From Streptomyces violaceusniger Tu 4113 (lineage in GTDB: Bacteria; Actinomycetota; Actinomycetes; Streptomycetales; Streptomycetaceae): DNA of 64,000 nt. Made by a program: the position numbers and the translations under genes. The stretch spans positions 5,766,001 through 5,830,000 of the forward strand of contig NC_015957.1 in NCBI RefSeq assembly GCF_000147815.2, read 5' to 3'. A model generated the notes under the pieces. That model was given only the letters and a program-made list of their open reading frames with translations, had not been told where the DNA came from and made no database searches. Below are positions 1 through 64,000 of the stretch, piece by piece (position 1 is the first letter of the stretch; each line of letters starts with the position of its first letter).

Positions 1-1
1 C

Positions 2-2225
2 CGGGAGGCCATGCCGTCCTGCCGGATCGCCAATCTGTACGGGCCGACCGAGGCCACGGTGTACGCCACCGCCTGGTTCTGCGACGGTCAGGCGCCGTCA
101 CAGGCCCCGCCGATCGGCCGCCCGGTCGCGGGCACCCGCGCGTATGTCCTGGACCCGACGCTCCGGCTGGTGCCGCCCGGGGTGACCGGTGAGCTGTATC
201 TGGGCGGGCAGGGCCTGGCCCGGGGCTATCTGAGGCGCCCCGGGCTGACCGCCCACCGCTTTCTCGCGGACCCCTTCGGGCGGCCCGGCAGCCGGATGTA
301 CCGCACCGGTGACCTGGTCCGCTGGAACGACGACGGCCGGCTGGAGTACCTGGGCCGGGCCGATGACCAGGTGAAGATCCGCGGCTTCCGCATCGAGCTG
401 GGCGAGGTGGAGACGGCGCTGCTGCGCCACCCCGACATCGCCGAGGCGGCGGCCGTCGCCCGGGAGGCGGACGGTCATACGCGGCTGATCGCCTACGTGG
501 TGGCCGCCGCGGGCGCCGCACCGGACCCGGCGGCCCTGCGGCGGTTCCTGCGGCGTTCGCTGCCCGACTACATGGTGCCCGCCTCCGTCGTCGTCCTGGA
601 GCGGATGCCCCTGAGCCCCAACGGAAAGCTGGACCGCGGCCGGCTCCCCGAACCGGACTGGGCCGAGGCCGCGGCACCGGGCTATGTGGCGCCCCGCACC
701 GCCACCGAGCGGACCCTGGCGGCGGTCTGGGCCCGGGTCCTGCGGGTGGAGCGCGTGGGCGTGGAGGACAACTTCTTCTCCCTCGGCGGCGATTCGATCC
801 TCAGCATCCAGTTGGTCTCCCAGGCACGGCAGGCCGGGCTCGCCGTCACCTCGCGCGATGTCTACCGCCACCAGACGGTCGCCGCGCTGGCCCTGCATCT
901 GGACACCACCACGGCCCCGGCCGGGACGCCCGGCTCCGACGGGGACGAGACGGCCACCGGCGAGCTGCCGCTGACCCCCATTCAGCACTGGCTGTTCACC
1001 ACCGACCCCGAGCGGGCCGGCCACTTCAACCAGACCATCTCCCTGGTGCTGCCCGCGGACGTGGACGAGGACGCGCTGCGGCACGCCGTGGACGCGCTGG
1101 TGGCACACCATGACGCGCTGCGCTCCCGCTTCCACCGCCGGGACGACGGCTGGCACCAGCGGATCGAGGACGCGGCGGCGGTCCGCGTACCGCTGACGAC
1201 CACCGGCGGCCCGCATCTGGGCCGCTTCGACCTGGCCGCGGAACCGCTGCTGCGCGCGGTGCTCGACCGGGACGCCGGGCCGCACCCGGTCCTCCATCTC
1301 ACCGTCCACCACGCGGTCGTGGACGGGGTGTCCTGGCGGGTCCTCCTGGAGGATCTCGACAGCGCCTACCGGCGGGCGGCCCGGGACGAGGGGGCCGGGC
1401 CGCCCGCGAAGTCCTCCCCGCTGCGCCGCTGGGCGCTGCGGCTGAGCGCCCACGCGGCCGAGGGAGGGTTCGCCGACGAGGAGACGTACTGGACCGGGCC
1501 GGCTGGGGCCTGTGACGCCTCGCTGCCGACGGACCTGAATGGAGCGGAGGGGCCGAACACCTACGCCTCGGCCCGGTCGGTCACCGTCCGGCTCGGCCCG
1601 GAGGAGACCGCCGCACTGCTCCAGACGCTGCCCGAGGTCTACCGGACGCAGGTCAACGATGTGCTGCTGAGCGCGCTGGCCCGGGTGCTGCACCGCTGGA
1701 CCGGGCGCGCCCGGATACCGGTGGACGTGGAGGGCCACGGCCGCGAGGAGCTCTTCGCCGACCTGGATCTGTCCCGTACGGTCGGCTGGTTCACCACCCG
1801 CTTCCCGGTGGCGCTCGACCTCCCGGACGGCGGGTGGGGCGAGGTCCTCAAATCGGTCAAGGAGCAGATGCGCGCCGTGCCACGGCGCGGTCTGGGCTAC
1901 GGGGTGCGGCGCCATCTGCTCGATGGCGAGGGCCTTCCCGACGGCCCCACGGCCGGGATCAGCTTCAACTACCTCGGGCGGTTCGAGGCGCCGGGCGGTG
2001 GCGACGGGCTCTTCCGCGGTCTCCACCGGGAACTGGCCCTGGACGCCGACCCGGCCTCGCCGCGCCCGCATCCGCTGGAGGTGGTGGGCCGGGTCGAGGG
2101 CGACGACCTGGAGTTCACCTGGTTCTACTCGGGGAATCTGCACCGGGAGGAGACGGTCGCCCGGCTCGCCGAGGAGTTCCGCGAGGCGCTGTGCGAGATC
2201 GCCCGGCACGGCAGCGCGCCCGGCG
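2..2225 (+). other. NRPS module 1 (partial A)-T-E
   Basis: Only the A5-A10 part of the A domain is present ([13 protein letters not shown], then [17 protein letters not shown] and NGKLDR). The readable end of the specificity code is L-V-Y-K at positions 322/330/331/517. This resembles module 3 (I-V-Y-K), so a related substrate is likely. The E domain ([17 protein letters not shown]) implies a D-residue. Confidence 0.85.
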
Positions 2226-5200
2226 CGGGCGGCCGCACCCCGTCCGACTTCCCGCTCGCCACCCTCGACCAGGCGGCCGTGGACCGGCTGGCGGGGAACG
2301 GCGGCACGGTGGAGGACATCTACCCGCTCACCCCCACCCAGGCGGGCATGCTGTTCCACAGCCTGGCGCAGGACGACCGGCGCGCCTACTTCCAGCAGTT
2401 GGGCTTCGTCCTCGACGGGGTGCCCGATCCGGCGGCGCTGGCCGCGGCCTGGCAGCAGGTCGCCGACCGTACGCAGGTGCTGCGCGCCCGCGTGGTGTGG
2501 GAGGGGGTGCCGGAACCGGTCCAGGTGGTCGCGCGCGGGGTCCGTGTCCCGGTCACCCTGCTCGACTGGCGTCGGCTGTCCGGGCCGGACGAGCGCCGGG
2601 AGGAGCTGCGGAGGTTCCTCGCCGAGGACCGGGAGCGCGGTCTCGACCTGGCCGCCGCCCCGCTCACGCGGCTGGCGCTGGCCCGGCTGTCGGCCACCGA
2701 GGTCCAGGTGGTGTGGACGTTCCACCATCTGATCCTGGACGGCTGGAGCCTCTTCCAGGTGCTCTCGGATGTCTTCCACTGCCATGCGCGGGCGCGTGAC
2801 GGGGCATCCGGCGCGGCGCCGGCCACCGGTCTGCCCGGCCGCCGTCCGTTCAGCGACTATGTGGCGTGGCTGCGGGAGCGGGACGGGGCGCCGGCCGAGG
2901 AGCACTGGCGGGCCCGGCTCGGCGATCTCACGGAGTCCACCCCGCTGCCGTACGACCGGGAGCCCACCGAGGGCCATCACGCCGAGTCCACCGAGGACAT
3001 CCGGCTCACCCTGCCCGCCGCCACCACCGGCCGGCTTCAGGAGCTGGCCCGGGGCGAGGGGCTCACCCTGAACACCGTGGTGCAGGGCGCCTGGGCGCTG
3101 CTGCTGGCCCGGCAGTCCGGGCGCGAGGACGTCGTCTTCGGAACCACGGTGTCCGGACGGCCGCCGGAGCTGCCCGGCGTGGAGACGATGAACGGGCTGT
3201 TCATCACCACCGTGCCGACCCGCCCCACGGTGCCGGCCGGCTCCACCCTGCTGTCCTGGCTGAGCGCGGTGCAGGCCGGACAGACCGAGGACCGGCGGTT
3301 CGACTTCGTACCGCTCACCCGGCTGCGGTCCTGGACCGGTCTGCCCGAGCGGGTGAACCTCTTCGACTCCATCGTGGTCTTCGAGAACTATCCGCTCGGC
3401 GACGACCTCGCCGCCGCACACGGCCTTGCCCTGCGCGAGCTGGACGGCGTCGAGACCACCAACTACCCGCTGTCCCTGGTGGTCTACCCCGGCGCGGAAC
3501 TGACGCTGCGGCTCGGCTACGACCCGGCGCTGTTCGACAAGGCCACCGCCCGGCGGCTGGCGGAGTATCTGACAGTGCTGCTGACGGCCATGGCCGACAG
3601 CCCGGACCGGGCGCCCGCACGCCTTCCGATGCTCAGCTCCGTGCGGCGCCACCAGGTGCTCCGGGAGTGGAACGACACCGCGGTCCCGCTGCCCGAGTCC
3701 ACGGTGGCCGGGCTCTTCGCCGACCGGGTGCGGAGTGCGCCGGAGGCGACGGCCCTGGACGGCGAGGCGGGCCCGGTCAGCTACCGGGAGCTGGAGGCCC
3801 GCGCCAACCGGATGGCCCACCGGCTCATCGGCCACGGCGTCGGCCCGGAGCGTCCGGTGGCCGTCCTGATGGACCGGTCGGTGGAGCTGGTGGTGGCGCT
3901 GCTGGCGGTGGTCAAGGCGGGCGGGGTGTACGTACCGCTGGACACCCGGGCCCCCGAGGACCGGCTGCGGAGCGTGCTGGCGGAGGCGGGGGCGGAGGTG
4001 CTGCTGACCGACCGCGCCTGGGAGCGCACGGCGGCGGACATCGCGGGTGCCGGGCGGACCCTGGTGGTGGAGTCCGGCGACGCCGGCGACGGCCCGTCCG
4101 AGCCGCCGGGCGTGGCGCTCTCCCCCGACAACGCCCTGTATCTGATGTTCACTTCGGGCTCCACCGGGCGGCCCAAGGGGGTCGCGGTGCGCCACCGCGA
4201 TGTGACCGCCCTCGTCGCGGACCGCGCCTTCGCGGGCCACGACCGGGTGCTGGTGCACTCGCCCCAGGCGTTCGACGCCTCGACGTACGAGCTGTGGGTG
4301 CCGCTGCTGCGCGGCGGCCGGGCCGTGCTGGCGCCCGCCGGGGACGTGGACGCGGACACCGTGCGCCGGGCCATCGCGGAGCACGGGGTGAGCTGCCTGT
4401 GGCTGACCGCCGGGCTGTTCCGGCTGCTCGCACAGGAAGGGCCGGAAGCGCTGCGCGGCGCCCGGGAGGTGTGGACCGGCGGTGAGGCGGTGCCCCCCGG
4501 GGCGGTGCGCCGGGTGCTCGCGGCCTGCCCGGAGCTGACCGTGGTGGACGGCTACGGGCCCACCGAGACCACGACCTTCGCCACCCGGCGCCCCTTCCGC
4601 GCCGGGGAGGCGCTTCCGCGCTCGCTGCCCATCGGACGGCCGCTGGACAACACCCGGACGTACGTCCTCGATGGCGCCCTGCAGCCGCAACCCCCCGGCA
4701 TTCCCGGGGAGTTGTACATCGCGGGCGCCGGGGTGGCCCGCGGCTACCACGGCCGTCCCGGCGCCACCGCCGAGCGGTATGTCGCCGATCCGTTCGGGCC
4801 GCCCGGCTCCCGGATGTACCGCACCGGGGACATCGTGGCCTGGACCGACGACGGTGAACTGCGCTTCCAGGGCCGCGCCGACGACCAGCTCAAGGTCCGG
4901 GGCTTCCGCATCGAGCCGGGGGAGATCGAGGCCGCGCTCGCCCGCCACGAGGCCGTGGCGCAGGCGGTCGTCGCGCTCGCCCGCGTGGGCGACCGCACGC
5001 TGCTGACCGGCTATACGGTGCCGGTCCACGGGGCCGAGGTGCCGGGCGCCGGTGAACTGCGGTCCTTCCTGGGCGGCCTGCTGCCCGACTACATGGTGCC
5101 GTCGGCCTTCGTCACCCTTGACGCGCTGCCGCTGACCCGCAACGGCAAGGTGGACCGCAGCAAGCTGCCCGCTCCCGACCCGGACGCGGCCGGAACGGCG

Positions 5201-8200
5201 GGATATGTGGCGCCCCGCACCGACAGCGAGCGCATCCTCGCCGAGATCTGGGGCACGCTGCTGGGCCGGGAGCGGATCGGCGCCGAGGACAACTTCTTCC
5301 ATCTGGGCGGGGATTCGATCCTCAGCATCCAGGTGGCCTCCCGCGCCCGGCAGGCGGGGCTGGCCCTCACCCCCCGGGAGCTGTTCCGGCACCCGACGAT
5401 CGCCTCGCTCGCCACCGTCACCACCCCGACCACGGAGCCCGCCGCCGACACCGGGCCGGTGACCGGCGAGGTCCCGCTCACCCCGATCCAGCACTGGTTC
5501 CTACGTCTGCGGACCGCCCGGCCCGGCCACTTCAACCAGTCCGTGGTCGTCGAACTCCAGCGGGATCCGGACCTCCGCGCGCTCCGCGCGGCGCTCGACG
5601 CGCTGCTGGTCCACCATGACGCGCTGCGCATGCGGTTCGAGCCCGGGGCCGATGGACACCTCCGGCAGTACTGCCCGCCGCCGGAGCCGACGAGCCCCGC
5701 GCTCTTACGGGAGGACGACCTGTCGGGGCTCGGCACGCCGGAGCGGCGGGCCGCCGAGGACGCGGCGATGGCGGAGGCACAGGCGGGGTTCGACCTGGCC
5801 CGGGGTCCGCTGCTGGCCGCGCGGCTGTTCCACCACGGAGACGGGCAGCGGCCGACGCTCTTCCTGACCGCCCACCACCTGGTGGTCGACGGCGTCTCCT
5901 GGCGGGTGCTGCTGGAGGACCTGAACACCGCGTACCAGCGGCTGCACACGGGCGGGCGGGCCGGCCTCGGCCCGCGCACCACGTCCGTGCGGGACTGGTC
6001 CCACAAGCTGACCGAGCACACCGCCACCGGCGGTTTCGACGCCGAACTCCCCCACTGGCGGGCGGTGTCCGCGGAGTGCGCCGCCGGGCTGCCCGTGGAC
6101 GGCGAGGGCGACAACACGGTGGCGTCCATGGCCCAGGTCACCGTCCGGCTGGACCGGGAGCGCACGGACGCGCTGCTGCGGCAGGTGCCCGAGATCTACC
6201 GGACCCGCGTGGACGATGTGCTGCTCGCGGCGCTGGGCCGGGTGCTCGGCGACTGGACCGGACGGCGCCGGATCGCCGTGGACCTGGAGGGCCACGGCCG
6301 GGAGGAGCATCTGCTGGACGGGGTGGACCTGTCCCGCACCGTCGGCTGGTTCACCAGCCTGTATCCGGTCGCCCTGGAGCTTGCCGAGGGCGGCTGGGGC
6401 GAGACGCTCAAGTCCGTCAAGGAACAGTTGCGGGCCGTTCCCTCGCACGGCATCGGCTACGGCGCGCTGCGCCGGCTCGACCCCGCCTCGGGGCTGCGGG
6501 GCGCGGCCGAGCCCGGCATCAGCTTCAACTACCTCGGACAGTTCGACTGGTCGGCCACGGGTGAGGACACCGAGGACACCGGTCTCGTGCGCACCGTACG
6601 GGACGGTCTGGGCGGTGACGCCGCGCCCGACACGGTCCGGGCCCATCTGCTGGACGTCGTGGGCCGGGTGGAGCGCCGGTGTCTGGAGATCACCTGGTAC
6701 TACGGCTCCGGGACGCACACCGAGGAGACCGTGGCCGGGCTGGCGCGGGGGATGCTCGGCGCGCTGAAGGAGATCATCGGCCACTGCGCCGACCCCGCGG
6801 CGGGCGGCCGGACCCCGTCGGACTTCCCGCTGGCGCGGCTGGACCAGGCCGCGGTGGACCGGATTGCCGCCGACGGCCGGGCGGTCGAGGACATCTATCC
6901 GCTGACCCCGACGCAGGCCGGGATGCTGTTCCACGGGCTGATGGATCCGGAGTCGGACACTTACCTCAACCAGGTCCAGCTCACGCTGACCGGGGCGCGC
7001 GACCCGCAGGCGCTGGGCACCGCATGGCGGCACACGGTGGACGCCAATCCGATCCTGCGCACCCATCTGGTGTGGGCGGAAACCCCGGAGCCGGTGCAGG
7101 TCGTGACGCGCGGGGCGACGCTCCGGATCGTCCACCACGACTGGACGGAGCGGCCCGAGGAGTGGCGCGAGGCCGAGCTGCTCCGCATGCTCGCCGAGGA
7201 CCGGGCCGAGGGGATCGACCTGGCCACGGCGCCGCTGATGCGGCTGGCGCTGATCCGGCTGTCCGCCGACGAGGTCCGGATCGTCTGGACCTTCCACCAT
7301 GTGCTGCTCGACGGCTGGAGCGCGGCACAGGTCTTCGACGAGGTCTGCGAGCGGTACGCGGCGCTCACCTCGGGCCGGGCGCCCGTGGTGCCCGCGCGAC
7401 GGCCGTTCCGCGAGTACCTGGGCTGGCTCGGCGAGCAGGACCGGGCGGAGGCCGAGCGGTACTGGCGTACGGCGCTGGCGGGATTCGCCTCGCCCACCGA
7501 ACTGCCGCGCGACCGGCCCGCCTCGGAGGCGCACCGCACCGCCTCGTCGCTCTCGCACCGGGTCACCCTCGGCGCCGAGGAGTCCGCCCTGCTCCGTACG
7601 ACGGCGCAGCGGGGCGGGCTGACCATGAACACGGTGGTGCAGGGCGCCTGGGCGCTGCTGCTGTCCCGGTACAGCGGGGCCGAGGACCTGTGCTTCGGCA
7701 CCACCGTCTCCGGCCGGCCGGCCGCGCTGCCGGGGGTCGAGTCCATGGTCGGGGTGTTCATCAACACCATCCCCACCCGGGTCCGGGTGGCGGGGCAACG
7801 CAGGCTGCTGGACTGGCTGCGGGAGCTGCAGTCGGCGCAGTCGGAGGCCCGGCTCTTCGAGTCCGTGTCCCTGGCCCAGTTGGGGAGCTGGAGCGAGGTG
7901 CCCGGCGGGGTGAGCCTCTTCGACTCCATCGTGGTCTTCGAGAACTACCCGTTCGACAGCGAGGCCATCACGGCTCACGGCCTGGGCATCCGGCAGGAGC
8001 GGGATGTGGAGCCCACCAACTTCGCGCTCAGCGTCGTGGTGGCTCCCGAGGAGCGGCTGTCGATCTCACTGGACTACGACCCCGCGGCCTTCGACGCCCC
8101 GACCATCGAGCGGCTGGGTGCGTGTCTGCGCACACTGCTGGAGGAGATGGCGGCCGATCCGGAGCGCCGGCTGGAGGACCTGCCGCTGATCGGCGAGGGC

Positions 8201-11200
8201 GAGACGCGCGGGATCCTCGACCGCTTCAGCGGCCCCATCGCCGCCGCGCCGCACGCGGTGCTGCCCGCGCTCTTCGAGGCGCAGGCGGCCCGTACCCCGG
8301 ACGCGGTGGCGGTGGCGGTGATGGGCGACGGCGGACGGCTGACCTACCGGGAGCTGAACGAGCGCGCCAACCGGCTCGCCCGGCTGCTGATCGCCTCGGG
8401 CGCCGGACCGGAACGGTTCGTGGCCCTCGCGCTGCCGCGCACCCCGGAGCTGGTGGTGGCCGTGCTGGCGGTGCTCAAGAGCGGGGCGGCCTATCTTCCG
8501 GTCGATCCGGCGTATCCGGCGGAGCGGATCGCCTTCATGCTCGGCGACATCGCCCCGGACACGGTGGTGACCACCGGGGACATGGCGGACCGCATCCCCG
8601 CCGGGGCGGGCGGCCGGATCCTGCTGGACGACGCGGAGTCCGACCGTCAGTTGGCCGAGCTGCCCGCGCAGAACATCCGCGACGCCGAGCGGCGCTGCCC
8701 GCTGGACCCCGGCCATCCGGCGTACGCCATCCACACCTCGGGGTCGACCGGTACGCCCAAGGGCGTGGTGGTCGCCCATGGGAGTGTGGCCGCGCTGGCC
8801 GCGTGGGCGCGGGAGGAGTTCGGCGCCCAGGGGCTCTCCCATGTGGTGGCCTCGACCTCGCTCAACTTCGATGTGTCGGTCTTCGAGATCCTCTGCCCGC
8901 TGCTGGCCGGTGGCGCCGTCGAGATCGTGCGCGATCTGCTCGCCCTGGCCGAGCGGACGGAAGCCTGGACGGCGAGCCTGATCAGCGCCGTGCCCTCGGC
9001 ACTCGGGCAGGTGCTCGGCAAGGGGTCGGTCTCGGCGACGGCCGGGACCGTGGTGCTGGCTGGCGAGGGGCTCGCCGCCCGCACCGTCCAGGAGGTCCGC
9101 GCGGCCATCCCCGGCTGCCGGGTGGCGAACATCTACGGGCCCACCGAGGCCACCGTCTACGCCACCGCCTGGACCTGCGACCCCGCCGATCCCGACCGCA
9201 CGCCGCCCATCGGCGCCCCGGTCGCCGCCACCCGGGCCTATGCCCTGGACGCGCGGCTGCGGCCGGTGCCGGTCGGTGTGCCGGGCGAGCTGTATCTGGC
9301 GGGGCCGGGCCTGGCCCGGGGGTACTTCGGCCGGCCGGGACTGACCGCGCAGCGGTTCACGGCCGATCCGTTCGGCCCCGCGGGCGGCCGGATGTACCGC
9401 ACCGGCGACCTGGTCCGCTGGGACGAGCGGGGGCAACTGGAGTACCTCGGCAGAACCGATGACCAGGTCAAGGTGCGCGGCTTCCGGATCGAACTGGGCG
9501 AGGTCGAGGCCGCGCTGGCGCGCCACCCCGATGTCGCCGAGGCGGCCGCGGCCGTCGTCGACACCGGCGGTCACAAGCGCCTGGCCGGCTATGTGGTCCA
9601 GGTCCCCGGCGCCCCGCCGCTCGACTCCGCCGCGATCCGCGCCTTCCTCACCACGAGCCTGCCGGACCATATGATCCCCTCGGCCGTGGTCGTCCTGGAC
9701 CGGCTGCCGCTGGGGTCCAGCGGCAAGCTGGACCGGCGTGCGCTGCCCGCCCCCGTCTGGGCGGCCCGCGCCACCGGCCATGTGGAGCCGCGCACGGAGA
9801 CCGAGAAGGCCCTCGCCGCCATCTGGGCGGAGGTCCTCGGGGTGGAGCGGATCGGCGTGGAGGACAACTACTTCACCCTCGGCGGCGATTCCATCCTCAG
9901 CATCCAGATCGTCTCCGCCGCCCGGCGGGCCGGTATCGAGCTGACCCCGCGCCATCTCTTCGTCCACCAGACCGTGGCGGACCTGGCCACGGCCGCGCGG
10001 GAGGCCCCGGCCGCGGCGACCGCTCCCGAGCAGGAGCCGGTCGTCGGGGAGGTGCCGCTGGCCCCGATCCAGCGCTGGCTCTTCGAGCAACTGCCCGCCA
10101 CCGCCGGACACTTCACCCAGTCGGTCTCGGCCGAGCTGACCGCGCCGGTGGACGAGAGCGCGCTGCGGGCCGCCCTGTCCACGGTGGTGACCCACCATGA
10201 CGCCCTTCGGCTGCGCTTCGAGCGCACCGACGACGGCACCGTACGCCAGCACAACGCCCCGCCGGAGGACCGGCCGGTGCTGGACCTCCACGACCTGTCC
10301 TCCGTGGCGCCGGCGCGGCGGGACGCGGTGATGCGGGAGACGGCCGGGCGGATACGCGCCGGGTTCGACCTGGCCCGGGGACCGCTGCTGCACGCGGCGC
10401 TCTTCATCCGGGGCGAGGGGGAACGGCCCATGCTGCTGCTGACGGCCCACCATCTGGTGGTCGACGCCGTCTCCTGGCGCATCGTGCTGGAGGACCTGGA
10501 CACCGCCTACCGGCAGATCGCCGCGGGCCGGACGGCCGAACCGGGCGCCAAGACCACGTCGTTCCGCACCTGGGCGCGGCGCCTGAGCGAGCACACCGCC
10601 GCCGGGGGCTTCGACGCGGAGCGCGACCACTGGGCGGCCACCCACGGCTGCACCGACCTGCCCACGGACGGCGAAGGCCCCAACACCGCGGCCTGCGAGG
10701 AGGAGGTGACCGTCCGGCTCGGCGCCGAGGAGACCCGTCTGCTGCTGCAGGAGGTGCCGGGCACGTACCGGACCCGGGTCAACGACGTCCTGCTCTGCGC
10801 CCTGGGCCGGGTGCTGGCCCGCTGGACCGGCCGGGACCGGGTGGCGGTGGCCCTGGAGGGGCACGGCCGGGAGGAGATCTTCGAAGGCGTCGATCTGTCC
10901 CGTACGGTCGGCTGGTTCACCAGCATGTACCCCGTCGCGCTGGAGACACCCGCCGACTGGGGGCTGGAGCGGACGCTGAAGGCTGTCAAGGAGCGGCTGC
11001 GGGCGATCCCCGGGAACGGCCTGGGCTACGGCGCGCTGCGCCATCTGTCCGGCACGTCCGCCTCCGGCCTCCCCGCCGCTCCGAAGATCAGCTTCAACTA
11101 CCTCGGGCAGCAGGACTGGGAGCCGCCCGCGGCGGATGGTCTGCTGCACGCCCTGACCGGTGGGCTGGAGGGCGATATGAGCCCCGAGGCGGACCGTCCG

Positions 11201-14200
11201 CATCTCCTCGATGTGATCGGCCGGGTGGCGGACCGCCGGCTCGAACTGAGCTGGTCCTACTCCCGGTCGCTGCACCGGCGCGCCACGGTGCGCCGGCTCG
11301 CCGAGGAGATGGCGGAGGAGCTCCGGGCGATCGTGCGGCTGTGCACCCGCTCGGACGCGGGCGGGCGGACGCCCTCGGACTTTCCGCTGGCCGCGCTGGA
11401 TCAGGCGACCGTCGACCGGCTGGCGGGCGACGGCCGGGACGTGACCGATATCCATCCGCTGACCCCGGCCCAGTCCGGGCTGCTCTTCCACGCACTGGCC
11501 CAGCGGGACCAAGGGCTCTATGTGGAGCAGGCGACGTTCGTCCTCGACGGGGTCGCCGACTCCGGAGTGCTGGCGGCCGCCTGGCAGCATGTCGTGGATC
11601 GCACCCCGGTGCTGCGCGGCGAGGTGGTGGTGCACGATGTGGCCGAGCCGCTGATGGTCGTGCGCCGCACCGCGGTCGTACCGGTCGAGGAGCTGGACTG
11701 GACCGGCCTCACGGAGGACGAGCGCACGGCCGCGCTGGAGCGGCTGCTGGAGCAGGACCGCGCCCGCGGGATCGAACTCGCCGCGGCCCCGCTGCTCCGC
11801 GTCACCCTGTCCCGGCTCTCGCCCGGTGAGGTGCGGGTGCTGTGGACCTTCCACCATGTGCTGCTGGACGGATGGAGCGTCTTCCAGGTGCTCGGCGATG
11901 TCTTCGCCGCGCATGCCGCCCTGGCCGCCGGTGAGCAGCCGAGACTGCAAGCCCGCAGGCCGTTCGCGGACTATGTCGCCTGGCTCGGCCGTCAGGACCA
12001 CACGCGCGCCGAGGCGCACTGGCGGCAGGCCCTGCAGGGATTCACCGCTCCCACTCCCCTCCCCTATGACCGCAGGCCGACGCCGGAGATCGCGACCCGG
12101 TCCTCGCACTGGCTGGCGCACCGGCTCGGTGAGCAGGACACCGCCGCCCTCCAGGACTTCGCCCGGCGGCACCGGCTCACCATGAATACGATCGTCCAGG
12201 GCGCTTGGGCGTTGCTCGTATCCCGCTTGAGCGGCGAATCGGATGTCTGTTTCGGGACGACGGTCTCCGGGCGGCCGGCGGAGCTGCCCGGCGCGGACGA
12301 CATCACCGGCATCTTCATCAACACCCTCCCGGTGCGGTGCGCGGTGGCGGGCGCCGCCGGGACCGCCGCCTGGCTGCGGGAGCTGCAGGCCGAGCAGGCG
12401 GACGCGCGCGGCTTCGGCCATATGCCGCTGTCCGAGCTGCGGGGCTGGAGCGAACTCCCCGCCGGGGTGGACCTCTTCGAGAGCCTGGTGGTGTTCGAGA
12501 ACTACCCCATCAACAGCTCCGCCGCCGCCGAGCACGGGCTGCGGGTGCGGGATCTGAACGCCCTGGAGTCCACCAACTACGCGCTGACCGTGGTGGTCTC
12601 ACCCGGATCCGAACTGTCCGTGGAACTCGGCTACGATCCGCGACTGTTCGAGGAGGCCACCGCCGAGGCGCTCGCGGACCGGCTCACCCATCTCCTCGGC
12701 GCGCTGGCCGCGGCCCCCGACGATCTTCCGCTGGACCACATCGACGTCCTTCCGGCCGCCGAGCGCCAACGGCTCCTGGTCGACTGGAACGACACCGCCC
12801 GGCAGGTGCCCGAGGCGACTTGGGCCGACCTGTTCGAGGCGGCGGCGGACCGCGACCCGGGCGCGGTGGCGGTGGACTCCCTGCGCCTGCGGCTGACCTA
12901 CGCGGAGCTGGACGGCCGGGCCAACCGCCTCGCCCACCACCTCATCGGGCAGGGCGTGGGCCCCGGGCGGATCGTCGCGCTGGTGCTGCCCCGGTCGGTG
13001 GAGTCCGTCGTCGCCCGGCTCGCGGTGGCCAAGGCCGGGGGCGCCCATCTGCCCATCGATCCCGACTACCCGGCCGAGCGCATCGAGTTGATGCTCAAGG
13101 ACTCCGCACCGCATCTCGTCATCGAGCGGGCCTTGGAGGTCCGGGCCCCGGACGGCCCGGCGCACCGCCCCACCGACGAGGACCGCCTCGGCGCCGTCCA
13201 CCCGGACGACCCCGCCTATGTGATCTACACCTCCGGGTCCACCGGAACCCCCAAGGGAGTGGTCGTCACCCATCGCGGGATCGCCGGGTTCGCCGCCGCC
13301 GAGGCCGAGCGCTTCCAGGTGCGGCCGGACGGCCGCGTGCTGCAGTTCTCCTCGCCCGGCTTCGACGCCTCCGTCCTGGAGCTGTGCATGGCGCTGCCGT
13401 CCGGGGCCGCCCTGGTGGTGCCCGAGCCCGGCCCGCTGCTGGGCGGCCATCTCGCGGAGATCCTGCGGCGGCAGCGGATCACGCACACCCTCATCCCGCC
13501 CGCCGCGCTCGCGACACTGCCCGCCGGCACCGAGCGGGAGCTGCCCGACCTGCGGACGCTGATCGTGGGAGGGGACGCCTGCGGCGCCGAACTGGCCGCC
13601 CGATGGACGCCGTACCACCGCATGATCAACGCGTACGGGCCGACCGAGACCACCGTGGTGGCCACCTGGTCCGAGCCGCTCGACGCCGACGGGGCCCCGC
13701 CGCCGATCGGGCGGCCCCTCCCCAACACCCGCGTCCATCTGCTCGACGCGCGGCTGCGCCCGGTGCCGGTGGGCGTGCCCGGCGAGCTGTGGGTCAGCGG
13801 TCCCTCGCTCGCCCGCGGCTATCTGGGCCGCGCCGGGCTGACCGCCTCCCGCTTCCTCGCCGACCCCTTCGGGCCGCCCGGCTCCCGGATGTACCGCACC
13901 GGCGACCTCGCCCGCTACGACGCCCGGGGCCGCCTCCACCATCTGGGGCGCGTCGACCATCAGCTCAAGCTGCACGGCCATCGCATCGAGGCCGGTGAGG
14001 TGGAGACCGCCCTGTGCGGCCACCCCGCCGTCGCGGAGGCCGTGGTGACGGTGCGGGAGGACGAGCCCGGTGTGCGCCGGCTGGTGGCCCATCTGGTCCT
14101 CGCGCCCGGGGCCGCCGCCCCGGCCGACACCGAACTGCGCACCCATCTGGGCCGCACGCTTCCGGGCCCGATGGTCCCGTCGGCGTTCGCGGTGCTGGAC

Positions 14201-14578
14201 CGGCTGCCGCTGACCGAGAACGGCAAGACCGACCGCGCGGCGCTGCCCGCGCCCGGCCCCTCCACCACCACCGCCGCCGCACCGGCCGGCCATATCGCCC
14301 CGCGTACCCCCACCGAGGAGGTCATCGCGGAGATCTGGTCGGAGGTGCTGGGGGTGGCGCCGGTCGGCGCGGAGGACGAGTTCTTCGCCCTGGGCGGTGA
14401 CTCGGTCCGCAGCCTGCTGATCGCCTCCCGCGCCAAGGAGGCGTTCGCCGTCGACCTGACCCCGCGGGACATTCTGACCGCGCGTACCGTCTCCGCCCTC
14501 GCCGACCTGGTCGAGGAGCACATCCTGCGCGAACTCGAAGACGCCGCTTCCGGCGGCGGCGACCACGACGACCGGTGA
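2..14578 (+). CDS. Nonribosomal peptide synthetase, four modules, 5'-truncated by the window
   Basis: This is the C-terminal 4858 residues of a cytoplasmic NRPS. The window opens inside an adenylation (A) domain, so the true start lies upstream. Domains in order, in nucleotides: A (partial) 2-650, T about 680-900, E 965-2210; C 2311-3660, A 3690-5170, T 5200-5450, E 5470-6780; C 6885-8220, A 8260-9750, T 9780-10000, E 10050-11350; C 11440-12780, A 12815-14250, T 14290-14515. Every C domain has an intact HHxxxDG (HHLILDG, HHVLLDG, HHVLLDG). Every E domain has HHxxxD followed by VSW, plus EGHGREE. All carrier domains keep LGGDS, the phosphopantetheine serine. All A domains keep the A10 lysine (NGK/SGK). 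The last module lacks E, which fits the L-acceptor C domain opening the next protein. The stop overlaps the next reading frame, so the two genes are co-transcribed. Module calls are firm; substrates are inferred. Confidence 0.97.
2226..6800 (+). other. NRPS module 2: C-A-T-E, Val-like code
   Basis: The C domain starts at [15 protein letters not shown] after the linker [10 protein letters not shown], as expected for a D-donor C domain following an E domain. Aligning the A domain by eye to the GrsA positions gives DAYWWGGTFK, close to the DAFWIGGTFK type known for valine. The terminal E domain implies a D-residue. The substrate call is inference. Confidence 0.8.
6801..11360 (+). other. NRPS module 3: C-A-T-E, unassigned code
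   Basis: The A-domain code read by eye is DVFSVAIVYK (motifs [32 protein letters not shown]). I do not recognise its substrate. The E-domain active site reads [10 protein letters not shown], with Ala in place of Gly after the Asp, and EGHGREE is intact, so epimerisation is still expected. Confidence 0.8.
11361..14578 (+). other. NRPS module 4: C-A-T, hydrophobic code, no E
   Basis: The A-domain code read by eye is DALLIGAVVK ([35 protein letters not shown]). All its side chains are hydrophobic or small, so a hydrophobic amino acid is likely. Core motif A8 is unusual: KLHGHRIE replaces the KIRG/KVRG form of the other modules. The carrier domain ([10 protein letters not shown]) differs from the [10 protein letters not shown] type that precedes E domains here. 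Confidence 0.8.
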
Positions 14579-14585
14579 GGAAGGA
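14577..14585 (+). promoter_or_regulatory. Ribosome binding site deciding the second NRPS start
   Basis: The purine run GAGGAAGGA lies 4 nt before ATG 14590. A GTG at 14575 overlaps the previous stop (GTGA) but has no such site, so ATG 14590 is preferred. The site sits over the preceding stop codon, a layout typical of translational coupling. Confidence 0.7.
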
Positions 14586-14589
14586 CGAC

Positions 14590-17500
14590 ATGACGTCTTC
14601 GAGGAACGATCGTGCTTCCGCGCTGCCCGAGGAGCTGCGGGAGGCCCTTCGCCGCCGCCTCGCGGGCAAGGCCGGGCGCGCCGCCGCCATCCCCCGCGCG
14701 GACCGCGCGCGGCCGCTGCCGCTGTCCTTCGCCCAGGAACGGCTGTGGTTTCTGCACACCCTCCAGCCGGAGGAGGCGGGGTACAACAGCGCGCTGGCGC
14801 TGCGGCTGACCGGCGCGCTGGACGTGGCGGCGCTCTCCGGGGCGCTGGATGCCCTGGTGGAGCGGCATGAGGCGCTGCGGACCACGTTCGACGACATCGA
14901 CGGCCGGCCCGCTCAGGTGGTGCACCCGGCCGCGCCCGTGCCCCTGCCGGTGGCCGACCTCATCGGCGCTCACCGGGGGCCGGAGGCGCTGGACCGGCTG
15001 CTCCTGACCGAGTACGCCCGGCCGTTCGATCTGCGGACCGGCCCGCCGCTGCGGGCGCTGCTGATCCGCCTGGCCGAGGACGAGCACGTGCTGCTGCTCA
15101 CGGCCCATCACATCGTCACCGACGGCTGGTCGATGGGGCTGCTCCAGGGCGAGCTGTGCGCGCTGTACGGCGCGGAGTCCGGCGCGGACCCGCTGCCCCC
15201 GGTGCCGGTGCACTATCCCGACTTCGCCGTGTGGCAGCGGGAGCGGCTCTCCGGGGCCGCGCTGGACCGGCAGCTCGACTACTGGAAGGGGCGGCTGGAC
15301 GGCGTCGTCCCGCTGGAGCTGCCCACCGACCGGCCCCGGCTCCCAGCGCCCACCTCGGCGGGGGCGATCCATGAGTTCACCGTGGACCGCGCCACCGCGG
15401 ACCGGCTGCGCGCGCTTGCCGCGCGGGAGCGGACCACGCTGTTCACGGCGCTGGTCGCCGCCTGCCAGGGGCTGTTCGCACGCTGGTCGGGGCAGGACGA
15501 CATCGCCATCGGCACCGTCACCTCCGGCCGTGGCCGCACCGAACTGGAGCGCGCCGTCGGCTTCTTCGTCAACACCGTGGTGCTGCGCTCCGCGGTGGAC
15601 ACGGCCCGTTCCTACCGTGAGCTGCTGGCCGACGCCGGGGCCACGGTGCTGGACGCCTTCGCCCATGACGAGACGCCATACCAGCGGCTGGTGGAGGCCG
15701 TGGGGGCGCGCCGGGAGGCGGGCCGCAATCCGCTGTTCGATGTGATGGTGCTGCTGCACAGCGCCCCGCGGAGCGCGCCCCGGCTGTCCGGGCTGGCCGT
15801 GGCGAGCGTGGATGTGCCCCGGCAATCGGCCACCTTCGACCTGAGCGTCGAGTTCGTCGAGGACGGGGAGGAGCTGCGGGGGCTGCTGGAGTACAGCACC
15901 GAGCTGTTCGACACGGCGACCGCCGAGCGGATGGCGGGCCATCTGCTGGTGCTGCTCGACGGGGTGGCCGCCGATCCGGACCGGCCGGTGCGGGAGCTGT
16001 CCCTGCTCACGGACGGCGAGCGGCGGCGGATGACGGCCGCCGGGCGCGGCCCCGCGCTCGCGGTCGAACCGGCCACGTTCCCGGCGGTGTTCGAGGCGCA
16101 GGCGGCCCGTACCCCGGGAGCGACGGCGCTGGTGGCCTCCGACGCCACCTACGACTTCGCGGGGCTGAACGCGGCCGCCAACCGGCTGGCGCACCATCTG
16201 ATCGCCCAGGGCGTGGGGCCGGAGCGCGTCGTCGGGGTGAAGCTGCCGCGGACCGCCGACATGGTCGTGGCGATCCTGGGGGTGCTCAAGGCGGGCGGGG
16301 TCTACCTGCCCCTCGACCCGGAACTCCCCGCCGAGCGCCTCGCGTTCCTCCTGGCCGACGCCGAACCGGTGCTGGTGCTCGACGAGGCCGCCCTGCGCGC
16401 CGTCCCCGCCACACTGCCGACGGCCGATCCCACCGACGCGGACCGGACCGCCGCACTGCACCCGGGCAGCGCCGCCTACGTCCTGTACACCTCCGGATCC
16501 ACCGGCCGCCCCAAGGGGGTGGCCGTGGAGCACCGGTCGATGGTCAATCTGCTGGTCGGCCACCGGCAGGGCTTTGTGGCCGAGGCGGGCGGCGGGCCGC
16601 TGCGCGCGGCGCTGACCGCGTCGTTCTCCTTCGACACCTCGCTGGAGGGGCTGCTCCTGCTGGCGGACGGCCATGAGCTGCACCTCATCGACGAGGCCAC
16701 CCGGCTCGATCCGGCCGCGCTGGTGGAGCACATCGCCGAGCACCGCATCGACTTCCTCGACCTCACCCCCTCCTACCTGCGGCAGCTTCTCCCGGCCGGA
16801 CTGCTGGACCACCCCCGGCACCGGCCGCGGGTGCTGATGCTGGGCGGCGAAGCGCTCGGCCCGTCGCTGTGGCTGCGGCTGGCGGACGCCCCGGGCACGA
16901 CGGCGTACAACTTCTACGGTCCGACCGAGTGCACCATCGACGCGCTCGCCGCCCGGATCGGCGGCGCCGGGCGTCCGGTGGTGGGCCGGCCGCTGGGCAA
17001 TCTGCGCGCCTATGTGCTCGACTCGCGGCTCCAGCCGGTGCCGGTGGGGGTGGCGGGTGAGCTGTATCTGGCCGGTGAGCAGGTGGCTCGGGGGTACCGG
17101 GGCCGTCCCGGGCTGACCGCGTCCCGTTTCGTGGCCGATCCGTACGGGCCCGCCGGGAGCCGGATGTACCGCACCGGGGACCTGGCCCGCTGGACCGCCG
17201 ACGGGGAGCTGGACTGCCTCGGCCGCGCGGATCACCAGGTGAAGATCCGGGGCCACCGGATCGAACCGGGCGAGATCGAGGCGGCGTTGCTCGATCTTCC
17301 GGCCGTCGCCGAGGCGGCCGTCGTCGCGGTGACCGACGACCGCGGCCACACGCGGCTGGCCGCCTACTACGTGCCCGCCCCGGGCGGTGAGCCGCCCGCC
17401 TCCGCCGAACTGCGCGCGGCCCTCGGGCGCACTCTGCCCGGCCATATGGTCCCCGGTGCGTTCGTCGCCCTCGACGCCATGCCGCTCAACGCCAGCGGCA

Positions 17501-19140
17501 AGCTGGACCGCCGGGCGCTGCCCGCCCCGCGGCCCGACGCGGACCGGCCGGAGCGGGCCGCCGAGGCTCCGCGCACGGAGACGGAGCGGGAGCTCGCCCG
17601 GATCTGGGCCGAGGTGCTGGGCGCCCGAACGGTGGGAGTGAGCGACAACTTCTTCGAGCTGGGCGGCGATTCGATCCTCAGCATCCAGATCGTCGCCCGC
17701 GCCCGCCAGGCCGGACTCGCGCTCACCTCGCGGGATGTCTTCCTGCACCAGACCATCGCCGAGCTGGCCGCAGCCGTGACGCCGCGCAGCGCGCCCGGCG
17801 CCCCCGCCGACGAGGCGGTGGACGCGGCGGGTCCGGCGCCGCTCACGCCGATCCAGCACTGGTTCTTCGCCACCCATGGCCCGCTGCGCCACTTCACCAT
17901 GTCGATGGTGCTCGATCCGCCGCACGACCTGGACGAGGGCGCGCTGGACGCCGCGCTGGACGCCGTGGTCGCGCACCACCCGGCCCTGCGCACCCGGTTC
18001 GTCCAGGGCGACGACGGCGGGTGGCGGCAGCTCGCGGACGGCGTCGCGGGCGGGCCGCTGCTGCGCCACCACGATCTGGCCGGGCTCGACGGCGCCGAGC
18101 AGACGGCCGCCGCCGAGGCGGCCGCGGCGGCCGCCCGCGCCGAACTCGACCTGACCACGGGGGCGTTGCTGCGGGGCGCCCTGCTCCGGCGCGGGGCGGG
18201 GGCCCGGCCGCGGCTGTTCCTCACCGCACACCATCTGGCCGTGGACAGCGTCTCGTGGCGCATTCTGCTGGGCGATCTGGAGAGCGCCTACCGGCAGGCC
18301 GCCGCCGGGGAGCCGGTGCGGCTGGAGCCCGCCTCCGCCGCCTTCACCACCTGGGCCCACCGGCTGGTCGAGCAGGTGCGGGAGGGGCTGCTGGACGGCG
18401 ATCTGGCGTACTGGGAGCGCGTACGGGAGGCGGGCGGCGCGGACCTTCCGGTGGACCGCCCGGGCACGGCCACGGCCGGGTCCACCCACACCGTACGCCT
18501 GACGCTCGACCGCGAGGTCACCGACGGGCTGCTGCGCCGGGTGCCCGCCGTGTACCGGACGCAGATCAACGATGTGCTTCTCAGCGCGCTGGGGCGGGTG
18601 CTCGCCGGCTGGACCGGCGAGGACCGGGTGCTGGTGGCCATGGAGGGCCATGGCCGGGAGGAGCTGGACGCGGCCGTCGAGCTGTCCCGGACCGTGGGCT
18701 GGTTCACCACGCAGTACCCGGTGGCGCTGACACTGCCCGCAGGCGACTGGGGCGTGGTGCTGAGGTCGGTGAAGGAGCAACTGCGCGCGCTGCCGCACCG
18801 GGGGCTGAGCTATGAGGCGCTGGCGTATCTGAGCGCCCCGGACTCCCCCGCACGGGCGCTCGCCGACGCCCCGCTGCCGGGCATCTGCTTCAACTACCAC
18901 GGCCAGTGGGGCTCGGGCGGGGACGGTGGCGCGTTCACCCTCACCGGGAAGAGCCTGGGGCGGGATCTGGCCGCCGACGAGCCCTCGGTGTATCCGCTCG
19001 ATGTGTCCGCCGTGGTGGCGGCCGGTGAACTGGAGCTGACCTGGCTGTTCTCCGACCGGGTCCATGACGCGGCCACGGTGCGGCGGCTTGCGGACGGCAT
19101 GCTCACGGCGCTGCGGGAGATCGTGGCGCACTGCGACGGA
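14590..19140 (+). other. NRPS module 5: C-A-T-E, basic-residue code
   Basis: The A-domain code read by eye is DTEDMGFIDK ([36 protein letters not shown]). The DTED beginning recalls Lys/beta-Lys activating domains, and the acidic pocket residues E239, D278 and D331 point to a basic amino acid. The E-domain active site reads [10 protein letters not shown], with Ser in place of Gly. The N-terminal C domain is of the L-acceptor type. Confidence 0.8.
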
Positions 19141-22100
19141 CCGGGCGCGGGCGGCCGGACGCCCTCCGACTTCCCCCTGGCCCGGCTGGACCAGGCCGCC
19201 GTGGACCGGCTGGTGGGCAACGGACGGGAGGTCGAGGACGTCTATCCGCTGACGCCGCTTCAGGAGGGCATGCTCTTCCACCGGCTGGTCGGCGGCGAGG
19301 AGGACGTCTACCTCGACCAGGCCGTGCTGACCCTGGAGGGGGTGCGCGACCCGGAGGCGTTCGCCCGGGCCTGGCAGGAGACGGTGGACCGCACCCCGGT
19401 GCTCCGCAGTGGCGTCGTCTGGGAGGGCGTGGAGCGGCCGCTGCAGATCGTCCGCCACCGGGCCGAGGTGCCCGTGACCCATCTGGACTGGCGCGGGCTG
19501 TCCGATGAGCGGCGCGAGGCCGAGCTGGAGCGCTTCCGAGCCCAGGACCTGGCCCTGGGCATCGACCTGGCCACGCCGCCGCTGATGCGGCTGGCCATCG
19601 CCCGGCTGACCGATGCCCGGGTGGCGCTGATCTGGACCTCGCACCATCTGGTCCTGGACGGCTGGAGCCTGGCGCAGGTGTTCACCGAGGTGTGCGAGCG
19701 GTACACCGCGGCCACTCGGGGCCGTACCCCGGCACTTCCCGCCCGCCGGCCGTTCCGAGACTATCTGCAGTGGCTGGCCGGGCAGGACGGGCAGGAGGCC
19801 GAGCGGCACTGGCGGGAGCTGCTCGCGGGCTTCACCGCGCCGACCCCGCTCCCCCGCGACCGCGTGGCCGTGGAGTCCCACCGGGCCCGGTCCTCGGCGA
19901 CCGTGGCGGTGGCGCTCACCCCGGAGGTGTCGGAGGAGCTGCGCCGTACGGCCCGCGGCGGGGGCCTGACCGTCAACACGATCGTGCAGGGGGCCTGGGC
20001 GCTGCTGCTGTCCCGGTACGGCGGTGTGGAGGACGTGGTCTTCGGCACCACCGTCTCGGGCCGCCCGGCGGAGCTGGCCGGGGTCGAGTCGATGGTGGGG
20101 ATGTTCATCAACACCCTGCCGACCCGGGTCCGGGTGGACGCCGCCCGGAACACCGGTGACTGGCTGCGGGAGCTCCAGATGGCGCAGTCCGCGTCCCGGC
20201 GCCAGGAATCCGTCTCGCTGGCACAGGTGTCGGGCTGGAGCGAGCTGCCCGCCGGGACCCCGCTCTTCGACTCCATGGTGGCGTTCGAGAACTACCCCTT
20301 CGACGACTCCTCGGCGCGCGAGGCGGGGCTGCGGATCGTCGAGGTGCAATCCGTCGACGCGACCAACTTCGGCCTGAGTCTGCGGGCGCATCTCTCCGAC
20401 CGGCTGGGCTTCGATCTCGGCTATGACCCGGGGCTGTTCGACGCCCGGACCGCGGCCGCGCTCGCCGACCGGCTGTGCCTGCTGCTCACGGCGATCGCGG
20501 CGGACACCGACCGTCCGCTGCGGGCGCTGCCGTGGACCAGCGGCGAGGAGCGCCGGCGGATCCTGGTGGAGTGGGGCGGCGGCGCGGCCCCGGCGACACC
20601 GGAGCGGACCCTGGTGGAGCTGTTCGAGGAGCAGGCCGCCCGCACCCCCGGGGCCATCGCCGTCTCCTGCGCCGGGGAATCGCTGTCGTACGCCGAACTC
20701 GACGCGAGGGCCAGCCGGTTGGCGCATCGGCTCATCACCGAGGGGGCCGGGCGGGAGCGGTATGTGGCGCTGGCGCTGCCCCGCTCGCCGGACATGATCG
20801 TGGCGATCGTGGCGGTGCTGAAGGTGGGGGCGGCCTATCTGCCGCTCGACCCGGACCAGCCGTCCGGCCGGATCGCCCGGATGCTCGCCGACGCCGAACC
20901 GGTCGTCCTGCTGACCACCGCCGCCCTGGCGGCGCGGCTCGGCGAGGACACCGCCGTGGCCCGGCTGTGCCTGGACGACCCCGCCCTGATCGCCGACCTG
21001 GAGCGTCGGCCCGCCGCCGTCCCGGCCGGTTCGGGGCCGCTGCCGGACAGTCCCGCATACGCCATCTACACCTCCGGGTCCACGGGCGTGCCCAAGGGGG
21101 TGGTGATCCCGCACGCCAATGTGGTCCGGCTGTTCTCCCGGACCCATGCGTGGTTCTCGTTCGACGCGAGCGATGTGTGGACGCTGTTCCACAGTTACGC
21201 CTTCGACTTCTCCGTGTGGGAGATCTGGGGGCCGCTGCTGCACGGCGGCCGGCTCGTGGTCGTGCCGTACGCCGTCTCCCGCTCCCCGGAGGAGTTCCTG
21301 CGGCTGCTGGCGCAGGAGCGGGTGACGGTGCTCAGCCAGACGCCGTCCGCCTTCCAGGGGCTGATGCGCGCGGACGAGGAGAACCCCGGGGCCCGGCTCG
21401 CCCTGCGCCGGGTGGTGTTCGGCGGTGAGGCGCTCGACGCGCGGCGGCTGGCGGGCTGGTACGCGCGGCATCCGGACACCGCGCCGGTGCTGGTCAACAT
21501 GTACGGGATCACCGAGACCACCGTGCATGTCACCTACGCCCCGCTCGACCGCGCCACCGCGTCGCTCGCGGCGGCCACCGGAAGCGCCATCGGCACCGGC
21601 ATCCCCGATCTGCGGGTGTATGTGCTGGACGAGGGTCTTCAGCCGGTGCCGCCGGGGGCGGTCGGCGAGCTGTATGTGGCGGGGGCCGGGCTCGCCCGGG
21701 GCTATCTGCGCCGCCCGGGGCTGACCGCGTCCCGTTTCGTGGCCGATCCGTACGGGCCCGTCGGGAGCCGGATGTACCGCACCGGCGACCGGGCCCGGTG
21801 GAGCGCGGACGGGGAGCTGGAGTATCTGGGCCGCGCCGACGACCAGGTGAAGATCCGCGGTTTCCGGATCGAGCCCGGGGAGATCGAGGCCGCCCTGGTG
21901 GCCCATCCGGAGGTCGGCGACGCGGTGGTGACCGTGCGGGAGGACCAGCCCGGGATACGGCGGCTGGTGGCCTATGTGGTGGCCGCCGGTGCGGCCGCGC
22001 CACCGGACGCCGCCGAGCTGCGGGAGTTCCTGCAGCGGTCGCTGCCCGCACAGATGATTCCGGCGGCGTTCCTGTCACTTGACGCGCTGCCGCTGACCGC

Positions 22101-25100
22101 CAACGGCAAGCGGGACCGGGGCGCGCTGCCCGCGCCCGGCCCGGACGGCTTCGCGGCGAGCGCCGAGCGGATCGCCCCGCGCACCGAGGCCGAGCGTACG
22201 GTGGCGCGGGTGTGGGCCGAGGTCCTCCCGGTCGAGGAGGCCGGGGCGACGGACGACTTCTTCGCCCTCGGCGGCGATTCGATCCTGGCCATTCGGGTGG
22301 CTTCCCGGCTGCGAACGGCCTTCGGTGTGGACGTCACCCCGCGCGCGCTGTTCACCCACACCACCGTGGCCGAGCTCGCCGCCGCGCTGACCGCGCCTGA
22401 GGAGCGCGGGAGTACGGACAGCATCCCGGCCGTGCCACGGGACGGGGAACTGCCGCTGTCCTTCGCGCAGGCGCGCCTGTGGTTCCTGGACTCGTTCGAC
22501 GACGGCGGCACGGAGTATGTGACGCCGTTCGCGCTGCGGCTGCGCGGCCGTCTGGACACGGCCGCCCTGCGCACCGCCCTGGACGGTCTGGTGGCCCGGC
22601 ACGAGCCGCTGCGCACCACCTTCGCCGAGGTGGACGGCCGCGGGGTGCAGCGGGTGCACGACCCGTACCCGGTGGCGCTGCCCTCGCACGACCTCACGGC
22701 CCGTCCCGCGGCCGACCGCGAGCGGGAGCTGGCGCGGCTGCTGGAGCGGGAGGGCGCCACCCCCTTCGATCTGCGCACCGGGCCGCTGCTGCGGGCGTCT
22801 CTGATCCGGCTGGACGACGAGGAACACGTGCTCACCCTGACGATGCACCACATCGTCACGGACGGCTGGTCCACCGCCGTCATCGGCGCCGATCTGAGCG
22901 AGCTGTACGGCGCGGCGGTCATGGCACGGCCGCCCGTGCTCGCCCCGCTGCCGCTGGCTTACGCCGACTACGCGGCGTGGCAGCGCGATCCGCTCGGTGG
23001 CGCGGCGGCGGTGGAGCCGCAACTGGAGTACTGGCGGGCGCGGCTGGCCGAGTCGGCGCCGTTGGAGCTGCCGACCGACCGTCCGCGGCCGGCCGTGCAG
23101 ACCAGATGCGGGGCGCTGCTGGAGTTCGCCCTGCCCGCCGGGCTGGTGGAGCGGCTGCGCGCGGCCGGGCGGCGCGGCGATGCCACCCTCTTCATGACGC
23201 TCCTCGCCACCTGCCAGGTGCTTCTCGCCCGCTGGTCGGGCCAGCAGGACATCGCGGTGGGCACCGTGACCTCGGGACGTGAGCGCCCCGAACTGGAGCA
23301 TCTGGTGGGCATGTTCGTGAACACGCTGGTGCTGCGCACCCGGGTGGACGCCGACCAACCCTTCGAGGAGCTGCTCACCCGGGTGCGGGGCACCGTGCTG
23401 GACGCCTTCGCCCACCAGGACGTGCCGTTCGAGCGGATCGTGGACGCGCTCCAGCCCGAGCGGGACACCAGCCGCACCCCGCTCTTCCAGGTCATGGTGG
23501 CGCTGCACAATCTGGGCGCCGAGGTGCCGGACCTGCCGGGTCTCACCGTGGAGGCCGTCCGGGTCCCGGGCCGGACCGCCGTCTTCGATCTGGGCTTCGA
23601 CTTCGTGGAGCGCCTCGGCGCCCTGACCGGTTTCGTGGAGTACAACACCGACCTGTTCGACGCGGCCACTGTGGAGCGGATGACCCGCCAGTTGCGGCTG
23701 CTGGTGGAGGCGGTGGCCGAGGACCCCGGGCTGCGGGTGGGCGAACTGCCGCTGCTGACCGCCGGGGAACGGCGGACGGTGCTGGAGGAGTGGAACGACA
23801 CCGCGCTCGCGGTGGCGGACACCACTTTCCCCCGACTCTTCGAGGAGCAGGCCGCCCGCACCCCGGGCGCCACTGCGCTGGTGGCCGCCGACGCCACCTA
23901 CGACTTCGCGGGGCTGGGCGCCCGCGCCAACCGGCTGGCGCACCATCTGATCGGCCTCGGCGTGGGCCCGGAGAAGGTGGTCGCGGTCAGGCTTCCGCGC
24001 ACCGCCGATCTGATGGTGGCCCTGCTCGCCGTCCTCAAGGCGGGCGGTACGCACCTCTACGTCGACCCCGAACTGCCCGCCGAGCGCGCGCGATTCCTGC
24101 TGGAGGACGCCGCGCCCGAGGTCGTCCTCACCCCCGATGTCCTGCGGGACGCGACCCTGGACGGGCTGCGGGACACCGATCCCACCGACGCGGACCGGCT
24201 GTCCCCGCTGCTCCCCGGGCACACCGCGTACATCACCTACACCTCGGGGTCCACCGGCCGCCCCAAGGGCGTCGCCGTCGAGCACCGCCAGTTGGTCAAC
24301 CTCTGTCTCGACCACGCGGCCGAGCTCATCGCACCGCACCGGACCGAGGCGGGCCGTCCGCTGCGCGCGGCGCTGACCGCCGCGTTCTCCTTCGACACCT
24401 CCTGGGAGGGCGCGGTCTTCCTGGCCGCGGGCCAGGAGGTGCATCTGGTCGACGACGCGGTACGGCTCGACCCGGCCGCGCTCGTGGCGCTGATCGACGC
24501 CCGTGGCGTGGACTTCGTCGACCTCACCCCGTCGTACCTCCATGAGCTGATGGCGGCCGGGCTGTTCGCCCGAGGCCCCCCCCGCCCCCGGATCGTCATG
24601 GTGGGCGGCGAGGCCCTCGGGACGGCACTGTGGCGGGAGCTGCGCGCGGTGCCGGGCGTGGCGGCGTACAACTTCTACGGGCCCACCGAATGCACCGTGG
24701 ACGCGGTCTACGGCGACCTGGCCGGTCTCGGCGAGCGCCCGCTCATCGGACGGCCCGGCCGCAATCTGCGGGCGTACGTCCTGGACGGCGCGCTGCGGCC
24801 CGTGCCGCCCGGTGTCCCCGGGGAACTCCATCTGGCCGGGGCCCAGGTCGCCCGCGGCTATCTGCGCCGTCCCGGGCTCACCGCGGGGCATTTCGTCGCC
24901 GATCCGTACGGCCCTCCCGGCAGCCGGATGTACCGCACCGGCGACCGGGCGCGCTGGACGGCGGACGGGGCGCTGGAGTTCCTCGGCCGCGCCGACGAGC
25001 AGCTCAAGATCCGTGGGTTGCGGATCGAGCCCGGCGAGATCGAGGCCGCGCTGCTGGACCATCCGGCGATCCAGGAGGCGGTGGTCGTGGCCCGTGAGGA

Positions 25101-28100
25101 CACCGGCCACCGGCGGCTGGTGGCCTATCTGGTGACCGGTAGTTCGGCCAACGCGGCCGCCGGTCCGCCCGCTGAGGCCGCCGATTTCCCCGATCCGGTG
25201 GAGCTGCGCAACCGGCTCAAGCGCACCCTGCCCGACTACATGGTCCCGGCCGTCTTCGTGACGCTGGAGCGGATGCCCCGCACCGACAGCGGCAAGGTTG
25301 ACCGGCGCGCGCTGCCCGCTCCCCCCGACCGGCCGGAGCAAGGGTCACCGTATGTGGCGCCCCGGACCCCGGCCGAGACGGTGCTGGCGGGCGTCTGGGC
25401 CGAGGTGCTGGGCGTCCCCCAGGTGGGTGTGGAGGACAACTTCTTCGCCCTGGGCGGCGATTCGATCCTCAGCATCCAGATCGTCTCCCGCGCCCGCCAG
25501 GCCGGGCTGACCCTCACCTCCAAGGACGTCTTCCGCCACCAGACCATCGCGGAACTCGCGTTGAGCGTCGAGGCCACCGGACGGCAGCCGCTTCCGGAGC
25601 CCGCCGGGGCGGTGGCCGGACCGGCGCCGCTGACCCCGATCCAGCACTGGTACCTCGACGGGCGGCGGACCGGCGAGCGGCACCACTTCACCATGAGCCA
25701 CCGGCTGGAACTCACCGGCGACCTCGACGAGGCCGCCCTGCGGCAGGCGGTGGACGCCCTGGTGGCGCAGCACGCGGCGCTGCGCACCCGCTTCCTGGTC
25801 GTCGACGGGCGGTGGCGACAGGAGGTCCTTCCCGCCGCCCCCGACGGTGTCCTGGTGCGGCACGACCTGTCCGGTCTTGATGATGCCGGACGCGCCGAGG
25901 CCGTACGGGAGGCCACGGTCGCGGCCCAGACGGGGCTGGACATCGCCGAGGGGGCGGTGCTGCGGGTGCTGCTGTTCACCTTCGGCGCCGGGCGGCCGTC
26001 CGAGCTGCTGCTCACCGCCCACCATCTGGTGGTGGACGGCGTCTCCTGGCGGGTCCTGCTCGGCGATCTGGAGACCGCCTACCGCCGCGCCGCCGCCGGT
26101 GGCCCGGCCACCCTGCCCCCGGCGAGCAGCGCCTTCACGCGGTGGGCCGCCCGGCTGGCGGAACACGTGCGCTCCGGCGGGCTCGACGGCGATCTGGAGT
26201 ACTGGACGGGCGTGGCGTGCTCCGCGCCCGCCGCGCTCCCCGTCGACCGCGAGGGCCCCAACACCCATGGGACGGCTGCCACGGTGACCACCGTCCTCGG
26301 CCGGGCCGAGACGGAGGCGCTGCTGCGCCAGGTCCCCGGTGTCTACCGGACGCGGATCAACGATGTGCTGCTGGGCGCGCTCGGCCGGGCGCTCGCGCGC
26401 TGGACCGGTGGGGACACGGTGCTGATCGGCGTGGAGGGACACGGCCGCGAGGATCTCTTCGAGGACCTGGATCTCTCCCGTACGGTCGGCTGGTTCACCT
26501 CCGAGTACCCGCTCGCGCTGGCCGTCGACGCCGAGGCGGGGTGGCGCGACACCCTCCGGTCCGTCAAGGAGCAGTTGCGCGCCGTCCCGCACCACGGGCT
26601 CGGTTACGGAGCGCTGCGCCATCTGGCCCCCGAGGGCTCCCCGGCCGGGGGGCTGCGGGGCGGCCCGTCGCCGCAGATCGTCTTCAACTACCACGGCCAG
26701 TGGGATGTGGCGGCGGACGACGGCGGCGCCCCCGGCCTCTACCGGGCCGCCCTCCCCGTGACCGGCCAGGACGCCCCGCCCGGGGAGATCCGCCCGTGTC
26801 TGCTGGAGGTCACCGGCGCGGTCCAGGACGGCCGGCTGGAGCTGGGCTGGAGCTATCCGGCCCGGATGTACGACGAGGCGACCGTGCGCCGGCTCGCGGA
26901 CGACTGTCTGGCCGCGCTGAAGGAGATCGTGGCGCACTGCGCGGAGCCCGGCGCGGGCGGGCGCACCCCGTCCGACTTCCCGCTCGCCCGGCTCGACCAG
27001 CACCAGGTGGACCTGATCGCCGGTGACGGCGGCGTGGTGGAGGACGTCTATCCGCTGACCCCGCTCCAGGCCGGCATGCTCTTCCACGGCCTCGTGGACA
27101 GCGGTGCCACCGGTGGCGCCTACTTCGACCAGATCGCCATCCGGATCGGCGGGATCGCCGACCCGGACGCCTTCGCCGACGCGTGGCAGCGGGTGGTGGA
27201 CCGTACGCCGGGCTTACGCAGCTCCGTCCGCTGGGAGGGGCTCGCCGAGCCCGTCCAGCTCGTCCACCGCCGGGCCGGGTTGCCCACCGCCCGGCTGGAC
27301 TGGCGGGGGCTGACACAGTCCGCGCGGGAGGAGGCGCTGGGCCGGCTGCTGGCCGAGGACCGCGCCGCCGGGATGGCACTCACCTCGGCCCCGCTGAGCC
27401 GGATCGCGGTGGCCGGGCTGCCCGATGACGAGGTCATGCTGGTGTGGACCTCCCACCATCTGATGCTCGACGGCTGGAGCACCGGTCAGATCTTCGCCGA
27501 GGTGTGCGAGACCTACGCGGCCCTCGTCGCCGGCCGCACACCGCAGCCGGCCGCGCGCCGGCCCTTCCGGGACTTTCTGCGCTGGCTGCGCGAACAGGAC
27601 CAGGAGCGGGCGGAGCGCCACTGGCGCGGGGTGCTGGCGGGGTTCGGCGCCCGCACGCCACTGCCGTACGACCGGCCGCCCCGGGAGGCGCATTGCACCA
27701 CCTCGACCGCGCTGACCCGGCTGGAGCTGACCGAGGAGGTGTCCGCCCGGCTGCGGGAGACGGCGCGCGGCGGCGGGCTGACGGTCAACACGGTGGTTCA
27801 GGGGGCGTGGGCGCTGCTGCTCTCGCGGTACGGCGGTGAGCGCGATGTGGTGTTCGGCACCACCGTCTCGGGCCGTCCGGAGGGGCTGCCGGGCGTGGAG
27901 ACGATGGTCGGCATGTTCATCAACACGGTCCCCACCCGGGCCGTGGCCGAGGGCGGCCGTGAGGTCGTGGAGTGGCTGCGGGAGCTTCAGGAGCAGCAGA
28001 GCGAGTCCCGCCGCTTCGACTTCGTCGCCCTCCCCCGGATCCAGGCCCTCAGCGCGCTTCCGGCCGGTGAGACGCTCTTCGACAGCATGGTGGTGTTCGA

Positions 28101-31100
28101 GAACTACCCCTTCGACGAGGCGTCGGCGGCCGGTGCCGGGATCCGTGTCCGGGAGGTGCGGGCCGAGGACTCCACCAGTTTCCCGCTGTGTCTGCGTGCC
28201 TATCTCGGCGACCGGCTGGGCTTCGACATCGCCTACGATCCGGCGCTGTTCGACGCGGCCACGGTGGAGCGGGCGGCGGCCCATCTTCAGACGCTGCTGA
28301 CCGGGATCGCGGACGGCGCCGGACGGTCCCTGGACGAGCTGCCGCTGCTGACGGCGGCGGAGCGCCTCCGGGCGATGGGCGAGTGGAATGCCACCGCCCG
28401 GCCGCTGCCGGAGGGCTCGCTGGCCGAGCTGTTCGCCGAGCGGGCCCGCCGTGCCCCGGACGCCGTCGCCGTCACCGACGGCGCCACCTCGCTCAGCTAT
28501 GCCCAACTCGACGACTGGGCCAGCCGGTTGGCGGAACACCTGATGCGGTCCGGGCTACGGCCGGAGGACCGGGTGGCGCTGCTCATGGACCGGTCGGTGG
28601 AGCTGGTCGTGGCCCAGCTCGCGGTGGCCAGGGCCGGTGGGGTGTACGTACCGGTGGACGTCCGCGCCCCGGGCGATCGGCGGCGGACACTGCTGGACCA
28701 GGCGGGCGCCGCGGTGATGCTGACGCCGGAGGAGGTGGCCGCCGCGCGGGAGGCCGAGCCGATGGCGCATATGGTGCCGGTGCACCGGGACCAGTTGGCG
28801 TATGTGATGTTCACCTCCGGGTCGACCGGTGTGCCCAAGGCCGTGGGGGTGCGCCATCGCGATGTGGCGGCGCTCGCCCTGGACCGCGCCTTCGCCGGTG
28901 GCGGGCATGAGCGGGTGCCGTTGCACTCGCCGGTGGCGTTCGACGCCGCCACCTACGAGATGTGGGTGCCGCTGCTGGGCGGTGGCCGGGTGGTGGTGAC
29001 ATCGGGCGAGCTGGACGCACTTGCGGTGCGCCGGCTGGTGGCCGGGCAGGGGATCACCGGACTCTGGCTGACCGCCGGGCTGTTCCGGCTGCTGGCGCAG
29101 GACGAGCCGGACTGCTTCGCGGGGCTGCGCGAGGTGTGGACGGGTGGCGATGTGGTCCCCGCGGCCTCGGTGCGCCGGGTGCTGGACCGCTGTCCCGGGC
29201 TGACCGTCGTGGACGGGTACGGGCCGACCGAGACGACGACCTTCGCCACGTCCTTCCCGATGTCCCGCGCCGACGAGGTGCCCGAGGTGGTACCGATCGG
29301 CCGGCCGCTGGACAACATGCGGGTCCACGTCCTGGATGCGCGGCTGCGGATCGTGCCGCCGGGGGTGGTCGGGGAGCTTTTCCTCGCCGGGGAAGGGGTG
29401 GCGCGTGGCTACCTCGGCCGTCCCGGTCCGACCGCCGCGGCGTTCCTCGCCGATCCGTACGGGCCCGCCGGGGAGCGGATGTACCGCACCGGCGATCTGG
29501 CGCGCCGCCGGCCGGACGGCACGGTGGAGTTCCTCGGCCGCGCCGATGACCAGGTCAAGGTCCGTGGCTTCCGGATCGAGCCGGGCGAGGTGGAGGGGGT
29601 GCTGGCCGGGCATCCCGAGGTGGCGGATGTCGCCGTGGTCGCCCAGAGCGGCGGTCCCGGTGGGAAGCGGCTGGTGGCCTATGTGGTGGCCGGTGGCGAC
29701 GGGGCGGTGGACGGTGCGCGGCTGCGGGCGTACGCGGCGGAGCGGCTCCCGGACTATATGGTGCCGTCCGCCGTCGTCCCGCTGGAGGTGCTGCCGCTCG
29801 GCCCGACCGGGAAGCTGGACCGCGCGGCGCTGCCCGCCCCGGGCCCGGACATCCGCCGCACGCTCTACCGCGCACCGCGCGAGGGGGCCGAACAGGCCGT
29901 GGCGGCGGTGTGGGCCGAGGTGCTGGAGGTGGAACGGGTCGGCGCCGGGGACAACTTCTTCGAGCTCGGCGGCGACTCGATCCTCTCCATCCGGCTCACC
30001 TCACGGCTGCGGGAGGTGCTCGGGGTGGAGCCCTCGCCCCGCCTGGTGTTCACCCATCCGACCGTCGCCGCCCTGGCCGAGGCGCTCGGTGGCGCGGACG
30101 GCCGCGCCCGGGACCGATCCGCCCCGATCACACCGGTGGCCCGGGACGGCGAGCTGCCGCTGTCGTATCCGCAGCAACGTCTGTGGTTCCTGGACTCCTT
30201 CGCGCCGGACAGCGCCGAGTACATCACCCCGCTGGCGCTGCGGATGCGCGGAGCCCTCGATGTGGACGCGCTCGGCGCGGCGCTGACCGCGCTGGTGGCG
30301 CGGCATGAGTCACTGCGGACCACCTTCGACGCGGTGGACGGCCGCGGGGTGCAGATCGTGCACGACCCATGGGAGATCCGGCTCGACCCGTACGATCTGT
30401 CCCATCTCCCCGCCGACGGGCGGGAGGCGGAGCTGGTGGAGCTGCTGGCGTACGAACGGGCGCGCCCGTTCGATCTGCGGCGCGGACCGCTGCTGCGGAC
30501 CGGGCTGATCCGGCTCGGCGGCCAGGAGCACGTACTGAGCCTGACGCTGCATCACATCATCACCGACGGCTGGTCCACCGGTGTGCTCACCGGTGATCTG
30601 CGGGAGCTGTACCGGGCGGCGCTGAGCGGTGAGCCCGCGGCGCTGCCCCCGCTGCCGGTGCACTACGCGGACTTCGCCGCCTGGCAGCGCGGCGAGCTCA
30701 CCGCTCCCCGCGCGGATGAGGAACTTGCCTACTGGGCACGCCAGTTGGCTGGCGTCCCGCCGCTGGAGCTGCCCACCGACCGGCCCCGGCCCGCGGTGCG
30801 GACGAAGCACGGCGCGACCGTGGAGTTCACGGTGCCCGCCGAAGTGAGCCTGTGCCTCAAGGGGTTCGGGCAGGCGCGGGGAACCACTCTGTTCATGACG
30901 CTGGTGGCGGCGTCCCAGATCCTGCTGGCCCGGCTGTCGGGCGGGCGGGACATCGCCGTGGGCACCGTCACCTCGGGGCGGGAGCGCCCCGAGGTGGAGC
31001 GGCTGATCGGCTTCTTCGTCAACACCCTGGTGCTGCGCTCCACGGTCGATCCGCATGCCCCGTTCGGGGACTTCCTGGCCGAGGTGCGCGGCACCGTCCT

Positions 31101-34100
31101 GGACGCCTTCGCCCATCAGGCGGTGCCGTTCGAGCGGGTGGTGGACGAGGTGCGGCCGGTCCGGGACACCAGCCGGACACCGCTGTTCCAGGCGATGGTG
31201 GTGCTGCAGAACGCCCCGGGCCGGGCGCTGGAGCTGCCCGGTCTGGAGCTGGCGGACGTGGAGCTGGACACCGACACCGCCGCCTTCGACCTCACCTTCG
31301 AGTTCGCCGAGGCCGAGGGAGGGGTGCTGCGCGGGCTGATCGGCTACAGCACCGACCTGTTCGACGCCCCGACCGTGGAGCGGATGGGCGGCGCCCTGCG
31401 CACGCTGCTCGCCGGGATCGCCGAGGATCCGCGGCGGCCGGTGGGCGCACTACCGCTGACCACCCCGGGCGAGCTGCGGCGCACCCTGGTCGAATGGAAC
31501 GACACCCGGCGCGAGGTGGACCCGGCCACGCTGCGCGAGCTGTTCGAGCGGCAGGCGGCCGTCTCCCCGGATGCCACGGCCGTACGGTACGGGAAGGGCG
31601 ATCTCACCTTCGCCGAGCTGGAGACGGCCGCGAACCGGCTGGCGCACCGGCTGATCGGCCAGGGCGTGGGGCCGGAGCGCCTGGTGGCGCTGGTGCTGCC
31701 GCGCTCGGTGGAGATGCTGGTGGCGCAGCTTGCCGTGGCGAAGGCGGGCGGTGCGTTCCTGCCGGTCGACCCCGGCTATCCCGAGGAGCGGGTGGCGTTC
31801 ATGCTGCGGGACGCCGCGCCCTCGGTGGTGCTCGACGACGCGGCCTCGGTGTGGACCGAGGACGGCCCCGCCGGGCCACCGCCCGGCCGTGGCCTGACGC
31901 CGGACCATCCGGCGTATGTCATCTACACCTCCGGATCCACCGGTGTGCCCAAGGCGGTCGTGGTCACCCATGCGGGGCTGGCCAGCTTCTCGGCGGCCGC
32001 GGCCGCGCACTACGACGTGCGGGCCGGGGACCGTGTGCTCCAGTTCTCCTCCCCCAGCTTCGACGCCTCCGTCCTGGAGCTGTGCGTCTCGCTGCCCCGT
32101 GGCGCGACGCTGGTGATCGGTGACGAGGGCCCGCTGCTGGGCGAGCGGCTGGCCGAGGTGCTCGGCGGGCAGCGGATCACCCATGCGCTGATCCCCCCGG
32201 CCGCGCTGGCCACCGTGCCGGAGGCGGCGTGGCGGGCGGGGTTGCCGGATCTGCGGACCCTGATCGTCGGCGGTGACGCCTGCTCCGCCGAGCTGGTGGA
32301 CCGCTGGGCGCCGGGCCGGCGCCTGGTCAACTCCTACGGCCCGACGGAGGCCACGGTGGTGAGCACCTGGTCCGGCCCGCTCACGGCGGGGTCGGGAGCG
32401 CCGCCGATCGGCCGGCCGATCCCGAACACCCGGGTCCATGTGCTGGACGAGGCGCTGCGCCCGGTGCCGGTAGGCGTGGCCGGGGAGCTGTACGTGGCGG
32501 GCGTCGGTCTGGCGCGCGGCTATCTGGGCCGTCCGGGGCTGACCGCCGCCCGGTTCGTGGCCGATCCGTTCGGCCCGGTGGGCGGCCGGATGTACCGCAC
32601 CGGCGATGTGGTGCGGTGGACCGGCGACGGTGAGCTGAGGTTCCTGGGCCGGGCCGATGACCAGGTCAAGGTGCGGGGCTTCCGGATCGAACTCGGCGAG
32701 GTGGAGAGCGCGCTGCGGCGCAGTCCGGAGGTGCGGGAAGCGGTGGTCGCCGTACGCGAGACCGCCCCGACCCCGGAGCAGCCGTCCGGCGGGAAGCGCC
32801 TGGTGGGCTATGTCGTCCCGGCGCCGGGCGCCGCGCCGACCGCCGCCTCGCTGCGCGACGTCCTCGGGCAGACCCTTCCGTCCCATATGGTGCCGTCCGC
32901 GTTCGCCACCCTGGACGCCCTTCCGCTCACGCCCCACGGCAAGGTCGACCGCCGGGCCCTGCCCGATCCGGATCCGGCGCCCGTCACCTCCGGTGCGGGC
33001 CATGTCGCCCCGCGCACCCCGATGGAGCACCGGATAGCGGACATCTGGGCGGATGTGCTCGGTCTGGAGCGGGTGGGCGTGGAGGACAACTTCTTCGACC
33101 TCGGCGGGGATTCCATCCTCAGCATCCAGGTGGTCTCCCGCGCCCGCCAGGCCGGGCTCCGGCTGACCACCAAGGACCTGTTCGCCCATCAGTCGGTGGC
33201 CGCGCTCGCCACCGTGGCCACGGCCGAGCGGGACGAGGTCCGTGCGGAGCCGGTGACCGGGTCGCTTCCGCTCACCCCGATCCAGCGCTGGTTCTTCGCC
33301 ACCCACACCGTGAATCCACGCCACTTCAACCAGTCCACCCTGCTGGAGCTGCACCAGGAGCCGGACGAGAAGGCGCTCGAGGGGGCGCTGGCCGCGCTCC
33401 TGGTCCACCACGATGCGCTGCGCACCCGGTTCACCGAGGACGGCGGCGAATGGCGGAGCCACGTCCCCGAACCGGAGGCCGAGGTCGCCGTCCTGGACCG
33501 CCAGGACCTGTCCGGCCGGCCGGCGCGGGAGGCGGACGCGGCGATGGAGAAGGCCGCCGACGCGCTCCACGCGGACTTCGACCTCGGCCGGGGGCCGCTG
33601 CTGAAGGCCGCGCTGTTCCGCTTCGGCGAGGGCCGGCGGCCGTTCCTCTTCCTGACCGCGCACCACCTGGTCATCGACGGGGTGTCCTGGCGGATCCTGC
33701 TGGACGATCTGGACATCGCCTATCAGCAGGGCGTACGCGGCGAACCGGTGGACCTCGGCTCCAGGACCACCGCCTTCCGCGACTGGGCGCGGGGGCTCGC
33801 CGAACATGTCGCGGGCGGCGCGCTCGACCACGAGGCCGACCACTGGTGCGGGGCGCTCGACGCACGGCCGCTGCCGGTCGACCATCAGGTGGCCGCGCCG
33901 GGGTCCGAGATCCGTACGGTGCCGGTCGAGCTCGACGAGCGGGACACCGAGGCGCTGCTGCGCTCGGCGCCCACCGCCTATCGCACCCGGATCAACGATG
34001 TGCTGCTCGCCGCCCTCGCGCTGGCGCTGTCCCGCTGGACGGGCCAGGAGCGGGTATCCGTGGAGCTGGAGGGCCATGGGCGCGAGGACATCCTGGACGG

Positions 34101-34602
34101 GGTCGATCTCTCCCGTACGGTGGGCTGGTTCACCACCATGTACCCGGTCTCCTTCGAGCTGCCGGACATCCCCGAGAGCGGGCCGGCCGACTGGCGCGGT
34201 CTGGTCAAGTCGGTCCGGCGGCGGCTGCGGACCGTCCCCGGCAACGGCTTCGGCTTCGGGGCGCTGCGGGCCTTCGGCCCGCCCTCGCTGCGTGAGCGGC
34301 TGTCCCGCCACGGCGCCGGGCCGCAGATCGTGTTCAACTACCTGGGCCAGTGGGACGCCCGGTCGGCGCGGTCGCAGGGCGGTCTGGTGCACGCCGAGCA
34401 CGGGTCGTTCGGCCAGGACCACGACCCGCGCAAGGGCGGCTCCCATCTGCTGGAGGTGGTGGGCGCGGTGCAGGACGGCCGGCTCGGCTTCACCTGGCGC
34501 TACCGCCCCGATGTGCACGAGAGGGCGACCGTGGAGGCGGTGGCCGGGGACTTTGCGGAGGCGCTGCGCCGGATCGCCGCGGACTGCCGGGGCGCCGTAT
34601 GA
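14590..34602 (+). CDS. Nonribosomal peptide synthetase, five modules, ends in an epimerase without thioesterase
   Basis: A 6670-residue NRPS. Domains in order, in nucleotides: C 14715-16010, A 16075-17520, T 17570-17780, E 17830-19130; C 19230-20560, A 20610-22130, T 22160-22390; C 22440-23760, A 23830-25310, T 25340-25570, E 25620-26930; C 27035-28370, A 28425-29830, T 29860-30090; C 30140-31465, A 31520-32970, T 33000-33220, E 33260-34590. The first, third and fifth C domains open with LSFAQ/LSYPQ xRLWFLD/H (L-donor type) and carry HHIVTDG or HHIITDG. The two after E domains open with DVYPLTPLQ (D-donor type). Thus C-domain type matches the presence or absence of E upstream at each junction. 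The last recognisable motif is the E-domain FNYLGQW. No GxSxG thioesterase or reductase follows. The stop overlaps the exporter start (ATGA). Product release must therefore be in trans or on another protein (inference). Confidence 0.97.
19141..22410 (+). other. NRPS module 6: C-A-T, threonine code
   Basis: The A-domain code read by eye is DFWSVGMVHK ([37 protein letters not shown]). This is one substitution class from the well-established DFWNIGMVHK threonine code. There is no E domain, so L-Thr is expected. It is the most secure substrate call in the window and a possible lactonisation point. Confidence 0.85.
22411..26940 (+). other. NRPS module 7: C-A-T-E, basic-residue code
   Basis: The code is DTEDMGFVDK ([37 protein letters not shown]), one conservative change from module 5. 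The same kind of basic amino acid in D-form is expected. E motifs [10 protein letters not shown] and EGHGRED are intact. Confidence 0.8.
26941..30110 (+). other. NRPS module 8: C-A-T, Val-like code
   Basis: The code DAYWWGGTFK is identical to module 2 ([35 protein letters not shown]). Unlike module 2, no E domain follows, so an L-residue is expected. The A3 motif ends PKAV rather than PKGV. Confidence 0.8.
30111..34602 (+). other. NRPS module 9: C-A-T-E, hydrophobic code, terminal module
   Basis: The code is DALLIGSVVK, one change from module 4 ([35 protein letters not shown]). The protein ends within about 40 residues of the E domain's last recognisable region. The chain would leave this protein as a D-configured thioester. 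No thioesterase, terminal condensation or reductase domain is present. Confidence 0.8.
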
Positions 34603-35855
34603 CCGCGGCCCCGCCGGTGTCCCCGCCGGTTCCCCTCTCGCGCAACCGGGACTACCGGCTGCTGTGGGGCAGTCAGGCGCTCTCGGAGTTCGGCTTCCAC
34701 GCGGCGGTGATCGCGTTTCCGCTGCTGGTCCTCGCGCTCACCGGCTCGGCCGCCGCCTCCGGCCTGGTCATGGGCACCATCGCCGCCGCGCAGATGGTGG
34801 TGGGGCTCCCGGCGGGTGTCCTGGTGGACCGCTACGACCGCAAGGCCATCATGCTGGGCTGCGAGGCGGCCCAGGCGGTCTCCGCGATCAGCCTGGTGGT
34901 CGCCGTGTGGGCCGGTGCGGCCAGCGTCTGGCACATGGTGGCCGTGGCGGCGGTGTTCGGGGCGAGCGCGGCACTCTTCGAACCGGCGGAGAACGCGTCG
35001 CTGCCGACCCTGGTGGCGGACGACCATCTGCCCACGGCGGTGGCGATGAACACGGCACGTGCCTCGATGGGCCAGCTCGCGGGCACCGCGACCGGCGGAT
35101 TCCTCTTCGCCGTGGGGCGGTTCGTCCCCTTCCTGGTGGACGCCGTGACGCATACGCTCTCCTTCGTCGCGCTGCTCTTCGTCAGGCTGCCCCGGCGCGA
35201 GCGGCCCCCCGGCGGAGTGGGCCCACTGGGCCGTGAGGCGCTGGCCGGGCTGCGGTGGGTGTGGCGGGAGCGCAGGATCCGGGTCACCGTGGCATGCGCG
35301 GTGGTGCTCAATCTGTTCTTCAGCGCCTTCTATCTCGTCGTCATCGTGCTCGCCGAGTCCCGGGGGGTGCCCTCCGGGGAGGTCGGTGTGATGGCGGCCA
35401 TGCTCGGGGTGGGCGGGGTGGCCGGCGCCTTGGTGGCGCCCGTGCTGTACCGGCGGCTGGGCTCGTACGGCGCCATCGTCGCGGTGTTCTGGGCCCTGGC
35501 CGTTTTCGCCCCGGTCACCGTACTCGTGGACAGCGGCTATCTCATCGGGGTGCTGTTCGCCCTGATGGCGCTGTTCCCGCCGACGGCCAACACCGCGATC
35601 ATGACCGATCAGCTACTGCGCACCCCGGACGAGCTGCGCGGCAGGCTCACCAGCACACTCGTGCTGGCCTGCGGAGCCGCGGGCGCGGCGGGCCCCGCGC
35701 TGGGCGGATCGCTCGCCCAGATCGTGCCGGGCGACCGGGCGATCCTGCTCTGCGCGATGGGGATGGCCGCCGCGGCCGTCCTGGCCACCGCCAGCCCGAC
35801 CCTGCGCACGCTGTCCCGGCGCCATGAGGAGGGGCAGCCGACGAAAGCCCACTGA
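34599..35855 (+). CDS. MFS exporter of the NRPS operon
   Basis: A 418-residue integral membrane transporter of the MFS_3/EntS-like group. About 11-12 hydrophobic segments run from about residue 25 (starting at [17 protein letters not shown]) to about 400. The cytoplasmic loop signature after helix 2 is present as [13 protein letters not shown]. The start ATG 34599 overlaps the NRPS stop as ATGA. An in-frame upstream extension into the NRPS coding region is an antisense-free shadow and is rejected. Translational coupling to the synthetase makes it the likely exporter and self-resistance pump for the peptide (inference from context). The C-terminal tail (residues about 400-418) is polar. Confidence 0.93.
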
Positions 35856-35915
35856 CCGTCATTTATCTCACCGACCATCCCCAACCTGACCGATCACCGA
35901 CAGGAGAGAACGACC

Positions 35916-36119
35916 ATGGACGACAACGCCCGCTACCAGGTGCTGCGCAACGACGAGGACCAGTACTCGCTGTGGCCCGCCGACCTCGAGGTGCCCGAGG
36001 GCTGGCGCCCCGTCGGCAAGGAGGGCACCAAGGACGAGTGCTCCGCGTACGTCGACGAGGTGTGGACCGATATGCGGCCGCGCAGCCTGCGTGAACGTAT
36101 GGCCAACGTGGCGTCCTGA
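35916..36119 (+). CDS. MbtH-like NRPS chaperone
   Basis: A 67-residue MbtH-family protein. These small cytoplasmic proteins bind NRPS adenylation domains and are often needed for their solubility and activity. The family signature is complete: NDEDQYSLWP near residue 12, PEGWRPVG near 27, and a Trp (VDEVWTDMRP) near 50, giving the three conserved tryptophans. The length is typical. AGGAGAG about 6 nt upstream supports ATG 35916. It lies 60 bp after the exporter in the same orientation and is followed by a strong hairpin, so it probably closes the NRPS operon. At least some of the nine A domains likely depend on it (inference). Confidence 0.97.
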   Translation: MDDNARYQVLRNDEDQYSLWPADLEVPEGWRPVGKEGTKDECSAYVDEVWTDMRPRSLRERMANVAS

Positions 36120-36139
36120 CCGGGGCCTCATCGGGCGGT

Positions 36140-36167
36140 GCGGCCGGCGCGTAACGGCGCCGGCCGC
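36140..36167 (+). terminator. Hairpin closing the NRPS operon
   Basis: GCGGCCGGCGC pairs perfectly with GCGCCGGCCGC (11 bp) around a 6-nt loop (36151-36156), starting 21 nt after the MbtH-like stop. No T-run follows, which is common for Streptomyces terminators. Termination is inferred from stem strength and position. Confidence 0.65.
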
Positions 36168-36268
36168 GACCGGGCCCCTCAACTTCCCCGTACCGGCAGG
36201 CGGTTTACCATCCTGGGAACAGTCGGCCGCGGCGCGAGCGATCGCGCCCGGATACGGAGGAGAGCCAC

Positions 36269-37132
36269 GTGAGCGCGCAAGGGGTAGCATCCCAGACCGG
36301 AAGCGGGCCGGAGCCCCCCAACACCCCCCTCAACCAGGGGCGACCGCACAGCGCCCGGATGTACGACTACTTCCTGGGCGGCAAGGACAACTACGTCGCC
36401 GACCGTGAGGCCGCGGCCAAGGTGCTCACCCTCTGGCCGGGTGTCATGATCGCCGCCCGGACCAACCGGGCCTGGATGCACCGCGCGATCCGCTTCCTCG
36501 CCGCCGAGCGGGGCATCCGCCAGTTCCTCGACATCGGCACCGGCATTCCCACCCGGCCCAATCTCCACGAGATCGCCCAGGGAATCGCCCCGGATGCCCG
36601 GGTCGTCTACGTGGACAACGACCCCATCGTCCTCGCCCACGCCCAGGCCCTGCTCAAGAGCAGCCCCGAGGGCCGCACCGCCTATGTGCACGGGGACATC
36701 ACCGAGCCCGGGAACATCCTCGCCTCGCCCGATCTCACCGAGGTGCTGGACCTGTCCGAGCCCGTCGCGCTGAGCCTGGTCTCGCTGCTGCACTTCGTCC
36801 CCGACGAGTGGGGCCCGTACGAGATCGTCCAACGGCTGGTCGACGCGCTCGCCCCCGGCTCCTTTCTGGTGCTGAGCCACATCACCCCGGACTTCGACCC
36901 CGAGGCCACCCAGAAGACCGTGCAGATCTACAACAAGGGGGGCATCCCGGGGAAGATCCGCACCAGGGACGAGGTGGAACGCTTCTTCACCGGGCTGGAG
37001 CTGGCCGAACCGGGCCTGGAGGTGCCGCACCGGTGGCGCACCGACCTGGCCGAAACGGACTCCCAGGTGGAGACCGGCGATGTGACCGACGAAGAGGTGT
37101 CCTTCTGGGCGGGTGTCGCCCAGAAGTCCTGA
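36269..37132 (+). CDS. SAM-dependent methyltransferase, DUF574/PF04672 family
   Basis: A 287-residue cytoplasmic protein of the S-adenosyl methyltransferase family that is expanded in Streptomyces. The family pattern is visible: an N-terminal region ending RMYDYFLGGKDNY (about residues 29-42), a SAM-binding loop DIGTGIPTRPNLHE (about 89-102), an acidic turn VYVDNDPIVLAHA (about 112-124) and LSHITPDF. GTG 36269 is chosen because GGAGGAG lies 6 nt upstream. It is separated from the NRPS operon by the hairpin at 36140. The substrate is unknown. It could methylate the peptide, but these proteins are abundant and mostly uncharacterised, so its membership in the cluster is uncertain. Confidence 0.9.
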   Translation: MSAQGVASQTGSGPEPPNTPLNQGRPHSARMYDYFLGGKDNYVADREAAAKVLTLWPGVMIAARTNRAWMHRAIRFLAAERGIRQFLDIGTGIPTRPNLHEIAQGIAPDARVVYVDNDPIVLAHAQALLKSSPEGRTAYVHGDITEPGNILASPDLTEVLDLSEPVALSLVSLLHFVPDEWGPYEIVQRLVDALAPGSFLVLSHITPDFDPEATQKTVQIYNKGGIPGKIRTRDEVERFFTGLELAEPGLEVPHRWRTDLAETDSQVETGDVTDEEVSFWAGVAQKS

Positions 37133-37153
37133 CGCGGGTTTCTGAGAAAGGGT

Positions 37154-37369
37154 TCAGGGACGCGGTCCGACGGTCGTGGTGCCGTCGCGGATGGTGATCG
37201 CCAGCGCGGGACAGGAGTCCGCCGCGTCCAGCACCCGCTCCTCCTCCGGGACCTCCTCGTGTCGCGGCCGGGCATGCTCCTCGTCGAGGACGAACAGGTC
37301 GGGGGCGATTCCGGCGCACATGCCGGACGCCATGCACCGGCCAGCGTCGATCTCCGCCTTCCAGGTCAT
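37154..37369 (-). CDS. 3Fe-4S ferredoxin partner of the P450
   Basis: A 71-residue ferredoxin that would pass electrons to the adjacent cytochrome P450. Cluster ligands are C12 and C18 (CxxxxxC in RCMASGMCAG) and C53 in DSCPALAI. The Cys that would make it a 4Fe-4S protein is absent, the pattern of P450-associated 3Fe-4S ferredoxins in Streptomyces. The acidic surface stretch HEEVPEEER is typical. ATG 37369 lies 5 nt after the P450 stop. An alternative GTG at 37378 would overlap that stop as GTGA. Either way the two are co-transcribed and coupled. No ferredoxin reductase lies nearby, so a housekeeping enzyme presumably serves. Confidence 0.93.
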   Translation of the reverse strand: MTWKAEIDAGRCMASGMCAGIAPDLFVLDEEHARPRHEEVPEEERVLDAADSCPALAITIRDGTTTVGPRP

Positions 37370-37374
37370 CCCGC

Positions 37375-38565
37375 TCACCACGCGATCGGCATGACACGGG
37401 GCCCGCGGACCAGCATCTGGCCCTTCCACTCCACATCCCCGGCCGCCCGCAGCTCCGGGAAGCGGGTGATCAGCGCCCCGAGCGCCTCCTGGAGCTCCAG
37501 ACGGGCCAGCGGCGCGCCCAGGCAGTGGTGCACACCGTGGCCGAAGCCGAGGTGCTGGGCGGCGGGGCGGGCGACGTTCAGGATGCCCGGCTCGTCGAAA
37601 CGCAGCGCGTCGCGGTTGGCCGAGCCGACCGCGACCAGCACGGGCTCCCCGGTGCGCACCAGGGTGCCGCCCACCTCGACGTCCTCGGTGGCGTAGCGGG
37701 CCTGGGAGGCCCCCATGCCCAGCGGGACGAAGCGCAGCAGCTCCTCGACGGCACCGTTCAGCAGATCGGGGTTCTCGCGCAGCCGCCGCAGCTCGTCCGG
37801 GTGCTCCAGCAGCGTCAGTACGAAGTTGGGGATCTGGGTGGCCGTGGTCTCGTGCCCGGCCACCAGGATGGCCACGCACAGATCGACGAGTTCTAGCTCG
37901 GACAGTCGGTCGCCCGCGTCCCTCGCCTCGATCAGCGAGGTCATGATGTCGTCCCGGGGGCTGCTGCGATGGGCCTCGATCAGCCCGGCCATATAGGCGC
38001 GCAGCTCATCGGTGTTGCGGGCGGACTCCTCGGCGCTCAGCGAGCTGGTGGACAGCGCGGCGTCGCTCCAGGTCCGGAACCTCGGCCGGTCCTCCTCCGG
38101 GACGCCGAGCATGGCGCAGATGACCCCGACCGGAATGGGCAGGGCATAGCGGTCCACGAGATCGGCCGGTGGCCCCGCCGTCTCCAGGTCGTCGAGCAGG
38201 TCATGGGTCAACCGCCGGACCCAGGGGCGGAGTTTCTCCACCTGGTGGACGGTGAACGCCTTGGCGACGAGGGTGCGCAGCCGGGTGTGGTCGGGCGGGT
38301 CCATGGTCAGGATGCCGCTGTCGCGCCGGCCCTCGGACTGCCGTGGCTCGTCGTGGTGGAGCGCCTCCGCACGGCTGAACCGCCGGTCGCCGAGCACCAG
38401 CCGGGCGTCTGCGTACCGCGTGACCAGCCAGGCGGGCTCGCCGTAGGGCAAGCGCACCCGGAGTAATCCCGTGCGGTTCCTGGCCTGTTCGTACGCCTCG
38501 CTGAGCGCCAGCCCGTCGGAGGAGTTGAAGGGATAGGTGAGGGGTGTCGTCTCCGCTGTGGTCAC
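37375..38565 (-). CDS. Cytochrome P450 monooxygenase
   Basis: A 396-residue soluble bacterial class I P450, similar in style to Streptomyces CYP105/CYP107 enzymes. The I-helix oxygen-binding motif AGHETT is at residues 236-241 and the K-helix ExxR at 275-278 (EELLR). The heme loop FGHGVHHCLG is at 341-350, with Cys348 as the axial ligand. GGGAGGT just upstream supports ATG 38565. It shares a 132-bp intergenic region with a divergent TetR regulator and a 16-bp palindrome, so repression by that TetR is likely. The substrate cannot be read. It may tailor the NRPS product or be an inducible xenobiotic oxidase of the SuaC type. The TetR-P450-ferredoxin layout favours a self-contained inducible unit. 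Confidence 0.95.
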   Translation of the reverse strand: MTTAETTPLTYPFNSSDGLALSEAYEQARNRTGLLRVRLPYGEPAWLVTRYADARLVLGDRRFSRAEALHHDEPRQSEGRRDSGILTMDPPDHTRLRTLVAKAFTVHQVEKLRPWVRRLTHDLLDDLETAGPPADLVDRYALPIPVGVICAMLGVPEEDRPRFRTWSDAALSTSSLSAEESARNTDELRAYMAGLIEAHRSSPRDDIMTSLIEARDAGDRLSELELVDLCVAILVAGHETTATQIPNFVLTLLEHPDELRRLRENPDLLNGAVEELLRFVPLGMGASQARYATEDVEVGGTLVRTGEPVLVAVGSANRDALRFDEPGILNVARPAAQHLGFGHGVHHCLGAPLARLELQEALGALITRFPELRAAGDVEWKGQMLVRGPRVMPIAW

Positions 38566-38580
38566 CGTGACCTCCCTTGC

Positions 38581-38596
38581 GTAAGCATGTGCTTAC
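38581..38596. promoter_or_regulatory. Palindromic operator between P450 and TetR genes
   Basis: GTAAGCA-TG-TGCTTAC is a perfect inverted repeat with 7-bp arms and a 2-bp spacer. It lies 16 bp upstream of the P450 start and about 100 bp upstream of the divergent TetR start. Its size and position fit a TetR-family dimer site controlling both genes. Confidence 0.7.
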
Positions 38597-38697
38597 AAAC
38601 GTAGGAGCCGTCGGCTGGTACGGTCAACGGCCCCTTTGCGCCGTTGATCTGACGGCCCGACGGGTACATCGCCGCAAGCTGACGAGAGGGGTGTGTC

Positions 38698-39294
38698 GTG
38701 ATGGGGACGACCGTGTCCGAGGGACAGCGGCGGGACGCGCGGAACACACGTCGGCGGCTGATGGAGGCCGCGGCGGCGCTGTTCGCCGAGCGGGGCTATG
38801 AACGGGCGACGGTGCGGGACATCGCCGATCGCGCCGGGGTCAACCAGGCGCTGCTGTTCCGCTATTTCGGCTCGAAGAGAGCGCTGTTCGGCGAGGTGAT
38901 CGCGCACAACGGGGAGGAACAGTTGCGCACCACCCCACCCCATGAGCTGCCGGAGACCGCCCTGCGCGGGCTGCTGGGCCACGGCGCGAAGGAACCGGGC
39001 ACCCGCGCGCTGGCGACGCTGCTGCGCTCGGTGGACAGCGGTGACGAGATCGGTACGGCCGTGCGCGCCATCAGCGACGACTACGCACGGGTGCTGGCCT
39101 CCCTGTCCAGCGCCGACAACCATGAGCTGCGGGCGGACCTGGCGCTGTCCTGGTTGCTCGGCATAGGGATGATGCGGGTGCTGGTGGGCAAGGAGCCGCT
39201 GGCCGACGCGGACCCGGACGAGGTGTGCGCGCTGGTGACGGCCGCGCTCGGCACCCTCCTGGACGGCCTTCCGGCGACGGACGGCAGGCCATAG
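38698..39294 (+). CDS. TetR-family transcriptional regulator, divergent from the P450
   Basis: A 198-residue regulator. The N-terminal helix-turn-helix spans about residues 18-64: RLMEAAAALFAERGYERATV, then IADRAGVNQALLFRYFGSK. The C-terminal ligand-binding half is all helical and poorly conserved, as usual. GTG 38698 and ATG 38701 are adjacent starts sharing the upstream GAGAGGGG; ATG 38701 is equally possible. It is divergently arranged with the P450/ferredoxin pair across a perfect palindrome, so it likely represses both itself and that pair until a ligand binds (inference from the family). Its stop codon lies inside the first unit of a 15-bp tandem repeat. Confidence 0.93.
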   Translation: MMGTTVSEGQRRDARNTRRRLMEAAAALFAERGYERATVRDIADRAGVNQALLFRYFGSKRALFGEVIAHNGEEQLRTTPPHELPETALRGLLGHGAKEPGTRALATLLRSVDSGDEIGTAVRAISDDYARVLASLSSADNHELRADLALSWLLGIGMMRVLVGKEPLADADPDEVCALVTAALGTLLDGLPATDGRP

Positions 39295-39343
39295 GAAAGC
39301 AGGCTCTAGGAGAGCGGGCCATAGGAGGGCAGGCCGTAGAAGG
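39284..39343 (+). repeat. 15-bp imperfect tandem repeat containing the TetR stop codon
   Basis: Four consecutive 15-bp units begin GCAGGCCATAGGAAA and vary slightly: 39284-39298, 39299-39313, 39314-39328, 39329-39343. Each unit carries an in-frame TAG. The first is the TetR stop, so four stops follow each other every five codons. Confidence 0.8.
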
Positions 39344-39351
39344 GAAGGGGC

Positions 39352-42039
39352 CTACTCGCGGAACTCTCCCCGGGGCGTGGTGACGACGCGACGGGCCCGG
39401 GCCGGGGTGATCACCTCGCGGAAGGCCGGATCGGTGAGGAGCACGACCGGGGCGATGCGGTGCGGGGAGTCGGAGTGCCAGTGGGGCAGGGCGGCCTCGA
39501 TCACGGCCCAGGACTGGTCGATGGCGCCGCGGTCGGCCAGCGCCCTGGCCAGGTCCAGCGCCTGCTGGAAGGTGCGGGATTCGGGCAGGGCCGGCGGGAC
39601 GAAGGCGGCGGCCCTGGCCACCCAGGCGGCGGTGTCGTCGCCCTCGGTGGCGGCGCCCCCCGCGGACACACCGCCCGCGCCCACGACACCGTCCACGCCG
39701 TCCGGGAGCCGCGGCAGGATGTCGCCGAGGGCCGAGACATAGCCACCGGGGGTGCCGGTCCATTCCTCGGCCGCACAGCGCAGATAGAGCGGGGCGGCCT
39801 CGGCCCGTATCTGTTCCATGCCGATCACCTCGATCACATGCGGGTCCCCGAGGACGCGGTTGCGGATCCAGTGGTGGGCCACGCTGATGTCGAGGAACGC
39901 CCCCAGGATGATCCCCAGATACGCGCCGGCGCCCGAGCCCTTGACCGCGGCCTGCTCGAAGGTGGCCATCGCCCTTCGCACCTCGCCCCGCAGGGCCTGT
40001 GCCCGGCCCTCGGCCACCAGCTCCCCGGCGCTCCCGGGGCGCGCCATGCGGATCTCCAGGGCCGCCTGGTCCTCGAATCCGGTGCGCTCCTCGGCGACCA
40101 GCTCGGCGAACGAGGCGTGCCGGTCGCCCAGGGCCGGATACCAGCTCGCCCAGATGTACGCGGCCCATTCCCCGTCCTCGGACACATCGGCGGGGTCCAG
40201 CAGCCAGTGCTGGGCGTCGCCCTCCTCGGAGACCAGCAGCGCCCGGTCCATGAACGCGGTGTCGTCCCAGTCCTCGCCCTCGCCGCCGCGGATGACGCTC
40301 CAGGTCTCGGGGTCGGCCTCGCGGAGCCAGCCGACGGTCTTGGCCGTCCGCATCCGCCACATGAACGGGCTGATGTTCAGCCAGCCGTCGGAGGCCCCCA
40401 GAAAGGCCCGGTAGCTCGGCGGGAGCCGGGTGCCGAGCCGCTCCTCCAGGGCGTGGACGCTGTCCTCGTCCGCGCCCTCGAACCCGAGCCAGCCGGCCGC
40501 CCGCTGATCGTCGCCGACCCCGCTCAGGTCCTCGTCGTCGGCCACCCGCAGGATGGCCGCGCTGTACTCCGCCAGATAGGACCGCCACTGCTCGACGGTC
40601 CGCGGCAGCGCCTTAGCCGACTCCGGCTCCGCGGTGGCCGACAGCGATGTGCCGCGGTATCCGGTCGGCGCCTCGCCCGCTCGCTGGTAGTGGCCGATGA
40701 AGCCCTTCGGCTGGGGGGCGGAGGTGAAGAACCGGACCTGGGAGAGCTGGACATGGTCCTCCCCCGCGTTCCGGGTGATCTCCAGGCGGTAGTGGCCGTA
40801 GGCCGCGTGGGCGGGGAAGGTGAATCCCCGGGGCTGATGGCGATGCGCGAAGCTCTCCTCGACGCGGGAGTCGAGGTCCACCCAGTGCTCCCCGTCGTTC
40901 GAACCCTTGAGGGTCCAGTCCCTGGGGTCGCGGCCCGGGACGTCGTTCGCCGAGGTCAGGACGTAGTGGCCGACGGCGACGGGCCGCCGCAGGGTGAACT
41001 CCAGCCAGCCGCGGCCCCCATGGCCCAGCCACTTGTGCCATGAGTCGTGCAGCAGGTTCTCCGCGACCTCGCCCGCCTCGGTGAACTCGCCGTGCGCCCG
41101 GATCCTGGTGACCAGGTCGGTCACCTCGGCCTCCGGACCGGGCTCGGCGGCGAGCAGCGACACCGTGCTCGAGTGGCCCGACGGGTCGCCCCACATCACC
41201 CGCTCGACGGGCGGCCCCCCGTCCTCGATCAGCAGCCGCAGCTCCTGGCGGAGGTGGCGGCCGCCCCCGGCCGCACCGCCCTCCTCCGTACGGAAGCGGT
41301 GCATCACCTCTTCCAACGCGCTGTCCTGGAGGGCCGAGCGGCCCTCCAGCGCCCCCCGGTACTCGGTGAGCGTGCCGTCGGCGGCCCGGCGGTGTCCGTA
41401 GAACTCCGTCATCGCCGGCTGGAAGCCGATCGACGCCTCCGCGCCGTCCTGCCCGCGCCAGGCGAGGCGAGCGGGGAGCGAGCCCTCGCCCCGGTCGAGA
41501 TGGACCAGCAGCCGCGGGGCGGGCCGCCATTCGGCGGAGCCCGGGGCGCGCCACTCGGTGCGGTAGACGCACACCGCCGCCTCGGCAGGCTGCTCCTCCG
41601 TCATGAGGTGGATACGGGCGCAGATACGGGAGGGCTCTACGGTGATGCGGTACAGCCAGAGCAGGCCGCGCGCCTCGGCGCAGCCGCGGACACACAGCGT
41701 GTTCGTGCCCGCCACCAGCGCCTCACCGGGGACTGCGAAGGCCACCTCCCGGGGGCGGGCGCCGCCGGGCACGGTGAACTGCTTGATCACCGCATGCCCG
41801 TTGACGGTGATGTCGATCGGCGCGCATCCTAGTGATTCACCCAGCGGTGAGACCCGCGCGATCAGGGTCAGCGTGAGCTGTTCCGGCAGTTCGTCGTCGT
41901 CCAGCGCGAAGTCGAGCTCGCCCCGTCCGCCCGCGCCGATCGCGAGGCGGTCACGGTCGGGATGGCATCGCTCGTAGCGGGCCGTGCCATTGCCGAATCG
42001 AGGCGGATCGATGGTGAAATCCGCAAAAGTCGCTCGCAC
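39352..42039 (-). CDS. Large F5/8C (discoidin)-SUKH/SMI1 fusion protein
   Basis: An 895-residue protein with no signal peptide or membrane segment seen. GTG 42039 is chosen because CAGGAG lies 6 nt upstream; a longer frame to 42150 lacks support. Residues 1-135 look like a beta-sandwich (repeated short strands, no family assigned). Residues about 308-439 form an F5/8 type C (discoidin) domain, recognised by GHYVLTSANDVPGRDPRDWTL followed by KGSNDGEHWVDL. Residues about 516-653 form a SUKH (SMI1/KNR4) domain, recognised by LEERLGTRLPPSYRAFLGAS then DGW. The C-terminal 240 residues are helical with an A/G-rich linker. SUKH proteins are often immunity proteins of polymorphic toxins, but no toxin gene is adjacent. 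Function unknown. Confidence 0.85.
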   Translation of the reverse strand: MRATFADFTIDPPRFGNGTARYERCHPDRDRLAIGAGGRGELDFALDDDELPEQLTLTLIARVSPLGESLGCAPIDITVNGHAVIKQFTVPGGARPREVAFAVPGEALVAGTNTLCVRGCAEARGLLWLYRITVEPSRICARIHLMTEEQPAEAAVCVYRTEWRAPGSAEWRPAPRLLVHLDRGEGSLPARLAWRGQDGAEASIGFQPAMTEFYGHRRAADGTLTEYRGALEGRSALQDSALEEVMHRFRTEEGGAAGGGRHLRQELRLLIEDGGPPVERVMWGDPSGHSSTVSLLAAEPGPEAEVTDLVTRIRAHGEFTEAGEVAENLLHDSWHKWLGHGGRGWLEFTLRRPVAVGHYVLTSANDVPGRDPRDWTLKGSNDGEHWVDLDSRVEESFAHRHQPRGFTFPAHAAYGHYRLEITRNAGEDHVQLSQVRFFTSAPQPKGFIGHYQRAGEAPTGYRGTSLSATAEPESAKALPRTVEQWRSYLAEYSAAILRVADDEDLSGVGDDQRAAGWLGFEGADEDSVHALEERLGTRLPPSYRAFLGASDGWLNISPFMWRMRTAKTVGWLREADPETWSVIRGGEGEDWDDTAFMDRALLVSEEGDAQHWLLDPADVSEDGEWAAYIWASWYPALGDRHASFAELVAEERTGFEDQAALEIRMARPGSAGELVAEGRAQALRGEVRRAMATFEQAAVKGSGAGAYLGIILGAFLDISVAHHWIRNRVLGDPHVIEVIGMEQIRAEAAPLYLRCAAEEWTGTPGGYVSALGDILPRLPDGVDGVVGAGGVSAGGAATEGDDTAAWVARAAAFVPPALPESRTFQQALDLARALADRGAIDQSWAVIEAALPHWHSDSPHRIAPVVLLTDPAFREVITPARARRVVTTPRGEFRE

Positions 42040-42133
42040 GCTGTGCTCCTGATGGGGCCGTATGGACGGTCCGTTGACGTGTCGTCGGGGCAGGGGTGCG
42101 GGTGGCCTCAACACCCGGATGCTGTCGATGCTA

Positions 42134-42155
42134 GGACGGTCCACCGGCACCGTCC
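42134..42155 (-). terminator. Short hairpin after the FAD monooxygenase gene
   Basis: GGACGGT and ACCGTCC form a perfect 7-bp stem with an 8-nt loop, beginning 17 nt past the stop of the minus-strand monooxygenase gene. It may end that transcript before the F5/8C-SUKH gene. The stem is modest and there is no T-run. Confidence 0.4.
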
Positions 42156-42172
42156 GGCTGCCACGAGGATCA

Positions 42173-43534
42173 CTAGGGGGATGTGGGTCGGCCGCTCCCT
42201 CCTCCGCGCAGCACCGCTCCCAGGACGGCGGGTCGCATCAGCGCGGTGGGGGCGGCGGCCATCGACATCACCTCGTGCAGGGCCTTGCAGACCCGTGGGT
42301 CGACGGTGGCACGCCGCATGACCCGGTCCAGGTAGCGGTGCTGAGCCCGCACCGACACTCCGGCGGGGCCGCCCGTGGTGGTGGGGAAGCGCACGTCCTC
42401 GCTGGAGGACAGCATCCAGGCGGTGTTCGTGGCGGCCGCGATGCCCTTACGGGCGGTGTCCGCCGTACGGTGGCCGATGCCGCCGTGGCGCTCGGCGGCG
42501 GCCCGCAGGGCACGGGTGCCGAGCGCGGCCACGGTGATGCCCTGGCCGTAGACCGGGTTGAAGGTGCACACGGCGTCGCCGATGACCACCAGGCCGCGCG
42601 GCGCCCGGCGCTCGTAGTGACGCCGCACACCGGGGCCGGGCCAGAAGCCGCGGACCGAACCGGCGGGCTCGGCCCGGGCCAGCAGCTCGCGCAGGCTCGG
42701 GTCCCGCAGCAGACCTAACTGCCGGTCGAAACCGGCCGCACCGGGCTCGGCCTGCGCTCCGCGCATGCTGCCGAGGCTGGCGATCCACCGGCCGTCCTCC
42801 ACCGGCAGCGCCACGCCGAGCCTCGGCGCGTCCGGGGCCTTGGTCTGCAGATAGAGCGCGGCGAAGCCCGGATCCGGTCCGGCGGGGCGGTGGTAGAGCC
42901 GGCTGGCGTACGACACGCCCGCGTCGACGCGCTCCTCGGGGGCGGGCGGGCAGCCCAGCCGGGCCAGCCAGGAGGGGAGCGCGGAGGTGCGCCCGGAGGC
43001 GTCGACCACCAGCTCCGCGCGCACCTCGCGCACCTCGGCGCGGGCGTCGCCCCGCGCCCGGACCTGAGCGCCCGTCACCTCACCCGGCGCGCCGAGGAGG
43101 CCGACGACGTCCGTGTTCTCCAGCCAGCGCACCGTGGGCTCGCCGCGCACCCGGCGCAGCACCGTATGGTCGAGCAGCGGTCTGGTGCACGAGAGGAACG
43201 CGACCTCGCTCTCGTACTTCGCGAGCCACCCGGCCGCGCCCAGCCAGCGCACGCCCGACATCGGGACGCGCACCGCACCGGCGGCCGTCAACTCCTCGCG
43301 GACACCGGGCATCAGCGCTTCCAGCGCCCGATGCCCGGCCTCCAGCAGCAGGTGTGCGTGGCGCCCTTGCGGAACACCCGAGCGGAACGCGGGCCGCTCG
43401 GGATAGCGGTCACGCTCGACTATGACAATGCGCTCGGCATATCCACGCAGCGCCCATGCGGCCAGTATCCCGGCGAGACCTCCGCCGATCACCACCGCGG
43501 TCCCTCGCCCCGTACTTTCCCCCTGCACCCCCAT
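42173..43534 (-). CDS. FAD-dependent monooxygenase/oxidoreductase
   Basis: A 453-residue flavoprotein of the p-hydroxybenzoate hydroxylase-like superfamily. The N-terminal dinucleotide-binding fold is VVIGGGLAGILAAWAL (about residues 16-31), followed by the acidic end of strand 2 in IVIVERDRYPER. The second FAD motif GDAVCTFNPVYGQG lies near residue 335, with the DG-type stretch VVDASGRTS near 180. The sequence RHAHLLLEAGHRALE recalls the subgroup annotated as FAD-dependent oxidoreductases in actinobacterial gene clusters. ATG 43534 gives the earliest start before the FAD fold, but no good ribosome site precedes it; a GTG closer to VVIGGG is possible. The substrate is unknown and the neighbours give no pathway. 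Confidence 0.85.
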   Translation of the reverse strand: MGVQGESTGRGTAVVIGGGLAGILAAWALRGYAERIVIVERDRYPERPAFRSGVPQGRHAHLLLEAGHRALEALMPGVREELTAAGAVRVPMSGVRWLGAAGWLAKYESEVAFLSCTRPLLDHTVLRRVRGEPTVRWLENTDVVGLLGAPGEVTGAQVRARGDARAEVREVRAELVVDASGRTSALPSWLARLGCPPAPEERVDAGVSYASRLYHRPAGPDPGFAALYLQTKAPDAPRLGVALPVEDGRWIASLGSMRGAQAEPGAAGFDRQLGLLRDPSLRELLARAEPAGSVRGFWPGPGVRRHYERRAPRGLVVIGDAVCTFNPVYGQGITVAALGTRALRAAAERHGGIGHRTADTARKGIAAATNTAWMLSSSEDVRFPTTTGGPAGVSVRAQHRYLDRVMRRATVDPRVCKALHEVMSMAAAPTALMRPAVLGAVLRGGGSGRPTSP

Positions 43535-43601
43535 GCTACGGAGGGTAGTGCAGAACCATCCGAGCGTCACCACCTTCGCGGGGATACAACACTGCGGAAG
43601 C

Positions 43602-45587
43602 TCAGGCGGTTTGAGAGGGCTCAGCGACTTCGGCGGTCTCGGCCGCCTCGGCCGCCTCGGCGATGAATGTGTCGAGCACCCCGTCGGCGATGCGCACCGG
43701 CCCCTCGGGGCGGGTCTCGCCCGGGATGGTGCGGATCTCCCCGGCGCGCTTCGCGTCCGACGCCGCCTCGGCGAACCACTGTGCGGCCTCGGCCTCGTGG
43801 CCGTCGAGACGGGCGCCCAGCGCGTCCAGGGTGCGCTCGAAGGCGCTCCCCCACAGCGACAGCGCGTCCAGCCAGGGCGCGGAGTCCGCCACGAATCCCG
43901 GGTCGGTGACACCGGTCCGGACGCGCTCCGGGGCGGTGGCGAGCAGCCGGGCGTACGGGCGCAGATCCCGCAGGGCCGTTCGTTCGTGCCCCGCCTCCCA
44001 GGCGGTGCGGAACCGGTCGAGCCGGGCGGCGAGTTCGGGGGCCTGCGGCTGCCAGGGTTCGGCGCCGAAAGTGGGCGCGAGATGCTGGGTGTCGAAGAAG
44101 GCCAGCAGAGAGCGAACGGTGGCGGCCGTACGGTCCGGACGCGCGCCGGAGCCGTCCCCGGCGAGGTAGCGGGCGGCGGCCCGCCAGGTGCGGTCGGCGT
44201 CGTAGCCGGTGTCGTTCCAGGCGAAGTCCGCCCCGCCGAAGAGGGCGACCTTGCTGGCGGCGGCCTGGTTCATCGGGTTGAGGACCAGGCCGGAGAGCTG
44301 CCGGTGCAGGCCGGGCTCGCGGGCGTCGTACGGAGCGAGCAGCAGTCGGCCCTCGGCCTGGCCGTAGTCGTTGACCGGGTAGTTGTCCCAGACGAAGACC
44401 TTCCGCCCCCATACGGCCGCGGCCCGCTCCGCGTCGGCGACGGTGATGCGTGGCGGCACCACGTCGGTTCCGGTCCACATCACCTCGACCCGCGCGTCCA
44501 GCCGCTCGCGCAGGACGCGCTTGTACGGGGTGTCGGTGACATCCCCGTACTCGGTCGGCACCATCTGGAGCGGCCTGGTGTCCGCCCGCTCGTCCAGGAA
44601 CTCCTTCTGCACCGCGTTGAGCAGGTCGGACTGCGCCTCGGCGGCCGCCTCCGAGGAGGGGTCTCCGTAAGTGGCCCGGTCGGCCTCGCAGTTCCAGCGG
44701 GTATAGCTGATGTCGTCCAGCGGCATGGAGAAGCTGCGCACCCCGAGGTCGTAGACCGCGTCCAGCTTGGCCTCCAGCGCGGCAATGTCGGCGGGGTCGC
44801 TGTAGCAGATGGAGTTCCCCGGGGAGACGGCGAAGGTGAACCGCACATGGTGGTCGGTGGCCTGCCGGACGAGCTCGCCGAGTTCGGCGAGTTTGGCGGC
44901 GGGATACGGCTCGCGCCACTTCTCCCGGTGGTAGGGGTCGTCCTTCGGCGCGTAGATGTAGGTGTTCATCTTGACGTCCCCGTAGAACGCCAGTTGGTCC
45001 ATGCGCTCGGCTTGGGTCCAGGGGCTTCCGTAGAAGCCCTCGATCACCCCGCGCAGCGGCATCAGCGGATGGTCCGCGACAGAGACGGACGCGATCGTCC
45101 GGTGGCCGGATACCAGCTGACGCAGCGTCTGCGCCGCGTAATACGTCCCGTCCGAGTCGGCGCCCGCGAGCGCCACCGAGGCGCGTCCCGCGGCGAGTGC
45201 GTAGCCCTCGGCGGGAAGCTCGCCGGGCACCCGGCCCCCGGCGGCCCGGAACGCCCGCACCACCCGTGCGTCGGTGATCCGGCCGACGGTCACGGTCAGC
45301 TTCGGCCCGGGACCGTCCTGGATCCGCGAAGCCCCCGCGCGGCGCAGCACGGAGGTGACGAGGTCACGTGTCGGACGGTCCACACCGTCCGCGACGACAA
45401 GGCGGACACGGGCGGGGACATGGACGTCCGCCCCGATGCGGGACATCTCCTGCGGGTGCGGGGTGACGAGCGGCAGCGGCCCGGGGGCGGTGGCCGCGGT
45501 GGCGGTGGCCGCGGTGGCGGGCAGCAGCAGGGCGAGGAGGGCGAACAACACCGTGAGGCTGGCCAGGGTGCTGGAGCGACTGCGCAT
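43602..45587 (-). CDS. Secreted GH84 beta-N-acetylhexosaminidase
   Basis: A 661-residue glycoside hydrolase family 84 enzyme, which removes N-acetylglucosamine (or related hexosaminide) from glycans by substrate-assisted catalysis. A signal peptide occupies about residues 1-33 (basic start MRSRSS, then LLALLLPATA). An N-terminal GH20b-like domain spans about 38-170. The catalytic barrel starts at LRGVIEGFYGSPWT (178-191), and the paired catalytic aspartates are D291-D292 in SMPLDDISY. ATG 45587 is preceded by GGAGAA at good spacing. The C-terminus is an unusual Glu/Ala-rich low-complexity tail (EAAEAAETAEVAE). It probably acts outside the cell on mucin, chitin-derived or cell-wall material. 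Confidence 0.93.
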   Translation of the reverse strand: MRSRSSTLASLTVLFALLALLLPATAATATAATAPGPLPLVTPHPQEMSRIGADVHVPARVRLVVADGVDRPTRDLVTSVLRRAGASRIQDGPGPKLTVTVGRITDARVVRAFRAAGGRVPGELPAEGYALAAGRASVALAGADSDGTYYAAQTLRQLVSGHRTIASVSVADHPLMPLRGVIEGFYGSPWTQAERMDQLAFYGDVKMNTYIYAPKDDPYHREKWREPYPAAKLAELGELVRQATDHHVRFTFAVSPGNSICYSDPADIAALEAKLDAVYDLGVRSFSMPLDDISYTRWNCEADRATYGDPSSEAAAEAQSDLLNAVQKEFLDERADTRPLQMVPTEYGDVTDTPYKRVLRERLDARVEVMWTGTDVVPPRITVADAERAAAVWGRKVFVWDNYPVNDYGQAEGRLLLAPYDAREPGLHRQLSGLVLNPMNQAAASKVALFGGADFAWNDTGYDADRTWRAAARYLAGDGSGARPDRTAATVRSLLAFFDTQHLAPTFGAEPWQPQAPELAARLDRFRTAWEAGHERTALRDLRPYARLLATAPERVRTGVTDPGFVADSAPWLDALSLWGSAFERTLDALGARLDGHEAEAAQWFAEAASDAKRAGEIRTIPGETRPEGPVRIADGVLDTFIAEAAEAAETAEVAEPSQTA

Positions 45588-45791
45588 GGGACATCTTCTC
45601 CGTGGCGTTCGGTGGCCTTCGGGGGCGGTGCGGTGCCGTGCGGTGTGCCGTGCGCGGTACGGGCCCCGGCGGGGGCTCGGCGCATCCCTACCCAGCGATG
45701 AGCGCGGATGATCGAGCCGGTCGCCGGTCGTCAGTTGCCGTGCGGGTCGGGTGGTTCGAGAGCCGGGCGCCAGGCCGGACCGACGTGCCCG

Positions 45792-46241
45792 TCAGTCCTC
45801 GAGCAGCGCGTCGATCACACGACCGAAGAGCAGACGGCCGGACCAGACCGTGGGCGGGTCGAACAGCCGGGGCAGCCCCCGTAGCCGCGCCTCCTCGCGC
45901 CACACCACCTCGGACCCGCCGTCGCGGGGGCGCACCTCGATCTCGGCCCATCCGAGGACCACCGAGCCGCGCTTCTCCAGCCTGCAGATGCCGGGAGTGT
46001 CACCGGCGGGCAGGTCACCGGCGGGTGGGTCCCAGCGCACGACCTCCATGGGGTCGTCGAATCCGGCGCGGCCGACGCCGGTGCGCACCACGACCATGGT
46101 GCCCACGCGGGTCGGCCCCGCCGGACGGACGGTGACGCCGCTCAGCGGCACATGGGCGCCGTGGCGCGGCCAGTCGGTGAGCCGTCGCCAGGTCTCGCCG
46201 ACGGGCAGAGGGGTGCGCCGCTGGATACGGAAGTGGGCCAC
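45792..46241 (-). CDS. SRPBCC/START-like ligand-binding protein
   Basis: A 149-residue protein of the SRPBCC (polyketide cyclase/dehydrase-like) fold, a helix-grip barrel that binds hydrophobic ligands. Visible features are the opening FRIQRRTPLPVGETWRRLTDWPRH, given here in part only as the typical strand-helix start, the central beta strands GTMVVVRTGVG and VVLGWAEIEV, and a C-terminal helix SGRLLFGRVIDALLED. GTG 46241 gives the usual family length, but no clear ribosome site is present; ATG 46289 (about 16 residues longer) is an alternative. It runs divergently from the GH28-like gene. Ligand and role are unknown. Confidence 0.75.
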   Translation of the reverse strand: MAHFRIQRRTPLPVGETWRRLTDWPRHGAHVPLSGVTVRPAGPTRVGTMVVVRTGVGRAGFDDPMEVVRWDPPAGDLPAGDTPGICRLEKRGSVVLGWAEIEVRPRDGGSEVVWREEARLRGLPRLFDPPTVWSGRLLFGRVIDALLED

Positions 46242-46275
46242 AGCGGGATCGTAGGTGATCGGCGGCCGGAGGCCA

Positions 46276-46303
46276 TTGACAGCTCGCATCCGCCTGTTAC
46301 TTT
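46276..46303 (+). promoter_or_regulatory. Candidate vegetative-type promoter for the GH28-like gene
   Basis: TTGACA at 46276-46281 is followed after 16 bp by TACTTT at 46298-46303. The -35 is a perfect consensus match; the -10 is weak. It would give an mRNA leader of about 135 nt containing the 46383 operator. Confidence 0.45.
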
Positions 46304-46382
46304 CCACAGAGGAGAGAGATCCTACCTTTCCTGGCCCGTATCGAGAAATACCGCCCCAACAAGGGGATCGCTGCAGGTCAAA

Positions 46383-46396
46383 TAGGTCCAGACCTA
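46383..46396. promoter_or_regulatory. DasR/chitinase-type operator upstream of the GH28-like gene
   Basis: TAGGTC-CA-GACCTA is a perfect inverted repeat with 6-bp arms. Its core GGTCCAGACC matches the repeat in Streptomyces chitinase promoters and is one base from the DasR core GGTCTAGACC. It lies 48 bp before the start codon. Control by an amino-sugar-responsive GntR-type regulator or a chitinase-type regulator is inferred. Confidence 0.55.
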
Positions 46397-46443
46397 ACAA
46401 CACGTCGGATCTCCACAGCTCCACAGGAGAAGGAGAACGAAAG

Positions 46444-47976
46444 ATGAAGAGACTCGCCGCAGGCGCGGCGCTCGCACTCGCCGCCGTCTTCGGGTTATCG
46501 CAGGTGCCCCAGGCGACCGCCGCCCCCGCACAAGAGGAGGCCGCCACCGCGGCCCCGGTGTTCAGCGTGATGGACTACGGCGCGAAGGCCGACGGTTCGA
46601 GCAATGACTCCGCCGCCATCGAGAAGGCCATCACGGCGGCCAACAGCGCCGGGGGCGGGATCGTCCGCTTCCCGTCGGGACAGTACAAGTCCAAGAACAC
46701 CGTCCACCTCAAGAGCGAGGTGACCATCCAGCTCGACTCCGGGGCCACCATTCTCGGTTCGAGCGCGGACACCTACGACAAGGCCGAGTCCAATCCGAAC
46801 GACGACTACCAGGACTACGGCCACAGCCACTTCCACAACGCGATGTTCTACGGCGACAAGCTCACCGACATCGGGTTCACCGGCTCGGGAACCATCGACG
46901 GCGCGGGCAACCTCATCACCGGAAACCCCGACTCCGGCGAGGCAGACAAGATCATCTCTCTGACCCGCTGCGACGGGCTGACCCTCGACGGGATCACCCT
47001 GCGGCGCGGTGGCCACTTCGCGGCCCTCATCAACGGCTGCAAGAACGTGACCTCGGACCATCTCACCATCGACACGGCGAGCGACCGCGACGGCTGGAAC
47101 ATCATCAGCACCACCAATGTCACGGTCACCAACGCCAATATCGCCGCCAATGACGACGCGCTCGTCTTCAAGAGCGACTACGCCCTAGGCGCCAAGCTGC
47201 CCAACGGCCATGTGCGGGTGACCGATTCACATCTCTCCGCGAAATGCTGCAACGCCCTGATGTTCGGCTCCGAAACCTGTGGTGACTTCACGGACTACGT
47301 CTTCCAGGGCATCACCATCACCGGTGCGGACAAGTCCGGGCTCGGCATGGTCTCGATGGACGGCGCCAACATCTCCGATGTGCACTACCGCGACATCACC
47401 ATGACCAATGTGCACTCTCCCATCATGCAGAAGATCGGGACGAGAAAACGGTGCGGGGGAAATCCGGGAGTCGGCCACATCAGCGACATCACCTACGACA
47501 ACATCACCGGCGCCGGTAACACCCCCTCCTTCAGCCCGACGCTCTGGGGCGAGTCCGGTGGCAATCACATCAGCGGTGTGACCTTCAGCCACGTCAATCT
47601 CACCCTGCCCGGCGGCAACGGCACCATGTCCACCGGTGTTCCCAGCAACGACTCCGGCGACTACAACCCGAAGAGCATCGGCACCCGTCCCGCCTTCGGC
47701 TGGTATCTGCACAACGCGGACCACATCACGTTCAACGACAGCTCGGTCAAGTTCGCCAAGAACGACGGCCGTCCGGCGGTCATCGCCAACTCCGGGACCG
47801 CGCTCCGCTTCAACCGCTTCACGGCACAGCGCGGCAGCGACAGCCCGGCGGACGTGATCCTCCAGAACGTGTCCGGCTACTGCCTCGCGGACAGCGCCAA
47901 CACCTCCGGCGGCGCGCTGCGGGTGAGCACCAGCGGATCCAGCGAGGACTGCTCGTCATCACGACGCCCGTCATGA
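46444..47976 (+). CDS. Secreted GH28-like parallel beta-helix hydrolase
   Basis: A 510-residue secreted protein. The signal peptide is about residues 1-27 (MKRLAAGAALALAAVFGLSQ, then ...QATAA). The mature part opens with the pectate-lyase/GH28 entry motif FSVMDYGAKADGSSNDSAAI (about 40-59), followed by right-handed beta-helix coils. The GH28 acid pair is present as ANDDALVFKSD (D237-D238). The GHG and RIK catalytic motifs of classic polygalacturonases are not seen; GSETCGD occurs in their place, as in exo-acting or non-pectin GH28 relatives. ATG 46444 follows AGGAGAAGGAG. The substrate is uncertain: pectic or another acidic or amino-sugar polysaccharide. An in-frame gene remnant follows the stop. 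Confidence 0.88.
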   Translation: MKRLAAGAALALAAVFGLSQVPQATAAPAQEEAATAAPVFSVMDYGAKADGSSNDSAAIEKAITAANSAGGGIVRFPSGQYKSKNTVHLKSEVTIQLDSGATILGSSADTYDKAESNPNDDYQDYGHSHFHNAMFYGDKLTDIGFTGSGTIDGAGNLITGNPDSGEADKIISLTRCDGLTLDGITLRRGGHFAALINGCKNVTSDHLTIDTASDRDGWNIISTTNVTVTNANIAANDDALVFKSDYALGAKLPNGHVRVTDSHLSAKCCNALMFGSETCGDFTDYVFQGITITGADKSGLGMVSMDGANISDVHYRDITMTNVHSPIMQKIGTRKRCGGNPGVGHISDITYDNITGAGNTPSFSPTLWGESGGNHISGVTFSHVNLTLPGGNGTMSTGVPSNDSGDYNPKSIGTRPAFGWYLHNADHITFNDSSVKFAKNDGRPAVIANSGTALRFNRFTAQRGSDSPADVILQNVSGYCLADSANTSGGALRVSTSGSSEDCSSSRRPS

Positions 47977-48315
47977 CCGACGGCAGTTGACCACACCCCC
48001 CGTCACCCCCGCCACCGGCGGCGCAGCCTGGTGGCGTGCCGGGGGGCTGGTGCCGGCCGTCGTCCTCGTGGTGGTCGGGGCGGGCAGCGGTTCCCGGCCA
48101 CCGGCACCCGACCCTTCCGGGTCGGTGACTGGTCGGACGTACGGGTCCGGCAGCAAGGTCCGCGGATGACCGTGTCGGTGGACGACCGTCGGGTGGTGGG
48201 CTTCACCGACCGGGAACGCCCGTACGCGGCGGGGAGTGTGGGCGCCTACACCGAGGACGCCCGGGCGGAGTTCCGCGACATCACCGTCCCCGGGGAGCCG
48301 TCGGACCCCTCGTGA
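47977..48315 (+). pseudogene. Remnant of a secreted glycan-binding/hydrolase domain
   Basis: There is no intact gene between the GH28-like stop and the HelD gene. In the same frame as the GH28-like gene, about 48112-48300 encodes a convincing domain end: FRVGDWSDVRVRQQG, MTVSVDDRRVVGFTDRE and AGSVGAYTEDARAEFRDITV. This resembles the C-terminal strands of ConA-like/DUF1080-type domains. The preceding 130 bases encode only Arg/Gly-rich non-protein-like sequence, and there is no good start or ribosome site. A second frame (about 47987-48100) shows a short hydrophobic stretch. It is best read as the decayed tail of a lost gene or domain. It overlaps the HelD 3' end by 70 bp on the other strand. 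Confidence 0.45.
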
Positions 48316-50588
48316 CCTGCCAGATCGGAGGGGTCGGAGGGGTCCGTCAGCTCGGACGGATCGGTCAGGTCGCGCAGCCCCTCCGGCAGCGGCCCGGTGT
48401 GTACCACGCCCAGCCGCTGGGTGGCCCGGGTGAGCGCCACATAGAGGTCGCTGGTGCCGAACTCCCCGGGCTCGGCCACGATCACCGTGTCGAACTCCAG
48501 CCCCTTGGCCTGCCGGGGGCCGAGCAGCACCACCGCGCTGGTCAGGTCCGGCGACCGGCCGGTGGACGCCTCCGGGAGGGCTGCTGACAGCGCGTCATGG
48601 CGGTCTCCCGGGGCGATCACCGCGAGACGGCCCTCGGCGCGGGTCTCCCGCGCCACGGCGGCGGCCACCGCGCCGGGCAGATCGCCGGTGTGCTCCGCCC
48701 AGGGCCGCACCCCCGTGGCGCGGACCGAGCGCGGCGGCTGGAAGGCGGGGTCGACGGTGCGGGCCACCCGCGCCGCGATCTCCATGATCTCGGTGGGGGT
48801 GCGGTAGTTGACGCCGAGCCGGGTGTGCTCCCAGCGGTCGCCCACGTACGGCTCCAGGATCGAGGACCAGGAGCCGCAGCCGCCCGGTTCCGCGGTCTGC
48901 GCCGGGTCGCCGACCAGTGTCATCGAACGGGTCGGGCTGCGCCGCATCAGCAGCCGCCACGCCATCACGGACAGCTCCTGGGCCTCGTCCACGATGATGT
49001 GGCCGAAGGCCCAGGTGCGGTCGGCGGCGGCGCGTTCGGCGGCGCTGCGGTGGTCGCGCTCCTCGGACCGGTCCGCCAGCCGTTCGGCGTCGATGAGGTC
49101 ATGGGCGGCCAGCACCTCCGACTCCTCGTCGTCGCGGTCCTCGAACTCCAGGGTGCGGGAGCCGTAGGAAAGGTCGAGCACGCCCTGGGCGTAGTCGATG
49201 CGCTCCTGGCGCTCGGCCTCCGCGGCGGCGCGGGCCGCCGAGTCGTCGTGGCCGAGGAGTTCGGCGACCTCGTCCAGCAGCGGGACGTCGGCGGGGGTCC
49301 ACTCGCCGTCGGCGCGGCGGATCGCGGCGGCGTCGGCGTCGGAGAGATGGACGGGGTCGCTGAGGAAGTCGGCCACGAGCTGCTGCGGGGTGAGGGCCGG
49401 CCACAGTTGCTCGATGGCGGCGTGCACCTCGGGGTTGACCGCGATCGCCTTGCCGAGCTGGGCGACGTCGTCCGCGCCGAGGAGGTTGGGCCCGCCGTAG
49501 GGGTCCGCGCCGATCCGGTCGACGAGCTGATCGGTGAGGTCGTCGATGATGCGGAACGCGAAGTGCGGACGGGCGAGGTTGTGCGGCAGCCCGGTCTCCC
49601 GGGCCTTGTGGCCGGCCTCGGACGCGATGTCCCGGTCCAGCACCAGTTCGCCGTCGTCGTGGTCGATCACGATCGCGGGGTCGGGCAGCGTCTGCCGGTC
49701 CCGTACGAAGCGGGCCAGGACATCCGCCATTTCCGCGCGGCCCTTGACCTCGGCGGCCTCGGGGGTGTCGGTGCCGGTGGCCGTCACCCCGGGGAAGAGC
49801 TCACCGAGCGTGGCGAGGAGCACGCCCGTCTCGCCGAGCGAGGGCAGCACCTCTCCGATGTAGCCGAGGAACGCCGGGTTGGGCCCGACGATCAGCACCG
49901 CGCGACGGGCCAGCAACTCCCGCTGCGCATAGAGCAGATACGCGGCGCGGTGCAGCGCGACGACGGTCTTCCCGGTGCCGGGGCCGCCCTCGACGACGTG
50001 GACGCCGTGGTGCGGGGCGCGGATGATCTGATCCTGTTCGGCCTGGATGGTCTGCACGATGTCGTGCATCCGGCCGGTGCGCGCGGCATCGAGGGCGGCG
50101 AGCAGTACGGCGTCCGCGTCGGACCCCTCATGCCCGGTCCGTATGGTGTCCGCGAGATCCAGGATCTCGTCGTGCAACCCGGTGACCCTGGGGCCCTCGG
50201 TGGTGATGTGGCGCCTGCGACGCAGCCCCATGGGAGTGTGCCCGGTGGCGAGATAGAACGGACGCGCCACATCGGCACGCCAGTCGATGACCAGCGGGGT
50301 GCGGTCCGCGTCATCGCGCCGGATGCCGATGCGGCCGATGTGGTGGTCACGGCCGTCGCGGAACAGCAGCCGGCCGAAACACAGCCCCCGCTCCCCCGAC
50401 TCGAACGCGGCGAGCAGACCGGACCGCTCGGCCACCAGCACATCACGCTCCAGCCGAGCCTGGTAGGTGGTGCCCTCCAAGGACAGTGCTTCGGTCACCG
50501 ACTCCTCGGCTCGTGCCCTGAGCTCGGCGAGGCGCCCGTTGAGCAGATCAAGGAATTCTTGCTCACGGCCCCATTCCTCGTTTGACAA
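48246..50588 (-). CDS. helD: HelD-type RNA polymerase recycling ATPase (UvrD/Rep-like)
   Basis: A 780-residue superfamily 1 helicase-like ATPase of the HelD group. It binds RNA polymerase and uses ATP to free stalled or post-termination complexes; some Streptomyces relatives also displace rifamycins. The N-terminal helical arm is residues 1-65 (EEWGREQEFLDLLNGRL and following). Walker A is GGPGTGKT at 201-208. Walker B is IIVDEAQE near 550, followed by GDPAQTAEPGG. The late helicase motifs are GVNYRTPTEI, AKGLEFDTVIV and LYVALTRA. TTG 50588 is chosen because GGGAG lies 6 nt upstream. The last 39 residues, rich in Asp, Pro and Ser, look non-native because they are read through the antisense of the neighbouring gene remnant. 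The upstream DNA is conspicuously AT-rich, as for a promoter. Confidence 0.92.
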   Translation of the reverse strand: MSNEEWGREQEFLDLLNGRLAELRARAEESVTEALSLEGTTYQARLERDVLVAERSGLLAAFESGERGLCFGRLLFRDGRDHHIGRIGIRRDDADRTPLVIDWRADVARPFYLATGHTPMGLRRRRHITTEGPRVTGLHDEILDLADTIRTGHEGSDADAVLLAALDAARTGRMHDIVQTIQAEQDQIIRAPHHGVHVVEGGPGTGKTVVALHRAAYLLYAQRELLARRAVLIVGPNPAFLGYIGEVLPSLGETGVLLATLGELFPGVTATGTDTPEAAEVKGRAEMADVLARFVRDRQTLPDPAIVIDHDDGELVLDRDIASEAGHKARETGLPHNLARPHFAFRIIDDLTDQLVDRIGADPYGGPNLLGADDVAQLGKAIAVNPEVHAAIEQLWPALTPQQLVADFLSDPVHLSDADAAAIRRADGEWTPADVPLLDEVAELLGHDDSAARAAAEAERQERIDYAQGVLDLSYGSRTLEFEDRDDEESEVLAAHDLIDAERLADRSEERDHRSAAERAAADRTWAFGHIIVDEAQELSVMAWRLLMRRSPTRSMTLVGDPAQTAEPGGCGSWSSILEPYVGDRWEHTRLGVNYRTPTEIMEIAARVARTVDPAFQPPRSVRATGVRPWAEHTGDLPGAVAAAVARETRAEGRLAVIAPGDRHDALSAALPEASTGRSPDLTSAVVLLGPRQAKGLEFDTVIVAEPGEFGTSDLYVALTRATQRLGVVHTGPLPEGLRDLTDPSELTDPSDPSDLAGHEGSDGSPGTVMSRNSARASSV

Positions 50589-50673
50589 TTCGACTCCCGC
50601 CGGGATACGATGACTTCATCAGGTTTCCGTATGCCATAAATTCATTAGCACATGGAAATCCCCAATATACGCT
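50589..50673 (-). promoter_or_regulatory. AT-rich promoter region of the HelD gene
   Basis: This stretch upstream of the TTG start is much more AT-rich than its surroundings. On the minus strand it contains several -10-like hexamers (TATATT, CATACG, GTATCC), and no single promoter can be picked out. I looked for the inverted repeat known as the rifamycin-associated element and did not see it. Confidence 0.4.
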
Positions 50674-50713
50674 GAGAAACGCCCCGGCCGTCAAGGCAGC
50701 CGGGGCGTTTCTC
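50674..50713. terminator. Strong 15-bp hairpin between HelD and MDR oxidoreductase genes
   Basis: GAGAAACGCCCCGGC pairs perfectly with GCCGGGGCGTTTCTC around a 10-nt loop (50689-50698). It starts 12 nt past the stop of the minus-strand oxidoreductase and so should end that transcript before the HelD promoter. On the plus strand it is followed by a TGTTTT run, so it could work in both directions. Confidence 0.8.
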
Positions 50714-50725
50714 TGTTTTATGGCC

Positions 50726-51685
50726 TCATATCACCTGGATGACGTGTTTGCCGCGGACGCCGCCGGCTTCCATGGCGCGGTGGGCCGCCCCCACGCCGGA
50801 GAGCGGATGGACGGTGTCGATGACCGGCCGGATGGCCCCCTTCTCCACATACGCGGCAAGGTCCGCGAAGAGCTGGTGCAGGGGATCGCCGGTGAAGATC
50901 CGCACCCGCCGTGAGCCGTGCACGGTGGAGAGGAGAACGGAGCCCAGTGAGGACAGCGGGCGGTCGGTGTCGTAGGCGATGGCCACCATGCGCCCACCGG
51001 GCGACAGCAGCCCGCGGTAGGCGCGAAGCTCGGTGCCCACCGTGTCCAGCACCGCGTCGAAGGGCCCGAGGGCGGCCGGGCCGGTGGTCCGGTAGTCATA
51101 CGCCTCATCGGCTCCGAGCTCCCGGACCAGGTCGAGCGTCTTCGCCCCGGCGAGCGCGGTGACATGGGCGCCGAGCGCGTGTCCGAGCTGCACGGCGACG
51201 CTGCCGACACCGCCGGCCGCGCCACGCACCAGCAGCCGCTCGCCGCTCCGCAGACCGATCTTGTCGCGCAGCGCCGTGATGGCCGTGGTGCCGACGGCGG
51301 GCAGGGCCGCGGCCCGGACCAGATCGATGCCGTCGGGGGCGAAGGAGAGCTGACGGGGCCGGACGGCCACGTACTCGGCGGCCGCCCCGAACGTCCAGTG
51401 CGGCATCACCCCCCACACCCGGTCGCCCACCGCGAGATGGCGCACTGCGGAGCCCACCTCGGCGATCTCCCCGGCGATGTCGACGCCGGTGCCCTGGGGG
51501 AACTTCCGTCCGGTCACCAGCTTCGCCTTGCCCGCCCGGCCCGAGAGCTCGCCACCGTTCACGCTCGTGGCGTGCACCCGCACCAGCACTTCCCGCGGAC
51601 CGGCCACCGGCTTGGGCAGCGTGCCCTCGTACAGCACCTCGGGAGGTCCGTACCGGTCGTACCGTGCCGCGCGCATCTCACTCAT
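50726..51685 (-). CDS. MDR-family NAD(P)H-dependent oxidoreductase (quinone reductase-like)
   Basis: A 319-residue medium-chain dehydrogenase/reductase of the zinc-independent quinone oxidoreductase type. The GroES-like domain occupies about residues 1-120 (YGPPEVLYEG, VHATSVNGGELSGR, GTGVDIAGEIAEVG). The Rossmann domain carries the cofactor loop RGAAGGVGSVAVQLG (about 150-164), with AxxGxxG in place of the classic GxGxxG. Structural and catalytic zinc cysteines are missing. ATG 51685 (MSEMRAARYDRYG) is chosen from closely spaced starts; ATG 51694 is an alternative sharing the AAAGGGA site. It is divergent from a TetR gene, suggesting induction by a small electrophile or quinone ligand (inference). 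Confidence 0.9.
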   Translation of the reverse strand: MSEMRAARYDRYGPPEVLYEGTLPKPVAGPREVLVRVHATSVNGGELSGRAGKAKLVTGRKFPQGTGVDIAGEIAEVGSAVRHLAVGDRVWGVMPHWTFGAAAEYVAVRPRQLSFAPDGIDLVRAAALPAVGTTAITALRDKIGLRSGERLLVRGAAGGVGSVAVQLGHALGAHVTALAGAKTLDLVRELGADEAYDYRTTGPAALGPFDAVLDTVGTELRAYRGLLSPGGRMVAIAYDTDRPLSSLGSVLLSTVHGSRRVRIFTGDPLHQLFADLAAYVEKGAIRPVIDTVHPLSGVGAAHRAMEAGGVRGKHVIQVI

Positions 51686-51775
51686 CGCCCTCATCGTCCC
51701 TTTCGCACATCGGGGTTGCCGCCACGCTAATGCGCATAAAGGGTCGAACCGCCGGGTCGGCGTAAGGTGAGAAGC

Positions 51776-52459
51776 ATGCCTTCCCGCGTCTCTCACATAG
51801 CGCCCGCCACCGGGGATCCGGCCGTCCAGGGCTCAGGGTTGCGGTCCGACGCGGAGTCCAATCGCCGGCGCATCCTCGAGACGGCCCGGGCGCTGTTCGT
51901 CTCGCGCGGGATCGATGTGCCGATGGCCACCATCGCCCGTCATGCCGGAGTCGGGGTGGCCACGCTCTACCGGCGCTTCCCCACCCGTGAGGCACTGGTC
52001 ATGGCGGTGTTCTCGGACGAGTTCGCCGCCTGTTCGGCGATCGTCGACGACGCCCTGGCCGACGAGGACGCGTGGCGGGGCTTCCGCCGGACCATCGAGT
52101 CGGTGTGTGCCTCGCAGGCACACGACCGGGGGTTCAACGACGCGTTCCTGTCGTCGTTCCCCGACGCGGTCGGCTTCGAGCGGGAGCGGCTGCGCATCGA
52201 GGACGGCTTCGCCGAGGTGGTCCGGCGCGCCAAGGCCGCGGGACGGCTGCGCCAGGACTTCGACGTGTCCGATCTGAGCGTCGTCTTCCTGGCCAACCGA
52301 GGTGTCATCGGCGACGCGGCGACCGCACCGGCCGCGTCCCGGCGGCTGGTGGCGCACCTTCTGCGGTCCTTCGAGGCGGGGCGGGCCGAGCCGGCCCGCC
52401 CCCTGCCGCCACCGGCGGCGCTGGGGCTGGGCCGGCTGTACCCGGCTCGGGAGGGATGA
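51776..52459 (+). CDS. TetR-family regulator, divergent from the MDR oxidoreductase
   Basis: A 227-residue regulator. The DNA-binding domain is at about residues 25-75: NRRRILETARALFVSRGIDV, then IARHAGVGVATLYRRFPTREAL. This is a clear TetR helix-turn-helix with the LYRRFPTRE pattern of a common Streptomyces subgroup. The ligand domain follows and ends in a Pro/Ala-rich tail. ATG 51776 is chosen over GTG 51767. AAGG at 51764-51767 serves the former. It shares a 90-bp intergenic region with the oxidoreductase, which contains the 8-bp palindrome ATGCGCAT near 51730-51737. It likely represses that gene (inference). Its stop is 1 bp from the stop of the convergent CAP-protein gene. Confidence 0.92.
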   Translation: MPSRVSHIAPATGDPAVQGSGLRSDAESNRRRILETARALFVSRGIDVPMATIARHAGVGVATLYRRFPTREALVMAVFSDEFAACSAIVDDALADEDAWRGFRRTIESVCASQAHDRGFNDAFLSSFPDAVGFERERLRIEDGFAEVVRRAKAAGRLRQDFDVSDLSVVFLANRGVIGDAATAPAASRRLVAHLLRSFEAGRAEPARPLPPPAALGLGRLYPAREG

Positions 52460-52460
52460 A

Positions 52461-52976
52461 CTACCGGGCGGCGCCGAAGTCCTGCGTCCAGTAGTGGCCG
52501 GGCTGCGCCACGCCGACGCCGATCTCCTTGAAGTCGCAGTTCAGGATGTTGGCCTTGTGGCCGGGGCTGGACATCCAGCCCTCCATGACGCTCTTGGGCG
52601 ACTCGTAGCCGTAGGCCACGTTTTCTCCGTAGGTGCTCCAGGAGTAGCCCGCGCGCTCGATCCGGTCACCCGGGGAGGACCCGTCGGAGCCGGTGTGCGA
52701 CATATTGCTGTGGGCCGCCATGTCCTCGCTGTGGTCCTGGGCGGCCTTGGTCAGCTTCTCGTTCACGGTCAGCGGCTTACAACCAGCCTTGCTGCGCTCG
52801 CTGTTGACGAGATCCACCACTTCCTGCTGGTCGGTGGCGGCCGCGGAAGTGGCGGCGGAGGAGCCCGCGGTGGCGGACTGTGCCATCGCGGCCGAGGGAA
52901 CGCCCACGGCGGCCAAGGCGAGGGTGGCGATGGCTATCTTGCGGCGGTGCGTCGTGCTGTTGCGGTGCTTGCTCAT
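52461..52976 (-). CDS. Secreted CAP/SCP-domain protein (YkwD-like)
   Basis: A 171-residue secreted protein of the cysteine-rich secretory/antigen 5/PR-1 (CAP) superfamily. The signal peptide is about residues 1-33 (RRKIAIATLALAAVGV, then PSAAMAQ). The CAP domain is at about 50-171: VDLVNSERSKAGCKPLTVN, LTKAAQDHSEDMAAH, the His-containing NMSHTGSDG, YGENVAYGYESP, and GWMSSPGHKANILN. The conserved His and Glu of the CAP cavity are present. Two Cys (CKPL and LNCDF) probably form the typical disulfide. ATG 52976 follows GAGG at 6 nt. Bacterial CAP proteins are extracellular with mostly unknown activity. Confidence 0.93.
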   Translation of the reverse strand: MSKHRNSTTHRRKIAIATLALAAVGVPSAAMAQSATAGSSAATSAAATDQQEVVDLVNSERSKAGCKPLTVNEKLTKAAQDHSEDMAAHSNMSHTGSDGSSPGDRIERAGYSWSTYGENVAYGYESPKSVMEGWMSSPGHKANILNCDFKEIGVGVAQPGHYWTQDFGAAR

Positions 52977-53325
52977 ACGTGACCTCACACTCGGTTGAGG
53001 CCCGTCATTCTTGGAGCCGTCGCCACGCGGGGCAACACACGTGTTCGTACTACAAGGGTTCGTAGCGAGGACGGCGCTTGCGATCAGCGGCGAGACATGC
53101 TGAGCCGGTTCCGGGGAGTGCTCGGGTGGGCCGACGCCCCATCAGAAATCGCGGGCAACCAGGCGAGTGGACAACGGGCCCGGAGCACCGGGGGCAGAGA
53201 GGGCGCGGAACCGGCTATTTCCGACAGGGAAGATAAAACCACTATGTCGGCCAGTCGGTATGAGCCACTACGCCCTCTTCACTACGGCGCCCGCTGTGAG
53301 AGATGTCATGACATGACAGGGGTGG
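52977..53325. other. 349-bp gene-free stretch upstream of the CAP-protein gene
   Basis: There is no coding potential on either strand beyond short shadows. It must contain the minus-strand promoter of the CAP gene and probably a long leader. I looked for the c-di-AMP (ydaO) riboswitch that precedes many Streptomyces wall-protein genes and saw no convincing match. A perfect 12-bp palindrome lies at 53303-53314. Confidence 0.6.
53303..53314. promoter_or_regulatory. 12-bp perfect palindrome
   Basis: ATGTCATGACAT is perfectly self-complementary and is followed by a further TGACA, giving overlapping TGTCA/TGACA half-sites. It lies 12 bp past the end of the mannosyltransferase gene. It could be a regulator site, but no partner is known. 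Confidence 0.35.
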
Positions 53326-55017
53326 TCAGCGGCGGTAGATGGTGATCGAGTGGCCGACCTCGTCGATCGGCTCACCGCGGTCGATCAGCGCCGCCAGCCG
53401 GCCGGTGGCCTGGGCGATCGAGGAGTCCGAGACCACCAGCAGCCCGCGCACCTCCTCCGGGGGGACCCGTCGCGGGTCCGACGCGTGGATGCCGTAGGCG
53501 GACGGCACACCGCTGCCCTTGTAGAGGAGCCAGATCCGCTCGCCCCGGTATCGCTCCCGGAGGCGGTCGGCCAGCCGCCCCAGGTCCTGCCCCCAGTCGA
53601 CGTTCGAGTCATGCAGCCGCAGATGGGTCCGGGACGGGCCGCCGAATGCCTCGTTGGAGTACGGCAGATAGTACGGATACGTCCGCAGCGAGCTGACCGC
53701 GACGAACAGGACCAGCGCCAGCGTGGCCCCATACGCCCAGCGCCGCCGCACGGCCATCAGCCCGGCCGCCGCCACCGCCAGGAACATCGGCAGGAAGATG
53801 GCGTACCGCACCCCGAGGTTGCGGGCTCCGTCCAGGGCGGCGAGCAGCAGCACGGCCGCGGGGATCAGCACATACGGCGCGGCGGGCCGCAGCCGGGGCA
53901 CCACCAGCATCACGGCGGTCCCGGCGAGCCAGAGCGCGAGCATGCCCAGGGGCGTCTTCACCAGCAGCGCGACGGGCAGGTAGTACCAGAGCGACCCGAG
54001 GTAGCGGCGGCCGAGCAGAAAGCCATGCCAGGTGTCGTGCTCGAAGCCGAACTGGACACGCATCCCGTCGCGGTACGCCTCCGGGAGCGGCAGCAGGTCG
54101 ACGGCGAGCCCGCGCAGCCCGTGGACGACCGGCACCGGCCCGGTGGGCGTCCAGCGCAGTCGGGGGTCGACCACGAAGTAGGCGGCCCACACCACGGCCA
54201 CCGCGATCAGCGCCACGGCCACCGCCGCCGCCACCCCGATCCCGACGGACCGCGCATGGCCGCGCGGTGTGCGGTCGTGGGTACGGCGGGCGTACCAGAC
54301 CGAGAGCACGGCCAGGAGCAGCAGCACCGGCGCCGCCGCCAGCATGCTCATCTTCGTGGCCAGGGCCGCCCCGAGCGCCACCCCCGCGAGCGGAAGATAC
54401 CGCCGTGGCCGCCGCCGCGCCCGCCACAGCAGCCAGACCGACGTCAGCAGAAAACCGGCCGCCGGTACGTCGAGCGTGGCGAGGGAACCGTGCGCGATGA
54501 TGTCCGGCGAGAAGGTGTACAGGGCGAGCGCCACCGCCCCGCCCACGGGTCCGGTCAGCTCACGGGCGAACGCGAACACCACCAGCCCGAACAGCAGCGT
54601 CAGCGCGATCATCGGCAGCCGTGCGCACAGCATCAGCCGCCAGGGGTCGTTGCCCGATTCGTAGAGCACATGCCGCCCGAGCGCCGTCTGGTCACCGGCG
54701 AAGGCGGCGTCGAGGTGCGGGCGTGCGAGGGCCACCCCCGCCTCGATGATGAGCTTGCCCAGCGGTGGATGCTCGGGGTTGTAGCGCACCCGGTGATGGT
54801 GCAGGGAGTCCACCGCCGTGCCGACGTACACGGGCTCGTCGATGGTCGGCGTCTGCTCCACCGCCGTGGTGACCATCGCGACCGCCATCTGAACGAGGAG
54901 CGCCACGACGGCGGCCACCACCAGCCACCGCCGATGCCGCCCCGGCCCCGCCGTCCACCGGCCCTTCGGCCCGCCGACGGTCCTGGTCACACTGTTGATC
55001 ACGCCCGCCCACCGCAT
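53326..55017 (-). CDS. GT39-type membrane glycosyltransferase (protein O-mannosyltransferase-like)
   Basis: A 563-residue polytopic membrane enzyme of the PMT/ArnT superfamily, which transfers a sugar from a polyprenyl phosphate to an extracytoplasmic acceptor. The first membrane segment is about residues 30-50 (RRWLVVAAVVALLVQMAVAM). The first external loop carries the catalytic-type acidic motif QTPTIDEPVYVG (about 54-65), followed by NPEHPPLGKL, the expected DE...HPP pattern. About ten further hydrophobic segments follow to about residue 430. A soluble C-terminal domain follows, with DSNVDWGQDLGRLADRLRE and a nucleotide-like end. ATG 55017 lacks a strong ribosome site; GTG starts within the first 12 residues are possible. 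The acceptor is unknown. Confidence 0.88.
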   Translation of the reverse strand: MRWAGVINSVTRTVGGPKGRWTAGPGRHRRWLVVAAVVALLVQMAVAMVTTAVEQTPTIDEPVYVGTAVDSLHHHRVRYNPEHPPLGKLIIEAGVALARPHLDAAFAGDQTALGRHVLYESGNDPWRLMLCARLPMIALTLLFGLVVFAFARELTGPVGGAVALALYTFSPDIIAHGSLATLDVPAAGFLLTSVWLLWRARRRPRRYLPLAGVALGAALATKMSMLAAAPVLLLLAVLSVWYARRTHDRTPRGHARSVGIGVAAAVAVALIAVAVVWAAYFVVDPRLRWTPTGPVPVVHGLRGLAVDLLPLPEAYRDGMRVQFGFEHDTWHGFLLGRRYLGSLWYYLPVALLVKTPLGMLALWLAGTAVMLVVPRLRPAAPYVLIPAAVLLLAALDGARNLGVRYAIFLPMFLAVAAAGLMAVRRRWAYGATLALVLFVAVSSLRTYPYYLPYSNEAFGGPSRTHLRLHDSNVDWGQDLGRLADRLRERYRGERIWLLYKGSGVPSAYGIHASDPRRVPPEEVRGLLVVSDSSIAQATGRLAALIDRGEPIDEVGHSITIYRR

Positions 55018-55238
55018 AGCGACAGACGCTAACGCCCTCGTGCCACCGCACAGGGCATCCGCCGGGAAACTTGAGCGAACTCCGCAATCCGAACCGTGCC
55101 ATCCGGGGGTCGTGCTGGCCGTCGGAGTGCATCCGCAGCGTGTGCTCGCGGAGGGCTTCGGGGATTTTTGTCCGGTGTGCTCTTCTGATCGGGGCCCGCC
55201 TGAGCACCCCCGCGCCGAGCGCGTTGAGAAGGAAGTGA

Positions 55239-56810
<1,572 letters not shown>

Positions 56811-56813
<3 letters not shown>

Positions 56814-56858
56814 CCCCGTAGCCCCGTAGCCCCGTAGCCCCGTAGCCCCGTAGCCCCG
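56811..56858. repeat. Six-copy tandem repeat of TAGCCCCG starting at a stop codon
   Basis: Six perfect copies of the octamer TAGCCCCG run head to tail, preceded by a partial unit (GCCCCG, 56805-56810). The first TAG is the stop of the DHA2 exporter. Because the period is 8, TAG recurs in all three frames. It fills most of the 55-bp gap between two convergent genes. Confidence 0.92.
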
Positions 56859-56868
56859 CGAAGCCTGA

Positions 56869-59742
56869 CTAGCTCATCTGGCGTCGCACCAGCTCGTGCA
56901 GCTTTCCGCCCGGGACGGCCATCAGCTCGGCCGGGGCGCCCTGCTCCACGATCCGGCCGTCCTCCATGACCAGCACGCGGTCGGCGTCCATGACGGTCGA
57001 CAGCCGGTGCGCGATCACCAGCCGGCTGGCGTGGAGACGGCGGGTGCTGTCGATGACGATGCGCTGGGTCTCGTTGTCCAGGGCGCTGGTGGCCTCGTCG
57101 AAGAAGAGGATGCGCGGACGGCGGATCAGGGCCTGGGCGATCATCAGCCGCTGCCGCTGACCACCGGAGATGGCACCGCTGCCGGAGATCATGGTCTGGA
57201 GCCCCATCGGCATCTGGCGGATGTCCTCGGCCAGACCCGACAGTTCGGCGGCCTCCATGGCCTCCTCGGGGGTGAACGGCTCGGCGCCGCGGATGCAGTC
57301 GAGCACCGTGCCGCCCAGCGGCTGGGCGTTCTGGAGGACCACCCCGCACTGGCGGCGCACGGCCGCCTGGTCGAGGGCGGCGAGGTCCTGGCCGTCGTAG
57401 AGCACACTGCCGGACACCGGCCGTTCGAAGCCGATGAGCAACCGCAGCAGGGTCGACTTGCCGCAGCCGCTCGGGCCGACGACGGCCACGAATTCGCCCG
57501 GCCGGATCTCCAGTGACACATCGTCGAGCACCAGCGGCCCGTCGTCGCCGTAGCGGAAGGTGAGGTTTCTGGCCCGCAGGTCACCGGAGAGCGTCCCCGG
57601 CTGGGCGCTGCCGCCGCGGACCTCCGGCGGCTCATCCAGGATCGGCTTGACCTGCTCGAACATGGGCAGCACCGCGACCACCGAAACCAGGGCGTTGGTG
57701 AGCTGCGTAAGGGAGGTGAGCAGCATGGTCACGGAGGTGTTGAAGGTCAGAAACGCCCCCGCCGACATGCTGCCCCGCGCCGGGCCGGCCAGCAGCATGA
57801 ACACGGTGAGGGAGACCAGCGGAAGGTAGACGGCGTCCAGCACCTGGGTGAGGTTCTTGATGCGCCCGGTGCGCTGGTGCAGATCGCGGGAGTGGGCGAA
57901 ACCACGGGCCCAGGCCGCGTAGGCGAAGTTCTCGGCCGCGGCGACGCGCAGCTTGGGCAGCCCGCGCAGGGTCTGGAACGCCTGGTTGTTGAGCTTGTTC
58001 TCGCTCTCCACCAGCCGTCGCTGCCAGCGCACCTGCCACAGCCCCATCCCGAGGAAGACCCCGGAGACCACCAGCAGTACGGCGATCACCGCGAGCGCCA
58101 GGGAGGCGCTGTAGTACAGCAGCAGGGCGAGGTTCATCGCGCCCACGGTGCCGGCCTGGAGGGCCGTCGGGGCGATCCCGGACACCACCCTGCGCATGGT
58201 GCTGATGCCCATCGCCGCGCTGGCCAGCTCTCCGGTGGAGCGCTGGGCGAAGAAGGTGGTGGGCAGCCGCAGCAGCCGGTCCCACACCGCGGGCTGGAGG
58301 GTGGACTCCAGCCGCCCCTCGAGACGCAGCAGGGTCAGGTTCTGCAGCAGCATGAAGGCGGCCGCGACGACGCCGGAGACGATCAGGGCCAGGGAGATCT
58401 GGACGATGGGGCTCTTCTCGGCGCGGGGCACGAAGCCGCCCAGCACCTGGCCGGTGGCGAGCGGCACCAGCGCGCCGAGCGCCACCGTCACCAGCCCGGC
58501 GATCAGGAGGTTGCGGGCGTCCCCGGCGGCGCCGCGCACGCTGAAGCGCATCAGCCGCCACATCGTCATCGGCCGGTCGGGCAGCGGACGGTAGAACATC
58601 ACGGCCCGCGGCTCGAACTCCTCCGCATTGCCGCCGCCGACGCGGATCCGCAGGCCCGAGGCGGGGTTGACCGCCTCGTACCGGCCGCGCCGCCACAGCA
58701 GCGCCACCGGGGCCCCGGACTTGGCGCGGTAGCCCACCAGGGGTCCGGCGTCCTCCCGCCACCAGCCGCCCTCCAGCCGGACGGCGCGGGTGCGGATCCG
58801 GGCGTGGGCGGCGATGCGCTCCACCGGGTCCGTACGGTCCTCGGTGGCGCGTCCCCTCGGCGGTTCGGGCAGGGTGATCCCGGCGGCCTCCGCCACCCGG
58901 CGGCACACCGCGTGCACCGCGTCGTCGGTGCTCTCCTCCGACGGCCGCCGCTCCCGCCGCTGCCCTCCGATGGAGGCGATCAGCGCCTGGTCGGCGCGGG
59001 TGCGCACGGCCTCACCGGCCCGGATGCCGGCCGCGGTGCGGTCCGCGTGGGCCCGTTCCATGGTCTCGATCCAGCGGTCCACGGCGGTGCCGAGGCGGTA
59101 CTGCTGGTTGACCATCCGCTGCCACAGCGCGCCGTCGATCAAGAGGTCACCGGCGGCCTGAGCGCTGTACTCGGCGCCGTAGCGCACACTGCCGGGCGGC
59201 ACCGGCAGCCAGAGCAGGTCCTCGTCGGCCGCCTCCGCCTCGGGCGCGGCCCCGCCGTCCAGCGGGGCCTGGAAGAGGACGCCGAGGCTGCGGCTCACCC
59301 CGAGCGCCACGGCGTGCTCCAGCGGGGTGGGCGGGGTGTCCTGGAATCCGCCGCCCCCGTGGGTGCCGTACGGGTCGTGGGTCCGGCCCGTGCCGTACGC
59401 GTCGTACGCCTCCGGGCGGTACAGCTCGCGCAGCGGGATGCGGCGCACCAGGCAGTCCTGCGAGGGCCGGCCCAGCAGGGTGTGGCGTGGCCCCTCGACC
59501 GGGCCCGGGAGCGCGGCGCCCGTCTCCAGCCGGCCGAGGAAGTGCCACTGCCCCTCCTCGGCGGCGTCGACCGCGAACAGGTCCAGGGCCCCGCCGACGA
59601 CGAGCCAGAGCACCTGTGGGCCCTCCAACGGCAGGCTGCGCAGCCCGGCGCGGTCGACGGGCGTGCCGAGGGCGCCCAGCGCCTGGACCACCGCGTCGCC
59701 GCCGTCCGCGGCCACCGCCGCGGCCGGGTGAACGGACGCCAT
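56869..59742 (-). CDS. NHLM-type bacteriocin export ABC transporter, permease/ATPase subunit without peptidase
   Basis: A 957-residue ABC half-transporter of the NHLP/NHLM bacteriocin export type. The long N-terminal soluble region (about 1-400) is characteristic of this subunit and has no C39 protease motif. A six-helix permease spans about 415-700 (LLIAGLVTVALGALVPLATG and following). The ATPase has Walker A GPSGCGKST near 754, signature ISGGQRQRL near 868 and Walker B ILFFDEATSALD, followed by the switch IAHRLST. AAGGAG 8 nt upstream supports ATG 59742, 1 bp after the peptidase-transporter stop, so the two are coupled. It presumably pairs with that protein to export the precursor peptide encoded at 62934-63131. 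It ends convergent with the DHA2 exporter. Confidence 0.93.
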   Translation of the reverse strand: MASVHPAAAVAADGGDAVVQALGALGTPVDRAGLRSLPLEGPQVLWLVVGGALDLFAVDAAEEGQWHFLGRLETGAALPGPVEGPRHTLLGRPSQDCLVRRIPLRELYRPEAYDAYGTGRTHDPYGTHGGGGFQDTPPTPLEHAVALGVSRSLGVLFQAPLDGGAAPEAEAADEDLLWLPVPPGSVRYGAEYSAQAAGDLLIDGALWQRMVNQQYRLGTAVDRWIETMERAHADRTAAGIRAGEAVRTRADQALIASIGGQRRERRPSEESTDDAVHAVCRRVAEAAGITLPEPPRGRATEDRTDPVERIAAHARIRTRAVRLEGGWWREDAGPLVGYRAKSGAPVALLWRRGRYEAVNPASGLRIRVGGGNAEEFEPRAVMFYRPLPDRPMTMWRLMRFSVRGAAGDARNLLIAGLVTVALGALVPLATGQVLGGFVPRAEKSPIVQISLALIVSGVVAAAFMLLQNLTLLRLEGRLESTLQPAVWDRLLRLPTTFFAQRSTGELASAAMGISTMRRVVSGIAPTALQAGTVGAMNLALLLYYSASLALAVIAVLLVVSGVFLGMGLWQVRWQRRLVESENKLNNQAFQTLRGLPKLRVAAAENFAYAAWARGFAHSRDLHQRTGRIKNLTQVLDAVYLPLVSLTVFMLLAGPARGSMSAGAFLTFNTSVTMLLTSLTQLTNALVSVVAVLPMFEQVKPILDEPPEVRGGSAQPGTLSGDLRARNLTFRYGDDGPLVLDDVSLEIRPGEFVAVVGPSGCGKSTLLRLLIGFERPVSGSVLYDGQDLAALDQAAVRRQCGVVLQNAQPLGGTVLDCIRGAEPFTPEEAMEAAELSGLAEDIRQMPMGLQTMISGSGAISGGQRQRLMIAQALIRRPRILFFDEATSALDNETQRIVIDSTRRLHASRLVIAHRLSTVMDADRVLVMEDGRIVEQGAPAELMAVPGGKLHELVRRQMS

Positions 59743-59743
59743 G

Positions 59744-62026
59744 TCAGTGCTCCTTCATCAGCTCGGCGTACGGGCCTCCGGCGGCGGCGAGGTCCTCGTG
59801 CCGTCCGCGTTCGACGACCGTGCCGCGGTTCAGGACGAGGATCTCGTCGCTGTCCCGCACGGTGCTGAGCCGGTGGGCGATCACCACACACGCACAGCCG
59901 CGGCGGCGCAGGTTGTCCATGACGATCTGCTCGGTACGCGCGTCCAGGGCGCTGGTGACCTCGTCCAGGACCAGCACGCTGGGGCGGCGCACCAGGGCGC
60001 GGGCGATCTCCAGCCGTTGCCGCTGGCCGCCGGAGAAGTTGCGGCCGTCCTGCTCCACCCGGCAGTGGATCCCCTCCGGGCGCCGTGTGATCACATCGTC
60101 GTAGAGCGCGGCGTCCCGCAGGGCCTCCACCACCGCCTCGTCCGGGATCGACGGGTCCCAGAGCGCCACGTTGTCCCGCACCGTGCCCTCGAACAGGAAG
60201 ACGTCCTGGTCGACGAAGGAGACCGAGGCGGCCAGCGCACCGCGGGGGATGTCCTCCAGACGCTGTCCGTCGATGCGGATGACCCCCTCCCAGGGGGCGT
60301 AGAGGCCGGAGACGAGCCGGGAGACGGTGGACTTGCCGCTGCCGGAGGCGCCGACCAGCGCCACCTGGCGGCCGGGGCCGACGGACAGCGAGAAGTCGCG
60401 CAGCAGCGGTTCGTCCAGCGGGCTGTAGCCGAAGGTGATGTTCTCCAGTGTCACCTGCCCGGTCAGCCGGCGGGTGTCCTCGCGCGGCTCGTCGCGGGTG
60501 TAGAGGGAGTCCACCGGGAAGTTCTCCACGTCCTTGAGCCGGGTCACATCGGCGGAGAAGTCCTGGATGCGTCCGGCCACTCCGTTGAGCCGGGTGATGG
60601 GCGCGGTGAAGCGGGTCACCAGTGCCTGGAAGGCCACCAGCAGACCGATGGAGATATGGCCCTCGACGGCCCGCAGCCCGCCGATCCAGAGAATGAGGGC
60701 GCTGTTGAGGGTGGCGAGGGTGGGGGCGACCACGGCCAGTACGGCGCTCGGCACGCCGAGGCGCTGCTGCTCCTCCAGGGTGATGGCGTGCTGTCCGGCC
60801 CAGCGGCGGAAGAAGCCGGTCTCCCCGCCGGTGGCCTTCACCGTCTCGATGAGCTGGAGACCGGTGTACGAGGTGGTGGTCAGCCGCGCGGTGTCGGCCC
60901 GCAGCTTCTGGGTCCTGGTGGCCCGCAGCCGCACCACCACCCGTATCGCCACCACGTTGAGCAGCGCCAACCCGACGCCGACACCGGTGAGTTGGGGATC
61001 GTAGGTCCACAGCAGAAAGGCGTAGAGCACCACGACGACCCCGTCGACGGCCGCGGCGGCCAGATCGCGGGCGAGGGTTTCGGCGACGGTGTCGTTGGAA
61101 CGCAGCCGCTGGACCAGGTCGGCCGGGCTGCGCTGGGCGAAGAAGGTGACGGGCAGCCGCAGCAGATGCCGCAGGAACCGTGCGCTGCTGAGGGTGGAGG
61201 AGATGATGCGTCCGCGCAGCAGGTTCGCCTGCTGGACGCCGGTCAGCACGGCGGTGAGCACCACCGCCACGGCCATGGACGCGAACAGTGGGTCCAGCGT
61301 CGAGTCCTGGCCGCCGATCAGGAAGGTGTCGATGAAGGTGCGGCTGAGCGCCGGGACCGCGGCTCCCACCGCCACCAGCAGCAGGCTGGCCAGCAGCGAG
61401 GCCAGCAGGGTGCCCGTGGTGCCGCGCATGCGCGGCGGCAGGGCGCCCAGCACCCCGGGACGGCGCCCGCCCCGGCGGAAGGAGTCCTCGGGTTCGAGGA
61501 CCAGGACCACACCGGTGAAGCTGGTGTCGAATTCCTCGACGGGGACGAAACGGCGCCCCTTGTCGGGGTCGTTGATGTGGACGCCGCGCTTGCCGAACCG
61601 CCGTCCCATTCCGTCGTAGACGACGTAGTGGTTGAACTCCCAGAACAGGATGGCCGGGGCCTTGACCTCCGCGAGGGCCTCGGGCTCCATCTGCATGCCC
61701 TTGGCGCGCAGACCGTAGCTCCGGGCGGCCTTGAGCAGATTGCTGGCGCGCGATCCGTCCCGGGAGACACCGCAGGCGATCCGCAGCTCCTCCAGCGGCA
61801 CATGGCGCCCGTAGTGGGCGAGCACCATGGCGAGCGACGCCGCACCGCACTCCAGGGCCTCCATCTGGAGCACGGTGGGGGTGCGCACGGTCCGGCGCCG
61901 GGTCTTCCTCGGTCCGGCTCCGCCACGTGGCGCCCGGCGCCGTCCGCGGGCCGGCTGGGGGCGGCGCGCTCCGCTGCTTCCGGCGGGTGCGGGCCGGGGC
62001 GGCCCGCCCTGGTTCGTCGCGGTCAC
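59744..62026 (-). CDS. C39-peptidase ABC transporter processing a double-glycine leader
   Basis: A 760-residue bifunctional exporter. It has an N-terminal C39 peptidase that cleaves after the Gly-Gly of a leader, then a six-helix permease, then an ATPase. The peptidase catalytic set is intact: Cys60 in QMEALECGAASLAM, His133 in EFNHYVVYDG and Asp153 in INDPDKG. The ATPase has GASGSGKST, FSGGQRQRLEIA and VLVLDEVTSALD. An Arg/Pro-rich N-terminal extension of about 50 residues precedes the peptidase and is longer than usual. GTG 62026 is chosen because it overlaps the HlyD stop as GTGA; TTG 62038 is an alternative. It is the expected processing enzyme for the leader ending VAGG encoded upstream. 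Confidence 0.94.
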   Translation of the reverse strand: MTATNQGGPPRPAPAGSSGARRPQPARGRRRAPRGGAGPRKTRRRTVRTPTVLQMEALECGAASLAMVLAHYGRHVPLEELRIACGVSRDGSRASNLLKAARSYGLRAKGMQMEPEALAEVKAPAILFWEFNHYVVYDGMGRRFGKRGVHINDPDKGRRFVPVEEFDTSFTGVVLVLEPEDSFRRGGRRPGVLGALPPRMRGTTGTLLASLLASLLLVAVGAAVPALSRTFIDTFLIGGQDSTLDPLFASMAVAVVLTAVLTGVQQANLLRGRIISSTLSSARFLRHLLRLPVTFFAQRSPADLVQRLRSNDTVAETLARDLAAAAVDGVVVVLYAFLLWTYDPQLTGVGVGLALLNVVAIRVVVRLRATRTQKLRADTARLTTTSYTGLQLIETVKATGGETGFFRRWAGQHAITLEEQQRLGVPSAVLAVVAPTLATLNSALILWIGGLRAVEGHISIGLLVAFQALVTRFTAPITRLNGVAGRIQDFSADVTRLKDVENFPVDSLYTRDEPREDTRRLTGQVTLENITFGYSPLDEPLLRDFSLSVGPGRQVALVGASGSGKSTVSRLVSGLYAPWEGVIRIDGQRLEDIPRGALAASVSFVDQDVFLFEGTVRDNVALWDPSIPDEAVVEALRDAALYDDVITRRPEGIHCRVEQDGRNFSGGQRQRLEIARALVRRPSVLVLDEVTSALDARTEQIVMDNLRRRGCACVVIAHRLSTVRDSDEILVLNRGTVVERGRHEDLAAAGGPYAELMKEH

Positions 62027-62829
62027 GGGAGCAGCCAATCGCTGGGATGTTGGTCGGCCAGATGGACGGTGCCGCTGGTCAGGGTCATGGAGCCGAGGAC
62101 GAACGGCGGGCCCTCGGGGGACGACCAGCGGTAGCCGGAGCGGGTGCCGGAGCTGCGCTGAAGGCGTACCTGGACGGCGACCGGCGGGCCGTGCTTGGAG
62201 AACTCCTCGCCGAGTTGCTCACTGCCGAGGTAGGAGCCGATCTGCTGGCTCGACTGGGCGGTCCGGCCGACGGCGCGCACTTCACCGCGGAGCACACCGT
62301 AGGTCTGGGTGGGCGCGGACTGCACACTGAGGTCGACCGACGCGCCCGGCCGCACCGACGCCGCCCGGTCCGCGGGGATGTACAGGGTCGCGACCAGGGG
62401 ATCGTCGGAGTGGCCGACCCGCTCCACGGAGGCGACGTTGGCGCCGGTGGTCAGCACGGAGCCGATCGAGGCGGTGAGGGTGGTGAGCCGGCCGCCCGCG
62501 ATGGTGCGCACGACCGTGGTGCCACGGGTGGTGCGGACCTTCAGCAGTGGTGCGCCCGCCGGGAGGGTGCTGCCCTCCTGGGCGAGGACGGAGGTCACCT
62601 GGCCGGCGATCGGGCTCTGCAGCACATAGCTGCCCTGGCCGTGGGTGAGGATCCCGGTGGCATCAAGGGTGTTGGACACGGTGCCGGTGACGGCCCATAC
62701 GGCGGCACCGGCCATGACCGCCATCGTGACCGCCAGTGCCAGCCATCCCTGGGGGCGGGCGTAGCGCACCGGCAGGTCGATGTCCTCTGCCGACTGCAGC
62801 TTGGAGAGGGCCTGCTGGCGGAACTGCAC
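62023..62829 (-). CDS. HlyD-family secretion adaptor of the NHLM exporter
   Basis: A 268-residue membrane-fusion-type protein. A short cytoplasmic start (QFRQQALSKLQSAEDIDLPV) is followed by one membrane segment at about residues 28-50 (GWLALAVTMAVMAGAAVWAV). The extracytoplasmic lipoyl/barrel-sandwich part is VLQSPIAGQVTSVLAQEGSTLPAG (partial quote: SPIAGQVTSVL). A beta-barrel region with LYIPADRAASVRPG follows. This matches the NHLP-system secretion protein type. The coiled-coil hairpin of Gram-negative HlyD is missing, as expected in a bacterium without an outer membrane. GTG 62829 follows GAGGAAA at about 7 nt. It overlaps the next gene and lies 104 bp after the precursor gene. Confidence 0.9.
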   Translation of the reverse strand: MQFRQQALSKLQSAEDIDLPVRYARPQGWLALAVTMAVMAGAAVWAVTGTVSNTLDATGILTHGQGSYVLQSPIAGQVTSVLAQEGSTLPAGAPLLKVRTTRGTTVVRTIAGGRLTTLTASIGSVLTTGANVASVERVGHSDDPLVATLYIPADRAASVRPGASVDLSVQSAPTQTYGVLRGEVRAVGRTAQSSQQIGSYLGSEQLGEEFSKHGPPVAVQVRLQRSSGTRSGYRWSSPEGPPFVLGSMTLTSGTVHLADQHPSDWLLP

Positions 62830-62884
62830 GAGAGTCTTTCCTCAGCCGCGAAGGGAGTGATCAAGGGGGGCCGCGGACCGCCGA

Positions 62885-62913
62885 GTGCCCCGGACCAGGC
62901 AGGCCCGGGGCAC
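62885..62913 (-). terminator. Intergenic hairpin between precursor and exporter genes
   Basis: GTGCCCCGG and CCGGGGCAC form a perfect 9-bp stem with an 11-nt loop, 20 nt past the precursor stop. Such a hairpin commonly acts as a partial terminator or mRNA stabiliser, giving more precursor than transporter. That role is inferred from position. Confidence 0.6.
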
Positions 62914-62933
62914 AGGGGAGCGGTAAAGCAGCC

Positions 62934-63131
62934 TCAGAGGGTGCCGACGACCCCACCGACGATGCCGGTGGTGTTCAGGCCGGTGAGGCCGTCCACGGTG
63001 CCGGTCACGGTGCCGAGGACGCCGGTCACCGGGCCGAGGACGTCGCCCACGGGGCTGGCGATCCCGCCCGCCACGTTGTCCAGCTCGGCGTCGGAGATCT
63101 CCTGGGTCGCGACCTTGGGCGCGTTGTTCAT
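62934..63131 (-). CDS. Double-glycine-leader peptide precursor (bacteriocin-like)
   Basis: A 65-residue precursor. The leader, residues 1-23, ends EISDAELDNVAGG, a textbook double-glycine leader (acidic ELxxV...GG) for C39 peptidases. The predicted core (24-65) begins IASPVGDVLG and is 42 residues long. It is built on a 7-residue repeat (PVGDVLG, PVTGVLG, TVTGTVD) with many GxxxG spacings (G29/33/37, G40/44/48, G56/60, G59/63). It has no Cys, no Lys or Arg and two Asp, so it is hydrophobic and net negative. AGGGAG about 8 nt upstream supports ATG 63131. The full export set follows downstream. No lanthionine synthetase, radical enzyme or other modification gene is near, so an unmodified or lightly modified secreted peptide is likely. 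The activity is unknown. Confidence 0.88.
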   Translation of the reverse strand: MNNAPKVATQEISDAELDNVAGGIASPVGDVLGPVTGVLGTVTGTVDGLTGLNTTGIVGGVVGTL

Positions 63132-63595
63132 TGTTGCGTCTCCCTTGGGTGAACGTCTCTTTGAGCTTGCAACAGCGCACGGGGGCCGAGGGGAATCAGC
63201 TCCCGCGGCATGGTCACGGGATGCCCGGAGGACACCGGGCTCCGTGAAATGCCTGAGCGCGGAAGGGATGTAACCACGGGGTCCGCCACGCGGCGAATCA
63301 CCCACGAGCCGGAACCGGGCATTCCGCCACTTTCCGATCACACGACGAACACAGTCGCGCACCTCATCGACGCCATTCCCTCACAGGAAGGTCACCGACC
63401 TCACCTGGTATCGCATCCCTCGGGCGAGGTGACGCGCGTCATTTCGGTTCGGACCGCCAGGGCCGGGGCCGAGGTGGCACATGAGCCGGGTGGCACACAT
63501 GGCGTCTGTGTAACAGGTGTGCCGATCGCTTGAAGACCAGGCGAACAAGGCCGCATGCGAGGGCGTGACGGGGCGGGAATGCGACATGTGCGACT
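63132..63595. other. 464-bp gene-free stretch upstream of the peptide operon
   Basis: There are only short, unconvincing frames on both strands. It must carry the minus-strand promoter of the precursor operon, but I cannot pick a clear -35/-10 pair. It contains a short GCCCGG/CCGGGC inverted repeat near 63222-63239 and a direct repeat at 63473-63497. Confidence 0.6.
63473..63497. repeat. Direct repeat GGTGGCACA
   Basis: Two identical 9-bp copies (63473-63481 and 63489-63497) start 16 bp apart, within the noncoding region upstream of the peptide operon. A partial inverted copy (TGTGCC) lies near 63518. It is possibly a regulator-binding pair; weak evidence. Confidence 0.35.
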
Positions 63596-64000
63596 TCAGA
63601 CCGCCCGGCCCGCCTCCGGTACCACCTCGCCGTCCGGCACCGGACCGGGCGCGGTGCCGTCGCCGAACGGGCGCCCGCCCAGCTCCTCACGGTGATGCGG
63701 GGTCAGCCAGCCGGAGAGGTCGGGGCCGAGCGGAACGATGCCGGTGGGATTGATGTTGGTGTGCACCCGGTAGTAGTGGCGCTTGATGTGGTCGAAGTCG
63801 ACGGTGTCCCCGAAACCCGGTGTCTGGAAGAGGTCACGGACATAGGCCCACAGCACCGGGTCCTCGCTGAGCTTGTTGCGGTTGCACTTGAAGTGGCCGT
63901 GGTAGACGGCGTCGAAGCGGACCAGCGTGGTGAACAGCCGGATGTCGGCCTCGGTGATGGTGTCGCCGACCAGATAGCGGCGCGTGGACAGCCGCTCGGA
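63596..64000 (-). CDS. Glutathionyl-hydroquinone reductase-like GST family protein, N-terminus outside the window
   Basis: The C-terminal 134 residues of a protein of the YqjG/ECM4 (Xi-class GST) family, which reduces glutathionyl- or, in actinobacteria, possibly mycothiyl-hydroquinones. The visible part holds the family's C-terminal signature: RYLVGDTITEADIRLFTTLV, RFDAVYHGHFKCNRNKL, VLWAYVRDLFQTPG, and HIKRHYYRVHTNINPTGIVP. The last of these includes the YxxxHxxxNP region conserved in the family. The tail after LGGRPFG is variable. The start lies beyond the right edge. It runs in the same direction as the peptide-export operon but is separated from it by 464 bp, so it is not part of it. Confidence 0.9.
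   Translation of the reverse strand, partial: SERLSTRRYLVGDTITEADIRLFTTLVRFDAVYHGHFKCNRNKLSEDPVLWAYVRDLFQTPGFGDTVDFDHIKRHYYRVHTNINPTGIVPLGPDLSGWLTPHHREELGGRPFGDGTAPGPVPDGEVVPEAGRAV

Follow-up and report, generated by a model that had tools for sequence, protein, structure and literature searches.

A widespread four-gene peptide-export unit of Streptomyces, its anionic glycine-patterned peptide and distant precursors that share its leader

What does a bacterium secrete when a double-glycine precursor is encoded beside a complete ABC export apparatus, and no maturation enzyme is recognised nearby? The question is raised by a locus of Streptomyces violaceusniger Tu 4113, within a stretch of 64,000 nucleotides (NC_015957.1, positions 5,766,001 to 5,830,000) that was analysed whole and is hereafter called the window. 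At 56869-63131 on the minus strand, consecutive genes encode the precursor, a short HlyD adaptor, a C39 transporter and a second ABC protein (Table 1). Coordinates and family scores agree with a preliminary description of this DNA as a four-gene export unit.

The export unit and its known counterparts

Table 1. Features of the export unit and its upstream region (window positions)
Feature	Position	Strand	Remarks
Precursor peptide gene	62934..63131	-	65 aa
Leader MNNAPKVATQEISDAELDNVAGG	63063..63131	-	23 aa; conserved; predicted cut after GG
Core peptide	62937..63062	-	42 aa; glycine face, helical period about 3.7
HlyD-type adaptor	62023..62829	-	268 aa; TIGR03794 match
C39 peptidase/permease/ATPase (NHLM ABC1)	59744..62038	-	TIGR03796; Cys64/His137/Asp157
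Second permease/ATPase (NHLM ABC2)	56869..59742	-	957 aa; TIGR03797
-35-like block GATTCG of shared upstream element	63294..63299	-	GATTGG/GATTCG conserved in hubs
Shared promoter/operator block GTGGTTACATCC (more frequent family form GTGCTTTGATCC), putative	63266..63277	-	sequence conservation and held-out test
GC-rich hairpin GTGCCCCGG..CCGGGGCAC, precursor-hlyD gap	62885..62913	-	candidate attenuator or processing site

Both ABC proteins score above the NHLM family cut-offs, the C39 transporter with 1002.5 bits against TIGR03796 (cut-off 853.3) and the second ABC protein with 884.8 bits against TIGR03797 (cut-off 709.4), the latter match starting at residue 274 and leaving approximately 270 additional N-terminal residues. 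An AlphaFold2 model of the N-terminal 400 residues of this protein was too weak for a fold search (mean pLDDT 39.1). The HlyD adaptor, at 146.5 bits, falls slightly below the TIGR03794 cut-off of 156.2; its best stretch aligns residues 104-268 with positions 253-417 of the 421-position model, and much of the middle of the model is missing from the protein. The catalytic set of the C39 domain, previously described as intact, is present in all 74 loci with the window counted. The transporter matches the solved structures 4ry2 (residues 55-763), which we take to be PCAT1, and 8hf4 (ComA; residues 58-761), both peptidase-containing exporters. To our knowledge, PCAT1 and ComA function with neither HlyD nor a second ABC protein.

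A homologous precursor is found at 66 of 73 actinobacterial exporter loci, and the gene is therefore no chance reading frame; in the remaining seven the contig breaks off at or within the 5′ end of the C39 transporter gene. The four-gene order, for which a search had been proposed, is kept in 66/66 sequences (65 loci and the window), and of 150 Streptomyces genomes sampled, 110 have the exporter, each in single copy. Beyond the four genes no conserved gene was seen, the commonest neighbour family reaching 13 of 74 loci in a census based on a heuristic gene caller, clustering only and reading frames of at least 80 aa, which fits the earlier statement that neither a maturase nor an immunity gene lies nearby. 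A plasmid-borne origin was also considered and is unsupported, as matches to the second ABC protein (E 1e-150) were obtained in just two of 72,556 plasmid records, both of them Streptomyces replicons of about 1 Mb.

The unit is already known: it is the SCO0753-SCO0756 unit of Streptomyces coelicolor, matched by gene order and description, not by sequence. S. violaceoruber P0141 (71 aa), of the same family as the window precursor, serves as a stand-in for SCO0753, S. coelicolor A3(2) presumably being counted as that species. The S. coelicolor unit was published in 2019 with a comparable surface hypothesis, and has in common with the window a Cys-free hydrophobic peptide, HlyD and two ABC components in the same order, a description that all 66 sequences fit; SCO0753 is 77 aa as published against 65 aa here, and a different start codon is likely (PMC6629963). 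The preliminary description is silent on this unit.

Two further systems are comparable. The NHLM/NHLP export system has the same three export components (Haft et al., 2010; PMC2887384), but the window leader is neither NHLP (12.1 bits against TIGR03793, cut-off 50.9) nor Nif11 (12.7 bits against TIGR03798, cut-off 32.3), no maturase was found nearby, and HlyD is shortened. Cyanobacterial C39/HlyD bacteriocin clusters of the CTB family likewise combine a double-glycine precursor, HlyD and a C39 transporter, sometimes with a second ABC protein, and cluster-distant precursors are mentioned; they differ in phylum and in their cores (PMC3140520). Against the CTB model NF038167 the window precursor scores 16 bits (cut-off 32), over the leader only.

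Leader and core of the precursor

The leader of the window precursor ends in VAGG, and by analogy with the C39 family a cut after GG is predicted. As had been noticed at the outset, the 42-residue core lacks Cys, Lys and Arg and carries two Asp. This composition is general: Cys, Lys, Arg and Trp are absent from 65/65 distinct hub cores (hub denoting the exporter locus), and each has a net charge of -1 to -3. These statistics cover 65 of 66 loci and the window; L072, in which a precursor is present, was left out because its leader did not match the search expression. Absence of Cys makes lanthionine formation within these cores impossible, and the identity “type A2 lantipeptide” was rejected on this ground.

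The glycines are not randomly spaced, in agreement with the patterning described earlier. Among 19 periods tested, the best power of the window core (period 3.75) was reached by 2 of 500 shuffles; the core shuffle z-scores pool related sequences and thus overstate independence. Across 35 representatives, power has its maximum at a period of 3.67 for glycine and of 3.6 for Val/Leu/Ile, with a mean phase difference of 179 degrees, so that the two groups occupy opposite faces. This helical spacing in an anionic core free of Lys, Arg, Cys and Trp, with glycine facing away from Val/Leu/Ile, is new here. The core evolves faster than the leader (omega 0.59 versus 0.18, estimated from 228 pairs that are not independent of one another and with no correction for the strong GC bias). 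Letters thus change quickly while composition and pattern stay, which is consistent with selection on physical properties; an omega of 0.59 would allow mild diversification too. Within the core a TGxN motif is invariant or almost invariant in 45 aligned members.

Would such a core insert into a membrane, as had been suggested? As a classic transmembrane segment this is not supported, since no more than one of 65 cores has a 19-residue Kyte-Doolittle mean as high as 1.6, the best value in the window core being 1.28. AlphaFold2 places helices at 35-50 and 55-64 of the precursor family with a mean pLDDT of 60.7 and a pTM of 0.24, a model too weak for a fold search; a search of solved structures with the precursor profile gave no match at E up to 1. 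Beta or amyloid assembly would likewise be compatible with the Val/Thr-rich core. Close homology to a characterised bacteriocin, named earlier as a point that would count against the description, was not seen, no family above cut-off labelling the precursor as such in the profile searches; L_biotic_typeA (PF04604) gave 17.3 bits (cut-off 21.7) over residues 6-25 only.

Satellite precursors and a shared upstream element

Leader genes occur in 108/110 exporter-positive and 0/40 exporter-negative Streptomyces genomes (Fisher p 2e-34, uncorrected for kinship). In 47 of the 108 leader-bearing genomes there are also one to three additional precursors with the hub leader, 56 satellites altogether. 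Of the 51 whose positions are listed, 50 lie on another contig or more than 200 kb from the hub and one adjoins it. These extra, mostly distant precursors are new here. The unit had been called self-contained; this stands for the window's own genome, which has the linked precursor and no satellites, and falls short for the genus, where distant peptide genes of relatives share both leader and upstream element. Of 19 satellite cores, eight contain Lys or Arg, two contain Cys and two have a net charge of 0 or +1, and a single physical role for all would therefore go beyond these data.

The upstream element common to hub and satellite genes is likewise new, and a literature search with its sequence gave nothing relevant. 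Among 57 distinct hub sites 98% have T at -20, and G is found at -18 in 18/18 satellite sites. With at most one mismatch on the sense strand, it precedes 18/19 held-out hubs and 18/19 held-out satellites, against 0/40 on the antisense strand; these counts omit two non-independent genes, L184 (a stretch already covered in the first set as L033) and L211 (site already seen as L169), with which they become 19/20 and 19/20. The element is absent from three of 66 first-set hubs (L058, L067, L069), one of 20 held-out hubs (L189) and two of 20 satellites (L121 and L124, one core type), and one of 20 held-out satellites (L206) fails with two mismatches. A random control, drawn from the same loci and so possibly overlapping true sites, gave 5/330 at no mismatch and none at one. 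Used as a marker across whole genomes, the 12-mer RTGSTTWSATCC finds 20 sites in six genomes, against three for the reversed pattern; 12 lie upstream of leader genes and eight elsewhere (two before mshD-like genes), so that the marker is incompletely specific. In the window's own genome two of the three sites precede no leader gene. Between precursor and hlyD, a hairpin with a stem of at least 11 bp is found in 37/66 sequences and 13/330 control stretches, possibly an attenuator or processing site.

Nearly half of the sampled leader-bearing species thus carry satellites. It is plausible, at somewhat under an even chance, that this is a genus-wide secretion regulon in which one hub, under one regulator, exports linked and satellite peptides with a shared leader and promoter element and differing cores, as an exchangeable unmodified coat that tunes the hyphal surface. 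Satellites and element together yield a predicted export tag, promoter element and cargo list, which makes the idea testable.

What the exported peptide may do

We favour, at slightly under an even chance, an unmodified secreted peptide that is surface-active on vegetative hyphae, an option that the preliminary description had rightly listed. The mechanism that we infer builds on the genes, family scores, co-inheritance, shared element and core pattern computed here. A dedicated promoter that can be switched, in S. coelicolor by Sco5282/Sco5283 directly or indirectly, would drive the precursor, and the hairpin behind the precursor gene would hold transporter transcripts below precursor transcripts. 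The C39 domain would cleave after VAGG, and both ABC proteins with the short HlyD adaptor would export the core through the single membrane. On the outside it may form weakly hydrophobic amphipathic helices, a small/acidic glycine face opposing a Val/Leu/Ile face. These would associate with one another as well as with interfaces and alter the vegetative hyphal surface, with less clumping.

This surface reading is favoured by the scores of both ABC proteins and the intact C39 set, by the co-occurrence of leader and exporter, by the composition and opposed faces of the hub cores, and by a hub so widespread without a conserved immunity-like neighbour. Expression in S. coelicolor also argues for it: in a dispersed strain whose Sco5282/Sco5283 pair is activated, compared with the null mutant, SCO0753 shows the largest difference (log2 +6.3), SCO0754-0756 follow at +4.25 to +4.4, and the genes are almost silent in the null mutant (PMC6629963). 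It is weakened by the same study, in which 437 genes differ, the authors regard reduced matB expression as sufficient to cause dispersal (the matB qPCR change was non-significant), and growth of the null mutant resembles that of the wild type (PMC6629963). Low-confidence AlphaFold2 helices, a Val/Thr content suited to beta or amyloid forms, and the variable satellite cores weaken it further.

Streptomyces surface biology is centred on chaplins, rodlins and SapB; SapB is a lanthipeptide and chaplins use Sec. As secreted hydrophobic surface peptides, SapB and chaplins are a functional analogy only, also drawn in PMC6629963. If the surface reading is true, about seven of ten Streptomyces species have another class of hyphal surface peptide, an unmodified one, which would bear on how pellets form and disperse, a matter that limits fermentation in practice.

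Could the peptide instead be an unmodified bacteriocin that inserts into or permeabilises competitor membranes, its producer protected by the exporter or its own envelope? The exporter class and double-glycine leader, typical of bacteriocins, are both found here, satellite cores differ between and within species like competitive weapons, and two of five satellites tested, with 19.4 and 16.6 bits, approach the cut-off of 21.5 set for the class IIb cerein model, mainly by their leader. Nevertheless we consider this rather unlikely, as no conserved immunity-like gene adjoins the hub (74 loci, reading frames of at least 80 aa) and none was recognised beside satellites in the part of their neighbourhoods examined, while the same kind of core in some seven of ten sampled Streptomyces would leave few sensitive kin. 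The earlier doubt about a classic cationic bacteriocin was well placed, hub cores being anionic without Lys or Arg, and 64/65 are too low in hydropathy for classic transmembrane insertion.

A secreted signal, with kin sensing the core or a fragment, is improbable: pheromones also leave through C39 exporters (ComA is among the solved relatives), expression responds to a two-component system (PMC6629963) and the TGxN motif is nearly invariant, but no conserved receptor gene adjoins the unit (74 loci), the core drifts faster than the leader, and at 42 to 56 residues it is long. Modification in trans by an unlinked enzyme, which would make the peptide a true RiPP such as the lanthipeptide of the NCBI name, is very improbable even with a Thr-rich core and four LanC-like genes elsewhere in the genome, given Cys-free cores, a closest LanC-like gene approximately 286 kb away (none within 280 kb), a hub with no conserved neighbour in 74 loci, and no LanM, YcaO or radical SAM among ten satellite neighbours in a Pfam search. 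The name “type A2 lantipeptide” is borne by most of the entries that have a name in a list of 120 out of 1183 relatives, a misleading label that the surface reading, if true, would correct.

Conservation and distribution of the export unit

The four-gene unit (hereafter the hub) is real and already known, and its machinery is ordinary; the additional precursor genes that share its leader (hereafter satellites) and the upstream element common to both are a regulon-like extension worth testing. The preliminary description proposed a precursor, an HlyD adaptor (hlyD), a C39 transporter (ABC1) and a second ABC protein (ABC2), and the positions of these genes are borne out on the window sequence.

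Features of the hub region in window coordinates
Feature	Position	Strand	Remark
Four-gene unit	56869..63131	minus	precursor, hlyD, ABC1, ABC2
HlyD adaptor	62023-62829	minus	268 residues against a model of 421 positions
ABC2 N-terminus	58924-59742	minus	about 270 residues beyond TIGR03797, a stretch shared across an alignment of 12 Streptomyces members
DHA2-type MFS efflux gene	55245-56813		convergent with the unit; among 74 loci, nine have a member of this family beside the unit, and the ones seen are closely related to the window

The window precursor consists of MNNAPKVATQEISDAELDNVAGG followed by a core of 42 residues, and exceeds the cut-off of none of the family models. ABC1 and ABC2 score 1002.5 bits against TIGR03796 and 884.8 bits against TIGR03797, respectively, each above the NCBI curated cut-off for an NHLM export system. 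Structure prediction gave no confident fold for the extra N-terminal residues of ABC2. The adaptor reaches 146.5 bits, slightly below its own cut-off of 156.2, and a large central part of its family model goes without a match; the lack of an outer membrane to bridge may explain this.

A scan with ABC2 of a GTDB-based collection returned 166 relatives, and the best 80 matches gave 77 loci (73 actinobacterial and four from other phyla). A precursor homologue lies upstream in 66 of the 73; the remaining seven are contigs that stop at or within the 5' end of ABC1. Seven draft assemblies (fetched loci L010, L016, L019, L035, L049, L056, and L076) break within about 150 bases of one place near this 5' end, a shared break that is a sequencing or assembly dropout hotspot. 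The gene order, proposed earlier as something to seek in relatives, is kept in all 66 sequences tested (65 loci and the window), and Cys64, His137, and Asp157 of the C39 domain are found in 74/74 loci, window included. Among neighbor families built from ORFs of at least 80 aa with heuristic gene calling in 74 loci, the commonest outside the four genes occurs in 13. The precursor model has no match in the four non-actinobacterial loci.

Within an evenly drawn sample of 150 Streptomyces genomes, ABC2 is present as a single copy in 110 (E 1e-180 or better), and 106 exceed the cut-off. At the level of the order, 85 of 119 genomes carry ABC2, all of them Streptomyces, and two have a second copy; the regions around these second NHLM copies (L137 and L138) hold no precursor of the hub family, and the copies likely carry another cargo. 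Across the phylum, matches (E 1e-150 or better) are found in 11/296 genomes and 4/198 genera.

Physical character of the core peptide

None of 65 distinct cores contains Cys, Lys, Arg, or Trp, and all have a net charge of -1 to -3. Hydropathy is moderate, with the usual threshold of 1.6 reached by a single core. Across 35 representatives, Gly pairs are enriched at spacings of 4, 7, 8, 11, and 15 (weakly at 3) and depleted at 1, 2, 5, 6, 9, 10, and 13, and the period of greatest power is 3.67 for Gly (3.75 in the window core alone) and 3.6 for Val/Leu/Ile. As this periodicity is helical and the Gly and Val/Leu/Ile faces are opposed (mean separation 179 degrees), the pattern favors an amphipathic helix over a strand despite the high Val/Thr content. 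The core changes faster than the leader (omega 0.59 versus 0.18); since its letters drift while composition and pattern persist, its physical properties are read as being under selection.

Satellite precursors and a shared upstream element

Leader-bearing genes, sought with a precursor profile and a leader-only profile (E 0.001 or better), occur in 108 of the 150 Streptomyces genomes, every one exporter-positive, and in none of the 40 exporter-negative genomes. Two exporter-positive genomes have no leader gene: G119, at a contig end, and G038, with a divergent ABC2 below cut-off. Two to four leader genes are present in 47 of the 108, making 56 extra genes, 50 of which lie on a different contig from the hub or more than 200 kb away; one (in G144) adjoins the hub and for five no place is listed. 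Profile search of the S. violaceusniger genome found the linked precursor and no satellite.

Twenty satellite regions were fetched, and later 20 more (L107-L126 and L192-L211). They encode peptides with the hub leader but several distinct cores, e.g., one with an NPHAS..GQYHHVG pattern and one ending in TTSL. The neighborhoods of the first 20 were clustered and eight were read. Of ten neighbor proteins searched in Pfam, two had no match; the others comprise MFS permeases, an acyltransferase, an amidohydrolase, a metallo-hydrolase, an alpha/beta hydrolase, a flavin oxidoreductase, and a sigma-70 region 2 protein. C39 exporter, LanM, YcaO, and radical SAM proteins were absent among the ten. One gene family lies directly downstream of the satellites in L122 and L123, which share a core type; its L122 member matches sigma-70 region 2, and the gene is possibly a regulator.

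Alignment of upstream regions from three clades reveals a block, GTGCTTTGATCC, which takes the form GTGGTTACATCC in the window clade. It precedes the start codon by about 57 to 180 nt, and a second, TTGG-like block lies about 18 to 23 nt farther upstream. Allowing at most one mismatch to the consensus TGSTTWSATCC, the element is found on the sense strand of 63/66 hubs and 18/20 satellites, on the antisense strand in 0/86, and in 5/330 random stretches of the same loci. Forty newly fetched genes gave 19/20 hubs and 19/20 satellites (antisense 0/40), or 18/19 of each once two genes overlapping earlier ones are removed. The element marks a regulon or a shared ancestry of promoter and leader through duplication, and both can hold together. 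The GTGGTTACATCC block occurs in L164 and L166 as well, where it precedes, by about 60 nt, an acetyltransferase gene named mshD-like by reading.

Cyanobacteria offer examples of precursors and of maturases encoded at a distance (PMC2887384; PMC3140520), so dispersal as such has precedent; the Streptomyces satellites differ in their shared promoter element, and no maturase was found with them. In the open PMC literature, outside which most subscription papers lie, we came across no account of satellites far from a hub, of the common upstream element, or of the helical pattern.

Expression and published transcriptomes

A hairpin (stem of at least 11 bp) follows the precursor in 37/66 sequences compared with 13/330 controls, which is consistent with more precursor than transporter. 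Judged by gene order and published description, the S. coelicolor counterpart is SCO0753-SCO0756, with SCO0753 the peptide gene. The log2 difference in expression between a dispersed strain with activated Sco5282 kinase and the null mutant is 6.3 for SCO0753 and 4.25 to 4.4 for SCO0754-0756; all four are nearly silent in the null mutant, which grows like wild type (PMC6629963). The same authors remark on the conservation of the four genes and on the missing Cys and hydrophobicity of the SCO0753 peptide, and propose an effect on the hyphal surface as possible (PMC6629963). Both the unit and the surface idea are already in print; the function of peptide and exporter is one we infer. SCO0753 is also upregulated in an aor1 mutant (PMC5733086), and SCO0756 appears in two more transcriptomes (PMC5882110; PMC6414726). 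A gene of this kind is called an antimicrobial type A2 lantipeptide in PMC13047742, a database name taken at face value.
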